Source: Alloprevotella sp.
GTDB lineage: Bacteria > Bacteroidota > Bacteroidia > Bacteroidales > Bacteroidaceae
Assembly (NCBI GenBank): GCA_017476545.1
Contig: JAFUZP010000034.1
Span: 1 to 61,551, forward strand
DNA length: 61,551 nucleotides
Direction: 5' to 3'
Numbering within the stretch: position 1 is the stretch's first letter; every line of letters starts with the position of its first letter. The position numbers and the translations under genes are program-made. The notes below the pieces were generated by a model. That model saw only the letters and a list, made by a program, of their open reading frames with translations, did no database searches and was not told where the DNA came from. Positions 1 through 61,551 of this stretch are shown here, in pieces.

Positions 1-136
1 CCCGTCCGCACCGCGCCGCGAGCGGACAGTCTGCGCAGCGCGCATCGCAGGGCGGGCGGCGCAGGTGCAGCCACAGGCGGCGCAGGACGTAAGCGGCGCA
101 GAGGGCCAGGATGAGGGCGACGAGGACGGACTGCAT
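1..136 (-). CDS. FeoB-associated Cys-rich membrane protein (3' end outside window)
   Basis: The reading frame starts at an ATG at 136 and is still open at the window edge, so 45 residues are visible. It begins with one hydrophobic helix (SVLVALILALCAAYVL) followed by basic residues and then a cysteine cluster, CDARCADCPLAARC. This CxxxCxxCPL arrangement is that of the short FeoB-associated Cys-rich membrane proteins that follow feoB in many bacteria. It lies 14 bp downstream of feoB on the same strand, so co-transcription is very likely. A role in Fe(II) uptake, perhaps metal or redox handling at the FeoB pore, is inferred from context. The C-terminus cannot be seen. Confidence 0.8.
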   Translation of the reverse strand, partial: MQSVLVALILALCAAYVLRRLWLHLRRPPCDARCADCPLAARCGR

Positions 137-150
137 AGGTTAGCGGGACT

Positions 151-2547
<2,397 letters not shown>

Positions 2548-2573
2548 ACGCTACGTCTGTTACTTCTAATCTG

Positions 2574-2581
2574 CAAAGGTC
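2574..2581 (-). promoter_or_regulatory. Possible -7 box of feoB
   Basis: Read on the minus strand this is GACCTTTG, one base from TAnnTTTG, placed 27 bp before the feoB ATG. The first base deviates, so it is a moderate candidate. Confidence 0.4.
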
Positions 2582-2661
2582 GGAAATTCCATCGTAACCC
2601 GAAATACCCCAAACAGGGTATATGCGGTTTCGCGACCGCCACGCCCCGTCCAAACATGCAT

Positions 2662-2683
2662 ATATACGCGCGCACGCGTATAT
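2662..2683. repeat. Inverted repeat between feoB and the HhH gene
   Basis: ATATACGCG and CGCGTATAT form perfect 9-bp arms around a 4-base loop (CGCA). It sits in the divergent intergenic region, about 80 bp upstream of feoB's candidate promoter and 105 bp upstream of that of the HhH gene. The half-site ACGCGTATAT also occurs near the 5' end of the two RNA elements at 13.5 and 56.8 kb. No T-run follows, so it is not an obvious terminator. Confidence 0.5.
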
Positions 2684-2789
2684 GTAATAATGTGTCCCCG
2701 GCTATGCGGGAACTCAGGACTTGGCTGCCATTTACCGTTCCCTAAGCAACTTTTCCGTACGATAGAGCGGTGGTGTGGCAGTTTCTGCG

Positions 2790-2797
2790 TACCTTCG
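2790..2797 (+). promoter_or_regulatory. Possible -7 box of the HhH gene
   Basis: TACCTTCG differs from TAnnTTTG by one base and ends 27 bp before the ATG at 2825. No clear TTTG was found at -33. Confidence 0.4.
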
Positions 2798-2824
2798 CCT
2801 TGACATTACCCGTACCGCACCGAA

Positions 2825-4879
2825 ATGCTAAGACCCAGACTGCTGACGCTCCCCTGCGCCCTGCTGCTTGCCCTGCTCCCCGTCAGGGTGGCGGCACAGG
2901 AGCATTGGATTTCGTGGGACGAGTTCTGCGAAACGTTCTCCGCACGGTTGGAAGACGAGGAGGAGGAGGCTGCGGAAGACTGGCTGACCCGCCTGGAAGA
3001 CATTGCCGCCGCGCCGATGAACATCAACACGGCCACGCGCGAAGACCTCCTGCGACTGCCGTTCCTCAGCGAGGGACAGGCGGACTCCCTCATCGCCTAC
3101 CGGGAACGGAAGAAGGGCATTCTGGACCTCGGGGAACTGATGTTCGTCCGAAACCTCTCGCTATCCGACCGCCGCTACCTCTCCCTATTCACCTACGCGG
3201 GCAGCACCGCGCAGGCACAACCCACGCTGCGGGAGCTGCTGACCGCAGGGCGGCATACGGCCGAAGGGAATCTGGACATCCCGCTCTACCGCCGCGCAGG
3301 TAACCGGACGTACACCGAAGCGGAACTGCAGGCGAACCGGAACCGCGCCTACCTCGGGAACGGGCTTGCCAGCACCGTCCGATACCGCTACGACTATCGG
3401 CACAGTCTGCGCTACGGCCTGACGCTCGAAAAGGATGCCGGCGAGCCATTCGCCTGCAAGGGTTTCTATCCGTTCGACCACACCTCCCTCTATGTCGCGT
3501 ACAAGCCCGCCGGGGGAAACTGGGAGGCCGTTGTGGGCGACTACCGCCTGCATTGGGGACAGGGACTGCTGCTGGGCAACGCCTTCATCGCCTCCCCCGC
3601 CCTGCTGCTTGAGGCGCCGAGGCGCACGAACACAGCCTTCAGTCCGCACACTTCTACGGAGGAGAGTGCGTTCTTCCGGGGCGCGGCGGGCGGCGTGCGG
3701 ATCGGCAAATACTGGAGGCTGGCCGCATTCGTATCCTACCGTCGCCTGGACGCCCGCCTCGTCGGCGACACGATACGCTCCCTGCTCGCGACAGGACTGC
3801 ACCGCACGGAGCAGGAAATCAACCGGCGGGGAAATGCCGGATGCTTCACGGCAGGCGCACGTGTGGCTTACGAACGTTCGGATTGGGCGGTAGGCATCGG
3901 CGGATACGCCGCAACCTACAGTCGCCACATCGCCCCTGACCCTCGGGATTACAACCGCTACTACCTACGCGGGCGAAACGCCATGGGAATTTCCGCCGAC
4001 TGGCGTGTCCGCTTCGCCCGCCAATGGACAATCACCGGAGAGGCCGCCGCCGACCGCCGCCTGCACCTCGCCCTGACACAAACGCTCGCATGGATGCCTG
4101 CCGATGATCTCCGGCTGACACTCCATCACCGCCACTTCTCGCGCCGCTTCGTCGCACCTTTCGCCAAACCTATACAGGCAGGAAACCGCACGGCCAACGA
4201 ACACGGCGTAATGCTGGGCGGCAAGTTCACCGGCATCAAGCGGACGGAACTGCGCGCTTACGCCGACTACTTCCGGTTCCCGGCACCGACCTACTTGGCC
4301 ACAGGGCCGTCGGACGGGATAGAGGTGCTCGCGGAAGGGAAATACTTCGCCACAAAGCGGTGGGAACTGCTCCTGCGTTACAAGACACGCTCGCGCCAAC
4401 GCAATCTCACGGGCTACCTGGGGTTCATGGAATATGCCACCACACACCGCCTGCGCCTGCAAGCCACGTGGCGGACGGAGCGCACAAGTGTCGCCGCCGC
4501 CCTGGACGGTTGCATCGCCGACCGTCAGGCCACAGCTGCGGCCTACGGCTGGATGGCGTCCGCCCGCATGGGCATTCAGCCCTCAGAAAAGTTGTCGTTA
4601 CGGGCTTCCGCCGCAGTATTCTTCACGGACGACTACGCCGCCGCGCTCTATGCCTACGAGCCGCAACTGCGAAGCACGTTTGCCTTCCCTGCCTCCTACT
4701 ACCACGGCTGCCGCGCCGCAGCCGTGCTCCGATGGCAGCCCACACGCGGGATCGGCCTCGGTTTACGCTACGCCCTACTCCACTTCTTCAACCGCAGCAG
4801 CATCGGTAGTGGGACACAGGAGATATCCTCACCCACAAAGCAGGACATCTCCATCCAGGCAACATTTAGTTTCCGATAG
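2825..4879 (+). CDS. Helix-hairpin-helix protein with C-terminal beta-barrel-like region
   Basis: The 684-residue product starts with a signal peptide (LLTLPCALLLALLPVRVAAQ) and then a ComEA-like helix-hairpin-helix region: MNINTATREDLLRLPFL followed by SLIAYRERKKGILDLGEL. The rest is rich in aromatic residues, arginine and alternating strands and ends in QATFSFR, a terminal phenylalanine-containing strand like that of outer-membrane barrels. Proteins of this architecture are widespread in Bacteroidota and are annotated only as HhH-domain proteins; whether they bind DNA or contribute to DNA uptake is unproven. It is a single gene, divergent from feoB, and is followed by a hairpin near 4884-4915 and the first 22-bp repeat array. 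Confidence 0.75.
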   Translation: MLRPRLLTLPCALLLALLPVRVAAQEHWISWDEFCETFSARLEDEEEEAAEDWLTRLEDIAAAPMNINTATREDLLRLPFLSEGQADSLIAYRERKKGILDLGELMFVRNLSLSDRRYLSLFTYAGSTAQAQPTLRELLTAGRHTAEGNLDIPLYRRAGNRTYTEAELQANRNRAYLGNGLASTVRYRYDYRHSLRYGLTLEKDAGEPFACKGFYPFDHTSLYVAYKPAGGNWEAVVGDYRLHWGQGLLLGNAFIASPALLLEAPRRTNTAFSPHTSTEESAFFRGAAGGVRIGKYWRLAAFVSYRRLDARLVGDTIRSLLATGLHRTEQEINRRGNAGCFTAGARVAYERSDWAVGIGGYAATYSRHIAPDPRDYNRYYLRGRNAMGISADWRVRFARQWTITGEAAADRRLHLALTQTLAWMPADDLRLTLHHRHFSRRFVAPFAKPIQAGNRTANEHGVMLGGKFTGIKRTELRAYADYFRFPAPTYLATGPSDGIEVLAEGKYFATKRWELLLRYKTRSRQRNLTGYLGFMEYATTHRLRLQATWRTERTSVAAALDGCIADRQATAAAYGWMASARMGIQPSEKLSLRASAAVFFTDDYAAALYAYEPQLRSTFAFPASYYHGCRAAAVLRWQPTRGIGLGLRYALLHFFNRSSIGSGTQEISSPTKQDISIQATFSFR

Positions 4880-4916
4880 GGGGGGGAAAGAAGGCCTTCG
4901 ACAAGGCCGTTCTTCC

Positions 4917-5002
4917 TACCCATAGGGTTAGTTCCGCATAACCCTAGGGTCAGTTCGCCTTACCCCTATGGATAGTTTCACCTAACCCCAGGGGTAGTTC
5001 AG
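4917..5002 (+). repeat. 22-bp palindromic array A, four units
   Basis: Four units start at 4917, 4939, 4961 and 4983, exactly 22 bp apart. Each contains a core like TAACCCTAGGGTCAGTT, whose centre CCCTAGGG is palindromic, followed by a more variable 5 bp. The array lies between the end of the HhH gene and the rsmE promoter. The same unit is found at 25.0, 35.3 and 48.0 kb. Confidence 0.85.
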
Positions 5003-5056
5003 ACCCTCCTGCACGAGAGGGCGAACGGAGTACGGTGCATCAATTTCCCGTCACCG

Positions 5057-5088
5057 TTTGGAATTTTCCGTCCCAAACCGTAAATTTG
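5057..5088 (+). promoter_or_regulatory. rsmE promoter (TTTG-N20-TAAATTTG)
   Basis: The -33 box TTTG is at 5057-5060 and the -7 box TAAATTTG at 5081-5088, with 20 bp between them. This is a full match to the Bacteroidales consensus. The -7 box ends only 8 bp before the rsmE ATG, so the transcript would have almost no leader. Confidence 0.8.
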
Positions 5089-5096
5089 CGCAAAGC

Positions 5097-5852
5097 ATGA
5101 AAGAATTTCACTTGTTTTACGCCCCGGACATCGCCGAGACGCGCGTACTTCCGCCCGATGAGTCCGCCCATGCCGTGCGCGTGCTGCGCCTGCGTGAGGG
5201 CGACGCGCTGGTCTGCACGGACGGGAAGGGCAGGTTGTACGACTGCACCGTGAGCGAGGCTTCGCAGAAGCATACCTATATAAATATAATACGAACGCGG
5301 GAAGAAACTCCCCTGTGGGAAGGGAGCATAGAGGTTGCCGTCGCGCCTACCAAGAGCATGGACCGCATGGAGTGGTTTGCGGAGAAGGCTACGGAAATCG
5401 GCGTGGACGCGATAACTTTCCTGGACTGCCGCAACTCCGAACGCCGGGTTGTCAAGACGGTGCGCGTGGAGCGCATCCTCGTCAGTGCGATGAAGCAGAG
5501 CCACAAGGCGCGCCTCCCGCGCTTGCAGGGCATGACCCGCTTCGAGGAGTTCCTGCGCCAACCGTTCGAGGGCCAGCGCTTCATCTGCCACTGCTACGAG
5601 GGGAAGGACGATGGATTGCCCGGAGAGATGGCATTCCTCGGCGATGTGGTAAAAAAAACGGGGGGCGCGCGCGTCCTCATAGGCCCGGAGGGCGACTTCA
5701 GTATTGACGAGGTGAGGCTCGCCCTGAGCTGCGGCTACCAACAAGTAACGCTCGGCGACAGCAGACTGCGCACAGAGACAGCCGCCCTTGCTGCCACCCA
5801 CATCATGTACCTGGCCAAGCGAACGGTGAAACAACCCACAGAGAACAACTGA
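5097..5852 (+). CDS. rsmE: 16S rRNA m3U1498 methyltransferase RsmE
   Basis: This protein methylates N3 of U1498 in 16S rRNA using SAM. The 251 residues contain the N-terminal PUA-like part (HAVRVLRLREGD), the SPOUT-family segment KSMDRMEWFAEKATEIGVD, and the C-terminal knot motif IGPEGDFSIDEV followed by LGDSRLRTETAAL. An upstream in-frame ATG at 5058 lies inside the promoter, so the ATG at 5097, which gives the normal family N-terminus MKEFHLFYAPD, is chosen. It opens a six-gene plus-strand unit; the next gene starts 7 bp after its stop. Confidence 0.95.
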   Translation: MKEFHLFYAPDIAETRVLPPDESAHAVRVLRLREGDALVCTDGKGRLYDCTVSEASQKHTYINIIRTREETPLWEGSIEVAVAPTKSMDRMEWFAEKATEIGVDAITFLDCRNSERRVVKTVRVERILVSAMKQSHKARLPRLQGMTRFEEFLRQPFEGQRFICHCYEGKDDGLPGEMAFLGDVVKKTGGARVLIGPEGDFSIDEVRLALSCGYQQVTLGDSRLRTETAALAATHIMYLAKRTVKQPTENN

Positions 5853-5859
5853 CCTACCC

Positions 5860-7134
5860 ATGAAAACGAAGAAAAAGAACCTGCTCCTGCATGTTGTCCT
5901 CCCCTTCCTGCTGCTCGCGGTAGCGGCCACGGGACTCTACTTGTGGCTGTTTGCGCCAAAGGGGCACGCAGGTCTGGTGCCCGGAGAGTCGCCCGCCGTC
6001 GTCGCAGTCCGCCCAGACCGCCTCCCCGACCCCGCAGCCGTCACGGGCCTCATCCAGCGGTGGGTGGGCGCAGTGCCCAAGGGCATTGACTTCGCACAGG
6101 ACGTGTATCTATTTCTCTCGCCCGACGGACGTTTCGGTATCGCTGCCGCCGTGAAGGACAGCCGCCTGCTGGCACAGTCCCTCAGCCAATCCGCCGATGC
6201 CGGAAGCGCGGCGATGCTGAAGCGGGACGGCGGACTGGGCTGGGCCTGGCTTGACGCAGGATGGCTCATAGCATGGGACGAGAACGCCCTACTGGTCATG
6301 GGACCGGGAACAGTGCAGGAGCGAACAGAGATTCAGCATACCATGACGCAGATGTTCAAGGCGGCGGAAGAAAAGAGTTTCCGCCGGACTGCGCAATGGG
6401 ACGAGCTGCAAGAAATACCCGAAGGGGCGGCACGCCTCTTCGCCCGTGCCGATGCGCTACCGCCACCTTTGAGCACTTTTTTACGGCTCGGCCTGCCCGG
6501 GAAGGTGCGCCCTGCCGACATACAACTCTACGCCACGCTCCAATTCCATCCTCAACCGGAGGGAGCAGACGCTATCAACCTGCAAGGCCGGCTCACCTCC
6601 ACAGAGGAACAGACGCGCCTCCTTCTGCAAGAAGCCGGAGGGGAGCAGACGCTCGGCACAATATACCCGCGCGGCATTCCCGAAAGCGCAATCTGCCTTT
6701 TTGCCGCCCATATACAGGAAGGAAAGGCTGCCGACAAGCTCTACGCCGACCCCGTACTGCGCGACATGCTCCTCAGCATTGACGGGAACATCCGCACCGA
6801 CGAACTACCGACTGAAGGCGGTTACGACCTCGCCTTGTGCCTGAACAATCTCTACGAAGACGGCACGGCGGCATTCTCCCTCATCGGATCACAAGGCGAG
6901 ACCATTGCATACAGCTACGGCAATGCCGGCAACCTCGACGAAACGACCGAAAGCGCACTGGCTGCCGAAGCACGCGGTAAGCGCATTTACCTCACACTCA
7001 ACATAGAACGCGCGTTCGCAGAACCGAACCGTCTCGGCGACATCGCCGCCATCGCACACACGCTTTTCGGCGAACGTAAGCGGGCAACATTCACGCTCGG
7101 AGCGACAGGCGACATCGCCTTTACCGCCAAATAA
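5860..7134 (+). CDS. Membrane-anchored protein of unknown function (DUF4836-like?)
   Basis: The 424-residue product has a short lysine-rich N-terminus (MKTKKKN) and one hydrophobic helix at about 8-31, with no lipobox cysteine, so the bulk should lie outside the inner membrane. The segments VPGESPAVVAVRPDRL and WAWLDAGWLIAWDENALLVMG resemble the Bacteroidota DUF4836 type of repeated alpha/beta protein, but the match is by eye and weak. It lies 7 bp after rsmE and 3 bp before the ABC ATPase gene, suggesting that it works with that transporter or is only co-expressed. No catalytic motif is visible. Confidence 0.55.
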   Translation: MKTKKKNLLLHVVLPFLLLAVAATGLYLWLFAPKGHAGLVPGESPAVVAVRPDRLPDPAAVTGLIQRWVGAVPKGIDFAQDVYLFLSPDGRFGIAAAVKDSRLLAQSLSQSADAGSAAMLKRDGGLGWAWLDAGWLIAWDENALLVMGPGTVQERTEIQHTMTQMFKAAEEKSFRRTAQWDELQEIPEGAARLFARADALPPPLSTFLRLGLPGKVRPADIQLYATLQFHPQPEGADAINLQGRLTSTEEQTRLLLQEAGGEQTLGTIYPRGIPESAICLFAAHIQEGKAADKLYADPVLRDMLLSIDGNIRTDELPTEGGYDLALCLNNLYEDGTAAFSLIGSQGETIAYSYGNAGNLDETTESALAAEARGKRIYLTLNIERAFAEPNRLGDIAAIAHTLFGERKRATFTLGATGDIAFTAK

Positions 7135-7137
7135 ACC

Positions 7138-7785
7138 ATGCAGACCATCACCCTAAAGCACACGCTCCCCCTCGTGTTCGCCCAGCAAGCGGACATCAAG
7201 AGCGACATCTGGCGGCAGGAAGTCAGCCTAGAGCGGGGTAAGTTTTACCTCATCGAGGCGGCCAGCGGAACGGGCAAGTCCTCCCTGTGCAGCTACTTGC
7301 AAGGTTACCGCCGCGACTACGAAGGGGAAATCCGCTTTGACGACCGCGACACCCGTTCCCTGAGCGTAGGGGAATGGGCACGCATCCGGCAGAAAAGCAT
7401 CAGCACCCTGCACCAAGAGCTGCGCCTGTTCCCGGAACTCTCCACCTGGGATAATATCCAAATCAAAAATAACCTAAGCGGCGGTTTCCGCAAGGACAGT
7501 GAAATCCGCGACTGGCTCGAGACACTCGGCATAGCAGACAAAGCGGAAGAAAAAACCGGGCGCATGAGCTTCGGACAACAACAGCGGGTGGCACTCATCC
7601 GCGCCTTGGTGCAACCCTTCGATTTCCTACTAGCGGACGAACCTGTGAGCCACTTGGACGACACGAACGCCAGCCTCGTCGGCGACATCCTCTCCGCCGA
7701 GGCGAAGCGGCAGGGAGCCGCCGTCATCGTGACCAGCATCGGGAAACACATGAACCTGCCTTACGACAAAACGTTCCACTTATGA
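7138..7785 (+). CDS. ABC transporter ATP-binding protein (LolD/FtsE-like)
   Basis: This 215-residue ABC ATPase has a Walker A EAASGTGKSS, a Q-loop region LHQELRLF, the signature MSFGQQQRVALIRAL and Walker B DFLLADEPVSHLDD. The first glycine of the usual GxxGxGKS is alanine here, which is tolerated in some members. It overlaps the downstream permease gene by 4 bp (ATGA), a sign of translational coupling. The pairing with one FtsX-type permease is like LolCDE or MacB-type extrusion systems. The substrate is unknown. Confidence 0.88.
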   Translation: MQTITLKHTLPLVFAQQADIKSDIWRQEVSLERGKFYLIEAASGTGKSSLCSYLQGYRRDYEGEIRFDDRDTRSLSVGEWARIRQKSISTLHQELRLFPELSTWDNIQIKNNLSGGFRKDSEIRDWLETLGIADKAEEKTGRMSFGQQQRVALIRALVQPFDFLLADEPVSHLDDTNASLVGDILSAEAKRQGAAVIVTSIGKHMNLPYDKTFHL

Positions 7786-8981
7786 CACTCGTCTGGAAGC
7801 TCCTCAAACAGCACATATCGCCGCTCCAGCTGGCAGGTTTCCTGCTGGCCAACCTTTTCGGCACGTGGATTGTGATGCTCGGCGTACAGTTCTACCGCGA
7901 TGCAATCCCCCTGCTGACACAGGACGACGCGTTCATCAACCAGAATTTCCTCGTGGTTTCAAAGCGCGTCACCACCGCCACAACACTCACTGCAAGCAGC
8001 AACACTTTCTCCACAAGCGAGGTGGAAGACCTCCGGAAGCAACCCTTCTGCAAGCGCGCGGCGGGATTCACGTCATCGCGCTACAAAGTGTCGGCCAGCA
8101 TGAGCCTGCAAGGCGGAACGCCGCTACAGACGGAACTTTTTTTCGAGTCGGTACCCGACAGTTTCGTTGATGTGCAACAAGCGGAATGGAACTACACCCC
8201 GGGTGATGAAAACGTGCCCGTCATACTTCCGAGAAGCTACGTTGCGCTATACAACTTCGGCTTCGCGCAAAGCCGGGGCCTGCCCAAGGTGTCCGACGGC
8301 CTCATCGGAATGATTGACATGGGCATATTCATACATTCGCGAAGCGGGGGAGCGCAGTTCCGGGGCAAGATACTAGGCTTCTCCAACCGACTGAACACCA
8401 TCCTCGTACCGCAGGATTTCATGGACTGGAGCAACGAGCGCTTTGAACCGGGGCGGACGGATGAACCCTCGCGACTGATAGTCGAAGTCGTCTCCCCCGC
8501 CGACGATGCCATCGCGAGGTATATGCAGGAAAAGAACTACGACGTGGAAGACAACAAACTGGATGCCGGGCGCGCCACCTATTTCCTGCGCGTCGTGGTG
8601 AGCCTGGTGCTGTTGGTCGGCCTGCTCGTCTGCGCGCTGTCATTCTATATCCTGATGCTTAGCGTTTACTTACTCGTGCAGAAGAACACCCACAAGCTGG
8701 AGACACTGCTGCTCCTGGGATACACCCCGGCACGCGTGGCGCGGCCTTACCAACTGCTCACCATCGGCCTGAACATAGCCGTCCTGGTGCTCGCCTTCAT
8801 TCTGACGCTGCTCTGCCGGAACTACTACACCGACATGCTCACGCTTATCTTCCCGCAAATGGAAACAGCCAGTCCGATAGCCGCCCTCGGAGCGGGATGC
8901 GCGGTCTTCGCAGCCGCCTCCGCAGTGAACTGCACCGCCATCCGAAGGAAAGTCATAGCCATCTGGCACAGAAAAGCATAG
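7782..8981 (+). CDS. FtsX-family ABC transporter permease
   Basis: The 399-residue protein has one N-terminal transmembrane helix (about 17-37), a large periplasmic domain of roughly 230 residues, and three C-terminal helices at about 270-300, 325-345 and 355-375. This is the FtsX/LolC/MacB topology. A segment LETLLLLGYTPARVARPYQ between the membrane helices fits the coupling region of this family. It probably forms a homodimeric exporter or lipoprotein-release-type complex with the ATPase encoded just upstream. Substrate and partners are not shown by the sequence. Confidence 0.82.
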   Translation: MTLVWKLLKQHISPLQLAGFLLANLFGTWIVMLGVQFYRDAIPLLTQDDAFINQNFLVVSKRVTTATTLTASSNTFSTSEVEDLRKQPFCKRAAGFTSSRYKVSASMSLQGGTPLQTELFFESVPDSFVDVQQAEWNYTPGDENVPVILPRSYVALYNFGFAQSRGLPKVSDGLIGMIDMGIFIHSRSGGAQFRGKILGFSNRLNTILVPQDFMDWSNERFEPGRTDEPSRLIVEVVSPADDAIARYMQEKNYDVEDNKLDAGRATYFLRVVVSLVLLVGLLVCALSFYILMLSVYLLVQKNTHKLETLLLLGYTPARVARPYQLLTIGLNIAVLVLAFILTLLCRNYYTDMLTLIFPQMETASPIAALGAGCAVFAAASAVNCTAIRRKVIAIWHRKA

Positions 8982-8992
8982 CCAACAAACGA

Positions 8993-10462
8993 ATGCAACC
9001 CTTAAGAGAACTATACCGCAACGCTTTCGGCACAGAACCGGAACGCATAGAAAAGATGGCCGGGGCGGGAAGTAACCGCCAATATTACTTGCTACAAGGC
9101 CGACAGGCCGCTGTCGGCACTGTGGGCACCTCCCGGCACGAGAACGAATGCTTCCTGTACCTCGCCCGCCACTTCCACACATTAGAACTGCCTGTCCCGC
9201 GCGTCTATGCCGTCAGCGACGACGGTCTGTGCTACCTGCAACAGTACGTGGGAGGGAGCAGCCTGCACGATGCACTGCGCCATGCCAGAGAAAGCGGCGG
9301 CAGATACGAGCAGCACGACCACGAACTTATAGAACGCGTTATCCGCTACCTGCCGCATTTCCAAGTGCGGGGCGCGGAGGGGCTGGACAGGGCGCGGCTC
9401 CTACCGCCTGCAACCTTCGACCGGCGCGCCGCGATGTTCGACTTAAACTATTTCAAGTACTGCTTCCTGCGCACAACAGATACGGAATACGACGAATGCG
9501 CCCTACAGGACGATATGGATAAGCTGGCGGAAGACCTGACGCAATACGGGCCGCAGGGCTTCCTCTACCGTGACTTCCAAGCGCGCAACGTCATGCTGGA
9601 CGGCGGCGCGCCCTGCTTCATAGACTTCCAAGGCGGCAAGACCGGCCCGCTGCAATACGACCTGGCCGCCTTCCTCTGGCAGGCTTCGGCGCGCTATCCG
9701 CAGGAACTGCGCGACGCGATGGTGGCGGCATACCTTGACGAACTGGACGGTCTGGCAGATGTGGACCATGAGACATTCCGCCGCGACCTGCGCCTCATGG
9801 TGCTTTTCCGACAGCTCCAGGTGCTCGGTGCCTATGGCCTGCGGGGGCATTTTGAGCGCAAAAAGCACTTTTTGGACAGTATCCCGCCCGCATTGGACAG
9901 CCTGAGAGAAACGCTTGACACTGGGGTCTGTGCGCCCTACCCCGCCCTTCTGCGAACCCTGCGGCGGATGCTGGAGAAACCGGCCGCCGCCCGGGCCACG
10001 CAGGATGCCGGACAGGCTGACGGCCAGCTAACGGTACGCGTCTTCAGCTTCAGCTACAAGAAAGGCATACCCGCCGATGAAAGCGGCAACGGGGGCGGCT
10101 ATGTATTCGACTGCCGCGCACCCCACAACCCCGGACGCTACGACGCATACAAGACGCTCACGGGACTTGACGAGCCCGTTGTGCGCTTTCTTGAAGAAGG
10201 GGGCGAAGTGCAGCCATTTCTCGAGAGCATATATAAGATGGCCGACTTCCACGTGCAGCGGTATATGGAGCGGGGGTTCACGGACCTCATGTTCAGCTTC
10301 GGGTGCACTGGGGGGCAGCACCGCTCCGTTTACTGCGCCCAGCATCTGGCCGAACACCTCAGCGGGAAGTTCGGCATCACCGTCCTGCTGGAACACAGGG
10401 AACAAGGCATCCGCCAGACCTTCCCCCGCCGGGAAGCCCCTCCCGCCGCCCCTGCACAATAA
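8993..10462 (+). CDS. APH-like sugar kinase fused to a RapZ C-terminal domain
   Basis: The ATG at 8993, 11 bp after the permease stop, gives 489 residues; an upstream ATG at 8897 lies within the permease gene. Residues 1-330 form an aminoglycoside-phosphotransferase-like kinase with catalytic loop YRDFQARNVML (about 192-202) and metal-binding IDFQGGKTGPLQYDLA (about 210). This closely resembles AmgK-type N-acetylmuramate/N-acetylglucosamine anomeric kinases. Residues from about 345 on match the RapZ C-terminal domain (VFSFSYKKGIP, FGCTGGQHRSVY), which in E. coli binds glucosamine-6-phosphate. A role in amino-sugar recycling or sensing is inferred. The uridylyltransferase MurU expected in such a pathway is not encoded next to it. 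Confidence 0.8.
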   Translation: MQPLRELYRNAFGTEPERIEKMAGAGSNRQYYLLQGRQAAVGTVGTSRHENECFLYLARHFHTLELPVPRVYAVSDDGLCYLQQYVGGSSLHDALRHARESGGRYEQHDHELIERVIRYLPHFQVRGAEGLDRARLLPPATFDRRAAMFDLNYFKYCFLRTTDTEYDECALQDDMDKLAEDLTQYGPQGFLYRDFQARNVMLDGGAPCFIDFQGGKTGPLQYDLAAFLWQASARYPQELRDAMVAAYLDELDGLADVDHETFRRDLRLMVLFRQLQVLGAYGLRGHFERKKHFLDSIPPALDSLRETLDTGVCAPYPALLRTLRRMLEKPAAARATQDAGQADGQLTVRVFSFSYKKGIPADESGNGGGYVFDCRAPHNPGRYDAYKTLTGLDEPVVRFLEEGGEVQPFLESIYKMADFHVQRYMERGFTDLMFSFGCTGGQHRSVYCAQHLAEHLSGKFGITVLLEHREQGIRQTFPRREAPPAAPAQ

Positions 10463-10491
10463 AACAGCGTGTTTCCCGTTCTCCTTATTAT

Positions 10492-12900
10492 ATGGACAGA
10501 AACATCCCCCGCCTGCTGACCGTCATCTTCCTCGCGCTCTGCGCCGCCTCCGCTGCGGCACAGCGCACGAAAGTGTTCGGGCAGGTGAAAGACCAGGAGG
10601 GCAACCCCGTCGAGCTGGCCGCCGTCCGTGTGGCAGGCACCGCCGTCCTGACCAACACCGACCTGCGGGGCAATTATACGCTCTACTGCGAGTCGCGCGA
10701 CTCCGTGCTTATTCTCTATTCCATGATCGGCTACTCACCGCGCCGCCGCCTGCTACGCCATCCCGGCGACTCGGTGCGGCTGGACGTCGTACTGCCCACG
10801 CTGGAAAACACGTTCGAAGCGGCCACCGTCCGCGGGCAGCACCTACAGACAACCACCGAGCAGCTGATACAGAAGGCGGACGTAGCCACGATGCCCTCCA
10901 CAACGGGGAACGCCGTTGAGGAAGTCATCGCCACGCAGGCCGGCGTATCCACACACAACGAACTCTCCTCGCAGTACAACGTCCGTGGAGGCTCGTTCGA
11001 CGAGAACGTCGTCTACCTGAACGGCGTGGAGGTGTACCGCCCCATGCTCGTCAGGTCGGGACAGCAGGAAGGCTTGTCCATCATCAATTCCGACATGGTG
11101 GAGCGCATCGGATTCAGCAGCGGCGGTTTCGAGGCGCGCTACGGCGACAAGATGTCCTCCGTGCTGGACATCACGTACAAGAAACCGCAGGAAACGGAAG
11201 GCCGCATCTACGGAAGCCTGCTGGGCGGAGGCCTGTACCTCGGACTCGGCAACCGCAATGTGAGTTTCATGACCAGCGCCCGCTACAAGACGACCCGGTA
11301 CCTACTCGGCTCCCTCGACACGAACGGCGAGTACCGGCCCAACTTCCTGGACTACCAAGCCTACCTGTCCTGGCACCCCGGACGGCGGTGGAGCTTTGAT
11401 ATCATCGGGAACATTTCCGACAACCACTACAACTTCAAACCATCGGACCGGGAAACAAGCTTCGGCACTATGGAGGAAGTGAAGAACTTCAAGGTGTACT
11501 TCGACGGACAGGAGCGCGACAAGTTCCGCACTTACTTCGGGTCGGCCTCCATCACCCGCCACTTCAACACCGAGACTTCCCTGGCCCTGCAATTCTCCAC
11601 CTTCGCCACACAAGAGCGCGAAGCCTACGACATCCAGGGCGAATACTGGCTCAACGAAGCCACCACGCAGGAACAACTCGGAGTGGGCACGTACATGGAG
11701 CACGCCCGGAACCGCCTCAAGGCAAACGTATATAACGCCGGAATACGCTTCCGCACACGGCTGCCGCGCAAACAGGCCGAGAACAGCCACACGCTGCAGG
11801 CCGGCTTCAACTGGATGAGCGAACGCATCACGGAACGCTCCATAGAGTGGGAGATGCGCGACTCCATGGGCTACTCGCTCCCCTACTCGCCCGACGAACT
11901 GAAGCTCATCTACAGCCTGAAGTCGCAGAGCGAAGTGACGCAGCACCGCATCGAGGCCTTCCTGCAGGACGCCTGGCGCATCCGTAGCAAGGCAGGCCTG
12001 TTCAACCTCACCTACGGCCTGCGCCTCTCCCACCTGGACTGGAACAAGGAAACGCTCCTATCGCCCCGCGCCAGCGTAGGATTCCGGCCCGCAGCCAACA
12101 CACACTGGACTCTGCGCCTCGCTACAGGGCTTTACTACCAGACACCCTTCTTCAAGGAACTCCGCGACACCACGATAACAGCCGGCATAGCCACCGTCCG
12201 CCTGAACCGGGACATCAAGTCGCAGCGCAGCGTACACGTCGTGCTCGGAGCGGACTACACCTTCGAAATGCTCAACCGCCCCTTCAAGTTCACCGCCGAA
12301 GCCTACTACAAGGCACTCAGCAACCTGAACCCCTACAGCGTGGACAACGTACGCATCGTTTACTACGGACGCAACATCGCCAAAGGCTACGCCACCGGCA
12401 TCGACTTCAAGCTCTACGGCGAATTTGTCCCGGGAACTGACAGCTGGGTCACCGTCTCCTTCATGCAGACCAAGGAGACCATCGATGGCGTCAGCATCCC
12501 CCGCCCGACCGACCAGCGCTACAACATTTCCCTCTTCTTCACCGACTACTTCCCCGGCTCCACACGTTGGCGCGGCACGCTCAAGCTGGCCTTCGCCGAC
12601 GGCCTGCCATTCGGACCGCCCCACACGGACCGCACGCGGCAGACATTCCGCGCACCGGCCTACAAGCGCGTGGACCTCGGCCTCAGCTACCGCCTCGTGA
12701 ACAACGAAGACCGCCACATCACGACCGGAATCGGACGCATCATAAAGAACGCCTGGCTCGGGCTCGATGCCTTCAACCTCCTCGGAATCTCCAACGTGAA
12801 CAGCTACTACTGGGTCACCGACATCACCAACGCGCAGTACGCCGTGCCTAACTACCTCACCGGCAGGCAGGTCAGCCTGCGCTTCTCCCTCGACTTCTGA
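10492..12900 (+). CDS. TonB-dependent receptor with carboxypeptidase-regulatory-like domain
   Basis: Starting at the ATG at 10492, the 802-residue protein has a signal peptide (LLTVIFLALCAASAAAQ), a carboxypeptidase-regulatory-like beta domain (VFGQVKDQEGNPVELAAV), a plug domain with YNVRGGSFDENVVYLNGVEV, and a 22-strand-type barrel ending in QVSLRFSLDF. No SusD partner follows, so it is not a classical glycan-utilisation pair. The ligand is unknown. It is the last gene of the unit that begins at rsmE, 29 bp after the kinase fusion. Confidence 0.9.
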   Translation: MDRNIPRLLTVIFLALCAASAAAQRTKVFGQVKDQEGNPVELAAVRVAGTAVLTNTDLRGNYTLYCESRDSVLILYSMIGYSPRRRLLRHPGDSVRLDVVLPTLENTFEAATVRGQHLQTTTEQLIQKADVATMPSTTGNAVEEVIATQAGVSTHNELSSQYNVRGGSFDENVVYLNGVEVYRPMLVRSGQQEGLSIINSDMVERIGFSSGGFEARYGDKMSSVLDITYKKPQETEGRIYGSLLGGGLYLGLGNRNVSFMTSARYKTTRYLLGSLDTNGEYRPNFLDYQAYLSWHPGRRWSFDIIGNISDNHYNFKPSDRETSFGTMEEVKNFKVYFDGQERDKFRTYFGSASITRHFNTETSLALQFSTFATQEREAYDIQGEYWLNEATTQEQLGVGTYMEHARNRLKANVYNAGIRFRTRLPRKQAENSHTLQAGFNWMSERITERSIEWEMRDSMGYSLPYSPDELKLIYSLKSQSEVTQHRIEAFLQDAWRIRSKAGLFNLTYGLRLSHLDWNKETLLSPRASVGFRPAANTHWTLRLATGLYYQTPFFKELRDTTITAGIATVRLNRDIKSQRSVHVVLGADYTFEMLNRPFKFTAEAYYKALSNLNPYSVDNVRIVYYGRNIAKGYATGIDFKLYGEFVPGTDSWVTVSFMQTKETIDGVSIPRPTDQRYNISLFFTDYFPGSTRWRGTLKLAFADGLPFGPPHTDRTRQTFRAPAYKRVDLGLSYRLVNNEDRHITTGIGRIIKNAWLGLDAFNLLGISNVNSYYWVTDITNAQYAVPNYLTGRQVSLRFSLDF

Positions 12901-12937
12901 CCCCCGCACACCCCACACAAGCCCCGCCACGGCACAC

Positions 12938-12961
12938 AAAAAAAGCCCCCACGCGGGAGCT
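12938..12961 (-). terminator. Rho-independent terminator of the 12985-13245 gene
   Basis: On the minus strand AGCTCCC and GGGGGCT pair around GCGT, with one U.G pair, and are followed by seven T. It lies 24 bp after the stop of the small minus-strand gene. Confidence 0.75.
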
Positions 12962-12984
12962 TCTCCTTGTAAATCTTCGGCATC

Positions 12985-13245
12985 CTACTCCTCAGGATTC
13001 AAGACAAAGGACTGACCCTCGTAGATGCCGATAGCTCCATCGGAGCAGCCGTTCGGGAACTGCGCGTTGGAAAGGAACCCCTCCATCTCCCACTCAACGC
13101 CGTCATCAAAAGAAACAGGGGGCAATTTCGAGAGGAGGTCTTCGGGGAAATTACCATAAAATGTCCCTTTCTGCGCGCACTCGCTCTCAGAGATGAACCA
13201 GTTATACACCGGCAGCGCATTCTTCTCGTTCATTCTTTCGTCCAT
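12985..13245 (-). CDS. Small protein downstream of RNA element copy 1
   Basis: The 86-residue product is acidic and contains two cysteines and no signal peptide or membrane helix. I do not recognise its fold. Its 5' region matches that of the gene at 55932-56507: both have AAAGTATTAAG, one or two bases, ATGGA(C/T)GA and a second ATG four codons later (MDERM here, MDEKM there). The body of the protein (VSFDDGVEWEMEGFLSNA, AIGIYEGQSF) shows at best weak similarity to the C-terminus of that paralogue (DWDEADFLANVEF, VTGLYRDTRVIIG). No second promoter is visible between the RNA element's terminator and this start, so expression may depend on read-through. Confidence 0.7.
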   Translation of the reverse strand: MDERMNEKNALPVYNWFISESECAQKGTFYGNFPEDLLSKLPPVSFDDGVEWEMEGFLSNAQFPNGCSDGAIGIYEGQSFVLNPEE

Positions 13246-13374
13246 TTCTTAATACTTTAATCTGTTTATAATAGGATTGGTTTCTTACCGCTCACACCAT
13301 CCCCAAGCCTCCCCCTCTCGGGGGGACGGGAGGGGGGCTGGAGGGGCTTCGGGGCATGGGCTTGGTTGCACACG

Positions 13375-13590
13375 AAAAAGCGGCGCACCACACCCCACCG
13401 AAGGGGGCGCGATGCGCCGCTCAATGCGTACCCGTATGCTTGTAACTACTTGATTGCCAAGGTGTATGGGGGGGTGATTCGGACACTTCCCGCCCCGTAA
13501 ACACGGGCGAAGCCAGCCTCCGCACCAGCGGAGGCGGCTATACCGATATTATATATACGCGTAAGGTATCATCAAGTTCCTGATTTCCGC
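13375..13590 (-). ncRNA. Structured RNA element, copy 1 (leader or sRNA)
   Basis: The element runs from just after a consensus promoter to a strong Rho-independent terminator. Helices visible on the minus strand are ACTTGAT with ATCAAGT (an enclosing stem), the hairpin GCCTCCGC-TGGT-GCGGAGGC, CCCGT-GTTT-ACGGG, and the terminator GCGGCGCATC with GGTGCGCCGC followed by TTTTT (13375-13420). It contains no convincing open frame. A copy of nearly identical length and about three quarters or more identity by eye lies at 56650-56865. Between terminator and the downstream gene there is a further G/C-rich hairpin (about 13303-13358). It could be a riboswitch-like attenuator, an independent sRNA, or a 6S-type RNA. 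Confidence 0.72.
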
Positions 13591-13592
13591 TG

Positions 13593-13624
13593 CAAAGGTA
13601 GGGAAATATTTCCGGCAGGCCAAG
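13593..13624 (-). promoter_or_regulatory. Promoter of RNA element copy 1
   Basis: On the minus strand the -33 region CTTG (13624-13621) is followed after 20 bp by the -7 box TACCTTTG (13600-13593). Sequence and spacing are the same in copy 2. Confidence 0.8.
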
Positions 13625-13721
13625 CCCACCGCAAGAAAAACGTGCGACGCGCACAGAGCGGAGATACGAGGTCCGAAACGAAAAAGCCCTCGGGAACGGC
13701 CCCGTTCCCACAAGAAAAGCG

Positions 13722-13729
13722 TACCTTTG
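13722..13729 (+). promoter_or_regulatory. rpiB -7 box
   Basis: TACCTTTG is a full TAnnTTTG match, 42 bp before the rpiB ATG. The leader begins with ACAGGTACGGAG. The promoter is divergent from that of RNA element copy 1, about 120 bp away. Confidence 0.7.
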
Positions 13730-13771
13730 CACAGGTACGGAGTAATTCCACCGCAAAGCAACAATAAAAAG

Positions 13772-14239
13772 ATGAAACAGGAGAACACACCCGCCCGGAC
13801 AGGAGCCATCGGCCTCGCAAGTGACCACGCCGGTTACGGCATCAAAGAATTCGCAAAGCGACATCTCGCCACACTAGGGCTTGAGACCGAAGACTACGGT
13901 ACGCACTCCACCGAAAGCTGCGACTACCCCGACTACGCCCACGCACTGGCCCGCGCCATCGAAAGCGGCGAAGCGGAGCGCGGCATAGCCGTATGCGGCT
14001 CCGGCGAAGGCATCTGCATGACACTCAACAAGCACCAGCAAATTCGCGCCGCCCTGGCCTGGCAACCCGAAATAGCCCGCCTGGCCCGGCAGCACAACGA
14101 CGCCAACGTCCTCTGCCTGCCCGGACGCTTCGTAACCGAAGCGGAAGCCGAAGCCATCATTGATGCCTTCCTCACCACATCCTTTGAGGGCGGACGCCAT
14201 CAGCGCCGCATTGACAAAATGCCCGCCGAGCACCAGTAA
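13772..14239 (+). CDS. rpiB: Ribose-5-phosphate isomerase B
   Basis: This 155-residue enzyme interconverts ribulose-5-phosphate and ribose-5-phosphate in the pentose phosphate pathway. It shows the RpiB/LacAB motifs: IGLASDHAGYGIKEF at the N-terminus, DYPDYAHALARAI, the active-site loop VCGSGEGICMTLNKH containing the catalytic cysteine, and the terminal segment HQRRIDKM. An in-frame ATG at 13727 overlaps the promoter, so the ATG at 13772 is used. The gene appears monocistronic. Confidence 0.95.
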   Translation: MKQENTPARTGAIGLASDHAGYGIKEFAKRHLATLGLETEDYGTHSTESCDYPDYAHALARAIESGEAERGIAVCGSGEGICMTLNKHQQIRAALAWQPEIARLARQHNDANVLCLPGRFVTEAEAEAIIDAFLTTSFEGGRHQRRIDKMPAEHQ

Positions 14240-14324
14240 ACACCCGATTGCGGAACAAGGAAAAAGCGGACGCACAGGCTATTCACGCCAAAGCGTTTTT
14301 TAACAATATATAGGCTGCAAAGGC

Positions 14325-14355
14325 TTGGCCTTTCCAGGCGAAAAAAGTAATTTTG
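14325..14355 (+). promoter_or_regulatory. dnaN promoter
   Basis: TAATTTTG at 14348-14355 matches the -7 consensus; a TTGG at about 14325-14328 stands at the -33 position with 19 bp between them. It would drive the long dnaN-to-pqqD-like unit with a leader of about 50 nt. Confidence 0.65.
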
Positions 14356-14410
14356 CTCCGCAAAAAAGAAAACGCGTACGCGCAGAAATTAAATAAACAC
14401 ACAACAGAAT

Positions 14411-15535
14411 ATGAAATTCGTCATCTCCAGTTCAGTCCTCTCTGCACGCTTGCAGATGGTTGGCCGCGCCATCGCCGCCAAGAACAACCTCCCCATTCTG
14501 GACTGCTTCCTGTTCGAGACAGAAGGAAGCATACTTAAAATCACCGCATCCGACAACGAAACCACGCTCCGCACAAACGTCGAACTGACGGAATGTGACG
14601 CGAACATCCGCTTCGCCGCCAGCGCAAAGACCATTCAGGATGCCATGAAGGAAATTCCCGAGCAGCCGCTGGAATTCTTTGTCAATGAGAAAAACCACGA
14701 AGTCACCGTGGAATACCGCAACGGTAAATACAACTTTATGGCGCAACCCGCCGACGAGTACCCCCTCCCCCCCGCATTGGAAGAGGAGGCATCGGGCATC
14801 AGCGTCGCTCCACAGCGGCTTGCCGAAGCCGTGAACCGCGCTCTGTTCGCCACGGCCGACGATGCACTCCGCCCCGTTATGAACGGAATTTTCTTCGACA
14901 TCAAGGCAGAGGATCTCACCATCGTAGCCAGCGACGGGCACAAACTGGCCTGCAACAAAATCCTCAACGCACCCTCACCCAAAGAAGGGTCGTTCATCAT
15001 GCCGAAGAAGCCCGCCACCCTGCTCAAGAACATACTGGGTAAGGCGGACGACGAAGTAGCCATCCGTTTTGACGGACGTAACGCCGAAGTGAAGACATCC
15101 GGCTTCGAGATGACCTGCCGCCTCATCGAGGGACGCTTCCCCAACTACGCCAGCGTTATTCCGAAGGACAATCCGAACACCGTAACCGTGAACCGCGATG
15201 CAATGATCGCCGCGCTACGCCGCGTCCTCGTGTTCTCCAGTGCCGTCAGCTCCTTGGTTAAGGTTCGCCTTGATGCCAGCAAGATGACAATTTCTTCGCA
15301 GGACACGGACTTCTCCATGTCCGCAGAGGAATCCTTGCTCTGCGACTATGCCGGCACCCCCATGAGCATCGGCTTCAAGGGTCCCTACCTGCTAGAACTT
15401 ATCAACAACCTTCAGGGAGAAGAAATCGTCATACGGCTTGCGGACGCTAGCCGCGCCGGTGTCATCGTCCCCGCCGAACAGAAAGAAGGCGAGGAAGTGC
15501 TGATGCTGCTGATGCCTATGATGCTCAACGACTAA
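14411..15535 (+). CDS. dnaN: DNA polymerase III beta subunit (sliding clamp)
   Basis: The 374-residue product forms the ring-shaped processivity clamp of the replicase. It begins MKFVISSSVLSARLQMVG and shows the clamp signatures DNETTLRT, SDGHKLA, LIEGRFPNYASVIP and the C-terminal region VIVPAEQKEGEEVLMLLMPMML. Length and motif order fit the family over the whole protein. As usual in Bacteroidales it is not beside dnaA but heads a cluster with an exonuclease, coaBC, DUF4835 and recN. It is separated from the exonuclease gene by 50 bp. Confidence 0.97.
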   Translation: MKFVISSSVLSARLQMVGRAIAAKNNLPILDCFLFETEGSILKITASDNETTLRTNVELTECDANIRFAASAKTIQDAMKEIPEQPLEFFVNEKNHEVTVEYRNGKYNFMAQPADEYPLPPALEEEASGISVAPQRLAEAVNRALFATADDALRPVMNGIFFDIKAEDLTIVASDGHKLACNKILNAPSPKEGSFIMPKKPATLLKNILGKADDEVAIRFDGRNAEVKTSGFEMTCRLIEGRFPNYASVIPKDNPNTVTVNRDAMIAALRRVLVFSSAVSSLVKVRLDASKMTISSQDTDFSMSAEESLLCDYAGTPMSIGFKGPYLLELINNLQGEEIVIRLADASRAGVIVPAEQKEGEEVLMLLMPMMLND

Positions 15536-15585
15536 CCACATCTTACCCCCCCGTTCCCACAGCACTGCACGGACACGGGACTACG

Positions 15586-16368
15586 ATGAACGCCCTGCAC
15601 ATGAAGCTTAATCTGAAACGACCCATCATTTTCTTTGACATTGAGGCCACCGGCCTCAATGTTGTTAAGGACAGAATCGTGGAATTGTGCTTCCTTAAAA
15701 TCCACCCGAACGGTAACGAGGAGGCACAGACGCTACGCTTCAACCCCGATAAGCACATCTCGGAGGAAGCCAGCAGCGTGAACGGCATCACGGATGAGGA
15801 CGTTAAGGATTGTCCACTATTCAAGGAAAAAGCGGAAGAACTCGCAGGCATTTTCCGCGACTGCGACCTTGCCGGCTTCAACTCCAACCAGTACGATGTG
15901 CCTATGCTCGTAGAGGAATTCGCTCGCGCTGGGATTGGGTTTGACACCCAACGCTGCAAGCTCATCGACGTGCAGAACATTTTCCACAAGATGGAGCCCC
16001 GCACCCTCTCCGCCGCCTATAAATTCTATTGCGGGAAAGACCTGCAAAACGCCCACACGGCACTAGGAGACACCCGGGCCACCTATGATGTCCTATTGGC
16101 CCAATTGGAACGCTATGGTGACGGCCTGCAGAATGACGTGGCCTGGCTGGCTGAATTTTCACAGCGCAACCGCAACATCGACCTTGCGGGACGCTTCATC
16201 TACGACGAACAAGGTAAGCCCATCGTAAACTTCGGAAAATACAAGGGCCGCCACGTGAGGGACGTGCTCAAATCCGATCCCGGCTACTACGGATGGGTCA
16301 TGCAGGGCGACTTCAGTCAAGACACGAAACAAACGCTCACACGTTTACGCTTAAAAGAAGGGATATGA
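15586..16368 (+). CDS. DEDDh 3'-5' exonuclease (DnaQ-like)
   Basis: This 260-residue nuclease carries the three exonuclease motifs: FFDIEATGL (Exo I with the catalytic D and E), NSNQYDVPML (Exo II) and HTALGDTRAT (Exo III, DEDDh type). A C-terminal extension, VNFGKYKGRHVRDVLKSDPGYYGWV, is a small domain often found attached to such nucleases and to DUF3820 proteins. It may act in proofreading or DNA repair; its position directly after dnaN is conserved in Bacteroidales. The start could also be the ATG at 15601. The gene overlaps coaBC by 4 bp. Confidence 0.88.
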   Translation: MNALHMKLNLKRPIIFFDIEATGLNVVKDRIVELCFLKIHPNGNEEAQTLRFNPDKHISEEASSVNGITDEDVKDCPLFKEKAEELAGIFRDCDLAGFNSNQYDVPMLVEEFARAGIGFDTQRCKLIDVQNIFHKMEPRTLSAAYKFYCGKDLQNAHTALGDTRATYDVLLAQLERYGDGLQNDVAWLAEFSQRNRNIDLAGRFIYDEQGKPIVNFGKYKGRHVRDVLKSDPGYYGWVMQGDFSQDTKQTLTRLRLKEGI

Positions 16369-17567
16369 TGCGCGGAAAACATATCGTATTGGGAATTACC
16401 GGCAGTATCGCCGCCTATAAGAGTTGCCACCTCATCCGTCTCTTTGTCAAGGCCGGAGCGGAAGTACAGGTCGTCATCACACCGGCCGGCAAGGAGTTCA
16501 TCACACCCGTCACCCTGTCCGCTCTCACATCAAAACCGGTCATCAGCGACTTTTTCGCACAGCGGGACGGTTCGTGGCATAGCCATGTGGACTTAGGCTT
16601 ATGGGCGGATGCCATGGTCATAGCACCCGCCACTGCGGCAACCATCGGAAAAATGGCCAACGGCATCGCGGACAACATGCTCATCACTACGTATCTTTCC
16701 ATGAAAGCCCCTGTGTTTATTGCGCCAGCCATGGACTTGGACATGTTCGCACACCCAGTAACGCAGGCCAACCTCCAGCGGCTACGCGGCTTCGGACATA
16801 CGATTATAGAGCCTGCCAGCGGAGAGCTTGCCAGCCATCTCACGGGTAAAGGCCGTATGGAAGAGCCCGAAAACATCTTCAAGCGTGTGGAAGCGTATTT
16901 CTCCACAGGGCGGCAGATGGCGGGCAAGCGCATCCTGATTACCGCCGGACCAACTTACGAAAAGATTGACCCCGTCCGCTTTATCGGCAACTATTCATCG
17001 GGAAAGATGGGGTTTGCCCTTGCCGAAGCCTGCGCGGAACGGGGCGCGGAAGTAGAACTGATTTGCGGCCCCACTACCCTATCCACGCATCATCCCGCCA
17101 TCCACCGGACGGACGTGGAAAGTGCGGATGAAATGTACAAAGCCTGCATCCGCTCCTTCCCCAAAGCGGATGCCGCTGTCCTGAGTGCTGCCGTTGCCGA
17201 CTTTACCATGGAGCATACCGCCGAACAGAAGATGAAACGCGAAGGAACAGGGGAGCTACAACTGCGCCTCTCTCCCACCCGGGACATCGCGGCGGAACTG
17301 GGAAGGATGAAAAAGCCCGGGCAACGCCTCATCGGCTTTGCACTGGAAACAACTGATGAGGAACGGAACGCGCGACTGAAACTGGAAAGGAAAGGCCTTG
17401 ACTTTATCGTACTGAATTCCCTACGCGACAAAGGAGCCGGTTTCGCACACGACACGAACAAAATCACCATCATCACTAAAAGTGGCCAACAAGCTTTCCC
17501 GCTCAAGCACAAGCGCGAAGTAGCCGCCGACATCGTAGAACAGTTATGCCTACTCCTCGAAGAATAA
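16365..17567 (+). CDS. coaBC: Phosphopantothenoylcysteine synthetase/decarboxylase
   Basis: This bifunctional enzyme of coenzyme A synthesis first joins cysteine to 4'-phosphopantothenate and then decarboxylates the product. The N-terminal flavoprotein half has GITGSIAAYKS and the PAMDLDMF stretch that corresponds to the PAMNxxM motif, with Asp replacing the usual Asn. The C-terminal ligase half has the segment NYSSGKMGFALAEA and KREGTGELQLRLSPTRDI. Start codons at 16365 and 16368 are both possible; the first overlaps the exonuclease stop (ATGA). The Asp variant should be compared with other Bacteroidales, where I believe it is usual. Confidence 0.93.
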   Translation: MMRGKHIVLGITGSIAAYKSCHLIRLFVKAGAEVQVVITPAGKEFITPVTLSALTSKPVISDFFAQRDGSWHSHVDLGLWADAMVIAPATAATIGKMANGIADNMLITTYLSMKAPVFIAPAMDLDMFAHPVTQANLQRLRGFGHTIIEPASGELASHLTGKGRMEEPENIFKRVEAYFSTGRQMAGKRILITAGPTYEKIDPVRFIGNYSSGKMGFALAEACAERGAEVELICGPTTLSTHHPAIHRTDVESADEMYKACIRSFPKADAAVLSAAVADFTMEHTAEQKMKREGTGELQLRLSPTRDIAAELGRMKKPGQRLIGFALETTDEERNARLKLERKGLDFIVLNSLRDKGAGFAHDTNKITIITKSGQQAFPLKHKREVAADIVEQLCLLLEE

Positions 17568-18457
17568 CACGCGCCATCGCGCTCCTGTGCCTCCTCCTGC
17601 CAGCCGCTGTGCATGCGCAGGAGATAGAAGCACGCATCAATATCAACCACCAGCGCGTAGAACAGACTTCGGAGTCCGTCTTTGAAGCCCTGAAAACGGC
17701 ACTGACCGAATTCGTAAACAACCGCCAGTGGACAAACATGCAATTCCAACGCAACGAGAGAATTCAATGCGTGTTCAACATAACAGTGAATAAGTATTCG
17801 GAAAGCGACAACCGATTTGAGTGTACGCTCAACTTGCAGTGTACACGACCTGTTTTCGGATCTACTTATACGACGACCGTATTCGCCAACCAAGACAACA
17901 GTTTCGGCTTCAATTTCCAAGAGTTCGACCGGTTAGAGTTCCGCCAGGATATCATAGACAATGAACTCACGGCACTCATGGCTTACTACATCTACCTCAT
18001 GATTGGTATGGACGGTGACGCCATGGCCCCGTTGGGCGGCACAGACGCCCTCACCACGGCACAGGCCATCGTGAACAATGCCCAGTCCCTATCCTCAAAA
18101 GGCTGGCGGGCATTCGATGACAGTAAGAACCGCCACGCTATAATCAACGATTTGCTGGATAGCGGCATGGAGCCGTTCCGACAGATGCAGTACAAATATT
18201 ACCGTGAAGGGTTAGACACGATGTCGGAAAATGCCGACCGGGGACGCGCAGCCATCACAGAGTCCATGGAACTCCTGCGGAAAGCGCGCGAGAACAAGCC
18301 CCTGTCCATGCTTCCCCAGCTATTCACGGAATATAAGTCGGACGAGATTGTGAGCATCTACAAGGGAAAAGGTACTGCAAAAGAAAAAGAGAGCATCATA
18401 GAACTGCTCTCAGGCATCAATGCCTCAAAGATTAGTGAGTGGAACCAGATGAAGTAA
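17546..18457 (+). CDS. DUF4835 family secreted protein
   Basis: The 303-residue product starts with a signal peptide (AIALLCLLLPAAVHAQE) and is otherwise soluble. The segments ARININHQRVEQT, FQEFDRLEFRQDIIDNELTAL and GWRAFDDSKNRHAIINDLLD are those of the DUF4835 family of Bacteroidota. Its molecular role is unknown; a place in the periplasm or at the cell surface is inferred. It overlaps the end of coaBC by 22 bp and is followed 3 bp later by recN, an order that is conserved across Bacteroidales. Confidence 0.87.
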   Translation: MPTPRRITRAIALLCLLLPAAVHAQEIEARININHQRVEQTSESVFEALKTALTEFVNNRQWTNMQFQRNERIQCVFNITVNKYSESDNRFECTLNLQCTRPVFGSTYTTTVFANQDNSFGFNFQEFDRLEFRQDIIDNELTALMAYYIYLMIGMDGDAMAPLGGTDALTTAQAIVNNAQSLSSKGWRAFDDSKNRHAIINDLLDSGMEPFRQMQYKYYREGLDTMSENADRGRAAITESMELLRKARENKPLSMLPQLFTEYKSDEIVSIYKGKGTAKEKESIIELLSGINASKISEWNQMK

Positions 18458-18460
18458 TAT

Positions 18461-20119
18461 ATGCTACGCCACCTACATATCCGCAACTACGCCCTCATTG
18501 AGAGCCTCGACATTGACTTCGAGAGGGGATTTTCTGTCGTGACGGGAGAAACCGGGGCAGGCAAGAGCATCATTCTCGGTGCGCTCGGGCTGCTTCTTGG
18601 CCAGCGTGCAGATGCAAAGCTCCTCAAGGCGGGAACGGCGAAATGCGTGGTGGAAGCGGTCTTTAGTTCCGAGGAACTGGAACTTGGGGCGCTTTTCAAG
18701 GAGCACGATATAGACTATGAGGAGGAGGCGTGCATTATCCGACGGGAAATAACTGCGGCAGGTAAGAGCCGCGCATTCATCAATGACACCCCCGTACAGC
18801 TGGTCACACTGAAAACTATCGCTACCCACCTTGTGGATATCCATTCACAGCACCAGAACCTGCTGCTCAGTGAAGAAGATTTCCTGCTCGGGACACTTGA
18901 CCGCATCGCAGGGAACGATACGCTCATTGCGGACTACAGGGAAGCCTTTAAGGCGTGGAAAAACGCGGAAGCTGAGCTGGAAGCACTGATACGGCAGGCT
19001 GAAAGCGATACGGCGGAGCTGGAGTTCGTACAATTCCAACTGCAACAAATCGATGCTGCAGGCTTACGCGAAGGCGAAACTGAAGAATTGGAGGCTGAAG
19101 CCGAAGTCTTGTCACACGCGGAAGACATCAGGCAAGCCTTATTCGACGCAGAGGAGATCCTGAATGCCGAGGAGAACAGCCTCGTACAGCAATTACGTTC
19201 TGCCGCCCAGCGGCTGGAAGCTATCAACGAGGTGTATCCGACAGCCGGAACGCTCGCTGAAAGGTTGGAAAGCGCACGACTTGAACTACAGGACATCGCG
19301 GATGAACTGGGAACATCCCTAGACAGGATTGAGTCTGACCCTGCACGGCTGACGGCTATCGGAGAGAGGCTTGACACCATCTACACGTTACAGAAAAAGC
19401 ACAACGCGGGAGATATCGCAGCCTTGCTTGCCCTGGCGGAGGATTTCCGCCTGCGGACAGATCGCGCAGAGAACATTGAGATTTACGTTCAGGAGAAGAG
19501 CGCAGAAGTAAAACGCCTGCAGGAACAAATGAAGGCAATCGCGGAGCGCCTAAGCCAGAGCCGGAAGCATGTTGCCGAGACTTTGGAAGAGGAATTGACG
19601 GAGGAGGTGAAAAATCTAGGGATGCCCGATGTGAGCCTACAGTTTGCATTCGCAGAGCGTACGGCCCCGGACATGAGCGGAACCGACAGCCTCACATTCT
19701 TCTTCAGCGCACACCGCGATGTACCCATGCGGGATGTAGCTCAAATCGCCTCGGGTGGAGAAATCGCCCGCCTCATGTTGGCACTAAAAGCCGAATTGGC
19801 GAAACGCCTGCACCTGCCGACCATTATTTTTGACGAGATAGACACTGGAGTTAGCGGCACCATGGCTGAACGAATGGCCCGCGTTATGGGGCGGATGGCG
19901 GAAAGCGGACAAGTCCTGTGCATCACGCACCTGCCGCAGATTGCCGCAGCGGGCAAGCAGCACTACCGGGTCTATAAAGAGGAAGAAGCAGGGCGTACAA
20001 GCACACAAATCCGCCGCCTCTCCGCTGAAGAGCGCATCAGTGAAGTCGCCGCGATGCTATCGGGCGAACGACTCACTGACGAGGCGATTAACAATGCGAA
20101 AGTCCTGCTCGGGACTTAG
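18461..20119 (+). CDS. recN: DNA repair protein RecN
   Basis: RecN is an SMC-like ATPase that acts in double-strand break repair. The 552-residue protein has an N-terminal Walker A in TGETGAGKSIILGAL, a long charged coiled-coil middle (about 150-370), the signature region ASGGEIARLMLALK and Walker B PTIIFDEIDTGVSG, then the D-loop and CITHLPQIAA. Length and layout match the family. It is 3 bp downstream of the DUF4835 gene and 45 bp before the next gene. Confidence 0.96.
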   Translation: MLRHLHIRNYALIESLDIDFERGFSVVTGETGAGKSIILGALGLLLGQRADAKLLKAGTAKCVVEAVFSSEELELGALFKEHDIDYEEEACIIRREITAAGKSRAFINDTPVQLVTLKTIATHLVDIHSQHQNLLLSEEDFLLGTLDRIAGNDTLIADYREAFKAWKNAEAELEALIRQAESDTAELEFVQFQLQQIDAAGLREGETEELEAEAEVLSHAEDIRQALFDAEEILNAEENSLVQQLRSAAQRLEAINEVYPTAGTLAERLESARLELQDIADELGTSLDRIESDPARLTAIGERLDTIYTLQKKHNAGDIAALLALAEDFRLRTDRAENIEIYVQEKSAEVKRLQEQMKAIAERLSQSRKHVAETLEEELTEEVKNLGMPDVSLQFAFAERTAPDMSGTDSLTFFFSAHRDVPMRDVAQIASGGEIARLMLALKAELAKRLHLPTIIFDEIDTGVSGTMAERMARVMGRMAESGQVLCITHLPQIAAAGKQHYRVYKEEEAGRTSTQIRRLSAEERISEVAAMLSGERLTDEAINNAKVLLGT

Positions 20120-20164
20120 CCAAGCCCGCTCACAAACGAATAACGCACTGACAGAAAATTGCGA

Positions 20165-21859
20165 ATGGTTACGAAACGCATACTCATACTCGCCTCCCTG
20201 CTCATACTCCTCGCGCTACGAGGACATGGTGCGGCGGAGGAACCGCATAAAGCGGTGTTTAACATATTCACCTACAAAGGTACGCAGCCCCCCGCCAACG
20301 GATACGGTTTCTTCATCGGCGCGGACGGGACGGGAATTGCTTCGTATAGTTTGTTCCGGGACGCAGACCGCGCGGAAATCATTGATGCACGCGGTAACAA
20401 GTATCCAGTTGTGCGCATTCTCGGTGCCAGCAGCCAGTACGACCTCGTGAAGTTCCGTGCCGACTGTCGTCGCACCACGGAATTTCTTCGCCCCGCCACC
20501 CAACCAACTAGCGCAGGCGGGACGCTACAACTAATCAACTATTCGGCCTCAAAAAAGGCACTCCCAACCGGTGTCAAGGTTGAGAAAGCCTCCCCTTATG
20601 GCAGTTACAAGTATTATGATGTCAGCGTTGCCAACAACGAACGCAACTTCGGATGCCCGCTTCTCAACAGCCAAGGGGAAGTCGTTGCTATCGTACAAAA
20701 GACCATGTCGCCGAGTGCAAAGAATGCCAGCGCCATTGACGCCCGCTTTACCGACACACTCCGCATCCGTTCTACAGGGGCATTTAGCAGCGACCTGCGC
20801 AGCATTAAAATCCCTAAGGCACTGCCTGACAACATACAGGACGCACTGGCATTCATTTACATGATGAATCAGGATGAGTCCCGGGAGGCTATTGCGGCAT
20901 ACGATGACTTCATCCAGACTTATCCCGACAATGCGGAAGGTTATGTGAACCGCGCCACTTATTATGGCTCCCACGGCAACTACCCACTATGCGAAGCAGA
21001 CTTTGAGACCGCCCTGCGACAGGCCACTCACCCCAGTTCTACGATTACTGAGGACGGCATCCGACACGCCTATAGTCGGCTTATATACAACCAACTGACG
21101 GCAAAGCCCGCTCCGACGACCTGCCCGTGGACACTTGACCAAGCACTGCAACAGGCACTCACGGCTTACGATATCAATCCCAACCCGCTCTACCTCTTGC
21201 AGGCGGGGCACTGTTACTATGCGAAGCAGGACTACGAGGCAGCATTCCAGGCCTACAAGCGCGTGAACCAGACTGATTTCGCTACGCCCGAAACGTTCCT
21301 TTCCGCAGCCCAGGCATTGGAACAGGGGGGAGCCGACCCGTTGCAAGTCCTAGAACAGTTGGACAGTGCTATCACACGCCTGGATAAGCCCTACAATGTG
21401 CAGGGGGCGCAGTACCTGTACGTCCACGCACTGCAAGCCATCAAATGCGAAAGATTCCGCGAAGCGGCGCTTGACCTCATTGAGTACGAGAAAGTAATCA
21501 CGCCGAACCGCCTCTCCCACCAGTTCTACTATGACCGCGAGCAGACAGAGCGCAGAGCCAAGATGTACCAACAGGCCCTTGATGACATCCGCACGGCTGA
21601 AGCCCGTTCGGAAAGGCCGCAATACTACCTCTATTTGCTGGAAGAATCCAGCCTGCTGCTCCAGGTGGGAATGTACGATGAAGCCATCGCCACGTCCGAG
21701 GCCCTGCTGAAGGAACTGCCCGACAACCCCGACGCATACAAGATTATGGGGCTGGCCTACGGCGAGAAAAAGCAAAAGGCGAAAGCCCGCGAGATGCTGG
21801 AGAAAGCAGCCCAGCTTGGCGACCCCGATGCCGATGCACTAACACAAAAATACCAGTGA
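20165..21859 (+). CDS. Trypsin-fold pseudoprotease with C-terminal TPR repeats
   Basis: The ATG at 20165 gives 564 residues with a signal-type hydrophobic N-terminus (about 5-20). Residues 35-180 look like a trypsin/Deg-type domain: GYGFFIGADGTGIAS, YDLVKF and NFGCPLLNSQGEVVAIVQ. The expected catalytic histidine is Ser62 and the expected catalytic serine in the GxSGxP-like loop is Cys164, so normal protease activity is unlikely. From about 225 to the end tetratricopeptide-like repeats follow (IAAYDDFIQTYPDNAEGYVNRATYY, LPDNPDAYKIMGLAYGE). A scaffolding or binding role is inferred. The gene is 4 bp before rpoD. Confidence 0.75.
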   Translation: MVTKRILILASLLILLALRGHGAAEEPHKAVFNIFTYKGTQPPANGYGFFIGADGTGIASYSLFRDADRAEIIDARGNKYPVVRILGASSQYDLVKFRADCRRTTEFLRPATQPTSAGGTLQLINYSASKKALPTGVKVEKASPYGSYKYYDVSVANNERNFGCPLLNSQGEVVAIVQKTMSPSAKNASAIDARFTDTLRIRSTGAFSSDLRSIKIPKALPDNIQDALAFIYMMNQDESREAIAAYDDFIQTYPDNAEGYVNRATYYGSHGNYPLCEADFETALRQATHPSSTITEDGIRHAYSRLIYNQLTAKPAPTTCPWTLDQALQQALTAYDINPNPLYLLQAGHCYYAKQDYEAAFQAYKRVNQTDFATPETFLSAAQALEQGGADPLQVLEQLDSAITRLDKPYNVQGAQYLYVHALQAIKCERFREAALDLIEYEKVITPNRLSHQFYYDREQTERRAKMYQQALDDIRTAEARSERPQYYLYLLEESSLLLQVGMYDEAIATSEALLKELPDNPDAYKIMGLAYGEKKQKAKAREMLEKAAQLGDPDADALTQKYQ

Positions 21860-21863
21860 CCCG

Positions 21864-22721
21864 ATGCGCCAGCTCAAGATAGTCCCGAGAATCACTGACA
21901 GGGAAAGCGACTCACTGGAACGCTACCTACAGGAGATCAGCCGTGTGCCACAGGTTTCCATGGAAGAGGAAGTGGAGCTTGTCCGCCGCATCCGACAGGG
22001 CGATGAGGAGGCGTTGGAACGACTGGTGTGCGCCAATCTGCGCTTTGTAGTTTCCGTGGCGAAGCGGTATCAGGGGCAGGGGCTCGGACTGACCGACCTC
22101 ATCAACGAGGGCAACGTCGGCCTGATGACTGCAGCCCGCCGCTTTGACGAAACGCGAGGCTTCAAATTTATTTCCTACGCCGTCTGGTGGATACGGCAGA
22201 GTATCCTTCTGGCACTGAACGAAGAGGGGCGGATGGTGCGCCTGCCGCAGAACTTGCGTGAGCAACTTGCCAAGATCCGGAAATTCTCCGACCTTTTCGT
22301 GCAACAGAACGAGCGGCAACCGGCCGTTGAGGAGATTGCGGAAGGAACGGGGCTTGAGTTGGAGAAAGTCGTAACGACCCTCCAATCCGCCAGCCGCCAC
22401 GTCTCCATTGACGCGCCTCTCATTGAGGAAGAAGACAGCTGCCTGCTTGACCTGCTCCACAACGTTGAGGGTGGCGGTACCGACGAGCGGCTTGTCAGCG
22501 ACTCCCTCAAGACGGAGGTCAATCTGGCCCTTGCCGCCTTGCCACCTAGGGAGCGGGCCGTTATTAGGTACTTTTTCGGCTTCGACGGGCCCGAGCTGCG
22601 CCTGGAAGAAATCGGGGACAGGCTCAACCTGAGCCGTGAGCGCGTTCGGCAGATGAAGGAGAAAGCCATTATCCTCCTCCGCGCCGCACACGAGAATACA
22701 ATACTCAAAGATTACTTATAA
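21864..22721 (+). CDS. rpoD: Primary RNA polymerase sigma factor
   Basis: The 285-residue protein is the housekeeping sigma factor of Bacteroidota, short because it lacks region 1.1 and the non-conserved insert. Region 1.2 is DSLERYLQEISRVP, region 2 is LRFVVSVAKRYQGQGL and YAVWWIRQSILLAL, and region 4 contains the helix-turn-helix LEEIGDRLNLSRERVRQMK. It recognises the TAnnTTTG promoters seen throughout this window. It lies 4 bp after the pseudoprotease-TPR gene and 23 bp before a small secreted protein gene, in an apparent operon that starts at dnaN. Confidence 0.96.
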   Translation: MRQLKIVPRITDRESDSLERYLQEISRVPQVSMEEEVELVRRIRQGDEEALERLVCANLRFVVSVAKRYQGQGLGLTDLINEGNVGLMTAARRFDETRGFKFISYAVWWIRQSILLALNEEGRMVRLPQNLREQLAKIRKFSDLFVQQNERQPAVEEIAEGTGLELEKVVTTLQSASRHVSIDAPLIEEEDSCLLDLLHNVEGGGTDERLVSDSLKTEVNLALAALPPRERAVIRYFFGFDGPELRLEEIGDRLNLSRERVRQMKEKAIILLRAAHENTILKDYL

Positions 22722-22744
22722 CGCTACATAAAGAACACAAACAG

Positions 22745-23197
22745 ATGAAACAAACCACACGCATCCTCACTTTGTGCCTCGTCACGCTCCTACCCTTCTG
22801 CGCTAACGCCAGCAAGGAGAAAGGAACGCCCGACGTATATGTCTTTGGTGTCGGCACTAGCTTCAACGACTCCGTGATGTACATGTCCGCCCCCCAGCGG
22901 TTAGACGGAGCGCACATACAGAAGAAGACGGGGTTCCTTGAGGACAGAGCGTACTACTCCTTCCAATTCAAGAACTACCTGGAGGCCAACTACCCCGGCT
23001 ATGAAACCTGTGCGGTATTCTACACTACCTCCAGGAAAAGCGCTGAGAAGAAGTATGCGAAACTCCGCCGCAGGTACAGAAGAGACAGGGAGCTCCGGGT
23101 AGAAGAGATTCCGACCAACGAGTTCGCCTTCATCCCCATGAAGGACCTTAGGCAGGCTGCGGAGAATGCGGAAGAGAAGGGAGGAGGGATCGAATGA
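22745..23197 (+). CDS. Small secreted protein preceding the PqqD/HprK cassette
   Basis: The 150-residue product has a signal peptide (ILTLCLVTLLPFCANAS) and then a basic domain with VYVFGVGTSFNDSVMYMS, YYSFQFKNYLEANYPGYET and a lysine/arginine-rich stretch (KKYAKLRRRYRRDRE). I do not recognise the family with certainty. It overlaps the start of the HprK-like gene by 4 bp, so it probably belongs with the following three genes, or simply trails rpoD in the operon. No catalytic motif is evident. Confidence 0.65.
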   Translation: MKQTTRILTLCLVTLLPFCANASKEKGTPDVYVFGVGTSFNDSVMYMSAPQRLDGAHIQKKTGFLEDRAYYSFQFKNYLEANYPGYETCAVFYTTSRKSAEKKYAKLRRRYRRDRELRVEEIPTNEFAFIPMKDLRQAAENAEEKGGGIE

Positions 23198-24108
23198 GCC
23201 ACAGCGACCTCCATTTCCGTATAGCCGGGCTGCCGTTACGCATCCTCTTCACTGACGGGAGTGATGCCCGCAAGCTGCTCAACAGCTACGCACCGTTCTA
23301 TGAACCCCATCCTTCCGACTCCCCTGTGATGACGGTCCGATTCGGATCAGGCTTGGTTTCGGCAGAGGCAACCAGCGCGGAAGTCGGACAGTTTGATGCC
23401 GGCGGTTGCAACCACGGCGTTTACCGCTTGCCCGAAGGCGGTCATAAGATTATCATCAGCGACGTATCAGGTGAAAAGGTCTGCGCCATGACGATGGATC
23501 AGCGCGGCGAAAATGTCCATGTCAGCCCCCTTACGGACACCTTCATCCAGCAGGAGTTCGGCCTCAACAATGCCATCATGATTGCTTTCGCCGCTATGGG
23601 AGCATACAACGAAACCCTACTCATGCACTCGTCCGTTGCCATGGTGGACGGGCGGGGCTATATGTTCCTCGGCACGAGCGGTACGGGTAAAAGCACCCAT
23701 TCCGACCTTTGGGTACGCCATATACCCGGAACCGAAATCCTCAACGATGACAATCCGGCTGTCGTACTGCGCGAAGGAAAGGCCTTTGTGTGCGGAACGC
23801 CTTGGAGCGGAAAACGCGACTTCTACCGCCAGCTCACCCTGCCCATAGGTGCCATCGTGCGACTAGAACAAGCCCCGGAGAACAGCATCCTCCGCGAGCC
23901 GGCTCTGCACGCCTTCGCCTCCATCCTATCCGCCTGCTCCACCATGATCTGGGACAAGGAGAACTACGAGCGGATATGCCGCACCGTAGAAGGCATTGCC
24001 ATGAGGGTTCCCATCTTCCACCTCAAGAACCGCCCCGATGAAGAGGCCGCCCGCATGAGCTTCGGCGCGGCGACAGGCAGCACTAACGTCGAAACACGCA
24101 AATTCTGA
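23194..24108 (+). CDS. HPr-kinase-like serine kinase (PqqD-associated)
   Basis: This 304-residue protein has the HprK/PEP-carboxykinase-like P-loop FLGTSGTGKSTHSDLW and downstream acidic residues in ILNDDNPAVV, followed by GTPWSGKRDFYRQ. This layout is that of the HprK-related kinases encoded beside PqqD-domain proteins in peptide-natural-product clusters and in orphan cassettes of Bacteroidales. It lacks the N-terminal regulatory domain of true HprK, and no HPr gene is nearby. Its substrate may be a small protein or peptide. It is followed 7 bp later by the S24/S26-like peptidase gene. Confidence 0.78.
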   Translation: MSHSDLHFRIAGLPLRILFTDGSDARKLLNSYAPFYEPHPSDSPVMTVRFGSGLVSAEATSAEVGQFDAGGCNHGVYRLPEGGHKIIISDVSGEKVCAMTMDQRGENVHVSPLTDTFIQQEFGLNNAIMIAFAAMGAYNETLLMHSSVAMVDGRGYMFLGTSGTGKSTHSDLWVRHIPGTEILNDDNPAVVLREGKAFVCGTPWSGKRDFYRQLTLPIGAIVRLEQAPENSILREPALHAFASILSACSTMIWDKENYERICRTVEGIAMRVPIFHLKNRPDEEAARMSFGAATGSTNVETRKF

Positions 24109-24115
24109 CATTGCC

Positions 24116-24598
24116 ATGCCCGTTACCAATGCACCCAATCACATCATTATCCCCGAGATAAAGAAACTTATTGACGAGGGACATACCGTCACGCTGCGCG
24201 TCCGGGGAGTCAGTATGAGGCCCTTCCTGGACGATGGCCGCGACAGCGCTCTCCTCGCTCCGTGCGAAGACAAAGCCAGCCTGCGCCGGGGCGACATCGT
24301 GCTCGCAGAAGTATTTCCCAAGCAATACGTACTCCACCGCATCGTACGCATTGAGGGAGACCAGCTCACCTTACGGGGAGATGGCAATCTCGCGGGACGG
24401 GAAAAGTGTCGTGCAACGGATGTCATCGCCATAGCAACCGCTTTCTACCGAAAAGGACGGGAAAAAGCTGACTCAACCAGCGGATGGAAATGGCGTATCT
24501 ACTCCGCACTTTGGCCCAGTTCTTTCCTCCCCCGCCGCATACTCCTGGCTTTCTACAGGCACATCGTACTGCGGTTATTTCCTTCCAGAACGAACTAA
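24116..24598 (+). CDS. S24/S26-family peptidase-like protein
   Basis: The 160-residue product shows the signal-peptidase-I-like core RVRGVSMRPFLDDGRD, with the serine that is nucleophile in this fold, followed by RRGDIVLAE and VLHRIVRIEGDQLTLRGDGN. The usual catalytic lysine position (KRV in S26 enzymes) reads LHRIV here, so activity is uncertain. It has a hydrophobic, arginine-rich C-terminus and no clear N-terminal membrane anchor. It sits between the HprK-like and PqqD-like genes, an association also seen in other Bacteroidales; processing of a small substrate is inferred. Confidence 0.75.
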   Translation: MPVTNAPNHIIIPEIKKLIDEGHTVTLRVRGVSMRPFLDDGRDSALLAPCEDKASLRRGDIVLAEVFPKQYVLHRIVRIEGDQLTLRGDGNLAGREKCRATDVIAIATAFYRKGREKADSTSGWKWRIYSALWPSSFLPRRILLAFYRHIVLRLFPSRTN

Positions 24599-24608
24599 AA
24601 CAACGAAT

Positions 24609-24896
24609 ATGAGAATTAAAAAAGATTTCGAGCTCCGCGACATCTGCGGAAACAAGACTATCATCGCCGTTGGCGAGCAGAACATTGACTTCAACAGCCT
24701 CATCGCACTCAATGATACGGGGGCCGAACTTTGGGAAGAGGCCATCCAAGGCGACTTCACCATAGAAAGCCTCGTCAGTTACCTAAAGAGAACATACAAC
24801 GAGGACGAAGCTATGCTACGCAAGGACGTGCAGGCACTTGTTGCTGAATGGGCGCGAATCGGACTACTTGAAGACGAACAGACGGCAGAAGGCTGA
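24609..24896 (+). CDS. PqqD family protein
   Basis: The 95-residue protein matches the PqqD/RiPP-recognition-element type: FELRDICGNKTIIAVGE, LIALNDTGAELWEEAI and the winged-helix part VSYLKRTYNEDEAML. Such domains bind leader peptides and present them to modifying enzymes. Here it lies 10 bp after the S24/S26-like gene and ends the operon. No radical SAM enzyme, cyclase or obvious precursor peptide is adjacent. Confidence 0.82.
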   Translation: MRIKKDFELRDICGNKTIIAVGEQNIDFNSLIALNDTGAELWEEAIQGDFTIESLVSYLKRTYNEDEAMLRKDVQALVAEWARIGLLEDEQTAEG

Positions 24897-25019
24897 CAAA
24901 AACAAGACTTACCGCAGCACCACAAAACAGCCAGGAGCAGAGGCTGCGGACACGAGTTCCTGCATCCGCACCAGCGGCCCGCATGGCGGTTCGTTCCTCA
25001 GCCCGAGTGGGATTTTCCG

Positions 25020-25102
25020 TAACCATAGGGTTAGTTCAGCATAACCCTATGGGTAATTTTTTGTAGCCCTATGGGTAGTTTCCCGTAACCATAGGGATAG
25101 GA
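25020..25102 (+). repeat. 22-bp palindromic array B, four units
   Basis: Units start at 25020, 25042, 25064 and 25086, exactly 22 bp apart, with cores TAACCATAGGGTTAGTT, TAACCCTATGGGTAATT, TAGCCCTATGGGTAGTT and TAACCATAGGGATAGGA. A degenerate fifth unit may start at 24998. The array lies between the end of the dnaN-to-PqqD unit and the convergent small metallopeptidase-like gene. Nothing else was seen in 24897-25171. Confidence 0.85.
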
Positions 25103-25171
25103 ATCCGCCCCTTACACATAGACTGGCATCCACGTGGCCAAAGGGGACGGAAGACATACGGACATTGTGGC

Positions 25172-25576
25172 TCAACTGCCTTCAGAACAGGTATGACTAT
25201 AGTAATAGCGCAGTCCGCGCCGCGTCGCATCCTCTTCCACCGGGTGGTGCAAATGCCCGTAAGGGTCGCGGAGCACGCTCAAAACACTGGGAAACGCCAC
25301 GCGCCACAGGTAACGCCAAAAGCCCAACTCGTGCTGCTGTAGGAAATGCCCGTACTCGTGCGCGAACGTCAGCACGCTAAAGTCCTCCCCGGCCCACCTT
25401 CTCCCGACATAGATGCGCCCACAGAACTGGAACGCTACCCGTGATGGGACGAACCAGTTACCGCAACGGGCACGCACACCGGCGAAACAGACACGCTGAC
25501 CGTCCGCCCCGACATAACGCACACCACGGGGAATGTTCTCCAAATAGCCTCCACAAATCTGAATACGAGCCGACAT
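25172..25576 (-). CDS. Small zinc-metallopeptidase-like protein (HEYGH)
   Basis: The 134-residue protein contains an HExxH motif, FAHEYGHFLQ, with the histidines at 73 and 77, typical of zincin metallopeptidases. A third ligand cannot be assigned; candidates are in the C-terminal HLHHPVEEDATRRG segment. There is no signal peptide. The short C-terminal tail with YYYSHT is unusual. Proteins of this length with HEYGH occur scattered in Bacteroidota, but I cannot name the family. The gene starts just after the OmpA terminator, has no clear consensus promoter of its own and converges with array B. Confidence 0.65.
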   Translation of the reverse strand: MSARIQICGGYLENIPRGVRYVGADGQRVCFAGVRARCGNWFVPSRVAFQFCGRIYVGRRWAGEDFSVLTFAHEYGHFLQQHELGFWRYLWRVAFPSVLSVLRDPYGHLHHPVEEDATRRGLRYYYSHTCSEGS

Positions 25577-25585
25577 AACGGAAAG

Positions 25586-25617
25586 AAAAAGGCGCGCCCC
25601 GCAAAAGGGCGCGCCTT
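25586..25617 (-). terminator. ompA terminator
   Basis: On the minus strand an 11-bp perfect stem, AAGGCGCGCCC with GGGCGCGCCTT, and a 7-base loop are followed by a T-rich tail (TTTTTC). It lies 22 bp after the ompA stop. Confidence 0.9.
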
Positions 25618-25638
25618 TATTTTAGTACGGTACTGTGA

Positions 25639-26835
25639 TTACTTGATCTCTACCACTGCACGACGGTTCAGCGGAGCGGGCTCAAGTTCAGCAACACCGC
25701 CGTTACCCTGCGTCAGGATGATGCGGTCACTGCTGATGCCACGGGATACGAGGTAATCCTTAACGGCGTTAGCGCGGTTCTCGCTCAACGTGTTGTTGAT
25801 AGAAGCGTTACCAGTTGCGCTGTCAGCATAGCCGTTGATCTGAATCTTAGCGTCAGTGAACTCCTGAGCGTAAGCCACGATAGCATCGAGGTTAACCTGC
25901 TCCTTCTTGGAGATATCCCACTTGTTAAGAGCGAAGAAGACAGAGGTCTTAGCACTTGCATAAACCGTCTTGGTCTCACCCTGGATGTACTTCGTACCAC
26001 CATCCGTAGGCGTGGGCTGGTTTGCAAGAAGCTCGCGCAGACGTGCATTCTCGTCCTCCTGGGCCTTGAGGGAAGCGCGGAGAGCATCCAACTGCTCCTT
26101 GTTCATAGCCATCAGGGCATCTACATCAGGCACTTTCTCCCAAGTGTTCTTACCGAGGTTGAAGGTAAGACCAGCTGCGATACCGAGCTGCTTGTCCCAA
26201 TAGCGGAGGTTCGTCTTCTTGTGAGAACGCCAGCCGTCAACAACACCTGCGGTGTAGTCACCGTGGTTGGGAGCTGCGTCAATTGTACCCTCGGCTGCAT
26301 TTGCGTACAGCTCGATGAAGAGGCTCACCGCGTTGCAGAGGCGGAAGTTGTTCAGCAAACCTGCGTGGAAGGAGATGTCGTTATTGTTCTGCGACATGTT
26401 GCGGACAACACCAAGACCTACATAGGGAATGAAGTTCCAGAAGCGCTTCTCGTTGTACCCACACAGGATGTTGGAAAGATTGAAGAGGACATCTTCATGA
26501 GCATACCAGCCTTTGTAAGTACGATGGTCGTTTACGTTGTTCACACGGGTCTGCCAGATACCCTCAAAGCGGGTACGGAGACCGATTCCGGGGGTAAACC
26601 ACTTACCGATGGCTGCATTGAAACCAATCTGACCACGGTTCTTGTGGAACGGGGCGAAAGGTACATGCTGCTCCTGAGAGGAATAAGTAGCAGTGTACTG
26701 ACCACCGACACTAACGAACCAGTTAGCCCAGAAAGAGTTGGTTGCCACACTGTACTTAGACGTAGGAACAAATTCCTGCGCCATTGCCGTTGTAGCGAAA
26801 CCTACAAAGGCGAGTGCAATCATTAACTTCTTCAT
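25639..26835 (-). CDS. OmpA family outer-membrane protein
   Basis: This 398-residue protein has a signal peptide (MIALAFVGFATTAMAQ), an N-terminal eight-stranded-barrel-like region (to about 225), a coiled-coil linker (about 228-260, MNKEQLDALRASLKAQ), and a C-terminal OmpA peptidoglycan-binding domain with INGYADSATGNASINN and LSENRANAVKDYLVSRGI. It links the outer membrane to peptidoglycan and is probably abundant, given the strong promoter, the roughly 80-nt leader, the strong terminator, and codon use that is less GC-rich at third positions than in the neighbours. Confidence 0.93.
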   Translation of the reverse strand: MKKLMIALAFVGFATTAMAQEFVPTSKYSVATNSFWANWFVSVGGQYTATYSSQEQHVPFAPFHKNRGQIGFNAAIGKWFTPGIGLRTRFEGIWQTRVNNVNDHRTYKGWYAHEDVLFNLSNILCGYNEKRFWNFIPYVGLGVVRNMSQNNNDISFHAGLLNNFRLCNAVSLFIELYANAAEGTIDAAPNHGDYTAGVVDGWRSHKKTNLRYWDKQLGIAAGLTFNLGKNTWEKVPDVDALMAMNKEQLDALRASLKAQEDENARLRELLANQPTPTDGGTKYIQGETKTVYASAKTSVFFALNKWDISKKEQVNLDAIVAYAQEFTDAKIQINGYADSATGNASINNTLSENRANAVKDYLVSRGISSDRIILTQGNGGVAELEPAPLNRRAVVEIK

Positions 26836-26921
26836 ACTGTTAATACTAATATTAGTGAAACTTAATGTTAATTCTGCTCATAGGGACGATTTGCCCGCAA
26901 GCTTACGTACCTAAAACGTGG

Positions 26922-26953
26922 CAAAGATAGGGAAATTCCACGAATACAACAAT
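26922..26953 (-). promoter_or_regulatory. ompA promoter
   Basis: TATCTTTG on the minus strand (26929-26922) matches the -7 box, with TTGTTG about 20 bp upstream (26953-26948). The predicted leader of about 80 nt is long for this window. Confidence 0.7.
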
Positions 26954-27061
26954 TTTTAAGCATTTTTTTTTCTATTTTAGGCTATATCCAAGAAAAAAGG
27001 GGCGGCTTTTGGTATCTGGATAGCCCAAAACTAAGATAAAACCACGTGCAGTCCGGAAGAT

Positions 27062-28897
27062 TTATTTGAAGAGATTATCTATGTCTGCGGCAGGGAGCAC
27101 AGCCAAAACAGGCAGCCCGTCGGGGGTATAGCCGGGCGTTGTCCCTGCGAAAAGCTGTTCCATGAGGTAGGACATCTCGGTAGGAGAGAGGGAGACACCG
27201 ACAGGCATGGCGGCACGTCTGGCCAAAGAACGCGCTACACGGTCTGTGATATTCTGTCGGATGGCCTCTTGGGCGTCCGCTTCGGACAAAATGCCCTGCA
27301 CTAACGCTATGGGTTCCAAGCCTTCCGTACCAGAAGGAATACCCCGGATGGTATATCGCCCGGGAGCTTCCTCCGTCATTTCAAATCCTACGGCACGGAA
27401 TACTTCCAAAAGTTCACCCATTCGCACGGCATCGGAAGGCTGCAAAGTGAGTTCCTGCGGAAACAACAAGCCCTGCGAAATACCGCTACTGGAGGAAATT
27501 TGCTGACGGTAACGCTCATATAGGACACGCTCATGCGCCCGGTGCTGGTCCACAAACATCAAGCCGGAGCTGACGGTAGCCACGATATAACGCCCCAGAA
27601 ATTGCAGATACTCTGCCGTAGCGGGACCGTTTGTCTCCTTCGGGCTATCCGCCTCCGCATCGAAATTAAGCGAAGACTGCCGGACAGGACCTACAGAGGG
27701 TGCATCAATATCTAAGGTACTCACGGAATTTGATGTACCCACAGCATTAGTCCTCCTCGCCGACCCGGCCTTTTGCCCGCCTGCCGGCGCGGCAAAAGGA
27801 TTAAAGTCCGTATTGATATGTATCTGGGGCGGGCGGGCCATCGTTTCCGGTGTATAGACAGGCATCTCCGGACGGTTGGCTGTATCAAAATCTATGGAGG
27901 GTATGGAACTGAAACGTCCCAGTCCTTCGCGAACTGCCGCCAGAAGTATTTGCCACAATGGCTGCTCGTCTTGGAATTTTATCTCGGTTTTCGTCGGATG
28001 GATGTTTACGTCTATCCGTTCCGGGGGTACGTCAAAGCGGATGAAGAATGGGACTTGCTCGCCCTCGGGCAGCAGGCGCTCAAAAGCGGAAGATACGGCC
28101 TTGGCAAAATAGGGGTGGCGCATGAAACGCCCGTTGGTGAAGAAAAATTGCTGTGCCCCCTTCTTACGAGCAGCTTCCGGGCTACCGACGAAGCCGGAAA
28201 TGGTGGCCAATTCTGTCTCGGCCTCTATAGGAAGCAGCCGGTTGTTGAGCTTGCGGCCGAATATATTGCTGATGCGCTGCCGGAAATTACTAGCAGGAAG
28301 ATCCAGCAGGATTGCGTCATTGTTAAATAGCTTGAACGCCAAAGCCGGATGCGCCAAGGCTATGCGTTCAAACTCCGCCACGATATTGCTAAGTTCCGTT
28401 TGGTTTGATTTCAAGAACTTCCTGCGTGCGGGTACATTAAAGAAAAGGTTGCGCACGGCGAAGTTGGCACCTACGGGGCAGCTGACGGGCTCCTGCGCCT
28501 TCACACGGCTGCCCTCAATCTGCAAGGAAATGCCCAGTTCCTGCTCCTTTGTCCGTGTCCTAAGCTCCACTTGCGCTACGGCTGCGATGGAAGCGAGTGC
28601 CTCGCCCCGGAAACCCATCGTACGTAAAGAGAAGAGGTCTGCCGCCGCCGCTATCTTCGATGTGGCGTGCCGCTCAAAAGCGAGGCGTGCATCTGTTTCG
28701 CTCATCCCTTTCCCGTTATCTATTACCTGGATGAGGGTACGCCCTGCATCTACGATATAGACTTGAACCAGCGAGGCTTCCGCATCAATAGCGTTCTCGA
28801 CGAGTTCCTTCACCACAGACGAAGGGCGCTGTATTACCTCGCCTGCGGCAATCTGGTTGGCCACGGAATCGGGCAGGAGGCGTATGATATCACTCAT
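27062..28897 (-). CDS. mutL: DNA mismatch repair protein MutL
   Basis: The ATG at 28897 gives 611 residues with the family N-terminus MSDIIRLLPDSVANQIAAGE. GHKL ATPase motifs are NAIDAEAS, DNGKGM and GFRGEAL. The C-terminal domain contains DQHRAHERVLYE, which fits the DQH-x-x-x-E-x4-E metal-binding motif of MutL proteins with endonuclease activity, as expected where MutH is absent. An in-frame upstream extension to 29137 lies within the OstA gene and is not used. The gene overlaps the end of the OstA gene by 8 bp and is the last of the guaB operon. Confidence 0.95.
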   Translation of the reverse strand: MSDIIRLLPDSVANQIAAGEVIQRPSSVVKELVENAIDAEASLVQVYIVDAGRTLIQVIDNGKGMSETDARLAFERHATSKIAAAADLFSLRTMGFRGEALASIAAVAQVELRTRTKEQELGISLQIEGSRVKAQEPVSCPVGANFAVRNLFFNVPARRKFLKSNQTELSNIVAEFERIALAHPALAFKLFNNDAILLDLPASNFRQRISNIFGRKLNNRLLPIEAETELATISGFVGSPEAARKKGAQQFFFTNGRFMRHPYFAKAVSSAFERLLPEGEQVPFFIRFDVPPERIDVNIHPTKTEIKFQDEQPLWQILLAAVREGLGRFSSIPSIDFDTANRPEMPVYTPETMARPPQIHINTDFNPFAAPAGGQKAGSARRTNAVGTSNSVSTLDIDAPSVGPVRQSSLNFDAEADSPKETNGPATAEYLQFLGRYIVATVSSGLMFVDQHRAHERVLYERYRQQISSSSGISQGLLFPQELTLQPSDAVRMGELLEVFRAVGFEMTEEAPGRYTIRGIPSGTEGLEPIALVQGILSEADAQEAIRQNITDRVARSLARRAAMPVGVSLSPTEMSYLMEQLFAGTTPGYTPDGLPVLAVLPAADIDNLFK

Positions 28898-30605
28898 GGC
28901 TACTCGGGACTTGCTCTTTTTTCTGTTGCTGCGTAAATTGGGAAAGGTGCTGCAAGGGCGTCTGCCGGCGCGGGGTTGTCCGCAATACCTTGTCACTTTT
29001 TTTCGGCCGCCAGTCAAACAGGTCGTACTGGCTCTGCGGGCGAATGTAGTCAAACCACGCGAAAGACGGGAGATAGGTACGCTCCGGCGGCGCCATTCCC
29101 AAGGGGAAGCATTCCGCCGTAGGAGAGGGAAATCCAACGAAGCGCTTCAGCTTGCGGTTTTCCATCTGCATCCGCATTTTCGCGGACTCCATATAATTAT
29201 GATATAAGATGGTGCTATCCTTTTCTAACGGGAACGCTATCATGCAGGCATTACCGTCTGCCGCTCCCCGGACCATCTCCCCATCTCGGAAGTACGCACG
29301 CATCAGTCTGCCGGAAAGTTGGTTATAGTGAACAGAGTCCAGGCGCTCCACCATCAACGCCTGCTCACGGACATAAACGCTATCCACCGTCGAGTCGTTC
29401 GTGAAGACGTGTATTTCCTCTCCAAGTACTTGTCTGTTGTCAGCCCACACGATGGGGTCGCGATAGAGAGATATGCAGGACACCTTATTATTATATATAA
29501 GGGAATCGCCTACTGCCTGCACGTCCGTGCGGTAAGCCCGCACATGATGATATCCCTTCACGAGCCTGTACATAGAATCCGTACGCACATGATAAGAGAA
29601 GAGGCGCATCGTATCCGCGTGAACGAAGAGGGTGTCATTCCCATTGGAGTAGTCCTTGACCAATGCCCGCCCTGTCACATAGGAAGAATCGGTGGCGGAA
29701 GCCCGGTCTTCATGGTACTCGCACTCTTCTCCGTTGAGGATGGCCTTATTCTTGCTATCTACACAGATAACATTTCCCGTCGCCCGCATCATACCCGTCT
29801 GCTTGTTATAAAAGACCCGGTCGGCCTCCATGTGCAACTGGCGGACGGGATTGTTCAGCGTAGAACGCTGGAAAAGTTCCACGACATCGTCTGTCGTCTT
29901 GTAACTTCCGTCGGTGGTGAAGATATTATAGTCCCCACTGAAGATGTTCGAGTTCCCCTTGACTTTCGCCAACTTGGTTTGCGTGTTGTAGTGGAGCTCG
30001 TCCGAAACCAACTCCTGCTTCGGATTGGTCAAATGCACCTGCCAGCGGAATATCGCTTGATGCGTGTCCGTGTAATATTCCCCGTAGTTAGAGGTCAGCA
30101 CATTGTCGCCATCCACCAACTTCCCCCCCGTCGTATAAGTCATGAACTTATTGGCGGCATCATAGAAAAGGCTGTCCGAGTAAAGGTAACGCTGGTGGTG
30201 GCGCACCTCCACCTCCCCTTTGTTACTTTTCATGTAGGAGGTCTGCCGCTGTCCGTCATAATAGAGTCGGTCGCCACGCATTGAAAGCGTGTCGCCTTCC
30301 GTAATCCGCACACGCCCGAACGCCTCAAAAGACTTCGTACTTTGGAAATACACCGCACTGTCACATACCATACGCATTCCTGCATGGCGGAAAGCGACCC
30401 TTCCGCTCAGGCGCTGTGCGTCGGGATGCTCGAACTGGTCGTAGATAACATGGTCTGCGTGTTCAAGGAAAACGGGTGCGTCAGACGGCGCGCGCTTACG
30501 ACGCTGACCGACAGCCGAGGAAGGGATAAGAAACAAAAGTCCCAATAATACTATCAGGACGTTTTGCGCGGCAATTGTATGTGAACTATGCGGTATCAAA
30601 GGCAC
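28890..30605 (-). CDS. OstA-like (LptA/LptD N-terminal-like) protein
   Basis: The 571-residue protein has a hydrophobic export signal (VLIVLLGLLFLIPSSAVGQ) and then a series of OstA-type beta-strand repeats (ADHVIYDQFEHPDAQRLSG, VSDELHYNTQTKLAKVKGNS, MEADRVFYNKQTGMMRATGN). In Bacteroidota this family is thought to act in lipopolysaccharide transport across the periplasm, in the place of or next to LptA. Neighbours are two periplasmic peptidyl-prolyl isomerases, which help outer-membrane proteins fold, so the context points to envelope assembly. It starts 5 bp after the SurA-like gene. Confidence 0.88.
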   Translation of the reverse strand: MPLIPHSSHTIAAQNVLIVLLGLLFLIPSSAVGQRRKRAPSDAPVFLEHADHVIYDQFEHPDAQRLSGRVAFRHAGMRMVCDSAVYFQSTKSFEAFGRVRITEGDTLSMRGDRLYYDGQRQTSYMKSNKGEVEVRHHQRYLYSDSLFYDAANKFMTYTTGGKLVDGDNVLTSNYGEYYTDTHQAIFRWQVHLTNPKQELVSDELHYNTQTKLAKVKGNSNIFSGDYNIFTTDGSYKTTDDVVELFQRSTLNNPVRQLHMEADRVFYNKQTGMMRATGNVICVDSKNKAILNGEECEYHEDRASATDSSYVTGRALVKDYSNGNDTLFVHADTMRLFSYHVRTDSMYRLVKGYHHVRAYRTDVQAVGDSLIYNNKVSCISLYRDPIVWADNRQVLGEEIHVFTNDSTVDSVYVREQALMVERLDSVHYNQLSGRLMRAYFRDGEMVRGAADGNACMIAFPLEKDSTILYHNYMESAKMRMQMENRKLKRFVGFPSPTAECFPLGMAPPERTYLPSFAWFDYIRPQSQYDLFDWRPKKSDKVLRTTPRRQTPLQHLSQFTQQQKKEQVPSSHE

Positions 30606-30610
30606 CCTCC

Positions 30611-31969
30611 TTATTTCAACCAGCCGTCATATTTGAACTGGCAGCTACGCCATTCCGGCTTAATGCGGACATAAGTCGCCTTCACCTTCTTGCGCACCCA
30701 CTCCTCCAGGCGCTCTTCGCAACGCCGCTCAAAGACCACGTCGTGCAAACGCTGGAAGTCCTCTGTCATACTTGCAGGGTGACTCTCTATCCGGTTCTTT
30801 AGTTTTACAATCGCACATACTTTCTGCCCTTTATCGTTCGTCATGATAAAAGCATCCGACACCTGCCCTACACGCAACGTATCAACCACTTTGGCGATGT
30901 CCTGGTTCAGGTCTTTCATCTCTATGCGTGATGTCGGGAGCACGCGGGGCGAGGCTTGGTAGAACAGCAAACCGTTGTTCCGATAAGTGTTCTTATCGTC
31001 CGAAAGGTAGCGGACCGCCTCTTCAAAGGACGACTTCCCCTCCCGGATATCCGAGGCCACTGAGTCAAGGGTGGCTATGCGCCGGTTGTACGCACTATCC
31101 TGCACGACCGGGCGCATCAAGATGTGGCGCACCTTCACCTTTTCCCCACGCTTATCAATCAGTTGGATGATATGATAGCCGAACTCCGTCTTGACTATTT
31201 TTGACACCCGCTTGGGGTCATTAAGGGAAAACGCTACGTTGGAGAACTCCTGTACCATCTGGTTGCGTCCCATATAGTCCAGTTCGCCGCCGTTGCGCGC
31301 TGAGACCTCATCCTCCGAATAGAAGCGTGCCTGCGTCGCAAACTCCGTTTCGCCGGCGTTCACCTTGCGGGCAATCTCCCGCAGCCGGTCTTCCACCCGC
31401 TCCACCTCCTCGCGCGAGGGCTGCGGCTGGGAGGTCAGGATCTGCACTTCCACCTGGGTAGGAATAACCGGCAGGCTGTCCGTCGGCACATGACGGAAGT
31501 ACTCACGCACCTCAGCCGGGGTCAATTTGATGTTTGCCGTCAGGCTACGCTGTACTTGCTCTATGCGTAACTCATCACGCTGCGAGCGTTTCATGCCGTC
31601 ACGTATCTGTGCCATGCTACGGTGCGCCCATGCCTCGACATTCTCACGCGATCCGAAGAATTGCAGGTAATCGTTTATCCGGCCGTTCACCGCCTCGATA
31701 ACATCAGCCTCCCCAATGTCCACGCTATCCAAGTCCGCCTGATGCAGGAACAACTTCTTGACTGCGATTTGTTCAGGCACGGTGCAGTAGGGGTTCTCCA
31801 GCGTCTCATTGTTCATCCGCGCACCGACTATCACGTCTTCCACGTCGGATAGGTAGATAGGATCGTCACCGACAACCCACACTATCTCGTCCACCACGTT
31901 CGGCTGACTCTGCGCGAAAGCGGAAAGGGCTACAGCCAGAAACAGGAGTAACAGCAGTTTACGCATCAT
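30611..31969 (-). CDS. Peptidyl-prolyl isomerase, SurA-like
   Basis: The 452-residue protein has a signal peptide (LLLLLFLAVALSAFAQ), an N-terminal SurA-type helical chaperone region (VVDEIVWVVGDDPIYLSDVED) and two parvulin-type PpiC domains, the first with ARNGGELDYMGRNQMVQEF and FGYHIIQLIDKRGEKV, and the second less conserved (LSDDKNTYRNNGLLF). SurA escorts unfolded outer-membrane proteins through the periplasm. It lies between a second PpiC gene and the OstA-like gene, 14 bp and 5 bp away. Confidence 0.9.
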   Translation of the reverse strand: MMRKLLLLLFLAVALSAFAQSQPNVVDEIVWVVGDDPIYLSDVEDVIVGARMNNETLENPYCTVPEQIAVKKLFLHQADLDSVDIGEADVIEAVNGRINDYLQFFGSRENVEAWAHRSMAQIRDGMKRSQRDELRIEQVQRSLTANIKLTPAEVREYFRHVPTDSLPVIPTQVEVQILTSQPQPSREEVERVEDRLREIARKVNAGETEFATQARFYSEDEVSARNGGELDYMGRNQMVQEFSNVAFSLNDPKRVSKIVKTEFGYHIIQLIDKRGEKVKVRHILMRPVVQDSAYNRRIATLDSVASDIREGKSSFEEAVRYLSDDKNTYRNNGLLFYQASPRVLPTSRIEMKDLNQDIAKVVDTLRVGQVSDAFIMTNDKGQKVCAIVKLKNRIESHPASMTEDFQRLHDVVFERRCEERLEEWVRKKVKATYVRIKPEWRSCQFKYDGWLK

Positions 31970-31983
31970 CTCTCCGCCTTCTA

Positions 31984-33405
31984 TTAATGATTATTGACCG
32001 TTTGCAATGCCTCCTTGTGGATGGTATAGGGATATTTCGCCCGAAGACTTTCTACCCAAGCCGCTTCCCGCTGTTCCTGCACATCGGTTTCCACCTGCGC
32101 CCTCACGTCTTTGTAACTTTTCGGCTGCGCTTGTTTTTTCCCGAACACGCCTGAGAAAGGAAACTTCGGAGCCGGCTTGCTCGCAGGCTTACCAAAGACG
32201 TAATGGTCTATCACCTTATTCTCACCCGCCTTACTGAGATACGGGCCGTTCACGACAACTACGACAGAATCCTTATTGAAGGACTCCTTCAGCAGTTCCT
32301 TGTACTTCGCACCGGGGTTCTTCTTAATCAGCTTCTGCACCGGCTTAATCAGCTTTGCATCGCGGCTATGGATGGTGTAACCGTTGAAGCGCGGCTCCGT
32401 CCAAGCATACTTCTTTTTGTTTTTCTTGAAGTATTCTTCCAATGCGGCCGTATCATTCTTTGCCGGATCCCACACCTTGTCCTTGCTTATCTGGTAGAAA
32501 AGCAGGCCGTCGTGGTACACCTGCACCAAGTACTTGAGTTCCGGCTGGTCCAGATGGGCGGCTAACACGCTGTCAAGCACTGCCTCACGGTCCAGGCGCC
32601 CGCCGGATGCGGCGACAATCTTCTGTATGCGGGCTTCCGCACTGGCTTCCTCCACGCCTTGTTGCCGGATAGATTTCACGATTTGCGGGCGGAGTTCCTC
32701 AAACGGCTCCAGCTGTTTGCGTTCCTTCATACGGATGATGTGATACCCTACCGGGGTCTGTACGGGAGGACAGGTCTCACCTGGCTGCAACTTATAGGCA
32801 GCCTCTTCAAATTCTTTCAGCGTCGTACCGGGACCTATCCAAGGTAGCAGACCGCCGCGCTCGGCGGATGCGGGATCATCGGACAGGGTCTTCGCCAATT
32901 CGGCAAAGTCCGCGCCGGCTTGTAGGGCGGCATAGATTGAATCAATCTTGGCCTTAGCGGCACGCGCCTCGGCTTCCGGAGCACCTTGCTTGAGCAGTAC
33001 GAGGATATGCTCGGGACGTAACATATCCTTTCCCTGCAACTTCTCGGCATAGCGGTCATAGAGCGAACGCGCCACGGAGTCAATATACACTTCATCCACC
33101 ATATAGGGAGTAAGCTGCATGTCACGGTATTGCAGGAATTCCTTACGGAACTCGCTCACCGTGTCCAAGCGCAAAGCCTCCGCTTCTATCACCTTCAGTT
33201 TGTAGTTCAGGTACATTTCGGCGTATTCCTCCACGGTTTTCTCTTCCACAGCACCCTCGCTACCACCATTTTTGTTATAACTATACTCAAATTCCGAGCG
33301 GATGACGGGCACCCCGTTCACCGTCATGACGACGGGGTCGTCCACGCGCTGCGCTCCCGCAGTCAGGGCGGAAACGGCCAGCGCCAATAATGCTATTTTT
33401 TTCAT
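31984..33405 (-). CDS. PpiC-type peptidyl-prolyl isomerase
   Basis: This 473-residue periplasmic protein has a signal peptide (IALLALAVSALTAGAQ), an N-terminal helical region (VNGVPVIRSEFEYSYNKN), and a parvulin domain with RPEHILVLLK, ERGGLLPWIGPGT and TPVGYHIIRMKERK. A second, more divergent half follows (about 280-473). It probably assists folding or degradation of outer-membrane proteins, together with the SurA-like protein encoded 14 bp downstream. It starts 40 bp after guaB in the same direction. Confidence 0.88.
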   Translation of the reverse strand: MKKIALLALAVSALTAGAQRVDDPVVMTVNGVPVIRSEFEYSYNKNGGSEGAVEEKTVEEYAEMYLNYKLKVIEAEALRLDTVSEFRKEFLQYRDMQLTPYMVDEVYIDSVARSLYDRYAEKLQGKDMLRPEHILVLLKQGAPEAEARAAKAKIDSIYAALQAGADFAELAKTLSDDPASAERGGLLPWIGPGTTLKEFEEAAYKLQPGETCPPVQTPVGYHIIRMKERKQLEPFEELRPQIVKSIRQQGVEEASAEARIQKIVAASGGRLDREAVLDSVLAAHLDQPELKYLVQVYHDGLLFYQISKDKVWDPAKNDTAALEEYFKKNKKKYAWTEPRFNGYTIHSRDAKLIKPVQKLIKKNPGAKYKELLKESFNKDSVVVVVNGPYLSKAGENKVIDHYVFGKPASKPAPKFPFSGVFGKKQAQPKSYKDVRAQVETDVQEQREAAWVESLRAKYPYTIHKEALQTVNNH

Positions 33406-33444
33406 ATCGTGTTATGTGTTGTTTCGGATATAATACCGTGCCGC

Positions 33445-35022
<1,578 letters not shown>

Positions 35023-35310
35023 TTAAGGAAACGACAGGCGGCACAGGGCGGAACAACGCAGAGGCAGACAAGCGGAACATGTCAATATTCTTGACTTTTT
35101 GGGAAAGAAAGAATCGCGTATAAGCAAAGGAAAATGTTCCTGGCGGGAATGGCACGCGCTTCTTACTCAAGCGAACGGAACGGCCATCCGAAGAGTAACG
35201 TCGCGATTCCCTGCGGGTGACAAATTCCTATCAACAGGGAAAATAGAAGGGGGGGCAGAATGCGGAAAAATCAAGCCGCTTTTAGGCGTCCCATACCTTT
35301 AGCGGCGAGC

Positions 35311-35420
35311 AAAATAACCCTATGGTTAGGAGAAACTACCCCAAGGGGTAAGAAAAACTAACCCTAGGGTTAGGAAAAACGCACCATAGGGATAAGAGAA
35401 ACCTGCCCATCGGAAAGACA
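35311..35420 (-). repeat. 22-bp palindromic array C, five units
   Basis: Five units start at 35311, 35333, 35355, 35377 and 35399, exactly 22 bp apart; the last is degenerate. Read on the minus strand they match the orientation of arrays A and B (for example CTAACCCTAGGGTTAGTTT). The array lies between guaB and the small gene at 35495, downstream of the rel operon. Confidence 0.87.
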
Positions 35421-35494
35421 TTTCCGAAGCTGGAGAAAGGATGTCCGATGTCAAGATTATCGCATCGCAACCCAAGGACATCAGCGGCCAGGCC

Positions 35495-35686
35495 TCAGCC
35501 TAAAAGTTCCCGAAAGCGGACAATCTGTTCACGCACACTGTCCTCCGTCAATTCAGGCGAAGCGATACGCAGCCACGAGGCGAATGCCGTCACGGCCCGC
35601 TCCTTCATACGGGCCTCGCCCGCCCGTACGCCGCTGGCATAGCGGTCTGCGGGCAGCAGGCTTCGGTTATAGTTCCCGTCACTCAT
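35495..35686 (-). CDS. Small conserved protein downstream of rel
   Basis: This 63-residue product (MSDGNYNRSLLPADRYASG at the start, then a helical region with VRAGEARMKERAVTAF) resembles short uncharacterised Bacteroidales proteins with an NYNRxLLP N-terminus. It has no signal peptide. It follows rel by 24 bp on the same strand, so it is probably co-transcribed with nudC and rel. Function unknown. Confidence 0.68.
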   Translation of the reverse strand: MSDGNYNRSLLPADRYASGVRAGEARMKERAVTAFASWLRIASPELTEDSVREQIVRFRELLG

Positions 35687-35710
35687 AACACCACATTCAT
35701 TCTTTGTTAC

Positions 35711-37954
35711 CTAACTGCGCGAAACTGCCTTCACTCCCTTCACGGTGCGCAGTTTCTTGATAAGTGTCGTCAGCACCTGCGTGTCATCAACCAGTACCGT
35801 AAGGACACCGCTGAAAAGACCGTCATTGCTGTCAATACTGATGCTGCGGAGCATAATCCGTTCCTCCTTGGAAATAATGGATGTGATATTGTTCACAATT
35901 CCCAAGTCATCGTTCCCGACAACGCGGAGCGTGATGGCGTACTTCCCCGCCCCCTTTCCGGCCCAACGGGCACGGACTACGCGGTAAGGGAAACGCGTTC
36001 GGAGAGCCGGAGCATTAGGGCATGTGTTGCGGTGAATCTTGATACCGCCCTGCGAAGTGACGAAGCCGAAAACATCATCCCCATAAACCGGCGAGCAGCA
36101 TCGCGCCATCTGAAAGTCAAGTCCCTTGAGGTTCTTATCGATAACGAGCACATCGGAACTTTCATGGCCGTGTCCGTCACCGCCCCGATCCAGACTGAAC
36201 TCATCCGCACGGTGCTGCGGCACCCGCTCGGCAGGACGTGCCTCGCGCTCTAACGCTTGGGCATACTGCTCCAAGACGGCGTTCACATCCGCACGCCCCG
36301 ATACCACGGCCCGATAGAAGTCGTTTGTCTCTTTATAGCCCAAGTGCTTGACGAGCTGGTTCCATGCGGATTCATCCCACTCCAACTTCTTGTTCTTGAG
36401 CTTACGCTCCAATATCTCGCGCGCCATGCGGCCTTCAGCCGCCTGCAAGTCGTTCACTGCGGCGCGTATCTTAGCCTTTGCACGCGGCGATACAACGATG
36501 TTGAGCCATTCCGCCTTGGGAGTCTGTCCGCTGGAAGTGAGGATTTCCACGCGCTGCCCGCTTTCCAAACGATAGCGGATGGGCACATTCTTTCCGGCAA
36601 CACGGCCACCGACGCACTTATTACCGAGGCCTGTGTGGATAAGGTAGGCGAAGTCCAGCACGGTAGCTCCCGCCGGGAGTTTATAGAGATCGCCCTTGGG
36701 ACTGAACACATAGACCTCACTATCTTTCACCCCCGCGCCGAGGCTCTCCGAAAGTGCCGCCTCGTTACCCTGCTCCAGGGCGGAACGGATACCGGCCAGC
36801 CACGCGTCCACGCCACCGCCGGAGGCCTTCACACCTTTATAGCGCCAATGGGCCGCCAAGCCGTGTTCTGCGATCTCGTCCATCCGCTCCGTGCGTATCT
36901 GCACCTCCACCCACTTATCCTCCGGCCCGCGCACAGTGATGTGCAAGCTCTCGTAACCATTGCCTTTCGGCACCGTGAGCCAGTCGCGCAATCGCCGCAG
37001 ATTGGACTCGTACTCATAGGTAACGACGGAGAAAGCGCGCCAACAGAGAGCCTTCTCCTGCGGTAACGGCGCATCAATGATAATGCGGATAGCGAACAAG
37101 TCGTACACGCCCTCAAAGCCACACCGCTGCTTTTTCATCTTCTGCCAGATGGAATGGATGCTTTTCGTGCGCCCCTTAATGTGGTAGCGCAGCCCTTCGG
37201 CGTCCAAACGCTCGCGCAAGGGCGCAATGAAGCGGGCGATATAGGCATCGCGGGCAGCTTTGGTAGCATTCAGTTTCTCCTTGATGTGGTAATATGCGTC
37301 GTGCTCCAGATACTTCAGGGAAAGGTCCTCAAGTTCGCTCTTTAAGGTATAAAGCCCTAACTTATGGGCAAGTGGGGCGAATACATGGGCGGCCTCGGCC
37401 GACAGGCGGCGGCGCTCTGCATCTTGAGGCACATCCTTGACTTGGCGCATACGGCACACACAATCGGCTATCAGTAGCAAAACGACGCGCATATCGCCGC
37501 ACTGGGAGACGATAAGGTTGCGGAAATCATCGCTCGCCATTGTGGACGTTTCCGTCTCAAGCAGGCGTTCCACACGGAGGAAGGCACGTAAGGATTCTGC
37601 GACGCCCTTGCCGAAGCGACGCTCCACCGGCCCGATTTGCTCGTCCGAGGATATAGTCGCCCGCACAAGGCAAGCTGTAAGCACCGGCCCGCGCAAACCG
37701 ATTTCCGAAATGGCGAGACGGGCGGTCTGGAGGGCGGTCAGGACTTTATTGAGACCAAACTCATCGCGCAGAGACGCCCCCTGCCCCAACTCCTCTCGGA
37801 GATAGGAAGAAACCGCACGCACTTCGAATGCGGAAAGACCGTCACCGAGTGCCCGCATCACCGCGAGTAAATCACAGGAAAAGGCCTGCTTCTCAGAAGG
37901 GGTGAATACCTTGGAAGGCATCGCCCCTGCGTTACCGTTTCTTTGTCCGTCCAT
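35711..37954 (-). CDS. relA: RelA/SpoT family (p)ppGpp synthetase with degenerate hydrolase domain
   Basis: The 747-residue protein has the long RSH layout. The N-terminal HD-type domain lacks the catalytic HDxxED motif: the aligned stretch reads CLVRATISS at 95-103, although the later metal-site aspartate is kept (IADCVCRMR, Asp164). The synthetase domain is intact by eye (GRTKSIHSIWQKMKK, YDLFAIRIII, VEVQIRTERMDEIAEHGLAA). A TGS domain (VYVFSPKGDLYKLPAGATVLDF) and a C-terminal ACT domain (DDLGIVNNITSIISKEE) follow. It is therefore probably a monofunctional stringent-response synthetase. nudC lies 21 bp upstream. Confidence 0.93.
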   Translation of the reverse strand: MDGQRNGNAGAMPSKVFTPSEKQAFSCDLLAVMRALGDGLSAFEVRAVSSYLREELGQGASLRDEFGLNKVLTALQTARLAISEIGLRGPVLTACLVRATISSDEQIGPVERRFGKGVAESLRAFLRVERLLETETSTMASDDFRNLIVSQCGDMRVVLLLIADCVCRMRQVKDVPQDAERRRLSAEAAHVFAPLAHKLGLYTLKSELEDLSLKYLEHDAYYHIKEKLNATKAARDAYIARFIAPLRERLDAEGLRYHIKGRTKSIHSIWQKMKKQRCGFEGVYDLFAIRIIIDAPLPQEKALCWRAFSVVTYEYESNLRRLRDWLTVPKGNGYESLHITVRGPEDKWVEVQIRTERMDEIAEHGLAAHWRYKGVKASGGGVDAWLAGIRSALEQGNEAALSESLGAGVKDSEVYVFSPKGDLYKLPAGATVLDFAYLIHTGLGNKCVGGRVAGKNVPIRYRLESGQRVEILTSSGQTPKAEWLNIVVSPRAKAKIRAAVNDLQAAEGRMAREILERKLKNKKLEWDESAWNQLVKHLGYKETNDFYRAVVSGRADVNAVLEQYAQALEREARPAERVPQHRADEFSLDRGGDGHGHESSDVLVIDKNLKGLDFQMARCCSPVYGDDVFGFVTSQGGIKIHRNTCPNAPALRTRFPYRVVRARWAGKGAGKYAITLRVVGNDDLGIVNNITSIISKEERIMLRSISIDSNDGLFSGVLTVLVDDTQVLTTLIKKLRTVKGVKAVSRS

Positions 37955-37975
37955 AACGTAATTTTAATAACAGAG

Positions 37976-38761
37976 TTATGTATTCACGCCCGTCTGTGGC
38001 TGTGTGGCAAGCCAAGCGTCTATCAGCCGGCGGGCAATGCTCAGACGTTCCGGGATGCGGGGCAGGTGGGCCGCATCGTACCAGCCCCCTTTCCGCAACT
38101 CGGCGCGTTGTAATTTCAGTTCGCCGCCCGCATAATCCGCCATGAAGCCGACCATCAGTCCTGACGGGTAAGGCCACGTCTGGCTACCGAAGTAGCGGAT
38201 ATTCGCCACCGTCAGCCCAGTCTCTTCCAACACTTCCCTACGCACACACTCCTCCAAGGATTCACCCGTCTCTACGAAGCCGGCAACGAGTCCCATGTAG
38301 TCCGTCTTGAAATTACGGGACTGCACTAGGAGTAGCTTATCCGCGCGCTGAATCGCCACGATGACAGCCGGGGCGAGTGCAGGCCACACCTCTTTGCCGC
38401 AACTCGTGCACCGTTTGGAGATATCTGTGTGCAGCCGCATCGGTGCGCCACATACACCACAGAATTTCGTATTCGCATCCCAGTAAAGAATCTCGCGAGC
38501 CTTGCCAGCCATCGCATACGCAGCAGGCGACAATACGCCATAGCTCTGGCGGAGGCCGACCATACGGAAACCGCCCGTTACAACAGGAGCATCAATGCGT
38601 ACCGCCCGGCATGGTACGCCTTCCAGGAGCGGCAAGCGATGCATTGTGTGCCACGGCTCCAACGGCACCGGGCTGTCAGAACCGTACGGCAGGGCATTGT
38701 CCGCCTCTAGAAGCAGCTCGTCCTGACAAAATACGAACCAGTAGTATCTCTCCATCCACAC
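37976..38761 (-). CDS. nudC: NAD(P)H pyrophosphatase NudC
   Basis: The 261-residue Nudix hydrolase cleaves NADH to NMNH and AMP and, in other bacteria, removes NAD caps from RNA. It has the four-cysteine zinc ribbon CGVCGAP...CTSCG, the Nudix box GFVETGESLEECVRREVLEE and the NADH-specific SQTWPYPSGLM motif just after it (SQPWPFPxS in most relatives, Thr for the first Pro here). The start may be the ATG at 38761 or the one two codons later. It precedes rel by 21 bp. In the 157 bp between it and pgm there is an 8-bp stem (GGCGTGCC/GGCACGCC) without a T-run. Confidence 0.92.
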   Translation of the reverse strand: MWMERYYWFVFCQDELLLEADNALPYGSDSPVPLEPWHTMHRLPLLEGVPCRAVRIDAPVVTGGFRMVGLRQSYGVLSPAAYAMAGKAREILYWDANTKFCGVCGAPMRLHTDISKRCTSCGKEVWPALAPAVIVAIQRADKLLLVQSRNFKTDYMGLVAGFVETGESLEECVRREVLEETGLTVANIRYFGSQTWPYPSGLMVGFMADYAGGELKLQRAELRKGGWYDAAHLPRIPERLSIARRLIDAWLATQPQTGVNT

Positions 38762-38918
38762 TTTTTTAAGTCCCGCTACGGGAATACGAGGAGGTTACAC
38801 AGCGGCGTGCCACCCGATCCCTGCAGGGAAACAAGCGGCACGCCTGAAAAAACTTCTACTTCCGCACGCCGCGATGCCGGAAACGCCTCCCGCACAGCCG
38901 CAACGGCGGGATTATCTG

Positions 38919-40670
38919 CTACAACCCGAGGCTCTTCTCAACCTCTTTCACCTTCTCCTCAGCACGGCGACAAGCCTCTTCGTAATCCGACGCGGCGGCC
39001 ATATCGCCTTTCACCTCAATATAGAACTTAATCTTCGGTTCGGTACCGCTCGGTCGGACGCTCACCTTTGTTCCGTCTTCGGTGTACCATTGCAGCACAT
39101 TGCTTGTATCAGGCATGTCCAACGGGGTCTCCTTTCCATCCGCATACTGGGTTAGCATCGCGAAATCCTTTGTCAGGACGACCCGGCTCCCGGCCAATTC
39201 CGTAGGACGCTGGGTACGGAAATTCTGCATCATGGCCTGAATTTCCTCCGCACCGCTCTTGCCGGGGCGCACCACGTTGATCGTCTTGTTGTAACTGAAA
39301 CCGTATTCCAAATAGAGGTCCATCAAAACGTCGTAGAGTGTCTTGCCCTGGTCTTTTGCCCATGCGCAGATTTCGGCCAGCAGGCAGCAGGCACTCACTG
39401 CGTCCTTGTCGCGGCAGAAATCCTCGGCCATAAATCCGTAGCTCTCCTCGCCACCGCCGATGTACTGCAGACTTCCTTCATCTTGATGCAGACGTACTTC
39501 GCGGGCAATCCACTTGAATCCTGTATAACAGTCGAAGAACTTCAGGTTGTTGCGCACCGCCATGTCCCGTATGGTCTCGTTGGTAACAATTGTCTTGACG
39601 ATAAACTCATTTCCAGCCATCTTATTCTGTGCTATACGCCCCTTTATAATATAATAAAGGAATATCATGCACGTCTGATTGCCGTTGATGAGTACCCAAC
39701 GCCCCTTGTCGTCCTTGCAAGCCATGCCGACACGATCTGCATCGGGGTCAGAAGCCATCACAATGTCAGCGTCAATGCGCTTTGCCAGGTTGATAGCCAT
39801 CTCTAAAGCCTCGCCATTCTCCGGGTTCGGGCTGACAACTGTGGGGAAGTCGCCGCTACGCTCCATCTGCTCGGGCACTGTGTACACATTCTCAAAGCCC
39901 CAACGCTTCAAGCTCTGGGGGATAAGCATCATTCCCGTACCGTGCAAGGGAGTATAAACTATCTTCAAATCCTTCTGACGCTGGATGACGGCGGGGTCAA
40001 TGCAGAGCCCGTGCACCTTCTCCAGGTAGATATTGTCGATTTCCTCACCGATTGTCTCTATCAATGCGGGATTGCCCTCAAACTTGATATCCTCCACGCG
40101 GATTCTCTCCACCTCGTCAATGATACCCTTGTCATGGGGCGCAAGCACCTGAGCGCCATCATCCCAATACGCCTTATAGCCGTTGTACTCCTTCGGGTTA
40201 TGGCTTGCAGTGAGTATGATACCGCTCTGACAGCCTAAATGCCGGATGGCGAATGACATTTCCGGCGTCGGGCGCATATCATCGAAGAGATAGACCTTTA
40301 TGCCATTGGCTGAAAAAATATTGGCGCACGTCTCCGCGAAGAGCCGGCTGTTGTTACGACAGTCGTGCCCTACAACAACGCTGATCTGCTCCCTGTCCTT
40401 GAAACTCTTGAGGAGGTAGTTGGAAAGTCCCTGCGTGGCAGCTCCGACCGTGTAGATATTCATCCGGTTGGTGCCAGGTCCCATGATACCGCGCAGTCCG
40501 CCAGTACCAAATTCGAGACTGCGGTAGAAACTCTCTATCAGATCCGTCGGATCCGGATTTTCTACCATACGTGCCACGGCCTCCTGCGTCTGCTTATCGT
40601 AAAGCGGAGAGGACATCCAGATTTGGGCTTTCGCCTTGCACTCTTGAATGAGTGCTGCTTGATTTTCCAT
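38919..40670 (-). CDS. Phosphoglucomutase/phosphomannomutase
   Basis: This alpha-D-phosphohexomutase interconverts hexose-1- and hexose-6-phosphates. The ATG at 40670 gives 583 residues, the size of the PGM2-like group. Motifs are GTGGLRGIMGPGTNRMN at the N-terminus, the phosphoserine loop ILTASHNPKEYNGYK, the metal-binding DPDADRVG, the sugar-binding GGGEESYG and the phosphate-binding RPSGTEPKIKFYIE. Substrate preference between glucose and mannose cannot be told. It has its own consensus promoter. Confidence 0.93.
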   Translation of the reverse strand: MENQAALIQECKAKAQIWMSSPLYDKQTQEAVARMVENPDPTDLIESFYRSLEFGTGGLRGIMGPGTNRMNIYTVGAATQGLSNYLLKSFKDREQISVVVGHDCRNNSRLFAETCANIFSANGIKVYLFDDMRPTPEMSFAIRHLGCQSGIILTASHNPKEYNGYKAYWDDGAQVLAPHDKGIIDEVERIRVEDIKFEGNPALIETIGEEIDNIYLEKVHGLCIDPAVIQRQKDLKIVYTPLHGTGMMLIPQSLKRWGFENVYTVPEQMERSGDFPTVVSPNPENGEALEMAINLAKRIDADIVMASDPDADRVGMACKDDKGRWVLINGNQTCMIFLYYIIKGRIAQNKMAGNEFIVKTIVTNETIRDMAVRNNLKFFDCYTGFKWIAREVRLHQDEGSLQYIGGGEESYGFMAEDFCRDKDAVSACCLLAEICAWAKDQGKTLYDVLMDLYLEYGFSYNKTINVVRPGKSGAEEIQAMMQNFRTQRPTELAGSRVVLTKDFAMLTQYADGKETPLDMPDTSNVLQWYTEDGTKVSVRPSGTEPKIKFYIEVKGDMAAASDYEEACRRAEEKVKEVEKSLGL

Positions 40671-40712
40671 TATCGTCTTGTTTTTTATTCGTCGTTCATC
40701 GTTTAGGAACTG

Positions 40713-40720
40713 CAAATATA
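40713..40720 (-). promoter_or_regulatory. pgm -7 box
   Basis: TATATTTG on the minus strand is a full TAnnTTTG match, about 43 bp before the ATG. Confidence 0.65.
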
Positions 40721-40752
40721 CGGGTTTCTTCGAAATGCCACCCTTTCCCCGT

Positions 40753-42147
40753 TCAGTTTTTCACGTCCGAGAGTAGTTCAGCCCGCCCGTCATCAATGAT
40801 TTTCAGTAGGAGTTCACCGAAGAGCGTATTGGCCCAGGCGAACCAAGGGCGCGTATAATTTTGCGCATCATCCCGGTAATACGCTTCGTGCATAAAGCCC
40901 GTGCCAGCGTCAGTGCGGCATAGTGAAGCCAGACAGGCGGATATTTCCTCCCTGTCCGTACTGGTCATTGCGCGCATAATAACGCTCATCGGCCAAACAT
41001 AGCCCAGCCCGACGTGCGGTCCTCCGATGCCTTCGCCCGCCAATCCACGGAAAAAATACGGGTTGTCCGGGCTAAGAACAAAGCGGCGGGTGTTCTGGTA
41101 AATCTCGTCCGCCGCACTCACATCGCTGATATAAGGCAAAGAAAGAAGTGACGGGACATTTGCGTCATCCATCAGCAGTGCATTGCCAAACCCGTCCACC
41201 TCGTAAGCATAAATGCGGCCATACTTAGGATGTTCCACTACGGCATTCTCACGGAGCGCGGCCTCCACCTGGGCGGCCAAAGCCGAGCAGCTATCAGCCA
41301 GCGACCATGCGTGATTTACTTCGCGCAGCACCTCTGCCGTCCCCCGAAGGGCACTAACGGCCATGAAATTATCGGGAACGAGATACGGGAACACGGTACA
41401 ATCGTCCGACGCACGGAAAGAAGACACTATCAAGCCACAGGGACGGGCGGGATGCCCCTGCCCCCGGTTAGACTGTGTGTCGTGCATCCGGTCAGTAACG
41501 CGCATGAAAGTGTATGGTGTCGTCCCGTCCCAACGCTGTTGTTCGCGCATCGTGCGCAAAGCAACCCGCACCGCGTCCAGCCAGAGCCCATCAAAAGCGG
41601 CGCCATCCCCCGTTGCACACCAATAGCCGTGCGCCAGGCGCAAAGGATAGCATAGCGAATTCAGCTCATACTTGCGCTCAAATACGCCAGGTCGCATCTC
41701 CGTCTCGTCTTCCGCCCAGTTTGGGCTGATGCTGTCGGGACTAAGATTAAACGCATTGGCATACGGATCAAGCAGGAGGCTACGGAACTGCCTCCTTAAC
41801 AGCCCCCGAATGAAGTCCGCTAACGCCCGATCCTCGCCCGCAAGCCGCAGGTAAGGCCACACTTGCGCGGCACTGTCACGCAGCCACAGGGCGGGAATGT
41901 CACCCGTGATGACGAAGGAATCGTCCGCGCCGGCCTTTTCCACCGTCGTATCCAAGGTGTTGGGAAAGCATTGCGCGAACATCGCGGCCAACTTCGGGTC
42001 GCCAATTTGCGCCACGGTACGTGCTATACAGGCCTCCACCGCTGGCGAAACGAACTTGCGCTGGGCCGGAGCGGGACGCTGTGCCCGCAGCAAGGATGAT
42101 GTTGCCGCCGCCACCAACAGCAACACGAGGAGAATTCTTTGTCTCAT
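40753..42147 (-). CDS. GH125 exo-alpha-1,6-mannosidase
   Basis: The 464-residue protein has a signal peptide (ILLVLLLVAAATSSLLRAQ) and the GH125 (DUF1237) signature: FVITGDIPALWLRDSAAQVW, FNLSPDSISPNWAEDETEM, FERKYELNSLCYPLRLAHGY and SSFRASDDCTVFPYLVPDNF. The family removes alpha-1,6-linked mannose from the non-reducing end of N-glycan- or yeast-mannan-type substrates. The gene is alone here, not in a polysaccharide utilisation locus. A weak -7 box (TACTTTAG) is near 42153-42160. Confidence 0.92.
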   Translation of the reverse strand: MRQRILLVLLLVAAATSSLLRAQRPAPAQRKFVSPAVEACIARTVAQIGDPKLAAMFAQCFPNTLDTTVEKAGADDSFVITGDIPALWLRDSAAQVWPYLRLAGEDRALADFIRGLLRRQFRSLLLDPYANAFNLSPDSISPNWAEDETEMRPGVFERKYELNSLCYPLRLAHGYWCATGDGAAFDGLWLDAVRVALRTMREQQRWDGTTPYTFMRVTDRMHDTQSNRGQGHPARPCGLIVSSFRASDDCTVFPYLVPDNFMAVSALRGTAEVLREVNHAWSLADSCSALAAQVEAALRENAVVEHPKYGRIYAYEVDGFGNALLMDDANVPSLLSLPYISDVSAADEIYQNTRRFVLSPDNPYFFRGLAGEGIGGPHVGLGYVWPMSVIMRAMTSTDREEISACLASLCRTDAGTGFMHEAYYRDDAQNYTRPWFAWANTLFGELLLKIIDDGRAELLSDVKN

Positions 42148-42334
42148 AGTGCCGCTAAAGTACGGGCTTCGGAGGAGAAAACAAAATTTCCCACAGGGAT
42201 TTTATTTTCTGAGCAAGATGCGCGCGATGCCCCCCGCGTCCCGTGGCGCACCCAGTGTAACCATAAAAAACAGCCGTGCAGATATTGGGAGCAGAAAGCA
42301 CGCATGGAAGAATGGCGAAGTCAGCACTTTTGCG

Positions 42335-42342
42335 TACCTTTG
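42335..42342 (+). promoter_or_regulatory. -7 box upstream of the HAD phosphatase gene
   Basis: TACCTTTG is a full match, about 110 bp before the ATG at 42452. The 304-bp gap 42148-42451 also contains the divergent GH125 promoter region and no other feature that I can support. Confidence 0.6.
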
Positions 42343-42451
42343 CCTCGGCAATAAGACACAAAACACAAGCCGTACTGAACGGCCACCCCTCAGCGCAACA
42401 GGACGGTGTGCCCACTAAGAAACGCCCAAAACATGAGGAAAGATTAAGACA

Positions 42452-43093
42452 ATGGTAACAACGATCATCTTCGACCTAGACGGAACACTCATTGACACGC
42501 TCCAAGACTTGACGAACAGCGCGAACCACGCGTTACGCCTGCATGGCCTACCCGAAAGAAGCGCGGCGGATGTCAGGAAATTCCTCGGCAACGGATATGC
42601 CCGCCTCATGGCTGAATGTGCAGGGAACGTGCCTGAAGAAACCACCAGCCGGTTACTCGCCGATTTTAACGCGTACTATACCATCCATTGTCAGGACCAA
42701 ACACGCCCCTACCACGGCATTATCAAGATGCTGCGGGAACTGAAAGGACGCGGAATACGCCTCGGAATCGTATCAAACAAAGGGGATGCCGCCGTCCAGG
42801 AGCTCGTCGGACGCTTCTTCAGCGGCCTAATTGACACCGCCGTGGGGGAACGGGAAGGCATACGGCGCAAGCCTAGTCCCGATACCGTGCTGGCCGCGCT
42901 CCAAGTTCTCGGCAGCAAAGCGGAAGAGAGTATCTATGTAGGAGATTCGGAAGTGGACATTGAAACGGCCAAGCGGGCGGGAATGGCGTGCGTGACATGC
43001 CTTTGGGGGTTCCGCGATGCCGATTTCCTGCTCGCCCACGGTGCCACGCGCACAATCAGTTCCCCAGAAGAGCTGCTCACGGCAATAGGCTAA
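42452..43093 (+). CDS. HAD-family phosphatase (phosphoglycolate phosphatase-like)
   Basis: The 213-residue protein has the HAD motifs FDLDGTLID (I), IVSNKGD (II), RRKPSPD (III) and VGDSEVDIETA (IV), with a helical cap between I and II. This is the Gph/PGP subgroup, which dephosphorylates 2-phosphoglycolate or other small phosphate esters. Substrate is not determined. Its 3' end overlaps the convergent Crp-type regulator gene by 17 bp. Confidence 0.87.
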   Translation: MVTTIIFDLDGTLIDTLQDLTNSANHALRLHGLPERSAADVRKFLGNGYARLMAECAGNVPEETTSRLLADFNAYYTIHCQDQTRPYHGIIKMLRELKGRGIRLGIVSNKGDAAVQELVGRFFSGLIDTAVGEREGIRRKPSPDTVLAALQVLGSKAEESIYVGDSEVDIETAKRAGMACVTCLWGFRDADFLLAHGATRTISSPEELLTAIG

Positions 43094-43754
43094 GTTCCGG
43101 TATCTCTACCTTACCGCGCACCATCCGTAGCAGGCCATCATCCTCCATACCGTGCAGGACGCGCGAAAGCGTACGGCGCTCCCAACCGAGTTCCGCCGCC
43201 AGAGTCGCCAGCTTTACGGAGAGTTCTTTACGCCCCGTGACCCGCAAACAACGGCGGCGCAGGAAAAGCCCGAAGCGCACAGCCAGTCCGGCTCCTTCCT
43301 CGCACCACAGGAAATTATCAGCCCGACGGGCAGCATACCCAAAGTAGTTAAGCATATTCAGGCGGAAGGCAGGATATTGGAACAGCACATCGCGCACGGC
43401 GGACTTATCCACCTCCATCAGTGAAAGGGACGAAGCGGCCGTGAACGTATGGCTATAGCGACACCGCCAACCGAATAACGCTTCGGGCTGCACCACGAGA
43501 GGGGCGGAAATCCATTCGGACAGCATATAATCGTCCGCCAAACTACGGCGGTCAGCCCGCACCTCGCCGGAAAGGATAAAGTAGAGCCCTTTTCCTGGCG
43601 TATCTTGCCGGGCAAGGCTGCGGCGGTTCTCAAGTCGGAAAAAATTCAGACGCACCCGGCCTGCCACGTCCAGCAGGTCGCGCCGGCTCATCCCTTGCAA
43701 CAACGGCAAGCAAAGCAGCCTATCAAGTCCTTCCCCTCTTAATTCGTCAGCCAT
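43077..43754 (-). CDS. Crp/Fnr family transcription regulator
   Basis: The ATG at 43754 gives 225 residues. The N-terminal half is a cNMP-binding-like barrel (ENRRSLARQDTPGKGLYFILSG), without a cysteine set for an Fe-S cluster. The C-terminal winged helix contains LATLAAELGWERRTLSRVLH. It fits the Bacteroidota group of Crp/Fnr-like regulators that do not obviously bind cAMP. Target genes are unknown; the divergent neighbour is none, because the adjacent apbE gene is also on the minus strand upstream. Confidence 0.83.
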   Translation of the reverse strand: MADELRGEGLDRLLCLPLLQGMSRRDLLDVAGRVRLNFFRLENRRSLARQDTPGKGLYFILSGEVRADRRSLADDYMLSEWISAPLVVQPEALFGWRCRYSHTFTAASSLSLMEVDKSAVRDVLFQYPAFRLNMLNYFGYAARRADNFLWCEEGAGLAVRFGLFLRRRCLRVTGRKELSVKLATLAAELGWERRTLSRVLHGMEDDGLLRMVRGKVEIPELSLLP

Positions 43755-43797
43755 TCTGCACGTTATAATAAAAATTGCCACGCCTGCAACGAGCCCG

Positions 43798-44841
43798 TCA
43801 GCGCGCTTCCAGACGTTCTAAGCCGGGGGAACGCCATACTTTCAGCGCACTGCCGTCCGAATAGACAAGGAAGGCTTGCAAGTCAGGCCGGCGGAAGAGA
43901 ATTTCCTGGGCACCCTCCAACCCCACAACCATAAAGGCCGTGGCAAACGCATCGGCAGTAGCACATTCCTGAGCGAGAACCGATGCGGAAAGGAGTGTGT
44001 GCTCTACGGGAAAACCCGTGCGGGGGTCTATCGTATGGGCCACGCGCCGCCCGTCTTTGCGATAATAGAAATTATGGTAATTGCCGCTAGTAGCAAGCGC
44101 CTCACCCGAGAGGCGGAGCACCGTCTGAAGCTCCTGCTGAAGCGGCTCCGTACCATCGGCCGGCGGTTTCTGCACGCCAACGGCCCACAGCAGCCCTTCC
44201 GCATTCACGCCCTTAGCCGCCACTTCTCCGCCTATCTCCACCAAATAGTCGCAGATGCCAAGGCGGGAAAGCATACGGGCCACCTGATCCACGGCATAGC
44301 CCTTGGCTATCGCGCCGCAATCCAGCATCAAGCGCGCATCCGCCTTCCTTATCCGCCCATTTTCCAGCCTTACTTTATCATATCCCACGAACGGGCGCAC
44401 ACTGTCCACCTGCGCGGCAGTCGGATCGCGACCTTCCTTGAAGCCGAACCCCCACAGATTGACGAGCGGAGCGACGGTGATATCAAACGCACCAGCGGTT
44501 ACAGCCGATACTTGCATGGCGCGGCGGAAAACATCGCAAAGCAACGTATCCGCCTCATCGGTCTCATTACGGTTGATGCGGGAGATAACAGAACCTGGGT
44601 TGAACATGGAAAGCGACTCGTCCACGCGCTGCAACTCACGGAGTATCTCCCGGTCAAGATTGCGGCGATACTTATACTTGACCGAGTAGGCCGTACCGAA
44701 AATCGGCCCATCGCTCTGCTGCATCGGCGGGTCGGCGGAGCGGCGGAGTATCCACACGGTAGCCACCACCAGTGCTAACAGGAAAAAGATGCGGACGCAC
44801 CAGCGCACACGCGGAGACAGAGGAAGAAAAGCCGTTGCCAT
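43798..44841 (-). CDS. apbE: FAD:protein FMN transferase ApbE
   Basis: ApbE attaches FMN covalently to a threonine of target proteins such as NqrB/NqrC and RnfG. The 347-residue product has an N-terminal membrane helix (about 16-30) and the family motifs GTAYSVKYKY, FDITVAPLVNLWGF, DCGAIAKGYAVDQVA and HTIDPRTGFPVEHTLLS...CATADAFATAFMVVG. No NQR or RNF gene is present in this window. A possible weak promoter (TCACTTTG) lies near 44862-44869. Confidence 0.93.
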   Translation of the reverse strand: MATAFLPLSPRVRWCVRIFFLLALVVATVWILRRSADPPMQQSDGPIFGTAYSVKYKYRRNLDREILRELQRVDESLSMFNPGSVISRINRNETDEADTLLCDVFRRAMQVSAVTAGAFDITVAPLVNLWGFGFKEGRDPTAAQVDSVRPFVGYDKVRLENGRIRKADARLMLDCGAIAKGYAVDQVARMLSRLGICDYLVEIGGEVAAKGVNAEGLLWAVGVQKPPADGTEPLQQELQTVLRLSGEALATSGNYHNFYYRKDGRRVAHTIDPRTGFPVEHTLLSASVLAQECATADAFATAFMVVGLEGAQEILFRRPDLQAFLVYSDGSALKVWRSPGLERLEAR

Positions 44842-44880
44842 AATCTTACTCGAGAACGATGCAAAGTGAGAATGAAACGG

Positions 44881-45606
44881 TTAAATATCTATGATAATAT
44901 TAAACGACCCGCCGAGCGCATGAGTGCCGCTCTTTCCAAAACCCGGCACGTACCAACCACGCCCCACCTCGGAACGGCTCTCGCTGATGCGGAACTTATA
45001 GCGCACCGTCCACCCCAAGTGGAAAAACTTCCAGGCGACCTGTGCCTCCACACCACCGACCAACTCCGCCCAGTGTGCCGTACTCTTCATTCCTTTATAC
45101 GCGAAAGGGAGCGTGCTGCCATAGACTTCGTCCGTCAAATCCGGCCCTCCGACATCAAAGCGGTAGGGCGACAGACCGTAACGCAGTCCGCCAAAAATGC
45201 GGTTGCCGGAGCGGGAGTCGCCGACAAAGTTATAGTCGCACCCCAACCGGATGTAAGGCGAGTGGGTGCGATAGTGTACATGGCTTGATTCACCCGTACA
45301 GTCGCTCACTCCGACCCCAAGTTCCACGCAGGGGAAGTAACGCCCGCGCAGATTCAGACGAGCCGTTCCCTCATACTGCCCCCACGGCGTAGCGACCGCC
45401 ATCACGGCACCGCACAGGTCAAACCCGAAGCTTAACCCCGCCCACAGTGGTGCCTCCCGGTTCTCCGCCGGAGTCTGGCTGAACTGGATGCCACGTACCC
45501 GCGCCGTACGCACCGTGTCGGACTGCTGCGGTTGCTGCGCCCGCACGGACAGGCTACCGAGAAGAAGTAGCGCGAAGGTACAACTGAAGATTTTCGATGT
45601 CGTCAT
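44881..45606 (-). CDS. DUF6048-like outer-membrane beta-barrel protein
   Basis: The 241-residue protein has a signal peptide (FSCTFALLLLGSLSVRAQ) and a predicted small beta barrel with many aromatic and glycine residues (SFGFDLCGAVMAVATPWGQYEG, GLRYGLSPYRFDVGG) and a terminal strand GGSFNIIIDI. It resembles the DUF6048 family of Bacteroidales. It overlaps the 3' end of the preceding gene (DUF6452-like) by 53 bp, so the two are probably translationally coupled and may act together at the outer membrane. Confidence 0.75.
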   Translation of the reverse strand: MTTSKIFSCTFALLLLGSLSVRAQQPQQSDTVRTARVRGIQFSQTPAENREAPLWAGLSFGFDLCGAVMAVATPWGQYEGTARLNLRGRYFPCVELGVGVSDCTGESSHVHYRTHSPYIRLGCDYNFVGDSRSGNRIFGGLRYGLSPYRFDVGGPDLTDEVYGSTLPFAYKGMKSTAHWAELVGGVEAQVAWKFFHLGWTVRYKFRISESRSEVGRGWYVPGFGKSGTHALGGSFNIIIDI

Positions 45607-46090
45607 AATTTACAGTAGAACGGACGAGAGCGACACTGTCCAACGTCAGCGGCATCACACCCAAAGCGTGCGACGTCCATCGGACGGCAGTCAGTGCATG
45701 GAAGACCGCCGTCGGACAGTCAATGCTCTCAAAGTGCGGCTGCGTCGTATGCGTAAGGAAGAGCGTGTCGGTGGCCACCTGCTTCCGAGCGTTTGAGAAG
45801 CGGAGAAGCAGCGTGTCTGTACCTGCCGCATTGCGAAGCGGCAGGACGAAAGAAGATATGCCCTGCGCACGGTTCAGCAACAGGATGTCGCGGCCCGCCG
45901 GGCGTATGGTCAGTGAGTCCTCCAGCGTGAGCGGATTTCCGTCCTCCGCTGTATATAGGCCGCATGTGGCCACGACGATGTTGTCCAACGGGCACTCGAT
46001 GTTGGAACACGCGGCAAGGAACAACGCCGTAAGTACAGGCAGAAGTCTAAATTTCTTCCTCAATCTGGTAACTGTTACGCCCTTCGGCAT
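45554..46090 (-). CDS. DUF6452-like lipoprotein
   Basis: The 178-residue product has a lipobox in FLAACSN, with the lipidated cysteine at residue 28, followed by IECPLDN. The soluble part consists of beta-strand-like segments (SLTIRPAGRDILLLNRAQGISSF). It looks like the DUF6452 lipoproteins that are encoded with DUF6048 proteins. It overlaps the glycosyltransferase gene by 44 bp on the upstream side and the DUF6048-like gene by 53 bp on the downstream side. Confidence 0.75.
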   Translation of the reverse strand: MPKGVTVTRLRKKFRLLPVLTALFLAACSNIECPLDNIVVATCGLYTAEDGNPLTLEDSLTIRPAGRDILLLNRAQGISSFVLPLRNAAGTDTLLLRFSNARKQVATDTLFLTHTTQPHFESIDCPTAVFHALTAVRWTSHALGVMPLTLDSVALVRSTVNYDDIENLQLYLRATSSR

Positions 46091-47000
46091 TTCTTGATAT
46101 AAGCTCGCCCAAGAAGCCGCCCACGAACAACTGCGTCCCGAGCACCATCATCGTCAGCGCGATATAGAAGTAAGGAGAATTTGTCACTAAGGGTGCGGAA
46201 ACGCCTTTGCAGATAGCCACGAGTTTCACACCGCCGACAACGAGTACCGCCACGAAGCCAAGGAGGAACATCAGTGACCCCAAGAACCCGAAAACGTGCA
46301 TCGGCTTCAGCCCGAAGCTATTGAGGAACCAAAGCGACAGCAGGTCCAGATAACCGTTGAAGAAGCGGTTGAGACCGCCGAACTTCGTTTTACCGAATTT
46401 ACGCGCCTGGTGGTGTACCACTTTCTCGCCGATATTGGAAAATCCGGCGTTCTTGGCGAGATACGGGATGTACCTGTGCATCTCTCCATACACCTCAATG
46501 TTTTTCACTACCTCCTGCCGATAAGCCTTGAGCCCGCAGTTAAAGTCGTGCAGGTTCGGGATACCGCTCACTCTCCGCGCTGTGGCATTGAAGAGTTTTG
46601 TGGGAAGGGTCTTTGAGAGGGGGTCGTAACGTTTCTTCTTATAACCCGAAACGAGGTCATACCCCTCCTCAGTAATCATTCGGTAAAGCTCGGGAATCTC
46701 ATCGGGCGAGTCCTGTAAGTCCGCGTCCATCGTGATAACGACATCGCCCCCGGCCTTGCGGAATCCGCAATGCAGGGCAGGCGATTTCCCGTAGTTACGC
46801 CGGAATTTTATACCGTGGACATTGCTGTCCTTGGCGGCCAGTTTCTCAACGACATCCCACGAGCCATCCGTGGAGCCGTCATTGACGAAGATTATCTCGT
46901 AGCTGAGTCCGTTCTCTGTAACCACCCTCCTAACCCAATCGTACAGAGGCGGCAGGCTTTCGGCCTCATTATAGAGGGGGATAACGATTGATATATCCAT
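46047..47000 (-). CDS. GT2 glycosyltransferase (DPM/GtrB-like)
   Basis: The ATG at 47000 gives 317 residues. The GT-A domain has MDISIVIPLYNEAESL, the nucleotide-binding VNDGSTDGS and the DxD-type DADLQDSPDEI, followed by DFNCGLKAYR and RYIPYLA. Two membrane helices follow at the C-terminus (about 235-260 and 275-300). This is the polyprenyl-phosphate glycosyltransferase layout, transferring a sugar from a nucleotide donor to a lipid carrier. The downstream overlap with the DUF6452-like gene suggests co-expression. Confidence 0.9.
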   Translation of the reverse strand: MDISIVIPLYNEAESLPPLYDWVRRVVTENGLSYEIIFVNDGSTDGSWDVVEKLAAKDSNVHGIKFRRNYGKSPALHCGFRKAGGDVVITMDADLQDSPDEIPELYRMITEEGYDLVSGYKKKRYDPLSKTLPTKLFNATARRVSGIPNLHDFNCGLKAYRQEVVKNIEVYGEMHRYIPYLAKNAGFSNIGEKVVHHQARKFGKTKFGGLNRFFNGYLDLLSLWFLNSFGLKPMHVFGFLGSLMFLLGFVAVLVVGGVKLVAICKGVSAPLVTNSPYFYIALTMMVLGTQLFVGGFLGELISRNAEGRNSYQIEEEI

Positions 47001-47049
47001 TTTTCTTTCCTTTGCTTCCAAGATGAGATGCCCGTCCGGCTTGCGTACG

Positions 47050-47637
47050 TTACCGGGGGGCGCGCGGACGGCGCATGGTGACCAATGCGATAAATAACGA
47101 GATGACGGGAGCCGTCAGTAGTGTCCAGGAAATGACCATCCCGGCGTATGAGGCAGGTGAGACGGCGCGTAAGGCATCAATAAGCCCACTGAAATCTTCC
47201 GCCCCCGTGGCAGCGTAGATATCATCGAACGAGCCGGCGCCCTCCATCTGCGCGATCAATTCGGCGACTTCCGGGGTCTGCGCCGACAACTGCCACGCGT
47301 CAAACAGAGCCTCAGCGTTGCCGAAACGGAAATAGGCGTACACGCCGAGGGCAATCCACACACTGGCGTAAAGTCCCGAGAGTAGCGTGTGCAGATAAGC
47401 ACGCCCGAACGGGAATACACCCGATGAGGCCATACGCCGGCGGAAGCGCAGGGTAAGCGCAGCGGCGAGGAACACGGACAGCACCAGCATCAGCTGTGCG
47501 GGATAGGCAAGCAGAGGGCGGCTGAAGGCCACCACATAGAGCGCGAGCGAAGCCAGCCCCCATGCTCCGAGCACAAGGCCGTTTTGCATCGCAAAAGCAT
47601 TGCTCTGGCGAAAAAAGTCGGGCGTATCTGTCGTCAT
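47050..47637 (-). CDS. DUF4199 family membrane protein
   Basis: The ATG at 47637 gives 195 residues with four likely membrane helices (about 18-38, 44-66, 74-98 and 163-186). It resembles the DUF4199 integral membrane proteins of Bacteroidota, which often precede a DPM-like glycosyltransferase gene, as here (50 bp upstream of it). Function unknown; a role with the lipid-linked sugar transfer is only inferred. Confidence 0.8.
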   Translation of the reverse strand: MTTDTPDFFRQSNAFAMQNGLVLGAWGLASLALYVVAFSRPLLAYPAQLMLVLSVFLAAALTLRFRRRMASSGVFPFGRAYLHTLLSGLYASVWIALGVYAYFRFGNAEALFDAWQLSAQTPEVAELIAQMEGAGSFDDIYAATGAEDFSGLIDALRAVSPASYAGMVISWTLLTAPVISLFIALVTMRRPRAPR

Positions 47638-47658
47638 CACGTATCCGTTTACGCACTG

Positions 47659-47666
47659 CGAAGTTA
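47659..47666 (-). promoter_or_regulatory. -7 box of the DUF4199-GT2 unit
   Basis: TAACTTCG on the minus strand differs from TAnnTTTG by one base, 22 bp before the start codon. The same octamer is used by the divergent promoter at 48288. Confidence 0.5.
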
Positions 47667-47963
47667 CGCTAAGACATGCAAAAGACAAAGGAAAACGTCC
47701 AGTTTTTGCACGCTGAAACAGCCGGGACGGTACGGAAAGACCCCTCTCTCTCCCCGCGCGCGCTTATATAGGATAGTAAGAAGCAACCTCAGAACCGGGG
47801 GAGGTTTCACGGTCACACGGCGCAAATGCACAGCGTATTTCCGAGAAAAAAATCCCGCGCCGCCTATAAGCCCGGCATTCCCCTACAAGAAAGTGTTCAA
47901 AACTTCCGAAATGGCAGGCTTAAGTGACCGAAAATACTTTTCAGGCGGCTACAAAGGGGATTT

Positions 47964-48029
47964 CGGACCGTGGGATACCGGGGCTTAACCGCAGGGATAG
48001 GAGTTCCTACCCCCAGGGCTAGGAAAAAA
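47964..48029 (+). repeat. 22-bp palindromic array D, degenerate
   Basis: Two good units at 47986 (TAACCGCAGGGATAGGA) and 48008 (TACCCCCAGGGCTAGGA) are 22 bp apart; a degenerate unit starts at about 47964. Unlike the other arrays it lies in the divergent region between two 5' ends (47638-48318). Nothing else in this 681-bp gap could be supported beyond the two promoters. Confidence 0.65.
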
Positions 48030-48263
48030 TCCCCCGCGCGTTAAGGAAGAATTTGACGGGAGAGTGTCCCATTCTCCCGCCAAGGAGGAGATTTTCCACG
48101 CTGGAAGTGCAAACCGACAATGTAAAGATTATCGAACGTGAAACATCGGAAGTTATCCACAATCCGTCGCGCCGGGAAGGAAAACGCCGCGGGGAAGAAC
48201 CACACATCCGGGAAGTATTTCCCGCGTGCCACGCCCTATGCGGACAGATTTGTCGGCCGAAAT

Positions 48264-48295
48264 TTTGTTTTTCCCGCTCCGCCGTCGTAACTTCG
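48264..48295 (+). promoter_or_regulatory. Promoter of the 48319 gene
   Basis: TTTG at 48264-48267 and TAACTTCG at 48288-48295 are 20 bp apart. The -7 box has one mismatch to the consensus. Confidence 0.65.
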
Positions 48296-48318
48296 CAGCG
48301 ATAAGACAAAACCGACCT

Positions 48319-49242
48319 ATGACAACGGACAGACAACCTGGCACCCCGGCCACGCCCACCGCGCCACAAGCGCCACGCAAGAGCCACGCGAGTACCATCA
48401 TCATCTGCCTCTTGCTGGCCATCATCGCAGGGGGTGTCACCGCTTTCTGGCTCTATCTGCGCAACGAGCGCGAGGCCGAAGCGGAAGAACGTGCCTACAA
48501 GGTACTTGACAGCAGTACGGAAAGTGCCGACTACGCCGATTTTCTGGAGCGTTTCCCCAAGAGCGGCTACCGCACGGACGTGCAGACACGTATGCGCAAA
48601 CTGCAAGCAATGGAGCGCGACTGGGGCTACATCCAGCATTCTTCCAACCCCAACGATTTCGTCCGCTTCAAGAACAAATACACAAGTGCGTACTACGACC
48701 GCCTGTGCGATGCAAAAATAGACTCCCTTGACTGGATTACGGCCCAGCAACAGGGTAGCGGGGCAGCCGTGGACCGCTACATGCAGCTCCACCCCGACGG
48801 GAAATTCTTCGCAGACGCTACCGTGGCCCATCAGCAGCTCACGGCCAATGAACCGACAGCTGCCGAAAAGGAGAGCGTCATGGCCGTCATGAACCAGTTC
48901 TTCCGCGACTTCGGCGACAACAACACGGAGGGCATTTCGCAGCTCATCCCCAACGTGATGAGCCGCTTCCTGAGCAAGACGGGAATCAGCCGTGAAGATG
49001 TCATCGGTACCATCAGCAAGATGTTCAACGAACACATCCTCGGCTGTGACTTCCACGTAGGCAGCGACTTCCGCATCACGAAGCGCATGGAAGAGGGAGT
49101 CCCCGTCTTCACCGTCAATGCCAGCGTGGACCAACGCATAGAGCGCGACAACGAGGGCAAGAGCTCGGGACGTTACACCATCCGGGCCGAAGTGGACGGT
49201 AACGGCAAGGTGCGCGCGCTCACCATGAACCCCAAGGATTAA
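48319..49242 (+). CDS. Membrane-anchored protein of unknown function
   Basis: The ATG at 48319 gives 307 residues. A proline/threonine-rich cytoplasmic N-terminus is followed by one membrane helix (about 26-48, TIIICLLLAIIAGGVTAFWLY), then a helical charged region with short-repeat features (DYADFLERFPKSGYRTDVQTRM, VDRYMQLHPDGKFFADATV) and a C-terminal domain resembling an NTF2-like or cystatin-like fold (VMNQFFRDFGDNNTEGISQL). The family is not recognised with confidence. It is 17 bp before the MaoC gene. Confidence 0.65.
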   Translation: MTTDRQPGTPATPTAPQAPRKSHASTIIICLLLAIIAGGVTAFWLYLRNEREAEAEERAYKVLDSSTESADYADFLERFPKSGYRTDVQTRMRKLQAMERDWGYIQHSSNPNDFVRFKNKYTSAYYDRLCDAKIDSLDWITAQQQGSGAAVDRYMQLHPDGKFFADATVAHQQLTANEPTAAEKESVMAVMNQFFRDFGDNNTEGISQLIPNVMSRFLSKTGISREDVIGTISKMFNEHILGCDFHVGSDFRITKRMEEGVPVFTVNASVDQRIERDNEGKSSGRYTIRAEVDGNGKVRALTMNPKD

Positions 49243-49259
49243 GACCAACAAACACTTAT

Positions 49260-49730
49260 ATGGAAAAAATCTTTATCAGCTCATACGAAGAGTTTGCCCG
49301 CTACAAAGGACAAGAACTCGGGCACTCGGAATGGCTTGAGGTGCCGCAAGAACGCATCAACCTTTTCGCTGACGCCACGCTTGACCACCAGTGGATACAC
49401 ACCGACCCTAAGCGTGCCGCCGCAGAAAGCCCATTCAAGCAGACCATCGCCCACGGTTATCTCACGCTATCCCTGCTCCCCGTTCTCTGGAACCAGATTA
49501 TCGAGGTTAGCAACCTCCGCATGATGGTGAACTACGGTATGGACCAGATGCGTTTCGGACAGGCCGTACTCAGCGGCCAGTCCATACGCCTTGTCGCCGC
49601 ACTGGAGGATATCCAGGACTTGCGCGGAATCTGCAAAGCCGGAATGCGCTTCCGCATCGAAATACAAGGGGGGCGGAAACCCGCACTTGAAGGACTGGCA
49701 ACATTCCTCTACTACTTCAACAAGGAATGA
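49260..49730 (+). CDS. MaoC-like dehydratase
   Basis: This 156-residue hot-dog-fold protein has the MaoC hydratase 2 motif: LFADATLDHQWIHTDPKRAA with the catalytic Asp and His, then FKQTIAHGYLTLSLLP. The family hydrates enoyl-CoA or related thioesters. The physiological substrate cannot be told. It overlaps the next gene by 4 bp (ATGA). Confidence 0.88.
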   Translation: MEKIFISSYEEFARYKGQELGHSEWLEVPQERINLFADATLDHQWIHTDPKRAAAESPFKQTIAHGYLTLSLLPVLWNQIIEVSNLRMMVNYGMDQMRFGQAVLSGQSIRLVAALEDIQDLRGICKAGMRFRIEIQGGRKPALEGLATFLYYFNKE

Positions 49731-50365
49731 CCGACGCCTACCGCACGCTTGCCGCTCCATCCGAGGCGGTCTATACCGAGCGGAGGAGCCGCTTCATCGC
49801 GTATGCCATACCCGTTGGCAGCGAGGAGGAAGTGAAAGCGAACGTGCAGGCACTGCGGAAGAAGTATTACGATGCGCGCCACGTGTGCTACGCCTACGCC
49901 CTCGGGTACGGCGGGGAGCGAACGCGCGCCGTTGATGACGGCGAGCCTTCAGGCACGGGCGGAAAACCCATCCTCGGGCGCATACGCAATGCCGGACTGA
50001 CCTTCACGCTCGTCGCTGTCGTGCGCTACTTCGGCGGCATCCAGCTCGGCGCAGCCAATCTTGGCACGGCCTATAAGACGGCGGCGGCGGCGGCACTGGA
50101 GAATGCCAGCACAGCGGAGCGCGTAATCAAGGCCGAAATCCATACCGCAGTCCCCTACCCTGATGCCGATGCCGCAATGCGCATCGCGAGGGACGAGGGG
50201 GCGGACATCGCCGCTCTTGACTGCGGAGCGACGGAGGAGCGCATCACATTTTCTATACGCCGGGGTGCAGCTGACGGACTCCGCGAAAAATTACAGAAAA
50301 TCTATACGCTGCGGATTCTTGACGATGAGCCGGAAACAACCGGCACACGCACCCCGCAGGACTGA
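49727..50365 (+). CDS. YigZ/IMPACT family protein
   Basis: The 212-residue protein shows the UPF0029 N-terminal domain (SRFIAYAIPVGSEEEV, HVCYAYALG, DDGEPSGTGGKPIL and VRYFGGIQLGAANL) and the C-terminal DUF1949 domain. The family is widespread and poorly characterised, related to eukaryotic IMPACT. It starts inside the end of the MaoC gene and is followed 17 bp later by queD. Confidence 0.92.
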   Translation: MTDAYRTLAAPSEAVYTERRSRFIAYAIPVGSEEEVKANVQALRKKYYDARHVCYAYALGYGGERTRAVDDGEPSGTGGKPILGRIRNAGLTFTLVAVVRYFGGIQLGAANLGTAYKTAAAAALENASTAERVIKAEIHTAVPYPDADAAMRIARDEGADIAALDCGATEERITFSIRRGAADGLREKLQKIYTLRILDDEPETTGTRTPQD

Positions 50366-50382
50366 CCCGGAACAGAGTATTT

Positions 50383-50739
50383 ATGTATTACCTATCAAAA
50401 CGCATCGAGATCGCTTTTGCCCACCAGCTACAGTTGGATTACGAAAGCCCATGCCGCCGCCAGCACGGGCACAACGCCATCGTCACCGTGTACTGCCGCG
50501 CGGAGGAGCTGAACGCGAACGGCATGGTTGTGGATTTCAAGCACGTGAAGGAAATTGTCAAGGAGCGGCTTGACCACCGGTGCCTCAACGACCTGTTCGA
50601 CTTTAACCCAACGGCGGAAAACATTGCCCGCTGGATTTGCGACCAAATCCCCCAATGTTACAAAGTGACCGTGCAGGAGTCCGAGGGGAATATCGCGGCA
50701 TACGTCAAAGACCTTTGCGCCGATGACGAAGGTTTATAA
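50383..50739 (+). CDS. queD: 6-carboxy-5,6,7,8-tetrahydropterin synthase QueD
   Basis: QueD makes 6-carboxytetrahydropterin from dihydroneopterin triphosphate, the second step towards queuosine. The 118-residue protein has the zinc ligands AHQLQLD and HGHN, the sequence VVDFKHVKEIVKERLDHRCLND with the catalytic Asp-His, and the terminal TVQESEGNIAAY containing the substrate-binding glutamate. It overlaps queE by 17 bp, so the pair is co-translated. Confidence 0.95.
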   Translation: MYYLSKRIEIAFAHQLQLDYESPCRRQHGHNAIVTVYCRAEELNANGMVVDFKHVKEIVKERLDHRCLNDLFDFNPTAENIARWICDQIPQCYKVTVQESEGNIAAYVKDLCADDEGL

Positions 50740-51310
50740 AGTAAACGAAATCTTCTACTCCCTGCAAGGAGAGGGTGCCAACGCAGGCACACCCGCCATT
50801 TTCGTGCGCTTCGCCGGGTGCAACCTGCGCTGCCCGTTCTGCGACACGGTCCACGAGGCGGCACAGGCCATGAGCTGTGCGGACATCATCGCCGCCGTAA
50901 GCCAATGGGATGCCACCCTTGTAGTACTCACAGGCGGAGAGCCGACGCTCCAAGCTACCCCCCAACTCATCAACGCCCTGCACGAAGCGGGCAGAACCGT
51001 TGCGATAGAGACCAACGGCACACGCCCCGTCCCTGCCGGATGCGACTGGGTGACGCTCTCGCCCAAGACGGATGTCTGTCCTGGAGCAGCTCCGATTCTC
51101 ACGGAATGCGACGAACTGAAAATCGTATTCCAAGGCGAAGTCGTCCCGACCTATACCGACATCCGCGCCAAGTACCGCTTCCTGCAACCCTGTGACACGG
51201 GAGATAGCGAACGCAACGCTTCCCTGCGAGACGCCGCCGTGCGCTACTGCCTGGCCCATCCCCAGTGGCGACTGTCCGTGCAGCTGCACAAGATCCTCAA
51301 TATACCGTAA
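50723..51310 (+). CDS. queE: 7-carboxy-7-deazaguanine synthase QueE
   Basis: This radical SAM enzyme rearranges 6-carboxytetrahydropterin to 7-carboxy-7-deazaguanine. The 195-residue protein has the SAM cluster motif GCNLRCPFCDT (Cx3Cx2C), preceded by the substrate-binding SLQGEGANAGTPAIFVR and followed by VVLTGGEPTLQ and IETNGTRPVP. It is the shorter form without an inserted cluster-capping region. The later genes queC and queF are not in this window. Confidence 0.94.
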   Translation: MTKVYKVNEIFYSLQGEGANAGTPAIFVRFAGCNLRCPFCDTVHEAAQAMSCADIIAAVSQWDATLVVLTGGEPTLQATPQLINALHEAGRTVAIETNGTRPVPAGCDWVTLSPKTDVCPGAAPILTECDELKIVFQGEVVPTYTDIRAKYRFLQPCDTGDSERNASLRDAAVRYCLAHPQWRLSVQLHKILNIP

Positions 51311-51321
51311 GTATTTATGCC

Positions 51322-51362
51322 CTACCCGCCGACTCCGGAAGGGGCATTGCGGTAGTTTTTTT
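51322..51362 (+). terminator. Terminator after queE
   Basis: CTACC-C-GC pairs with GC-GGTAG around a 19-base loop and is followed by seven T (51356-51362). It separates queE from the tRNA promoter. Confidence 0.7.
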
Positions 51363-51382
51363 CAGAAAACTTTGGGAAAAAC

Positions 51383-51413
51383 TTTGCCACCCCAAAATAA
51401 ACGCGTACTTTTG
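51383..51413 (+). promoter_or_regulatory. tRNA-Thr promoter (TTTG-N19-TACTTTTG)
   Basis: TTTG at 51383-51386 and TACTTTTG at 51406-51413 are separated by 19 bp, a full consensus match, 21 bp before the tRNA. Confidence 0.8.
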
Positions 51414-51434
51414 CCCCGCGTTTGAGGAAACGAA

Positions 51435-51507
51435 GCCGATATAGCTCAGTTGGTAGAGCGACTCATTCGTAATGAGTAGGTCGCCGGTTCGAGTCCGGCT
51501 CTCGGCT
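51435..51507 (+). tRNA. tRNA-Thr (anticodon CGT)
   Basis: The sequence folds as a cloverleaf: acceptor GCCGATA with TCTCGGC (one T6.C67 mismatch), D-arm AGCTCAGTTGGTAGAGC, anticodon arm ACTCA-TTCGTAA-TGAGT with anticodon CGT reading ACG codons, T-arm GCCGG-TTCGAGT-CCGGC and a discriminator T. The CCA end is not encoded. It is monocistronic with its own promoter and terminator. Confidence 0.95.
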
Positions 51508-51510
51508 CTG

Positions 51511-51556
51511 AGCGGCACGGAAGCAGTCAAAAGTTTCCGTGCCGCTGTGTATTTTT
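51511..51556 (+). terminator. Terminator after tRNA-Thr
   Basis: A 12-bp perfect stem, AGCGGCACGGAA with TTCCGTGCCGCT, is followed by a T-rich tail. Confidence 0.9.
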
Positions 51557-51570
51557 CCCCCAGAACGTGC

Positions 51571-51578
51571 TACATTTG
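51571..51578 (+). promoter_or_regulatory. -7 box of the 51617 gene
   Basis: TACATTTG is a full TAnnTTTG match. It ends 9 bp before an ATG at 51588 and 38 bp before the GTG start at 51617. Confidence 0.65.
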
Positions 51579-51587
51579 TCCCGCAGC

Positions 51588-51620
51588 ATGAACACCATTA
51601 ACGCCACACTAGCCCCGTGA
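51588..51620 (+). CDS. Possible 10-codon leader peptide overlapping the GTG start
   Basis: An ATG at 51588 opens MNTINATLAP and stops with TGA at 51618-51620, overlapping the GTG start of the next gene (GTGA). It begins almost at the predicted transcription start. It is a candidate for coupled translation only; expression is unproven. Confidence 0.3.
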   Translation: MNTINATLAP

Positions 51621-52888
51621 AATCCCGCGCCGCCTACACCTCCCTCGCACTCGCAATCCTGTTCGCCCTGACCGTCGGGCTGTTCACCTGGACCGCCCCG
51701 TGGGTGGGCGATGACATCGAGTATGCCTATATCGCCTCACCCGACCAACTCGACATGAGCGACGCCCCCGTCTCCTCCGTCGCGGACGTACTCATATCCC
51801 AGCGCAGGCACTACTTCAACGTGAACGGGCGCAGCGTGGCGCACACACTCGTCCAACTGTTCTGCGGGCTATGGGGAAGGGTACCCTTCACGCTGTGCAA
51901 CGCGCTTGCCACCGCCCTATTCCTCCTCCTCATCCTACGAACTGCCGGGGGAAGCCTGCACCGCCCGAGGCAGATGTATGCCGCCCTACTGCTCACAGCC
52001 CTGACTTTCAGTACGTATTACACGCCGACCTGCCAGATCGGCTACATGTGGATGTTCTGCCTGTCCCTAGCCTTCCTCTGCCTTTTCCGCAGCCCTGTCG
52101 CCGCCAAGTGGCGGTTACTGCTGTTCCTGTTCAGCCTTTTAGCGGGATGGGGGCAGGAAGCACTTAGCACCGGCCTATGCGCCGCGCTCGCCATCCACCT
52201 GTATAAGACAGGCCGCACCCCTGACTGGCAGCAACGCATCATGGCCGCCGGTTATGCACTCGGCACGCTCCTCATCACATTATCCCCAGGCACACTCGGC
52301 CGCGCCGCTACCACCGATATTCCTTTCACGGAGAGTCTGGCCAGTTTCATCATGGGACTACGAACCACTTACATAGCCACTGCCTATGCCATCCTGCTCG
52401 TGGCGAGCCGCCGCGCCACGTGGAACGAGCTGCGGACTACCGCCCCACTGGTCTTTGACGCTGCCGCCACGCTGCTCGCCTTCAATTTTCTCATCGGTGT
52501 AGGCGGGCAACGCCAACTCTTCGGCATAGAGTTGCTGAGTATCCTGCTCATACTCCGCTGGGCCTTACGTTTCGGTGCGCCACGCCGCACTGCGGGCATC
52601 GCGCTCACCGCACTCACGTTCGTTGTCACGCTGCTATACCTCAGGCGGGCGGATTTCCTGCGACAGACACACCTGAGCTATGAGCGAACCATGACGCTCT
52701 GCCGCAAGGCTCCGGACGGAGCTACCGTCCTGCATACCTTCCCCGGAGGCGACACACGGTGGCCGGGCGACCAATTTCTCGGAACGATGGAGAAACTGGT
52801 GCACACCGAGACGGGCAAGACCATCCATATCCGGCCGGCTGACGAATACACAAAGGAAAACGAGGACACCCCCACCGACAAGGAATAG
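51617..52888 (+). CDS. DUF6056-like polytopic membrane protein (GT-C fold?)
   Basis: The 423-residue protein begins at a GTG and has about ten membrane helices. The first loop contains WVGDDIEYAYI, the Asp-Asp pattern seen in the first extracytoplasmic loop of GT-C glycosyltransferases and in DUF6056 proteins, and later HYFNVNGRSVAHTLVQLF. A hydrophilic C-terminal tail follows. Transfer of sugars from a polyprenyl carrier is possible, but not shown. No ATG start gives a longer intact frame. Confidence 0.72.
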   Translation: MKSRAAYTSLALAILFALTVGLFTWTAPWVGDDIEYAYIASPDQLDMSDAPVSSVADVLISQRRHYFNVNGRSVAHTLVQLFCGLWGRVPFTLCNALATALFLLLILRTAGGSLHRPRQMYAALLLTALTFSTYYTPTCQIGYMWMFCLSLAFLCLFRSPVAAKWRLLLFLFSLLAGWGQEALSTGLCAALAIHLYKTGRTPDWQQRIMAAGYALGTLLITLSPGTLGRAATTDIPFTESLASFIMGLRTTYIATAYAILLVASRRATWNELRTTAPLVFDAAATLLAFNFLIGVGGQRQLFGIELLSILLILRWALRFGAPRRTAGIALTALTFVVTLLYLRRADFLRQTHLSYERTMTLCRKAPDGATVLHTFPGGDTRWPGDQFLGTMEKLVHTETGKTIHIRPADEYTKENEDTPTDKE

Positions 52889-52948
52889 CCCCTCCACCCC
52901 GCCTGCTCCGTAAAGGCCAGAAGAGGCATTCTTAAGGGGTAGCGGGCA

Positions 52949-53338
52949 CTACTCGTAGAGGTGGAAAATGCGCTCCATCAGGCGCCACTTCTCCGCGCTG
53001 CCCGCCGCCGGGTCGGCCTGCTGGTAGCGCGCCGTCAGCGCCTCCCACTCCGCCTGCTTCGGCATAGCCGCCATACGTGCCATTGCCTCGTCCCAATCCA
53101 ACGCCGCAGGCATCTCGACAATCATAAAAAGGCGCGTGCCGAGCAAGTAAATCTCCATTTCCAAAATCCCGACAGCGCGGATAGCCTCCAGCGTCTCGCG
53201 CCAGACTTCCTCTGGGGAATGCAAGCGGCGATAAGCGGCAATAAGGTCCGGCTCGTCTTGAAGGTCAAGCGTCTGACAATAGCGCTTCGTCGGTTCCTGG
53301 AAGCGCCGCGTCTCATATCCGTAACCCAAATCTTTCAT
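52949..53338 (-). CDS. L-rhamnose mutarotase family protein
   Basis: The 129-residue protein belongs to the ferredoxin-like mutarotases (RhaM/YiiL): RYCQTLDLQDEPDLIAAYRR at the N-terminus, EVWRETLEAIRAVGILEMEI, the sequence RLFMIVEM and WEALTARYQQ. Members interconvert alpha- and beta-L-rhamnose or L-fucose. No rhamnose or fucose catabolic genes are next to it. It is transcribed from one side of a pair of abutting divergent promoters. Confidence 0.85.
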   Translation of the reverse strand: MKDLGYGYETRRFQEPTKRYCQTLDLQDEPDLIAAYRRLHSPEEVWRETLEAIRAVGILEMEIYLLGTRLFMIVEMPAALDWDEAMARMAAMPKQAEWEALTARYQQADPAAGSAEKWRLMERIFHLYE

Positions 53339-53361
53339 TTGATGAACTTGTTAGTTTCGCG

Positions 53362-53378
53362 CAAAGATATTACTTTTG
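53362..53378. promoter_or_regulatory. Abutting divergent promoters of the mutarotase and Omp28 genes
   Basis: The minus-strand -7 box TATCTTTG (53369-53362) and the plus-strand -7 box TACTTTTG (53371-53378) are full TAnnTTTG matches with only one base between them. They give predicted starts about 18 nt before the mutarotase ATG and about 50 nt before the Omp28-type ATG. Confidence 0.7.
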
Positions 53379-53438
53379 CACTAAACTATGCGCTACGCGC
53401 AAATTATTTTCCACGACAAAGATAAAAAACACTTGGAT

Positions 53439-55211
53439 ATGAAGAAACTTCAAACCGCCTGCCTACTGCTCCTTGCAGCACTCGGCACACTCTCCGCAGC
53501 GGCCCAAACCTACATGGGCTACACGGACGGCAACCGCGATGCGGGCTACGCGTTCGGAAACTCCCGCGAACAGGGACTATGCATCCGCATTCCGGCGGGG
53601 AAGGCCGCCTACCTGAAAGGAACAAAAATTACGGGGCTGAGAACAGTGTTCCGCACGTTGCAAATCAACAGCCTTGACCTCTTCATCACCAAAAACCTGA
53701 CGGCGGAGGATCTCTACGTGCAGGACATGGGGAAGAGCTCCAACCTCTGGACGGACTATGCGCTGGACACGCCGTTCGAGATTGACGGCGAAGAGTTCTA
53801 TATCGGGTACATCGTACAGGCTTCCAATACGATGGCACGGCCATTAGCCTTTGACGGCAGCACCGACGTGGGGCATGAAGCGTTCTGGGTCATTGAGGAC
53901 GGTGTCTGGAAAGACGCCTCCGAGGCCGGCATGGGAGCCGCTAACATCCAAATGATACTGAAGGGCGCGCCCACAGTGGCCGACCTCGTGATGAAGCGCC
54001 TCAACGCCAGCGGCGTCTATAAGACGGGGAACGCCTACAGTTTCAAGGGGCAGGTATTCAACTTCGGCACGGATACCATCCACAGCCTGGAGTTCACGCT
54101 ACAAGTGGGCGAGGCGGAACCCGTCACCTTCACACGCCGCGTGCAGCTTGACCCGAACCACACTTACGACTTCACCAGCCCGGCTTACCGCCTCCAGGGC
54201 GAGGGCAGGCAGAACGTCACCATCACCGTCAGGCCGGGCGACGAAGGGGTGGAAGATGCGGACGAGAGCGACAACACCGCCAGCTACGAGATTGGCGTAC
54301 TGGGCGGCGACATCAAGAAGAAAGTGCTCGTCGAAGGCTTCAGCACCCAAGGTTGCGGCAACTGCCCCGACGGACACGATGCACTCGAGATGGCACTCGC
54401 GAAGTCGCCGGAGGACTTCATACAGATATTCCACCACTCCGCATTCGGCCTTGACCGCTTCTCCATGGTGGACGACTATATGTTCCTGTGGTTCTTTGCC
54501 GACGCCGGATCATACGCACCCGCAACGATGTTCAACCGTACGAAGATATTCGACGGCGGGCAAAGCCCCCTCTTCGTCCCCACCTACGAGGACTGCATCA
54601 CGGCAGTAAACCAGATGCTCGCGAAGGACGCGCCGCTCACCATCGACCTCGAGAACGACTTCAACCCCGAGACCGGCACCGGGACGGTTACCGTGCACAT
54701 CGAGACATTCGCCGACCCCTCCGCACGGCAGCACTACCTGACCGTAAGCCTCACGCAGGACAGCATCTATGGCTACCAAGCAGACTACACCAACGGCAAC
54801 CAGCGCAACTACGCGCACAACGCCGTCTATAGAAGCTCCTTCACCAACTATATGGGCGACCCCATAGACCTAGTCCCCGGCGAGACCGTAACCTACACCT
54901 ATCCCTACCTGATCGAGGAAGCCATCACCTCCACCTACGGCAACGAAACATACGGCAGCCGCGTAGTCCCCACAGACCCGAGAAACATGCACATCGTAGC
55001 CTTCGTGCACGACTACGAAAGCGGCCAGGCAACAGCCTGCACGGTGTACAACGCGGAAACCATCCCCGTATATGTAGATGTCACAGGCATGCGCGAAGTG
55101 AACACCCGCCCCGCCACCGCGCCGAGAGTTTATGACCTGCAAGGCCGCCGCGTGCAGCAAGCGCAGAAAGGCCTGTACATCGTGAACGGCCGGAAGCTAT
55201 ACATCCGATAG
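53439..55211 (+). CDS. Omp28-type secreted protein with CxxC motif
   Basis: The ATG at 53439 gives 590 residues with a signal peptide (TACLLLLAALGTLSAAAQ). The middle contains the Omp28 thioredoxin-like domain, VLVEGFSTQGCGNCPDGHDA, with a CGNC motif (Cys306-Cys309), followed by FIQIFHHSAFGLDRFS. Beta-sandwich segments flank it. The C-terminus, VYDLQGRRVQQAQKGLYIVN, is the short Bacteroidales C-terminal segment seen in many exported proteins. The in-frame ATG at 53388 lies at the predicted transcription start and would place a charged stretch before the signal peptide, so it is not used. Confidence 0.85.
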   Translation: MKKLQTACLLLLAALGTLSAAAQTYMGYTDGNRDAGYAFGNSREQGLCIRIPAGKAAYLKGTKITGLRTVFRTLQINSLDLFITKNLTAEDLYVQDMGKSSNLWTDYALDTPFEIDGEEFYIGYIVQASNTMARPLAFDGSTDVGHEAFWVIEDGVWKDASEAGMGAANIQMILKGAPTVADLVMKRLNASGVYKTGNAYSFKGQVFNFGTDTIHSLEFTLQVGEAEPVTFTRRVQLDPNHTYDFTSPAYRLQGEGRQNVTITVRPGDEGVEDADESDNTASYEIGVLGGDIKKKVLVEGFSTQGCGNCPDGHDALEMALAKSPEDFIQIFHHSAFGLDRFSMVDDYMFLWFFADAGSYAPATMFNRTKIFDGGQSPLFVPTYEDCITAVNQMLAKDAPLTIDLENDFNPETGTGTVTVHIETFADPSARQHYLTVSLTQDSIYGYQADYTNGNQRNYAHNAVYRSSFTNYMGDPIDLVPGETVTYTYPYLIEEAITSTYGNETYGSRVVPTDPRNMHIVAFVHDYESGQATACTVYNAETIPVYVDVTGMREVNTRPATAPRVYDLQGRRVQQAQKGLYIVNGRKLYIR

Positions 55212-55224
55212 CCGCCCGGGGGAC

Positions 55225-55253
55225 GAAAAAGACCCGCTCCGGTGGGTCTTTTT
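55225..55253. terminator. Terminator after the Omp28-type gene
   Basis: GAAAAAGACCC and GGGTCTTTTTC pair perfectly around a 7-base loop. The A-run and T-run allow termination in both directions, including for transcripts coming from the minus-strand genes to the right. Confidence 0.9.
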
Positions 55254-55324
55254 CGGCACTCCCCCGAACCTCTGCAACGCATTGAAGTAGAACGTATTGC
55301 ACACACAACCCTAACTCAACCCCA

Positions 55325-55390
55325 AGTTGAGTGCGCACTCAGGTCATAGTTGAGTGCGCACTGTACTGCCAGTTGAGTGCGCACTCAACT
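55325..55390. repeat. Three palindromic units with 23-bp period
   Basis: AGTTGAGTGCGCACT starts at 55325, 55348 and 55371, exactly 23 bp apart. The third unit continues to the perfect 20-bp palindrome AGTTGAGTGCGCACTCAACT. The array lies between the terminator of the Omp28-type gene and the 3' end of the decayed small-protein gene. It is not similar to the 22-bp arrays. Confidence 0.85.
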
Positions 55391-55396
55391 TTTAAC

Positions 55397-55765
55397 TCAT
55401 CCCCGCCCGCCGTCCGCCGGCAGCTCACCACGCATGATGTATAAGGATTCCCAATTCCAACGCTTGGGAACCAGCGTCATAGACATACCAATCTCAACAC
55501 TGCGACCTTGGTACATCCCAGTTACCCATGCGTAACCGTCAGGGCCAAAGTTAATGCCACCTTCACAACCACTTGTAATTACCACGCCTGCGACGAACTC
55601 ATCCGCATTCCAGCTCGCAGGGGCATTCTCAAATCTAAGCACTGGCCTACCACCAAGTATATAGCAAGACATAAAGCGGTGCCAGGAAACATCAAATCCG
55701 TAACTACCGCCCCCGCAGTCAATGTCGCTCTTGCGCCCCAAGAACGAGTCGCTGAAAGAAAAAAA
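55397..55765 (-). pseudogene. Truncated paralogue of the 55932-56507 protein
   Basis: The open frame has about 122 codons, but no ATG near its start (a TTG at 55741 is the first plausible start), and TAA and TGA stop codons followed by a run of seven T precede it. Its sequence parallels the C-terminal part of the adjacent upstream gene: SDSFLGRK against STSFLAEL, APASWNADEFVAG against LPADWDEADFLAN, and VTGMYQGRSVEIGMSM against VTGLYRDTRVIIGINV. It therefore looks like a tandem duplicate that has lost the leader and N-terminal half. A frameshifted but expressed gene is a less likely reading. Confidence 0.65.
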
Positions 55766-55839
55766 TCATTACAGGTAATGTCCGAGAAGTGGTCTCAAGA
55801 AGCTCGGCCTCTGAGCCACGCCCGAGCGGCACTGTACTA

Positions 55840-55882
55840 ATGTTTGGCGGCACGGATTCCCGTGTCGCCAAACATCTTTTTT
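55840..55882 (+). terminator. Long perfect hairpin with T-run
   Basis: ATGTTTGGCG(G)CACGG and CCGTG(T)CGCCAAACAT pair with a single G.T position, around ATTC, and CTTTTTT follows on the plus strand. No plus-strand gene lies nearby, so it may instead serve the minus-strand gene ending at 55932, although no T-run follows on that strand. Confidence 0.55.
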
Positions 55883-55931
55883 ACCAGCCCCACACTACCC
55901 CGAGTTGGCATAGCCCCCAACTGACAGGTGA

Positions 55932-56507
55932 CTAGTGAAAGGACGTTAAAATGACATTTATTCCTATAATTACCCGGGTATCCCGATACAGGCCAGTAAC
56001 GTGTACAGGCCCGTCAGCCGCTCCACCAACCCTATTAATGTGAATGAGGGGGTAAGCACAATCGAAATCAACAAACTCCACGTTGGCAAGGAAGTCCGCC
56101 TCGTCCCAATCTGCAGGTAAGCCCGAGACCTGCGGTCCCCAAGGTCCGTCCTCTCCCCAGCCACTATATCCAAAACAGCCCCGTGAGTAGGGGGCAGATC
56201 CATTAGGGAGTTCTGCCAGAAAGGAGGTAGACCTGATATCAGCACAAGTGATACCTTCCGGTAAGAGTTCACCACAGGGCGGGTAGCTCCAGGAATACAT
56301 ATCAACTCCTGCGACGATGTTGACGTACACGGGCTCCCCTGACGCCCCGCTCGTCGCCAGCATCCGCTGCGGACCCAGCGGGATGACCTGCATCCAGGGG
56401 CTCACGTACTTCTTCTTACACTCAGCGGGAGCCGCCGCCACGGATTGCGCCTTAAGAGTCTGCGCATCGGCGGGCAGCATGGCGTCCAGTTTCATTTTCT
56501 CATCCAT
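55932..56507 (-). CDS. Small-protein family member downstream of RNA element copy 2
   Basis: The 191-residue protein starts MDEKMKLDAMLPADAQTLK, then has an alanine-rich stretch and KKKYVSPWMQVIPLGPQRML followed by ATSG. This YVSPxMxV...MLATSG pattern is common in short uncharacterised Bacteroidales proteins. A variable C-terminal domain of about 130 residues follows, with scattered Cys, Gly and aromatic residues and a final VTGLYRDTRVIIGINVILTS. The start region and the upstream RNA element are shared with the gene at 12985, and a decayed C-terminal copy follows. There is no Sec-type signal peptide. Function unknown. Confidence 0.72.
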   Translation of the reverse strand: MDEKMKLDAMLPADAQTLKAQSVAAAPAECKKKYVSPWMQVIPLGPQRMLATSGASGEPVYVNIVAGVDMYSWSYPPCGELLPEGITCADIRSTSFLAELPNGSAPYSRGCFGYSGWGEDGPWGPQVSGLPADWDEADFLANVEFVDFDCAYPLIHINRVGGAADGPVHVTGLYRDTRVIIGINVILTSFH

Positions 56508-56604
56508 TACTTAATACTTTTTAGTTGATTTATGATTGGTTAATTAATAATCAGCCATTCCGTCCGCAAGCCCGCTCCTGCCCTTCCGGCCGCACGTCCG
56601 GTCT

Positions 56605-56623
56605 GTTGCGATTGAATCGCAAC
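56605..56623. repeat. Perfect hairpin between RNA element copy 2 and its gene
   Basis: GTTGCGATT and AATCGCAAC are 9-bp arms separated by one base. It lies between the terminator of the RNA element and the start codon at 56507, where copy 1 has a different G/C-rich hairpin. Confidence 0.6.
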
Positions 56624-56649
56624 AAACCCAACACGCCTCCCGCGCACAC

Positions 56650-56865
56650 AAAGCGGCGCACCACACCCCTCCGAAGGGGGCGCGGTGCGCCGCTCAATGC
56701 ATGCGTATGTATCTATAACTACCTGATTCCCAGAGCGTATGGGGGGGTAATTCGGGCACTTCCCGCCCAGTAAATACGGGCAAAGTCAGCCTCCGCGCAC
56801 GCGGAAGCCGACATACCTATATTATATATATACGCGTAAGGCATCTTCAAGTCGTCGTTTACGGC
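56650..56865 (-). ncRNA. Structured RNA element, copy 2 (leader or sRNA)
   Basis: It matches copy 1 (13375-13590) over its whole length, with indels totalling only about 2 bp. Helices on the minus strand are ACTTGA with TCAGGT, GCTTCCGC-GTGC-GCGGAGGC, and the terminator stem GCGGCGCACC with GGTGCGCCGC (56653-56693). The U-run after the stem is TTTGTGT, weaker than TTTTT in copy 1. About 140 bp separate its end from the downstream gene. No open frame is conserved between the two copies inside the element. Confidence 0.72.
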
Positions 56866-56867
56866 TG

Positions 56868-56899
56868 CAAAGGTAGGCAAATCCATCCACACGGGCAAG
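56868..56899 (-). promoter_or_regulatory. Promoter of RNA element copy 2
   Basis: CTTG (56899-56896), 20 bp, and TACCTTTG (56875-56868) on the minus strand, as in copy 1. Nothing further could be supported in 56900-57148. Confidence 0.8.
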
Positions 56900-57148
56900 C
56901 CCTGAAGAAAAAAAGCAGGGAAGCGGGGGCGCAAACGGGCAATCAAGAGTTGTCCCAAGCGCACGGGACAATCCGAAACATAGGCTTCCCGGAACGCACA
57001 AAGCCCCGAAAGAGGTCTTCTCCGAACAGTTCATCTAACTTCGCACTTGCCACTGGCCTCTAAATATAGCAGACTTGCATTTAAGGCGGAAACGCGGCGC
57101 ATCTTAGACGAAAGCGGAATGTAAACAGAGGCAAATCCTTTGAACAGC

Positions 57149-57179
57149 CCTCCCCCGCTCTTTATCGGAGCGGGGGAGG
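57149..57179 (-). terminator. 12-bp G/C hairpin enclosing the ATPase stop codon
   Basis: CCTCCCCCGCTC and GAGCGGGGGAGG form perfect 12-bp arms around a 7-base loop. The stop codon of the ATPase gene (57164-57162) lies in the loop. No T-run follows on the minus strand, so termination is uncertain. Confidence 0.55.
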
Positions 57180-58346
57180 TATGTTTATGCGGCAGCTCAG
57201 GTCTAAAAGGTCTGAATATCGCAGAAGCAACAAGTCCTCAAAGTTGTCACGATTTACCTTGAAGAACTCCGCATCGGGATATGCCCTTTGGAAAGAGAGC
57301 GGCGGGGTGGCCTTGCGGCGCGGATTCCACTTTAATTCCACAGCGGTTAGCTTCCCGTCCCGCTCCTCCAAATAGTCCACCTCCTGCTTGGCAGTCGTGC
57401 GCCAGAACCAACTGCGGGCGTAATTGCCGGTATAGGCATTACGCTTGATACGCTCCGATACAACATAGTTCTCGAACAAAGCGCCCGCATCCATACGGCT
57501 TTCTATCTGGGAGAAATTACCGATGACGGCATTGCGTACTCCGTTATCGTAGAAATATATCTTGCGGCTACTCTTCAACTCGTTTCGGAGATTGCGACTA
57601 TACGAACCCAGACGGAATACGATATATGCCTGCTCCAGTATGCTGATGTACGCATCAACGGTTTTTGAGTCCAGCCCACAGAGCTGGGCAAGTTCGTTGT
57701 AGGAAACCTCAGCTCCAACCTGATAGGCCAAGGCTTGCAAGAGCCGCATGAGTTTGTCGGGCTTGTGTATCTTGTCAAACTCCAGGATGTCCTTGTATAA
57801 ATAACTTTCTGTCAGCCCACGGAGTATTTCGATTTCATCCCCGGGATTAGACACCACGTCGGGATAAGCCCCAAACACGAGACGATGAGGGAGCATCCGC
57901 TTTTCTTCCAACAAGTTAGTATGGTTTACTAACTCCTCAAACGAGAGGGGGAACAATCTATACTCCCACTTTCGCCCAGTTAGCGGCTCGTTAATCTTGT
58001 TAGCCAAATCAAACGACGAACTTCCCGTGGCGAAGAGCTGGACACCAGGAATCTGATCTATGATTATTTTCAGGTTCACGCCGACATTCTGAATGCGTTG
58101 CGCTTCATCTATCACGATATACTTCTTTCCTGCCGCAATGCTTTTCATGCGCTCTGCCGAAAAGTTCTCGAACAACTGGCGCACGTCCTGATTGTCCCCG
58201 CTCAGCCACAGGACGTTCTCCTTTTCCGGGCCAAAGATGTGTTGCAGCAGAGTAGTTTTCCCTACTTGCCGGGCCCCCATAAGAATGATAGCCTTCTTAT
58301 CCTGCATCCTCCGCCGTATTGCGGTTTCTAATATGCGTCCAATCAT
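57162..58346 (-). CDS. AAA ATPase with DUF4143 domain
   Basis: The ATG at 58346 gives 394 residues. The N-terminal AAA part has Walker A ILMGARQVGKTTLLQHIF and Walker B KKYIVIDEAQRIQ, then sensor-like LFATGSSSFDLANKIN. It continues with the segment LTGRKWEYRLFPLSFEEL and the C-terminal DUF4143 domain (LLQALAYQVGAEVSYNELAQ, a winged-helix part, and VDYLEERDGKLTAVELKWN, which resembles a PD-(D/E)XK-type core). These ATPases are common, mobile-looking and of unknown function. The in-frame extension upstream to 58871 runs through repeats and is not used. Confidence 0.9.
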   Translation of the reverse strand: MIGRILETAIRRRMQDKKAIILMGARQVGKTTLLQHIFGPEKENVLWLSGDNQDVRQLFENFSAERMKSIAAGKKYIVIDEAQRIQNVGVNLKIIIDQIPGVQLFATGSSSFDLANKINEPLTGRKWEYRLFPLSFEELVNHTNLLEEKRMLPHRLVFGAYPDVVSNPGDEIEILRGLTESYLYKDILEFDKIHKPDKLMRLLQALAYQVGAEVSYNELAQLCGLDSKTVDAYISILEQAYIVFRLGSYSRNLRNELKSSRKIYFYDNGVRNAVIGNFSQIESRMDAGALFENYVVSERIKRNAYTGNYARSWFWRTTAKQEVDYLEERDGKLTAVELKWNPRRKATPPLSFQRAYPDAEFFKVNRDNFEDLLLLRYSDLLDLSCRINIPPPLR

Positions 58347-58371
58347 AGCTTTACAATGTTTGTTTGCGCTG

Positions 58372-58379
58372 CAAATGTA
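58372..58379 (-). promoter_or_regulatory. ATPase gene -7 box
   Basis: TACATTTG on the minus strand is a full consensus match, 26 bp before the ATG. Confidence 0.65.
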
Positions 58380-58403
58380 GGAAGAACAACTTGTATATTC
58401 CAA

Positions 58404-58741
58404 AAAAATCATAATAATTTCGGAATACGTTCCGCAAAAATCATAATAATTTCGGAATTGGCATCCCGTACATAGCCGTCTTGAAACGTTTTCGTTAAGC
58501 CAGAAGAGCAAAGTGCCCCGCATTTTGCCTTGGCGAGAAAACGCAAGCCTGAAAGGAACGTTTTCGTTAAGCCGGAGAGCAGACCTGGTTCGCGTGCACT
58601 CGGCGATGAAGGAGACGCTTGGCTTGTCCAAGAGATCGGCCTTGCCGCTTGCCATCGCAAGAACCGGCCTTGCCGCTTGCCATCGCAAGAACCGGCTTGC
58701 CGCTTGGCTTGTCCAAGAAGTCTGCCTTGGCGGGAAAACGC
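58404..58741. repeat. Cluster of nested direct repeats
   Basis: The 490-bp gap between two divergent genes is filled with short direct repeats: a 23-bp A/T-rich unit at 58404 and 58436; AACGTTTTCGTTAAGCC at 58485 and 58557; TTGCCTTGGCGAGAAAACGC at 58525 with a close copy at 58722; CGCTTGGCTTGTCCAAGA at 58616 and 58701; and a 28-bp unit (58637-58664 and 58665-58692, with a partial third). Different periods are nested. There is no spacer-repeat pattern as in CRISPR. Confidence 0.8.
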
Positions 58742-58757
58742 CTGATGCTAATCGAAC

Positions 58758-58806
58758 AAAATCTTCCGTACAGCCCTTGTGCTCTACGGAAGATTTTATA
58801 ACTTTG
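58758..58806 (+). promoter_or_regulatory. Promoter with overlapping 13-bp inverted repeat (DUF4160/DUF2442 pair)
   Basis: AAAATCTTCCGTA (58758-58770) and TACGGAAGATTTT (58785-58797) are perfect arms with a 14-base loop. The -7 box TAACTTTG follows at 58799-58806, so the inverted repeat covers the -33 region up to the -7 box. This is the position of a repressor operator. It could also act as a terminator for transcripts from the left. Confidence 0.7.
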
Positions 58807-58836
58807 CATTTGGAATACCAAGAAAATAAAGGATAT

Positions 58837-59094
58837 ATGCCTGAAATATGCAAATTTTTTGGAATAATCATTAGTCTCTATTGGCGCGACCATAACCCAC
58901 CGCACATCCACTTCACCTATGGCGAGTATGAGTGCAGCATTAGCGTACTTGATCGCGTAGTGGACGGAAAAGCACCGTCCCGCGTCATTGCTAAGGTCAA
59001 CGAATGGATGGATTTGCACGAGGCTGAAATCCTCTCACTTTGGGAAAAGGCACAGCGCGGAGAACGCCTCGGCCGCATTGAACCTTTGACGTAA
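58837..59094 (+). CDS. DUF4160 family protein
   Basis: The ATG at 58837 gives 85 residues: MPEICKFFGIIISLYWRDHN, PPHIHFTYGEYECSISVLD and VNEWMDLHEAEILSLWEKAQ. This is the DUF4160 family, typically encoded next to a DUF2442 gene, as here (20 bp downstream). Such pairs are often listed as putative toxin-antitoxin systems, without strong experimental support that I know of. An in-frame upstream extension passes through the direct repeats and is rejected. Confidence 0.9.
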   Translation: MPEICKFFGIIISLYWRDHNPPHIHFTYGEYECSISVLDRVVDGKAPSRVIAKVNEWMDLHEAEILSLWEKAQRGERLGRIEPLT

Positions 59095-59114
59095 ACGACA
59101 ATCACACAATAGAT

Positions 59115-59402
59115 ATGCTTAAAGTAAAAGATGCCCAATACATCGGCGACTATCGGCTACTGCTGTCGTTCAACGACGGAACGCGCAAGATAGCAGACCT
59201 GCGCCCCTATCTCACGGGAGAAGTTTTTGGAGAACTGCTTGATATGGGAAAGTTCGTGCAGTTCGGCTTGACGGGCTATACGATAGAGTGGGCCAATGGT
59301 GCCGACCTGGCACCAGAGTTTCTTCACGACATCGGCACAGATGCTCCGCTTGGAACCGATGTCGCTGCCGAACCCTCCGCAACTTATGGTAAAACCACTT
59401 AA
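59115..59402 (+). CDS. DUF2442 family protein
   Basis: The 95-residue protein shows the DUF2442 core: KVKDAQYIGDYRLLLSFNDG, RKIADLRPYLTG and GYTIEWANGADLAPEFLHD. It is the partner of the preceding DUF4160 gene. A C-terminal tail of about 20 residues (PLGTDVAAEPSATYGKTT) is longer than in most relatives. The gene ends 13 bp before the SusD-like lipoprotein gene. Confidence 0.9.
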   Translation: MLKVKDAQYIGDYRLLLSFNDGTRKIADLRPYLTGEVFGELLDMGKFVQFGLTGYTIEWANGADLAPEFLHDIGTDAPLGTDVAAEPSATYGKTT

Positions 59403-59415
59403 AAATAAAAAAAGG

Positions 59416-61179
59416 ATGCATTTCAGAATAAAACCCATTCTCTTCACCCTCTGCTTGCTGGCGTTCGTCTCATGCGGCGACAACGACAATGAGGTAAAGC
59501 CCACGAAGATGCAGCGGCTGTCGGGACATGTGGAGAAAGGCCCCTTCGTGCAGGGTTCGGAAGTAACGCTCCACGAGCTGACGGCAGACTTCTCGCAGAC
59601 GGGCAAATCGTTCCGCACGCAGACTGAGGGCGCATTGGGGGCATTCAGCCTCAACACGGCGATGGAGCTTGTCAGCCAATATGCCGAACTCTCCGTCAGC
59701 GGTTTCTACTACCACGAAGTGCGCGGCGAACTCTCTGCGGCTCCCATCACGCTACGTGCCTTGGCAGACGTGAGCGGACGTACGACGATGAACGTAAACC
59801 TGCTGACGCACCTCACGCGAGGCCGCACGATGAGGCTTATTGCAGAAGGGAAGCCCTTCAACGAGGCAAAAGCACAGGCGGGGCGCGAACTGCTCAGCGT
59901 CTTCGCCATTGAGGGAGAACTACCCTCACCCGAAAACGTCTCCATTGCTGAGGGCAGCCGCGAGTCGGGCATCCTGCTTGCCATCTCCACCATCCTGCTC
60001 CACGACCGCAGCGACGCTCAGTTTACCGAACTGCTCTCCGCCTTCTCCACTGAGTTTGCCGAAAGCGGGCGTATCCTCAGCACCGCCATGCGCGAAGCCA
60101 TCCGGCGCGGACAGGCCGAGGCGCACCCCTCGGAAGTCGTCGAAAAGATGCAGGCGTTCTACGCCGAGCGTGGCATGACGCTGCAAGCGCAGGACTTCTC
60201 GCCATACATCGACTTCAACGGCGACGGCGTGATTGACGAAGACGATAAGGAGGAGGATATCAGCATTTATCCCGACTCGCAGCCCGTTGAAGAGACATGG
60301 TTCACGGGCGAAAACATAGGAGCCTACGTCAATGGTCTCTACTACCTTGCCACGCTTTTCGCCTCCGACCAGCTTACGCTTGAAGCCTTGCGACTCGGCA
60401 AAGTAAACGGCACGGCCTATGGCGTGAACCTCGGCAATCCCAACGACAACTACATCCGTCGCACGTGGGAAGACGGATATTCGCTCATCGGACACCTCAA
60501 CCAAGGCATTGCTTCTTTTGAACAGCACGATTTCGCAGACAAGCATATATATCTCAGCCGCCTGCTGGCTCTCCGCGCGCTCACGTTCTACCAGCTGACC
60601 GTGCTTTGGGGCAATGTCCCTTATTATACTGACGCTCCCGGCATTGACGTGCAGCCCCGGCAGCTCTCTGCCGACGCCGTCCTGCGCAATTGTGCCTATG
60701 AACTCCGCACGGCTCTAAATATGATGCAAGGCGGGCTTGGCGGTAACTTCGCCGGCATCTCCAAGCCCTACTTCCTTGACTATGACGCTGCCCGCGTGCT
60801 TCTGGCAGAAATTGAACTCACGATAGATGGGAAAACGACATGGGACGGCAGCTCTGGCGAGTTTTGTCTGTATGACAACCGCGTGGACGACCGTCACCTG
60901 CCGCTCTATACAAATCTATTGCGCCAACCCGAAATTCCCGTCGTCAGCCACTACACGGCCGGTCTTTTGCAGGAAGAGGCCAGCGGGACAGCCGACGCCG
61001 CCAGTCTCGCCAGGGAGTGGCAAGGCCCCGGCGGCCAGCATCTTGGCGTCTGGGCAGCGCTGAAACGCCTCGGACAGGCGCAAGCACTTACGGGCTGCAA
61101 GGACCACGAGCTCCTGCTGCCCATTCCCTACGCCGAACTGATGCGGAATACGAGCCTGCGTCAGAACCCCGGCTACTAA
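59416..61179 (+). CDS. SusD/RagB-like lipoprotein with N-terminal extra domain
   Basis: The ATG at 59416 gives 587 residues with a lipobox, LAFVSCGDND. Residues about 30-110 (LSGHVEKGPFVQGSEVTLHE) resemble the beta domain of surface lipoproteins that carry KGPF(V/I)xGS motifs. Residues near 270-285 (DFNGDGVIDEDDKEED) form a calcium-binding-type loop. The C-terminal 300 residues look SusD-like: YLSRLLALRALTFYQLTVLW, GNVPYYTDAP and the ending ELLLPIPYAELMRNTSLRQN, PGY. No SusC-type receptor gene flanks it. Glycan binding at the cell surface is inferred only. Confidence 0.78.
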   Translation: MHFRIKPILFTLCLLAFVSCGDNDNEVKPTKMQRLSGHVEKGPFVQGSEVTLHELTADFSQTGKSFRTQTEGALGAFSLNTAMELVSQYAELSVSGFYYHEVRGELSAAPITLRALADVSGRTTMNVNLLTHLTRGRTMRLIAEGKPFNEAKAQAGRELLSVFAIEGELPSPENVSIAEGSRESGILLAISTILLHDRSDAQFTELLSAFSTEFAESGRILSTAMREAIRRGQAEAHPSEVVEKMQAFYAERGMTLQAQDFSPYIDFNGDGVIDEDDKEEDISIYPDSQPVEETWFTGENIGAYVNGLYYLATLFASDQLTLEALRLGKVNGTAYGVNLGNPNDNYIRRTWEDGYSLIGHLNQGIASFEQHDFADKHIYLSRLLALRALTFYQLTVLWGNVPYYTDAPGIDVQPRQLSADAVLRNCAYELRTALNMMQGGLGGNFAGISKPYFLDYDAARVLLAEIELTIDGKTTWDGSSGEFCLYDNRVDDRHLPLYTNLLRQPEIPVVSHYTAGLLQEEASGTADAASLAREWQGPGGQHLGVWAALKRLGQAQALTGCKDHELLLPIPYAELMRNTSLRQNPGY

Positions 61180-61289
61180 TCGAACTTACATGAAAGACGC
61201 CATCCCCGGCGAGTTCCAACGGCAGGGGCAGACTTGTGCTATTATAGCCGATCTGCCCCTTTACATGGTCTAATCTCAGGGGAATTGAG

Positions 61290-61297
61290 TACCTTTG
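61290..61297 (+). promoter_or_regulatory. -7 box of the MmcQ/YjbR-like gene
   Basis: TACCTTTG is a full match, followed by the TSS-like GCAGCCG, 60 bp before the ATG at 61357. Confidence 0.65.
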
Positions 61298-61356
61298 CAG
61301 CCGATTAGTGAAACAGATAAATCGGAATTTATAATAATTAAAACAGAAAGATAAGG

Positions 61357-61551
61357 ATGAATATTGAGGAAGTGCGAGAATATGCACTAAGTCTGAACGA
61401 ACAAGTAACCGAGGACCTATTTGTCAAGAGTTGGGTGAGCTGGCGCATTGCTGGTAAATGGTTCTTGTTGACCAACCTTGATGTGCCGGAGCCTCATATC
61501 GCTGTGAAGATGCAACCTGATGTGGCCATTGATTTGCGTGACCGATACGAA
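61357..61551 (+). CDS. MmcQ/YjbR family protein (5' part only)
   Basis: The first 65 codons are visible and run off the window. MNIEEVREYALSLNEQVTED, KSWVSWRIAGKWFLLTNLD and VAIDLRDRYE match the start of MmcQ/YjbR proteins (CyaY-like fold, sometimes described as DNA-binding). The C-terminal half is not visible. Confidence 0.85.
   Translation, partial: MNIEEVREYALSLNEQVTEDLFVKSWVSWRIAGKWFLLTNLDVPEPHIAVKMQPDVAIDLRDRYE

Follow-up and report, generated by a model that had tools for sequence, protein, structure and literature searches.

Two minus-strand regions of the window (the whole stretch of 61,551 nucleotides that was analysed) align with each other along their full length (82% over 228 nt). 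They belong to a repeated unit, whose order is a promoter, a 41-codon reading frame, a GC-rich hairpin approximately 23 nt after the frame, and a gene. In copy 2, all on the minus strand, we identified the promoter, TTG-N20-TACCTTTG, at 56868..56898, an intact 41-codon leader reading frame closed by TAG at 56719..56844, the terminal hairpin at 56653..56695 and a gene of a variable protein family (55932..56507), encoding 191 amino acid residues with the KKKYVSPWMQVIPLGPQRMLATSG N-terminal motif. Copy 1 (13376-13592, also minus strand throughout) is a decayed unit: the same promoter pattern (TTG-N20-TACCTTTG, 13593..13623) and a terminal hairpin with TTTTT (13375..13421) are present, the leader frame (13446..13569) has no start codon and misses two bases, its remainder being open to TAG, and the family gene (12985..13245, 86 amino acid residues) has lost the conserved N-terminal motif and retained the C-terminal one. 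Hairpin and gene are separated by a GC-rich spacer element (13285..13365), for which 31 matches were counted across the genome, 11 additional ones being 96–99% identical over 75–81 nt.

The first-pass annotation had described these regions as a duplicated, structured RNA with its own promoter and a strong terminal stem-loop. Promoter and stem-loop are in fact found in both copies, the G.U differences quoted between them are present in the sequence, and both regions fold better than 200 of 200 dinucleotide shuffles (z −3.8 and −6.2). The regions are indeed repeated, but not twice, as the genome has 40 copies. Besides the copy number, the reading frame inside the element and the loss of the N-terminal part in the gene after copy 1 had been overlooked.

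All copies come from a single, metagenome-like genome (1.98 Mb, 46 contigs, 80% complete), in which the search gave 42 matches, corresponding to 40 copies, a second piece that is only partial and a match to the hairpin in reverse orientation. With 40 copies in the genome, chance is excluded as the cause of the similarity between the two window regions. The copies are 72–92% identical to copy 1, the mean identity of the leaders is 0.80 (approximately 20% of positions differ), and the promoter, TTG-N-TAnnTTTG, is present in 40/40. Many contigs end inside or beside units (C4, C10, C12, C14, C15, C27, C41, C42 and C46); apparently, assembly is disrupted by the repeats, so that more copies may exist than were counted. 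We also observed tandem arrays of the ACCNNNNGGT palindrome, with a 22-nt period, in the window (25018-25100 and 35314-35400) and upstream of 14 of the 40 leader copies. A three-site pattern of this palindrome has 108 matches in the same genome (registers overlap in this count), none in a reversed control and none in 40 relatives; a stricter count (exact 14-mers, one mismatch), which preceded the use of a looser motif with fixed spacing, gave at least three sites in four of the 40 copies.

By sequence comparison, the element is species-restricted among the genomes searched. A covariance model of the leader, built from 37 copies and run on its own genome and 57 others of the genus, gave at least 40 matches in the former (162.7 bits for the weakest among the matches listed) and four matches of 20.8–23.3 bits in four of the latter, which were taken as chance. 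A leader-peptide profile (36 rows) hit one of 58 genomes, namely the source genome, 44 times, and the search of 60 relatives for the element returned one 26-nt match only. When this profile and the N-terminus of the variable proteins were searched against genome contigs, a set from which the source genome was possibly excluded, pattern matches were obtained, none of them confirmed. A known phage or plasmid origin was rejected, the copy 2 leader having no blastn match in phage and plasmid collections; for the leader peptide, tblastn retrieved nothing from phages, and no relative was confirmed among viral contigs.

Bacteroidales-1/6S RNA, previously raised as a possible identity, did not hold. 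At gathering scores, Rfam returned a tRNA only for the whole window, and with relaxed limits both copies gave matches far under the families' cut-offs, Bacteroidales-1/6S not being among them; the genome has its own, separate Bacteroidales-1 RNA (C32:17623-17799, 100 bits). Bacteroidales-1 RNA (RF01693) resembles the element in being free-standing in appearance, of similar size, from the same order and with its own promoter, but matches neither window copy. No description of the element was found in the literature searched, mostly from outside subscription journals (PMC11697453 and PMC2864571 among it).

The leader frame spans 123 nt, i.e. 41 codons (MPYAYIYN[N/I]GIAASA.AEAGSARIYGAGSARITPP.AL.IK), followed by TAG, and its two ends contain conserved residues (for instance, MPYA.IY and GSARITPP). 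It is intact in 37 of the 40 copies (two have 38 and 39 codons and one begins one codon upstream), and broken in window copy 1, in the copy at L035 (a run of 20 C) and in the second copy at L036, where it continues past the usual stop; an extra copy found with the profile (C18:80733) has one in-frame TGA. Substitutions have created no stop in 35 full-length copies, compared with an average of 25.1 of 35 frames open in neutral runs and all 35 open in three of 1000 such runs, the copies having been selected for full length, which favours an open-frame result. The dN/dS of the frame is 0.50 (neutral mean 0.79–0.92), with 0.7–2% of neutral runs equally low. Nevertheless, some observations run counter to coding: 32 of 35 copies have an open frame in antisense, and dN/dS values of 0.56 and 0.49 were obtained for a second forward frame and an antisense frame, respectively (36 rows, of which one is a duplicate). 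The frame also contains indels, with lengths of one, two and thirteen bases. Codons 2–8 show no synonymous change and conservation extends beyond the stop, which makes an additional constraint at the nucleotide level likely in these parts. We consider this moderate evidence for purifying selection on the frame, which is probably a leader peptide; neither Pfam nor NCBIfam contains a family for it.

A hand-drawn structure of 40 pairs was evaluated over 37 of the 40 copies, excluding the C-run copy and two that are truncated at contig ends. Of its cells, 95.3% are paired; double changes affect 10 pairs, compared with 3.1 (sd 1.4) in shuffles, and covariation scores 0.119, compared with 0.100. None of 500 shuffles attained any of the five measures, slid versions being much lower; these statistics are inflated by relatedness, and a structure drawn from the same sequences favours itself. 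In the free RNAalifold fold, double changes occur in four of 44 pairs. The terminal hairpin is the best supported part (98.6% paired), and its variants, mostly G.U on the minus strand, rule out an RNA from the plus strand. Together with the promoter in every copy, they agree with the earlier prediction of a transcript from the minus strand that has a promoter of its own and carries a conserved hairpin. The earlier reading of the strand from G.U pairs is sound for the terminal hairpin. Helices 1 and 2 are located within, or at the margin of, the probable coding sequence, and therefore pairing in the inner helices is inseparable from coding among the paralogues of one genome. Only the terminal hairpin is a clear RNA-level feature; much of the presumed structured RNA is a probable reading frame. 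At least five T within the 9 nt after the hairpin are present at 19 of 38 hairpins, and therefore half of them are poor intrinsic terminators. Several alternative complementarities in the leader are conserved, none of which was singled out as an antiterminator.

A gene of the variable family is located on the same strand, at most 500 nt after the leader, at 35 of 44 leader matches, which supports the earlier argument that a cis leader accompanies related protein genes; of the remaining nine, four are no more than 240 nt away from the end of a contig. The N-terminal profile of the family has 48 matches in this genome (35 with a leader, six within approximately 105 nt of a contig edge and seven without a leader) and five weak ones in four of 57 others. 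Hairpin-to-gene spacers have 40–176 nt, seven of them only 40–59 nt, in the 35 units with a downstream start found, a set that includes three decayed or cut genes and is not identical to the 35 leader-gene pairs; a promoter-like site was sought in these spacers and found in none of the 35. In Pfam and NCBIfam, the variable proteins retrieved a single chance NCBIfam listing far under the cut-off, and the copy 2 protein had no match by sequence among solved structures.

The flanking genes vary between units and, leader-overlapping frames aside, only a HU-HIG gene recurs in at least three loci. It follows the variable gene at L011:4996-5436, L028:5085-5519, L036:11570-11992 and L040:5077-5517 (Pfam PF18291 in the four) and was detected by tblastn at L027:4923-5333, with short relics in L009, L019, L020 and L030. 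Together with the promoter type, the HU-HIG genes suggest that the organism is a member of Bacteroidota. One leader copy lies before an unrelated gene of 208 amino acid residues (L018:4026-4700), ClpP-type protease-like by eye, and another (L022:3055) before a phosphatase-like gene with a mere relic of the family start. A DUF805b RNA (RF02914, 44 bits, cut-off 35.6) is present at L037:396-430, directly before the start codon of a leader-less variable-family gene. Frames of 55–92 amino acid residues in three other species of the genus (L054, L055, L057 and L059) have a similar KxYxxPxxxV...LAxS motif and are perhaps an older, simpler relative of the variable-family N-terminus.

We hypothesize that the element is a cis-acting, attenuator-like 5' leader of a species-specific, dispersed paralogous family of approximately 40–48 members, a reading to which we assign a probability of roughly 0.5 (0.52). 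In leader-peptide attenuators, such as the leaders of trp-like operons, a promoter, a short reading frame and a hairpin precede the gene. The same succession is observed here; the element differs in having approximately 40 dispersed copies instead of one, and in that about half of its hairpins are without a good T tract. A run of one regulatory codon was sought in the per-codon table of the leader frame and none was found, the nearest feature being three Tyr codons within positions 3–7.

The main rival to the cis leader is a multicopy family of trans-acting small RNAs similar to FopS, in which an RNA of approximately 215 nt would end at the hairpin and pair with distant mRNAs, the neighbouring gene being a passenger or a target. 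The FopS family of Bacteroides thetaiotaomicron comprises 14 paralogous sRNAs (intergenic, antisense or in 3'-UTRs) that act in trans via a single-stranded seed, share the R1 seed with GibS, bind RbpB and repress translation (PMC11697453). The element resembles FopS in its many paralogous copies per genome, its canonical Bacteroidales promoter (here 40/40) and its terminal hairpin, and paralogous sRNA families with canonical promoters are on record in the phylum (PMC11697453); the structure that exceeds shuffles and the copy before the unrelated gene at L018 would also fit. On the other hand, the element has 40 copies, mostly just before members of a single gene family in the same orientation, and an internal reading frame, and whereas FopS consists of a single-stranded 5' stretch and a terminator hairpin, the hairpin here comes after approximately 150 nt that contain an open frame as well as several conserved pairings. 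The strict position before one gene family (35/44), spacers down to 40 nt without a further promoter-like site, the poor T tracts at half of the hairpins and the joint evolution of leader and N-terminus (see below) also count against a trans-acting RNA, which we regard as unlikely.

The N-terminus of the variable proteins, KKYVKPxMQVFPLGCGLLAxSG-like, has a mean identity of 0.55, compared with 0.25 for the C-termini (32 proteins). Distances between leaders correlate with those between N-termini (Mantel r 0.42, 0/5000, 32 genes) and less with those between C-termini (r 0.17, 168/5000, 32 genes), and N- and C-terminus distances hardly correlate with each other (r 0.10, 335/5000). Therefore, the 5' module appears to have travelled together and the C-terminal part much less, although faster C-terminal change alone would also lower the correlation. 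The near decoupling of the C-termini would equally suit a dispersed repeat homogenised by recombination (gene conversion or recent cassette duplication), whose inner part would be non-regulatory beyond the promoter; so would the restriction to one species among the genomes searched, the location of units among unrelated genes, the decay of some of them and the spacer element, 96–99% identical at 11 further places over 75–81 nt. We find this explanation less likely still, given that promoter, frame and hairpin persist in nearly all copies despite a leader divergence of approximately 20%, and that the changes in the hairpin mostly preserve G.U or Watson-Crick pairs. Least likely is that the function resides in the 41-residue peptide, as a small protein produced alongside the variable protein, the hairpin only separating or stabilising cistrons: the frame conserved in 37 of 40 copies, the conserved residues at its ends and the T tracts, poor at half of the hairpins, are consistent with it, but the peptide has no match in Pfam, NCBIfam or the other genomes searched, and the absence of synonymous change in codons 2–8 and the conservation beyond the stop point to a nucleotide-level constraint too.

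If the element is a cis leader, its control would be attenuator-like: the gene would be expressed only if RNA polymerase gets past the hairpin, and the progress of the ribosome along the leader peptide would influence how often this happens. Ribosome-coupled control is the most economical version because the reading frame is present. As leader and N-terminus evolved jointly and the C-termini are nearly decoupled, the system looks, from these sequence distances, like a repertoire of differing proteins under a single shared control element. The complete proposal, in which a translated, ribosome-sensing leader gates 40–48 dispersed units, each with a 5' module and an exchangeable C-terminus, as a bacterial diversity system with shared control at the RNA level, is tentative.

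Four genes of the family that lack the element (C1:45572, C27:37739, C29:16726 and C42:32757) are preceded by a second leader, here termed type II, a rod-like RNA of approximately 240 nt (L016:1905-2150, minus strand; also L083, L084, L037, L098-L131 and L141-L145), with its own promoter and an intrinsic terminator with a true T tract. Both leaders precede variable-family genes and have their own promoter and a terminal hairpin, whereas their sequences are unrelated; type II also shows strong covariation. With a seed from C29, blastn gave matches in 20 of 41 genomes: its own, those of 18 of the 24 congeneric species besides it, and a more distant one, whose match looked spurious on inspection. 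Among 36 sequences extracted, two were set aside and eight had no landmarks; in the 26 used, a variable helix has 7–10 bp in 22 and 5–6 bp in four, and scores 9.36 on average, compared with 5.64 (sd 0.29) for permuted partners (0/5000). RNAalifold of 16 sequences gave double changes in 10 of 46 pairs; a pseudoknot formed by a helix X/X' was considered and dropped, since the alignment fold nests that helix in the rod. Within the order, the type II model matched 32 of the 198 genomes and 28 of the 151 genera sampled, its own genome included, with more than 100 bits in 15 genomes and near 25 bits for the weakest. Rfam had no match to the shared part of the type II leader in the loci scanned. In relatives, several of the genes after this leader resemble, by eye, BspA-type leucine-rich-repeat surface proteins, and others do not.

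The comparison of units has revealed a second leader RNA that is order-wide, carries compensatory changes and is without an Rfam match in the loci scanned, and the element itself illustrates how easily structured RNAs and short reading frames are confused with one another. At least 40 loci devoted to one leader-controlled hypervariable family are unusual for a 2-Mb genome, and the shared leader would be one handle on when, and how many, members of the family are expressed.
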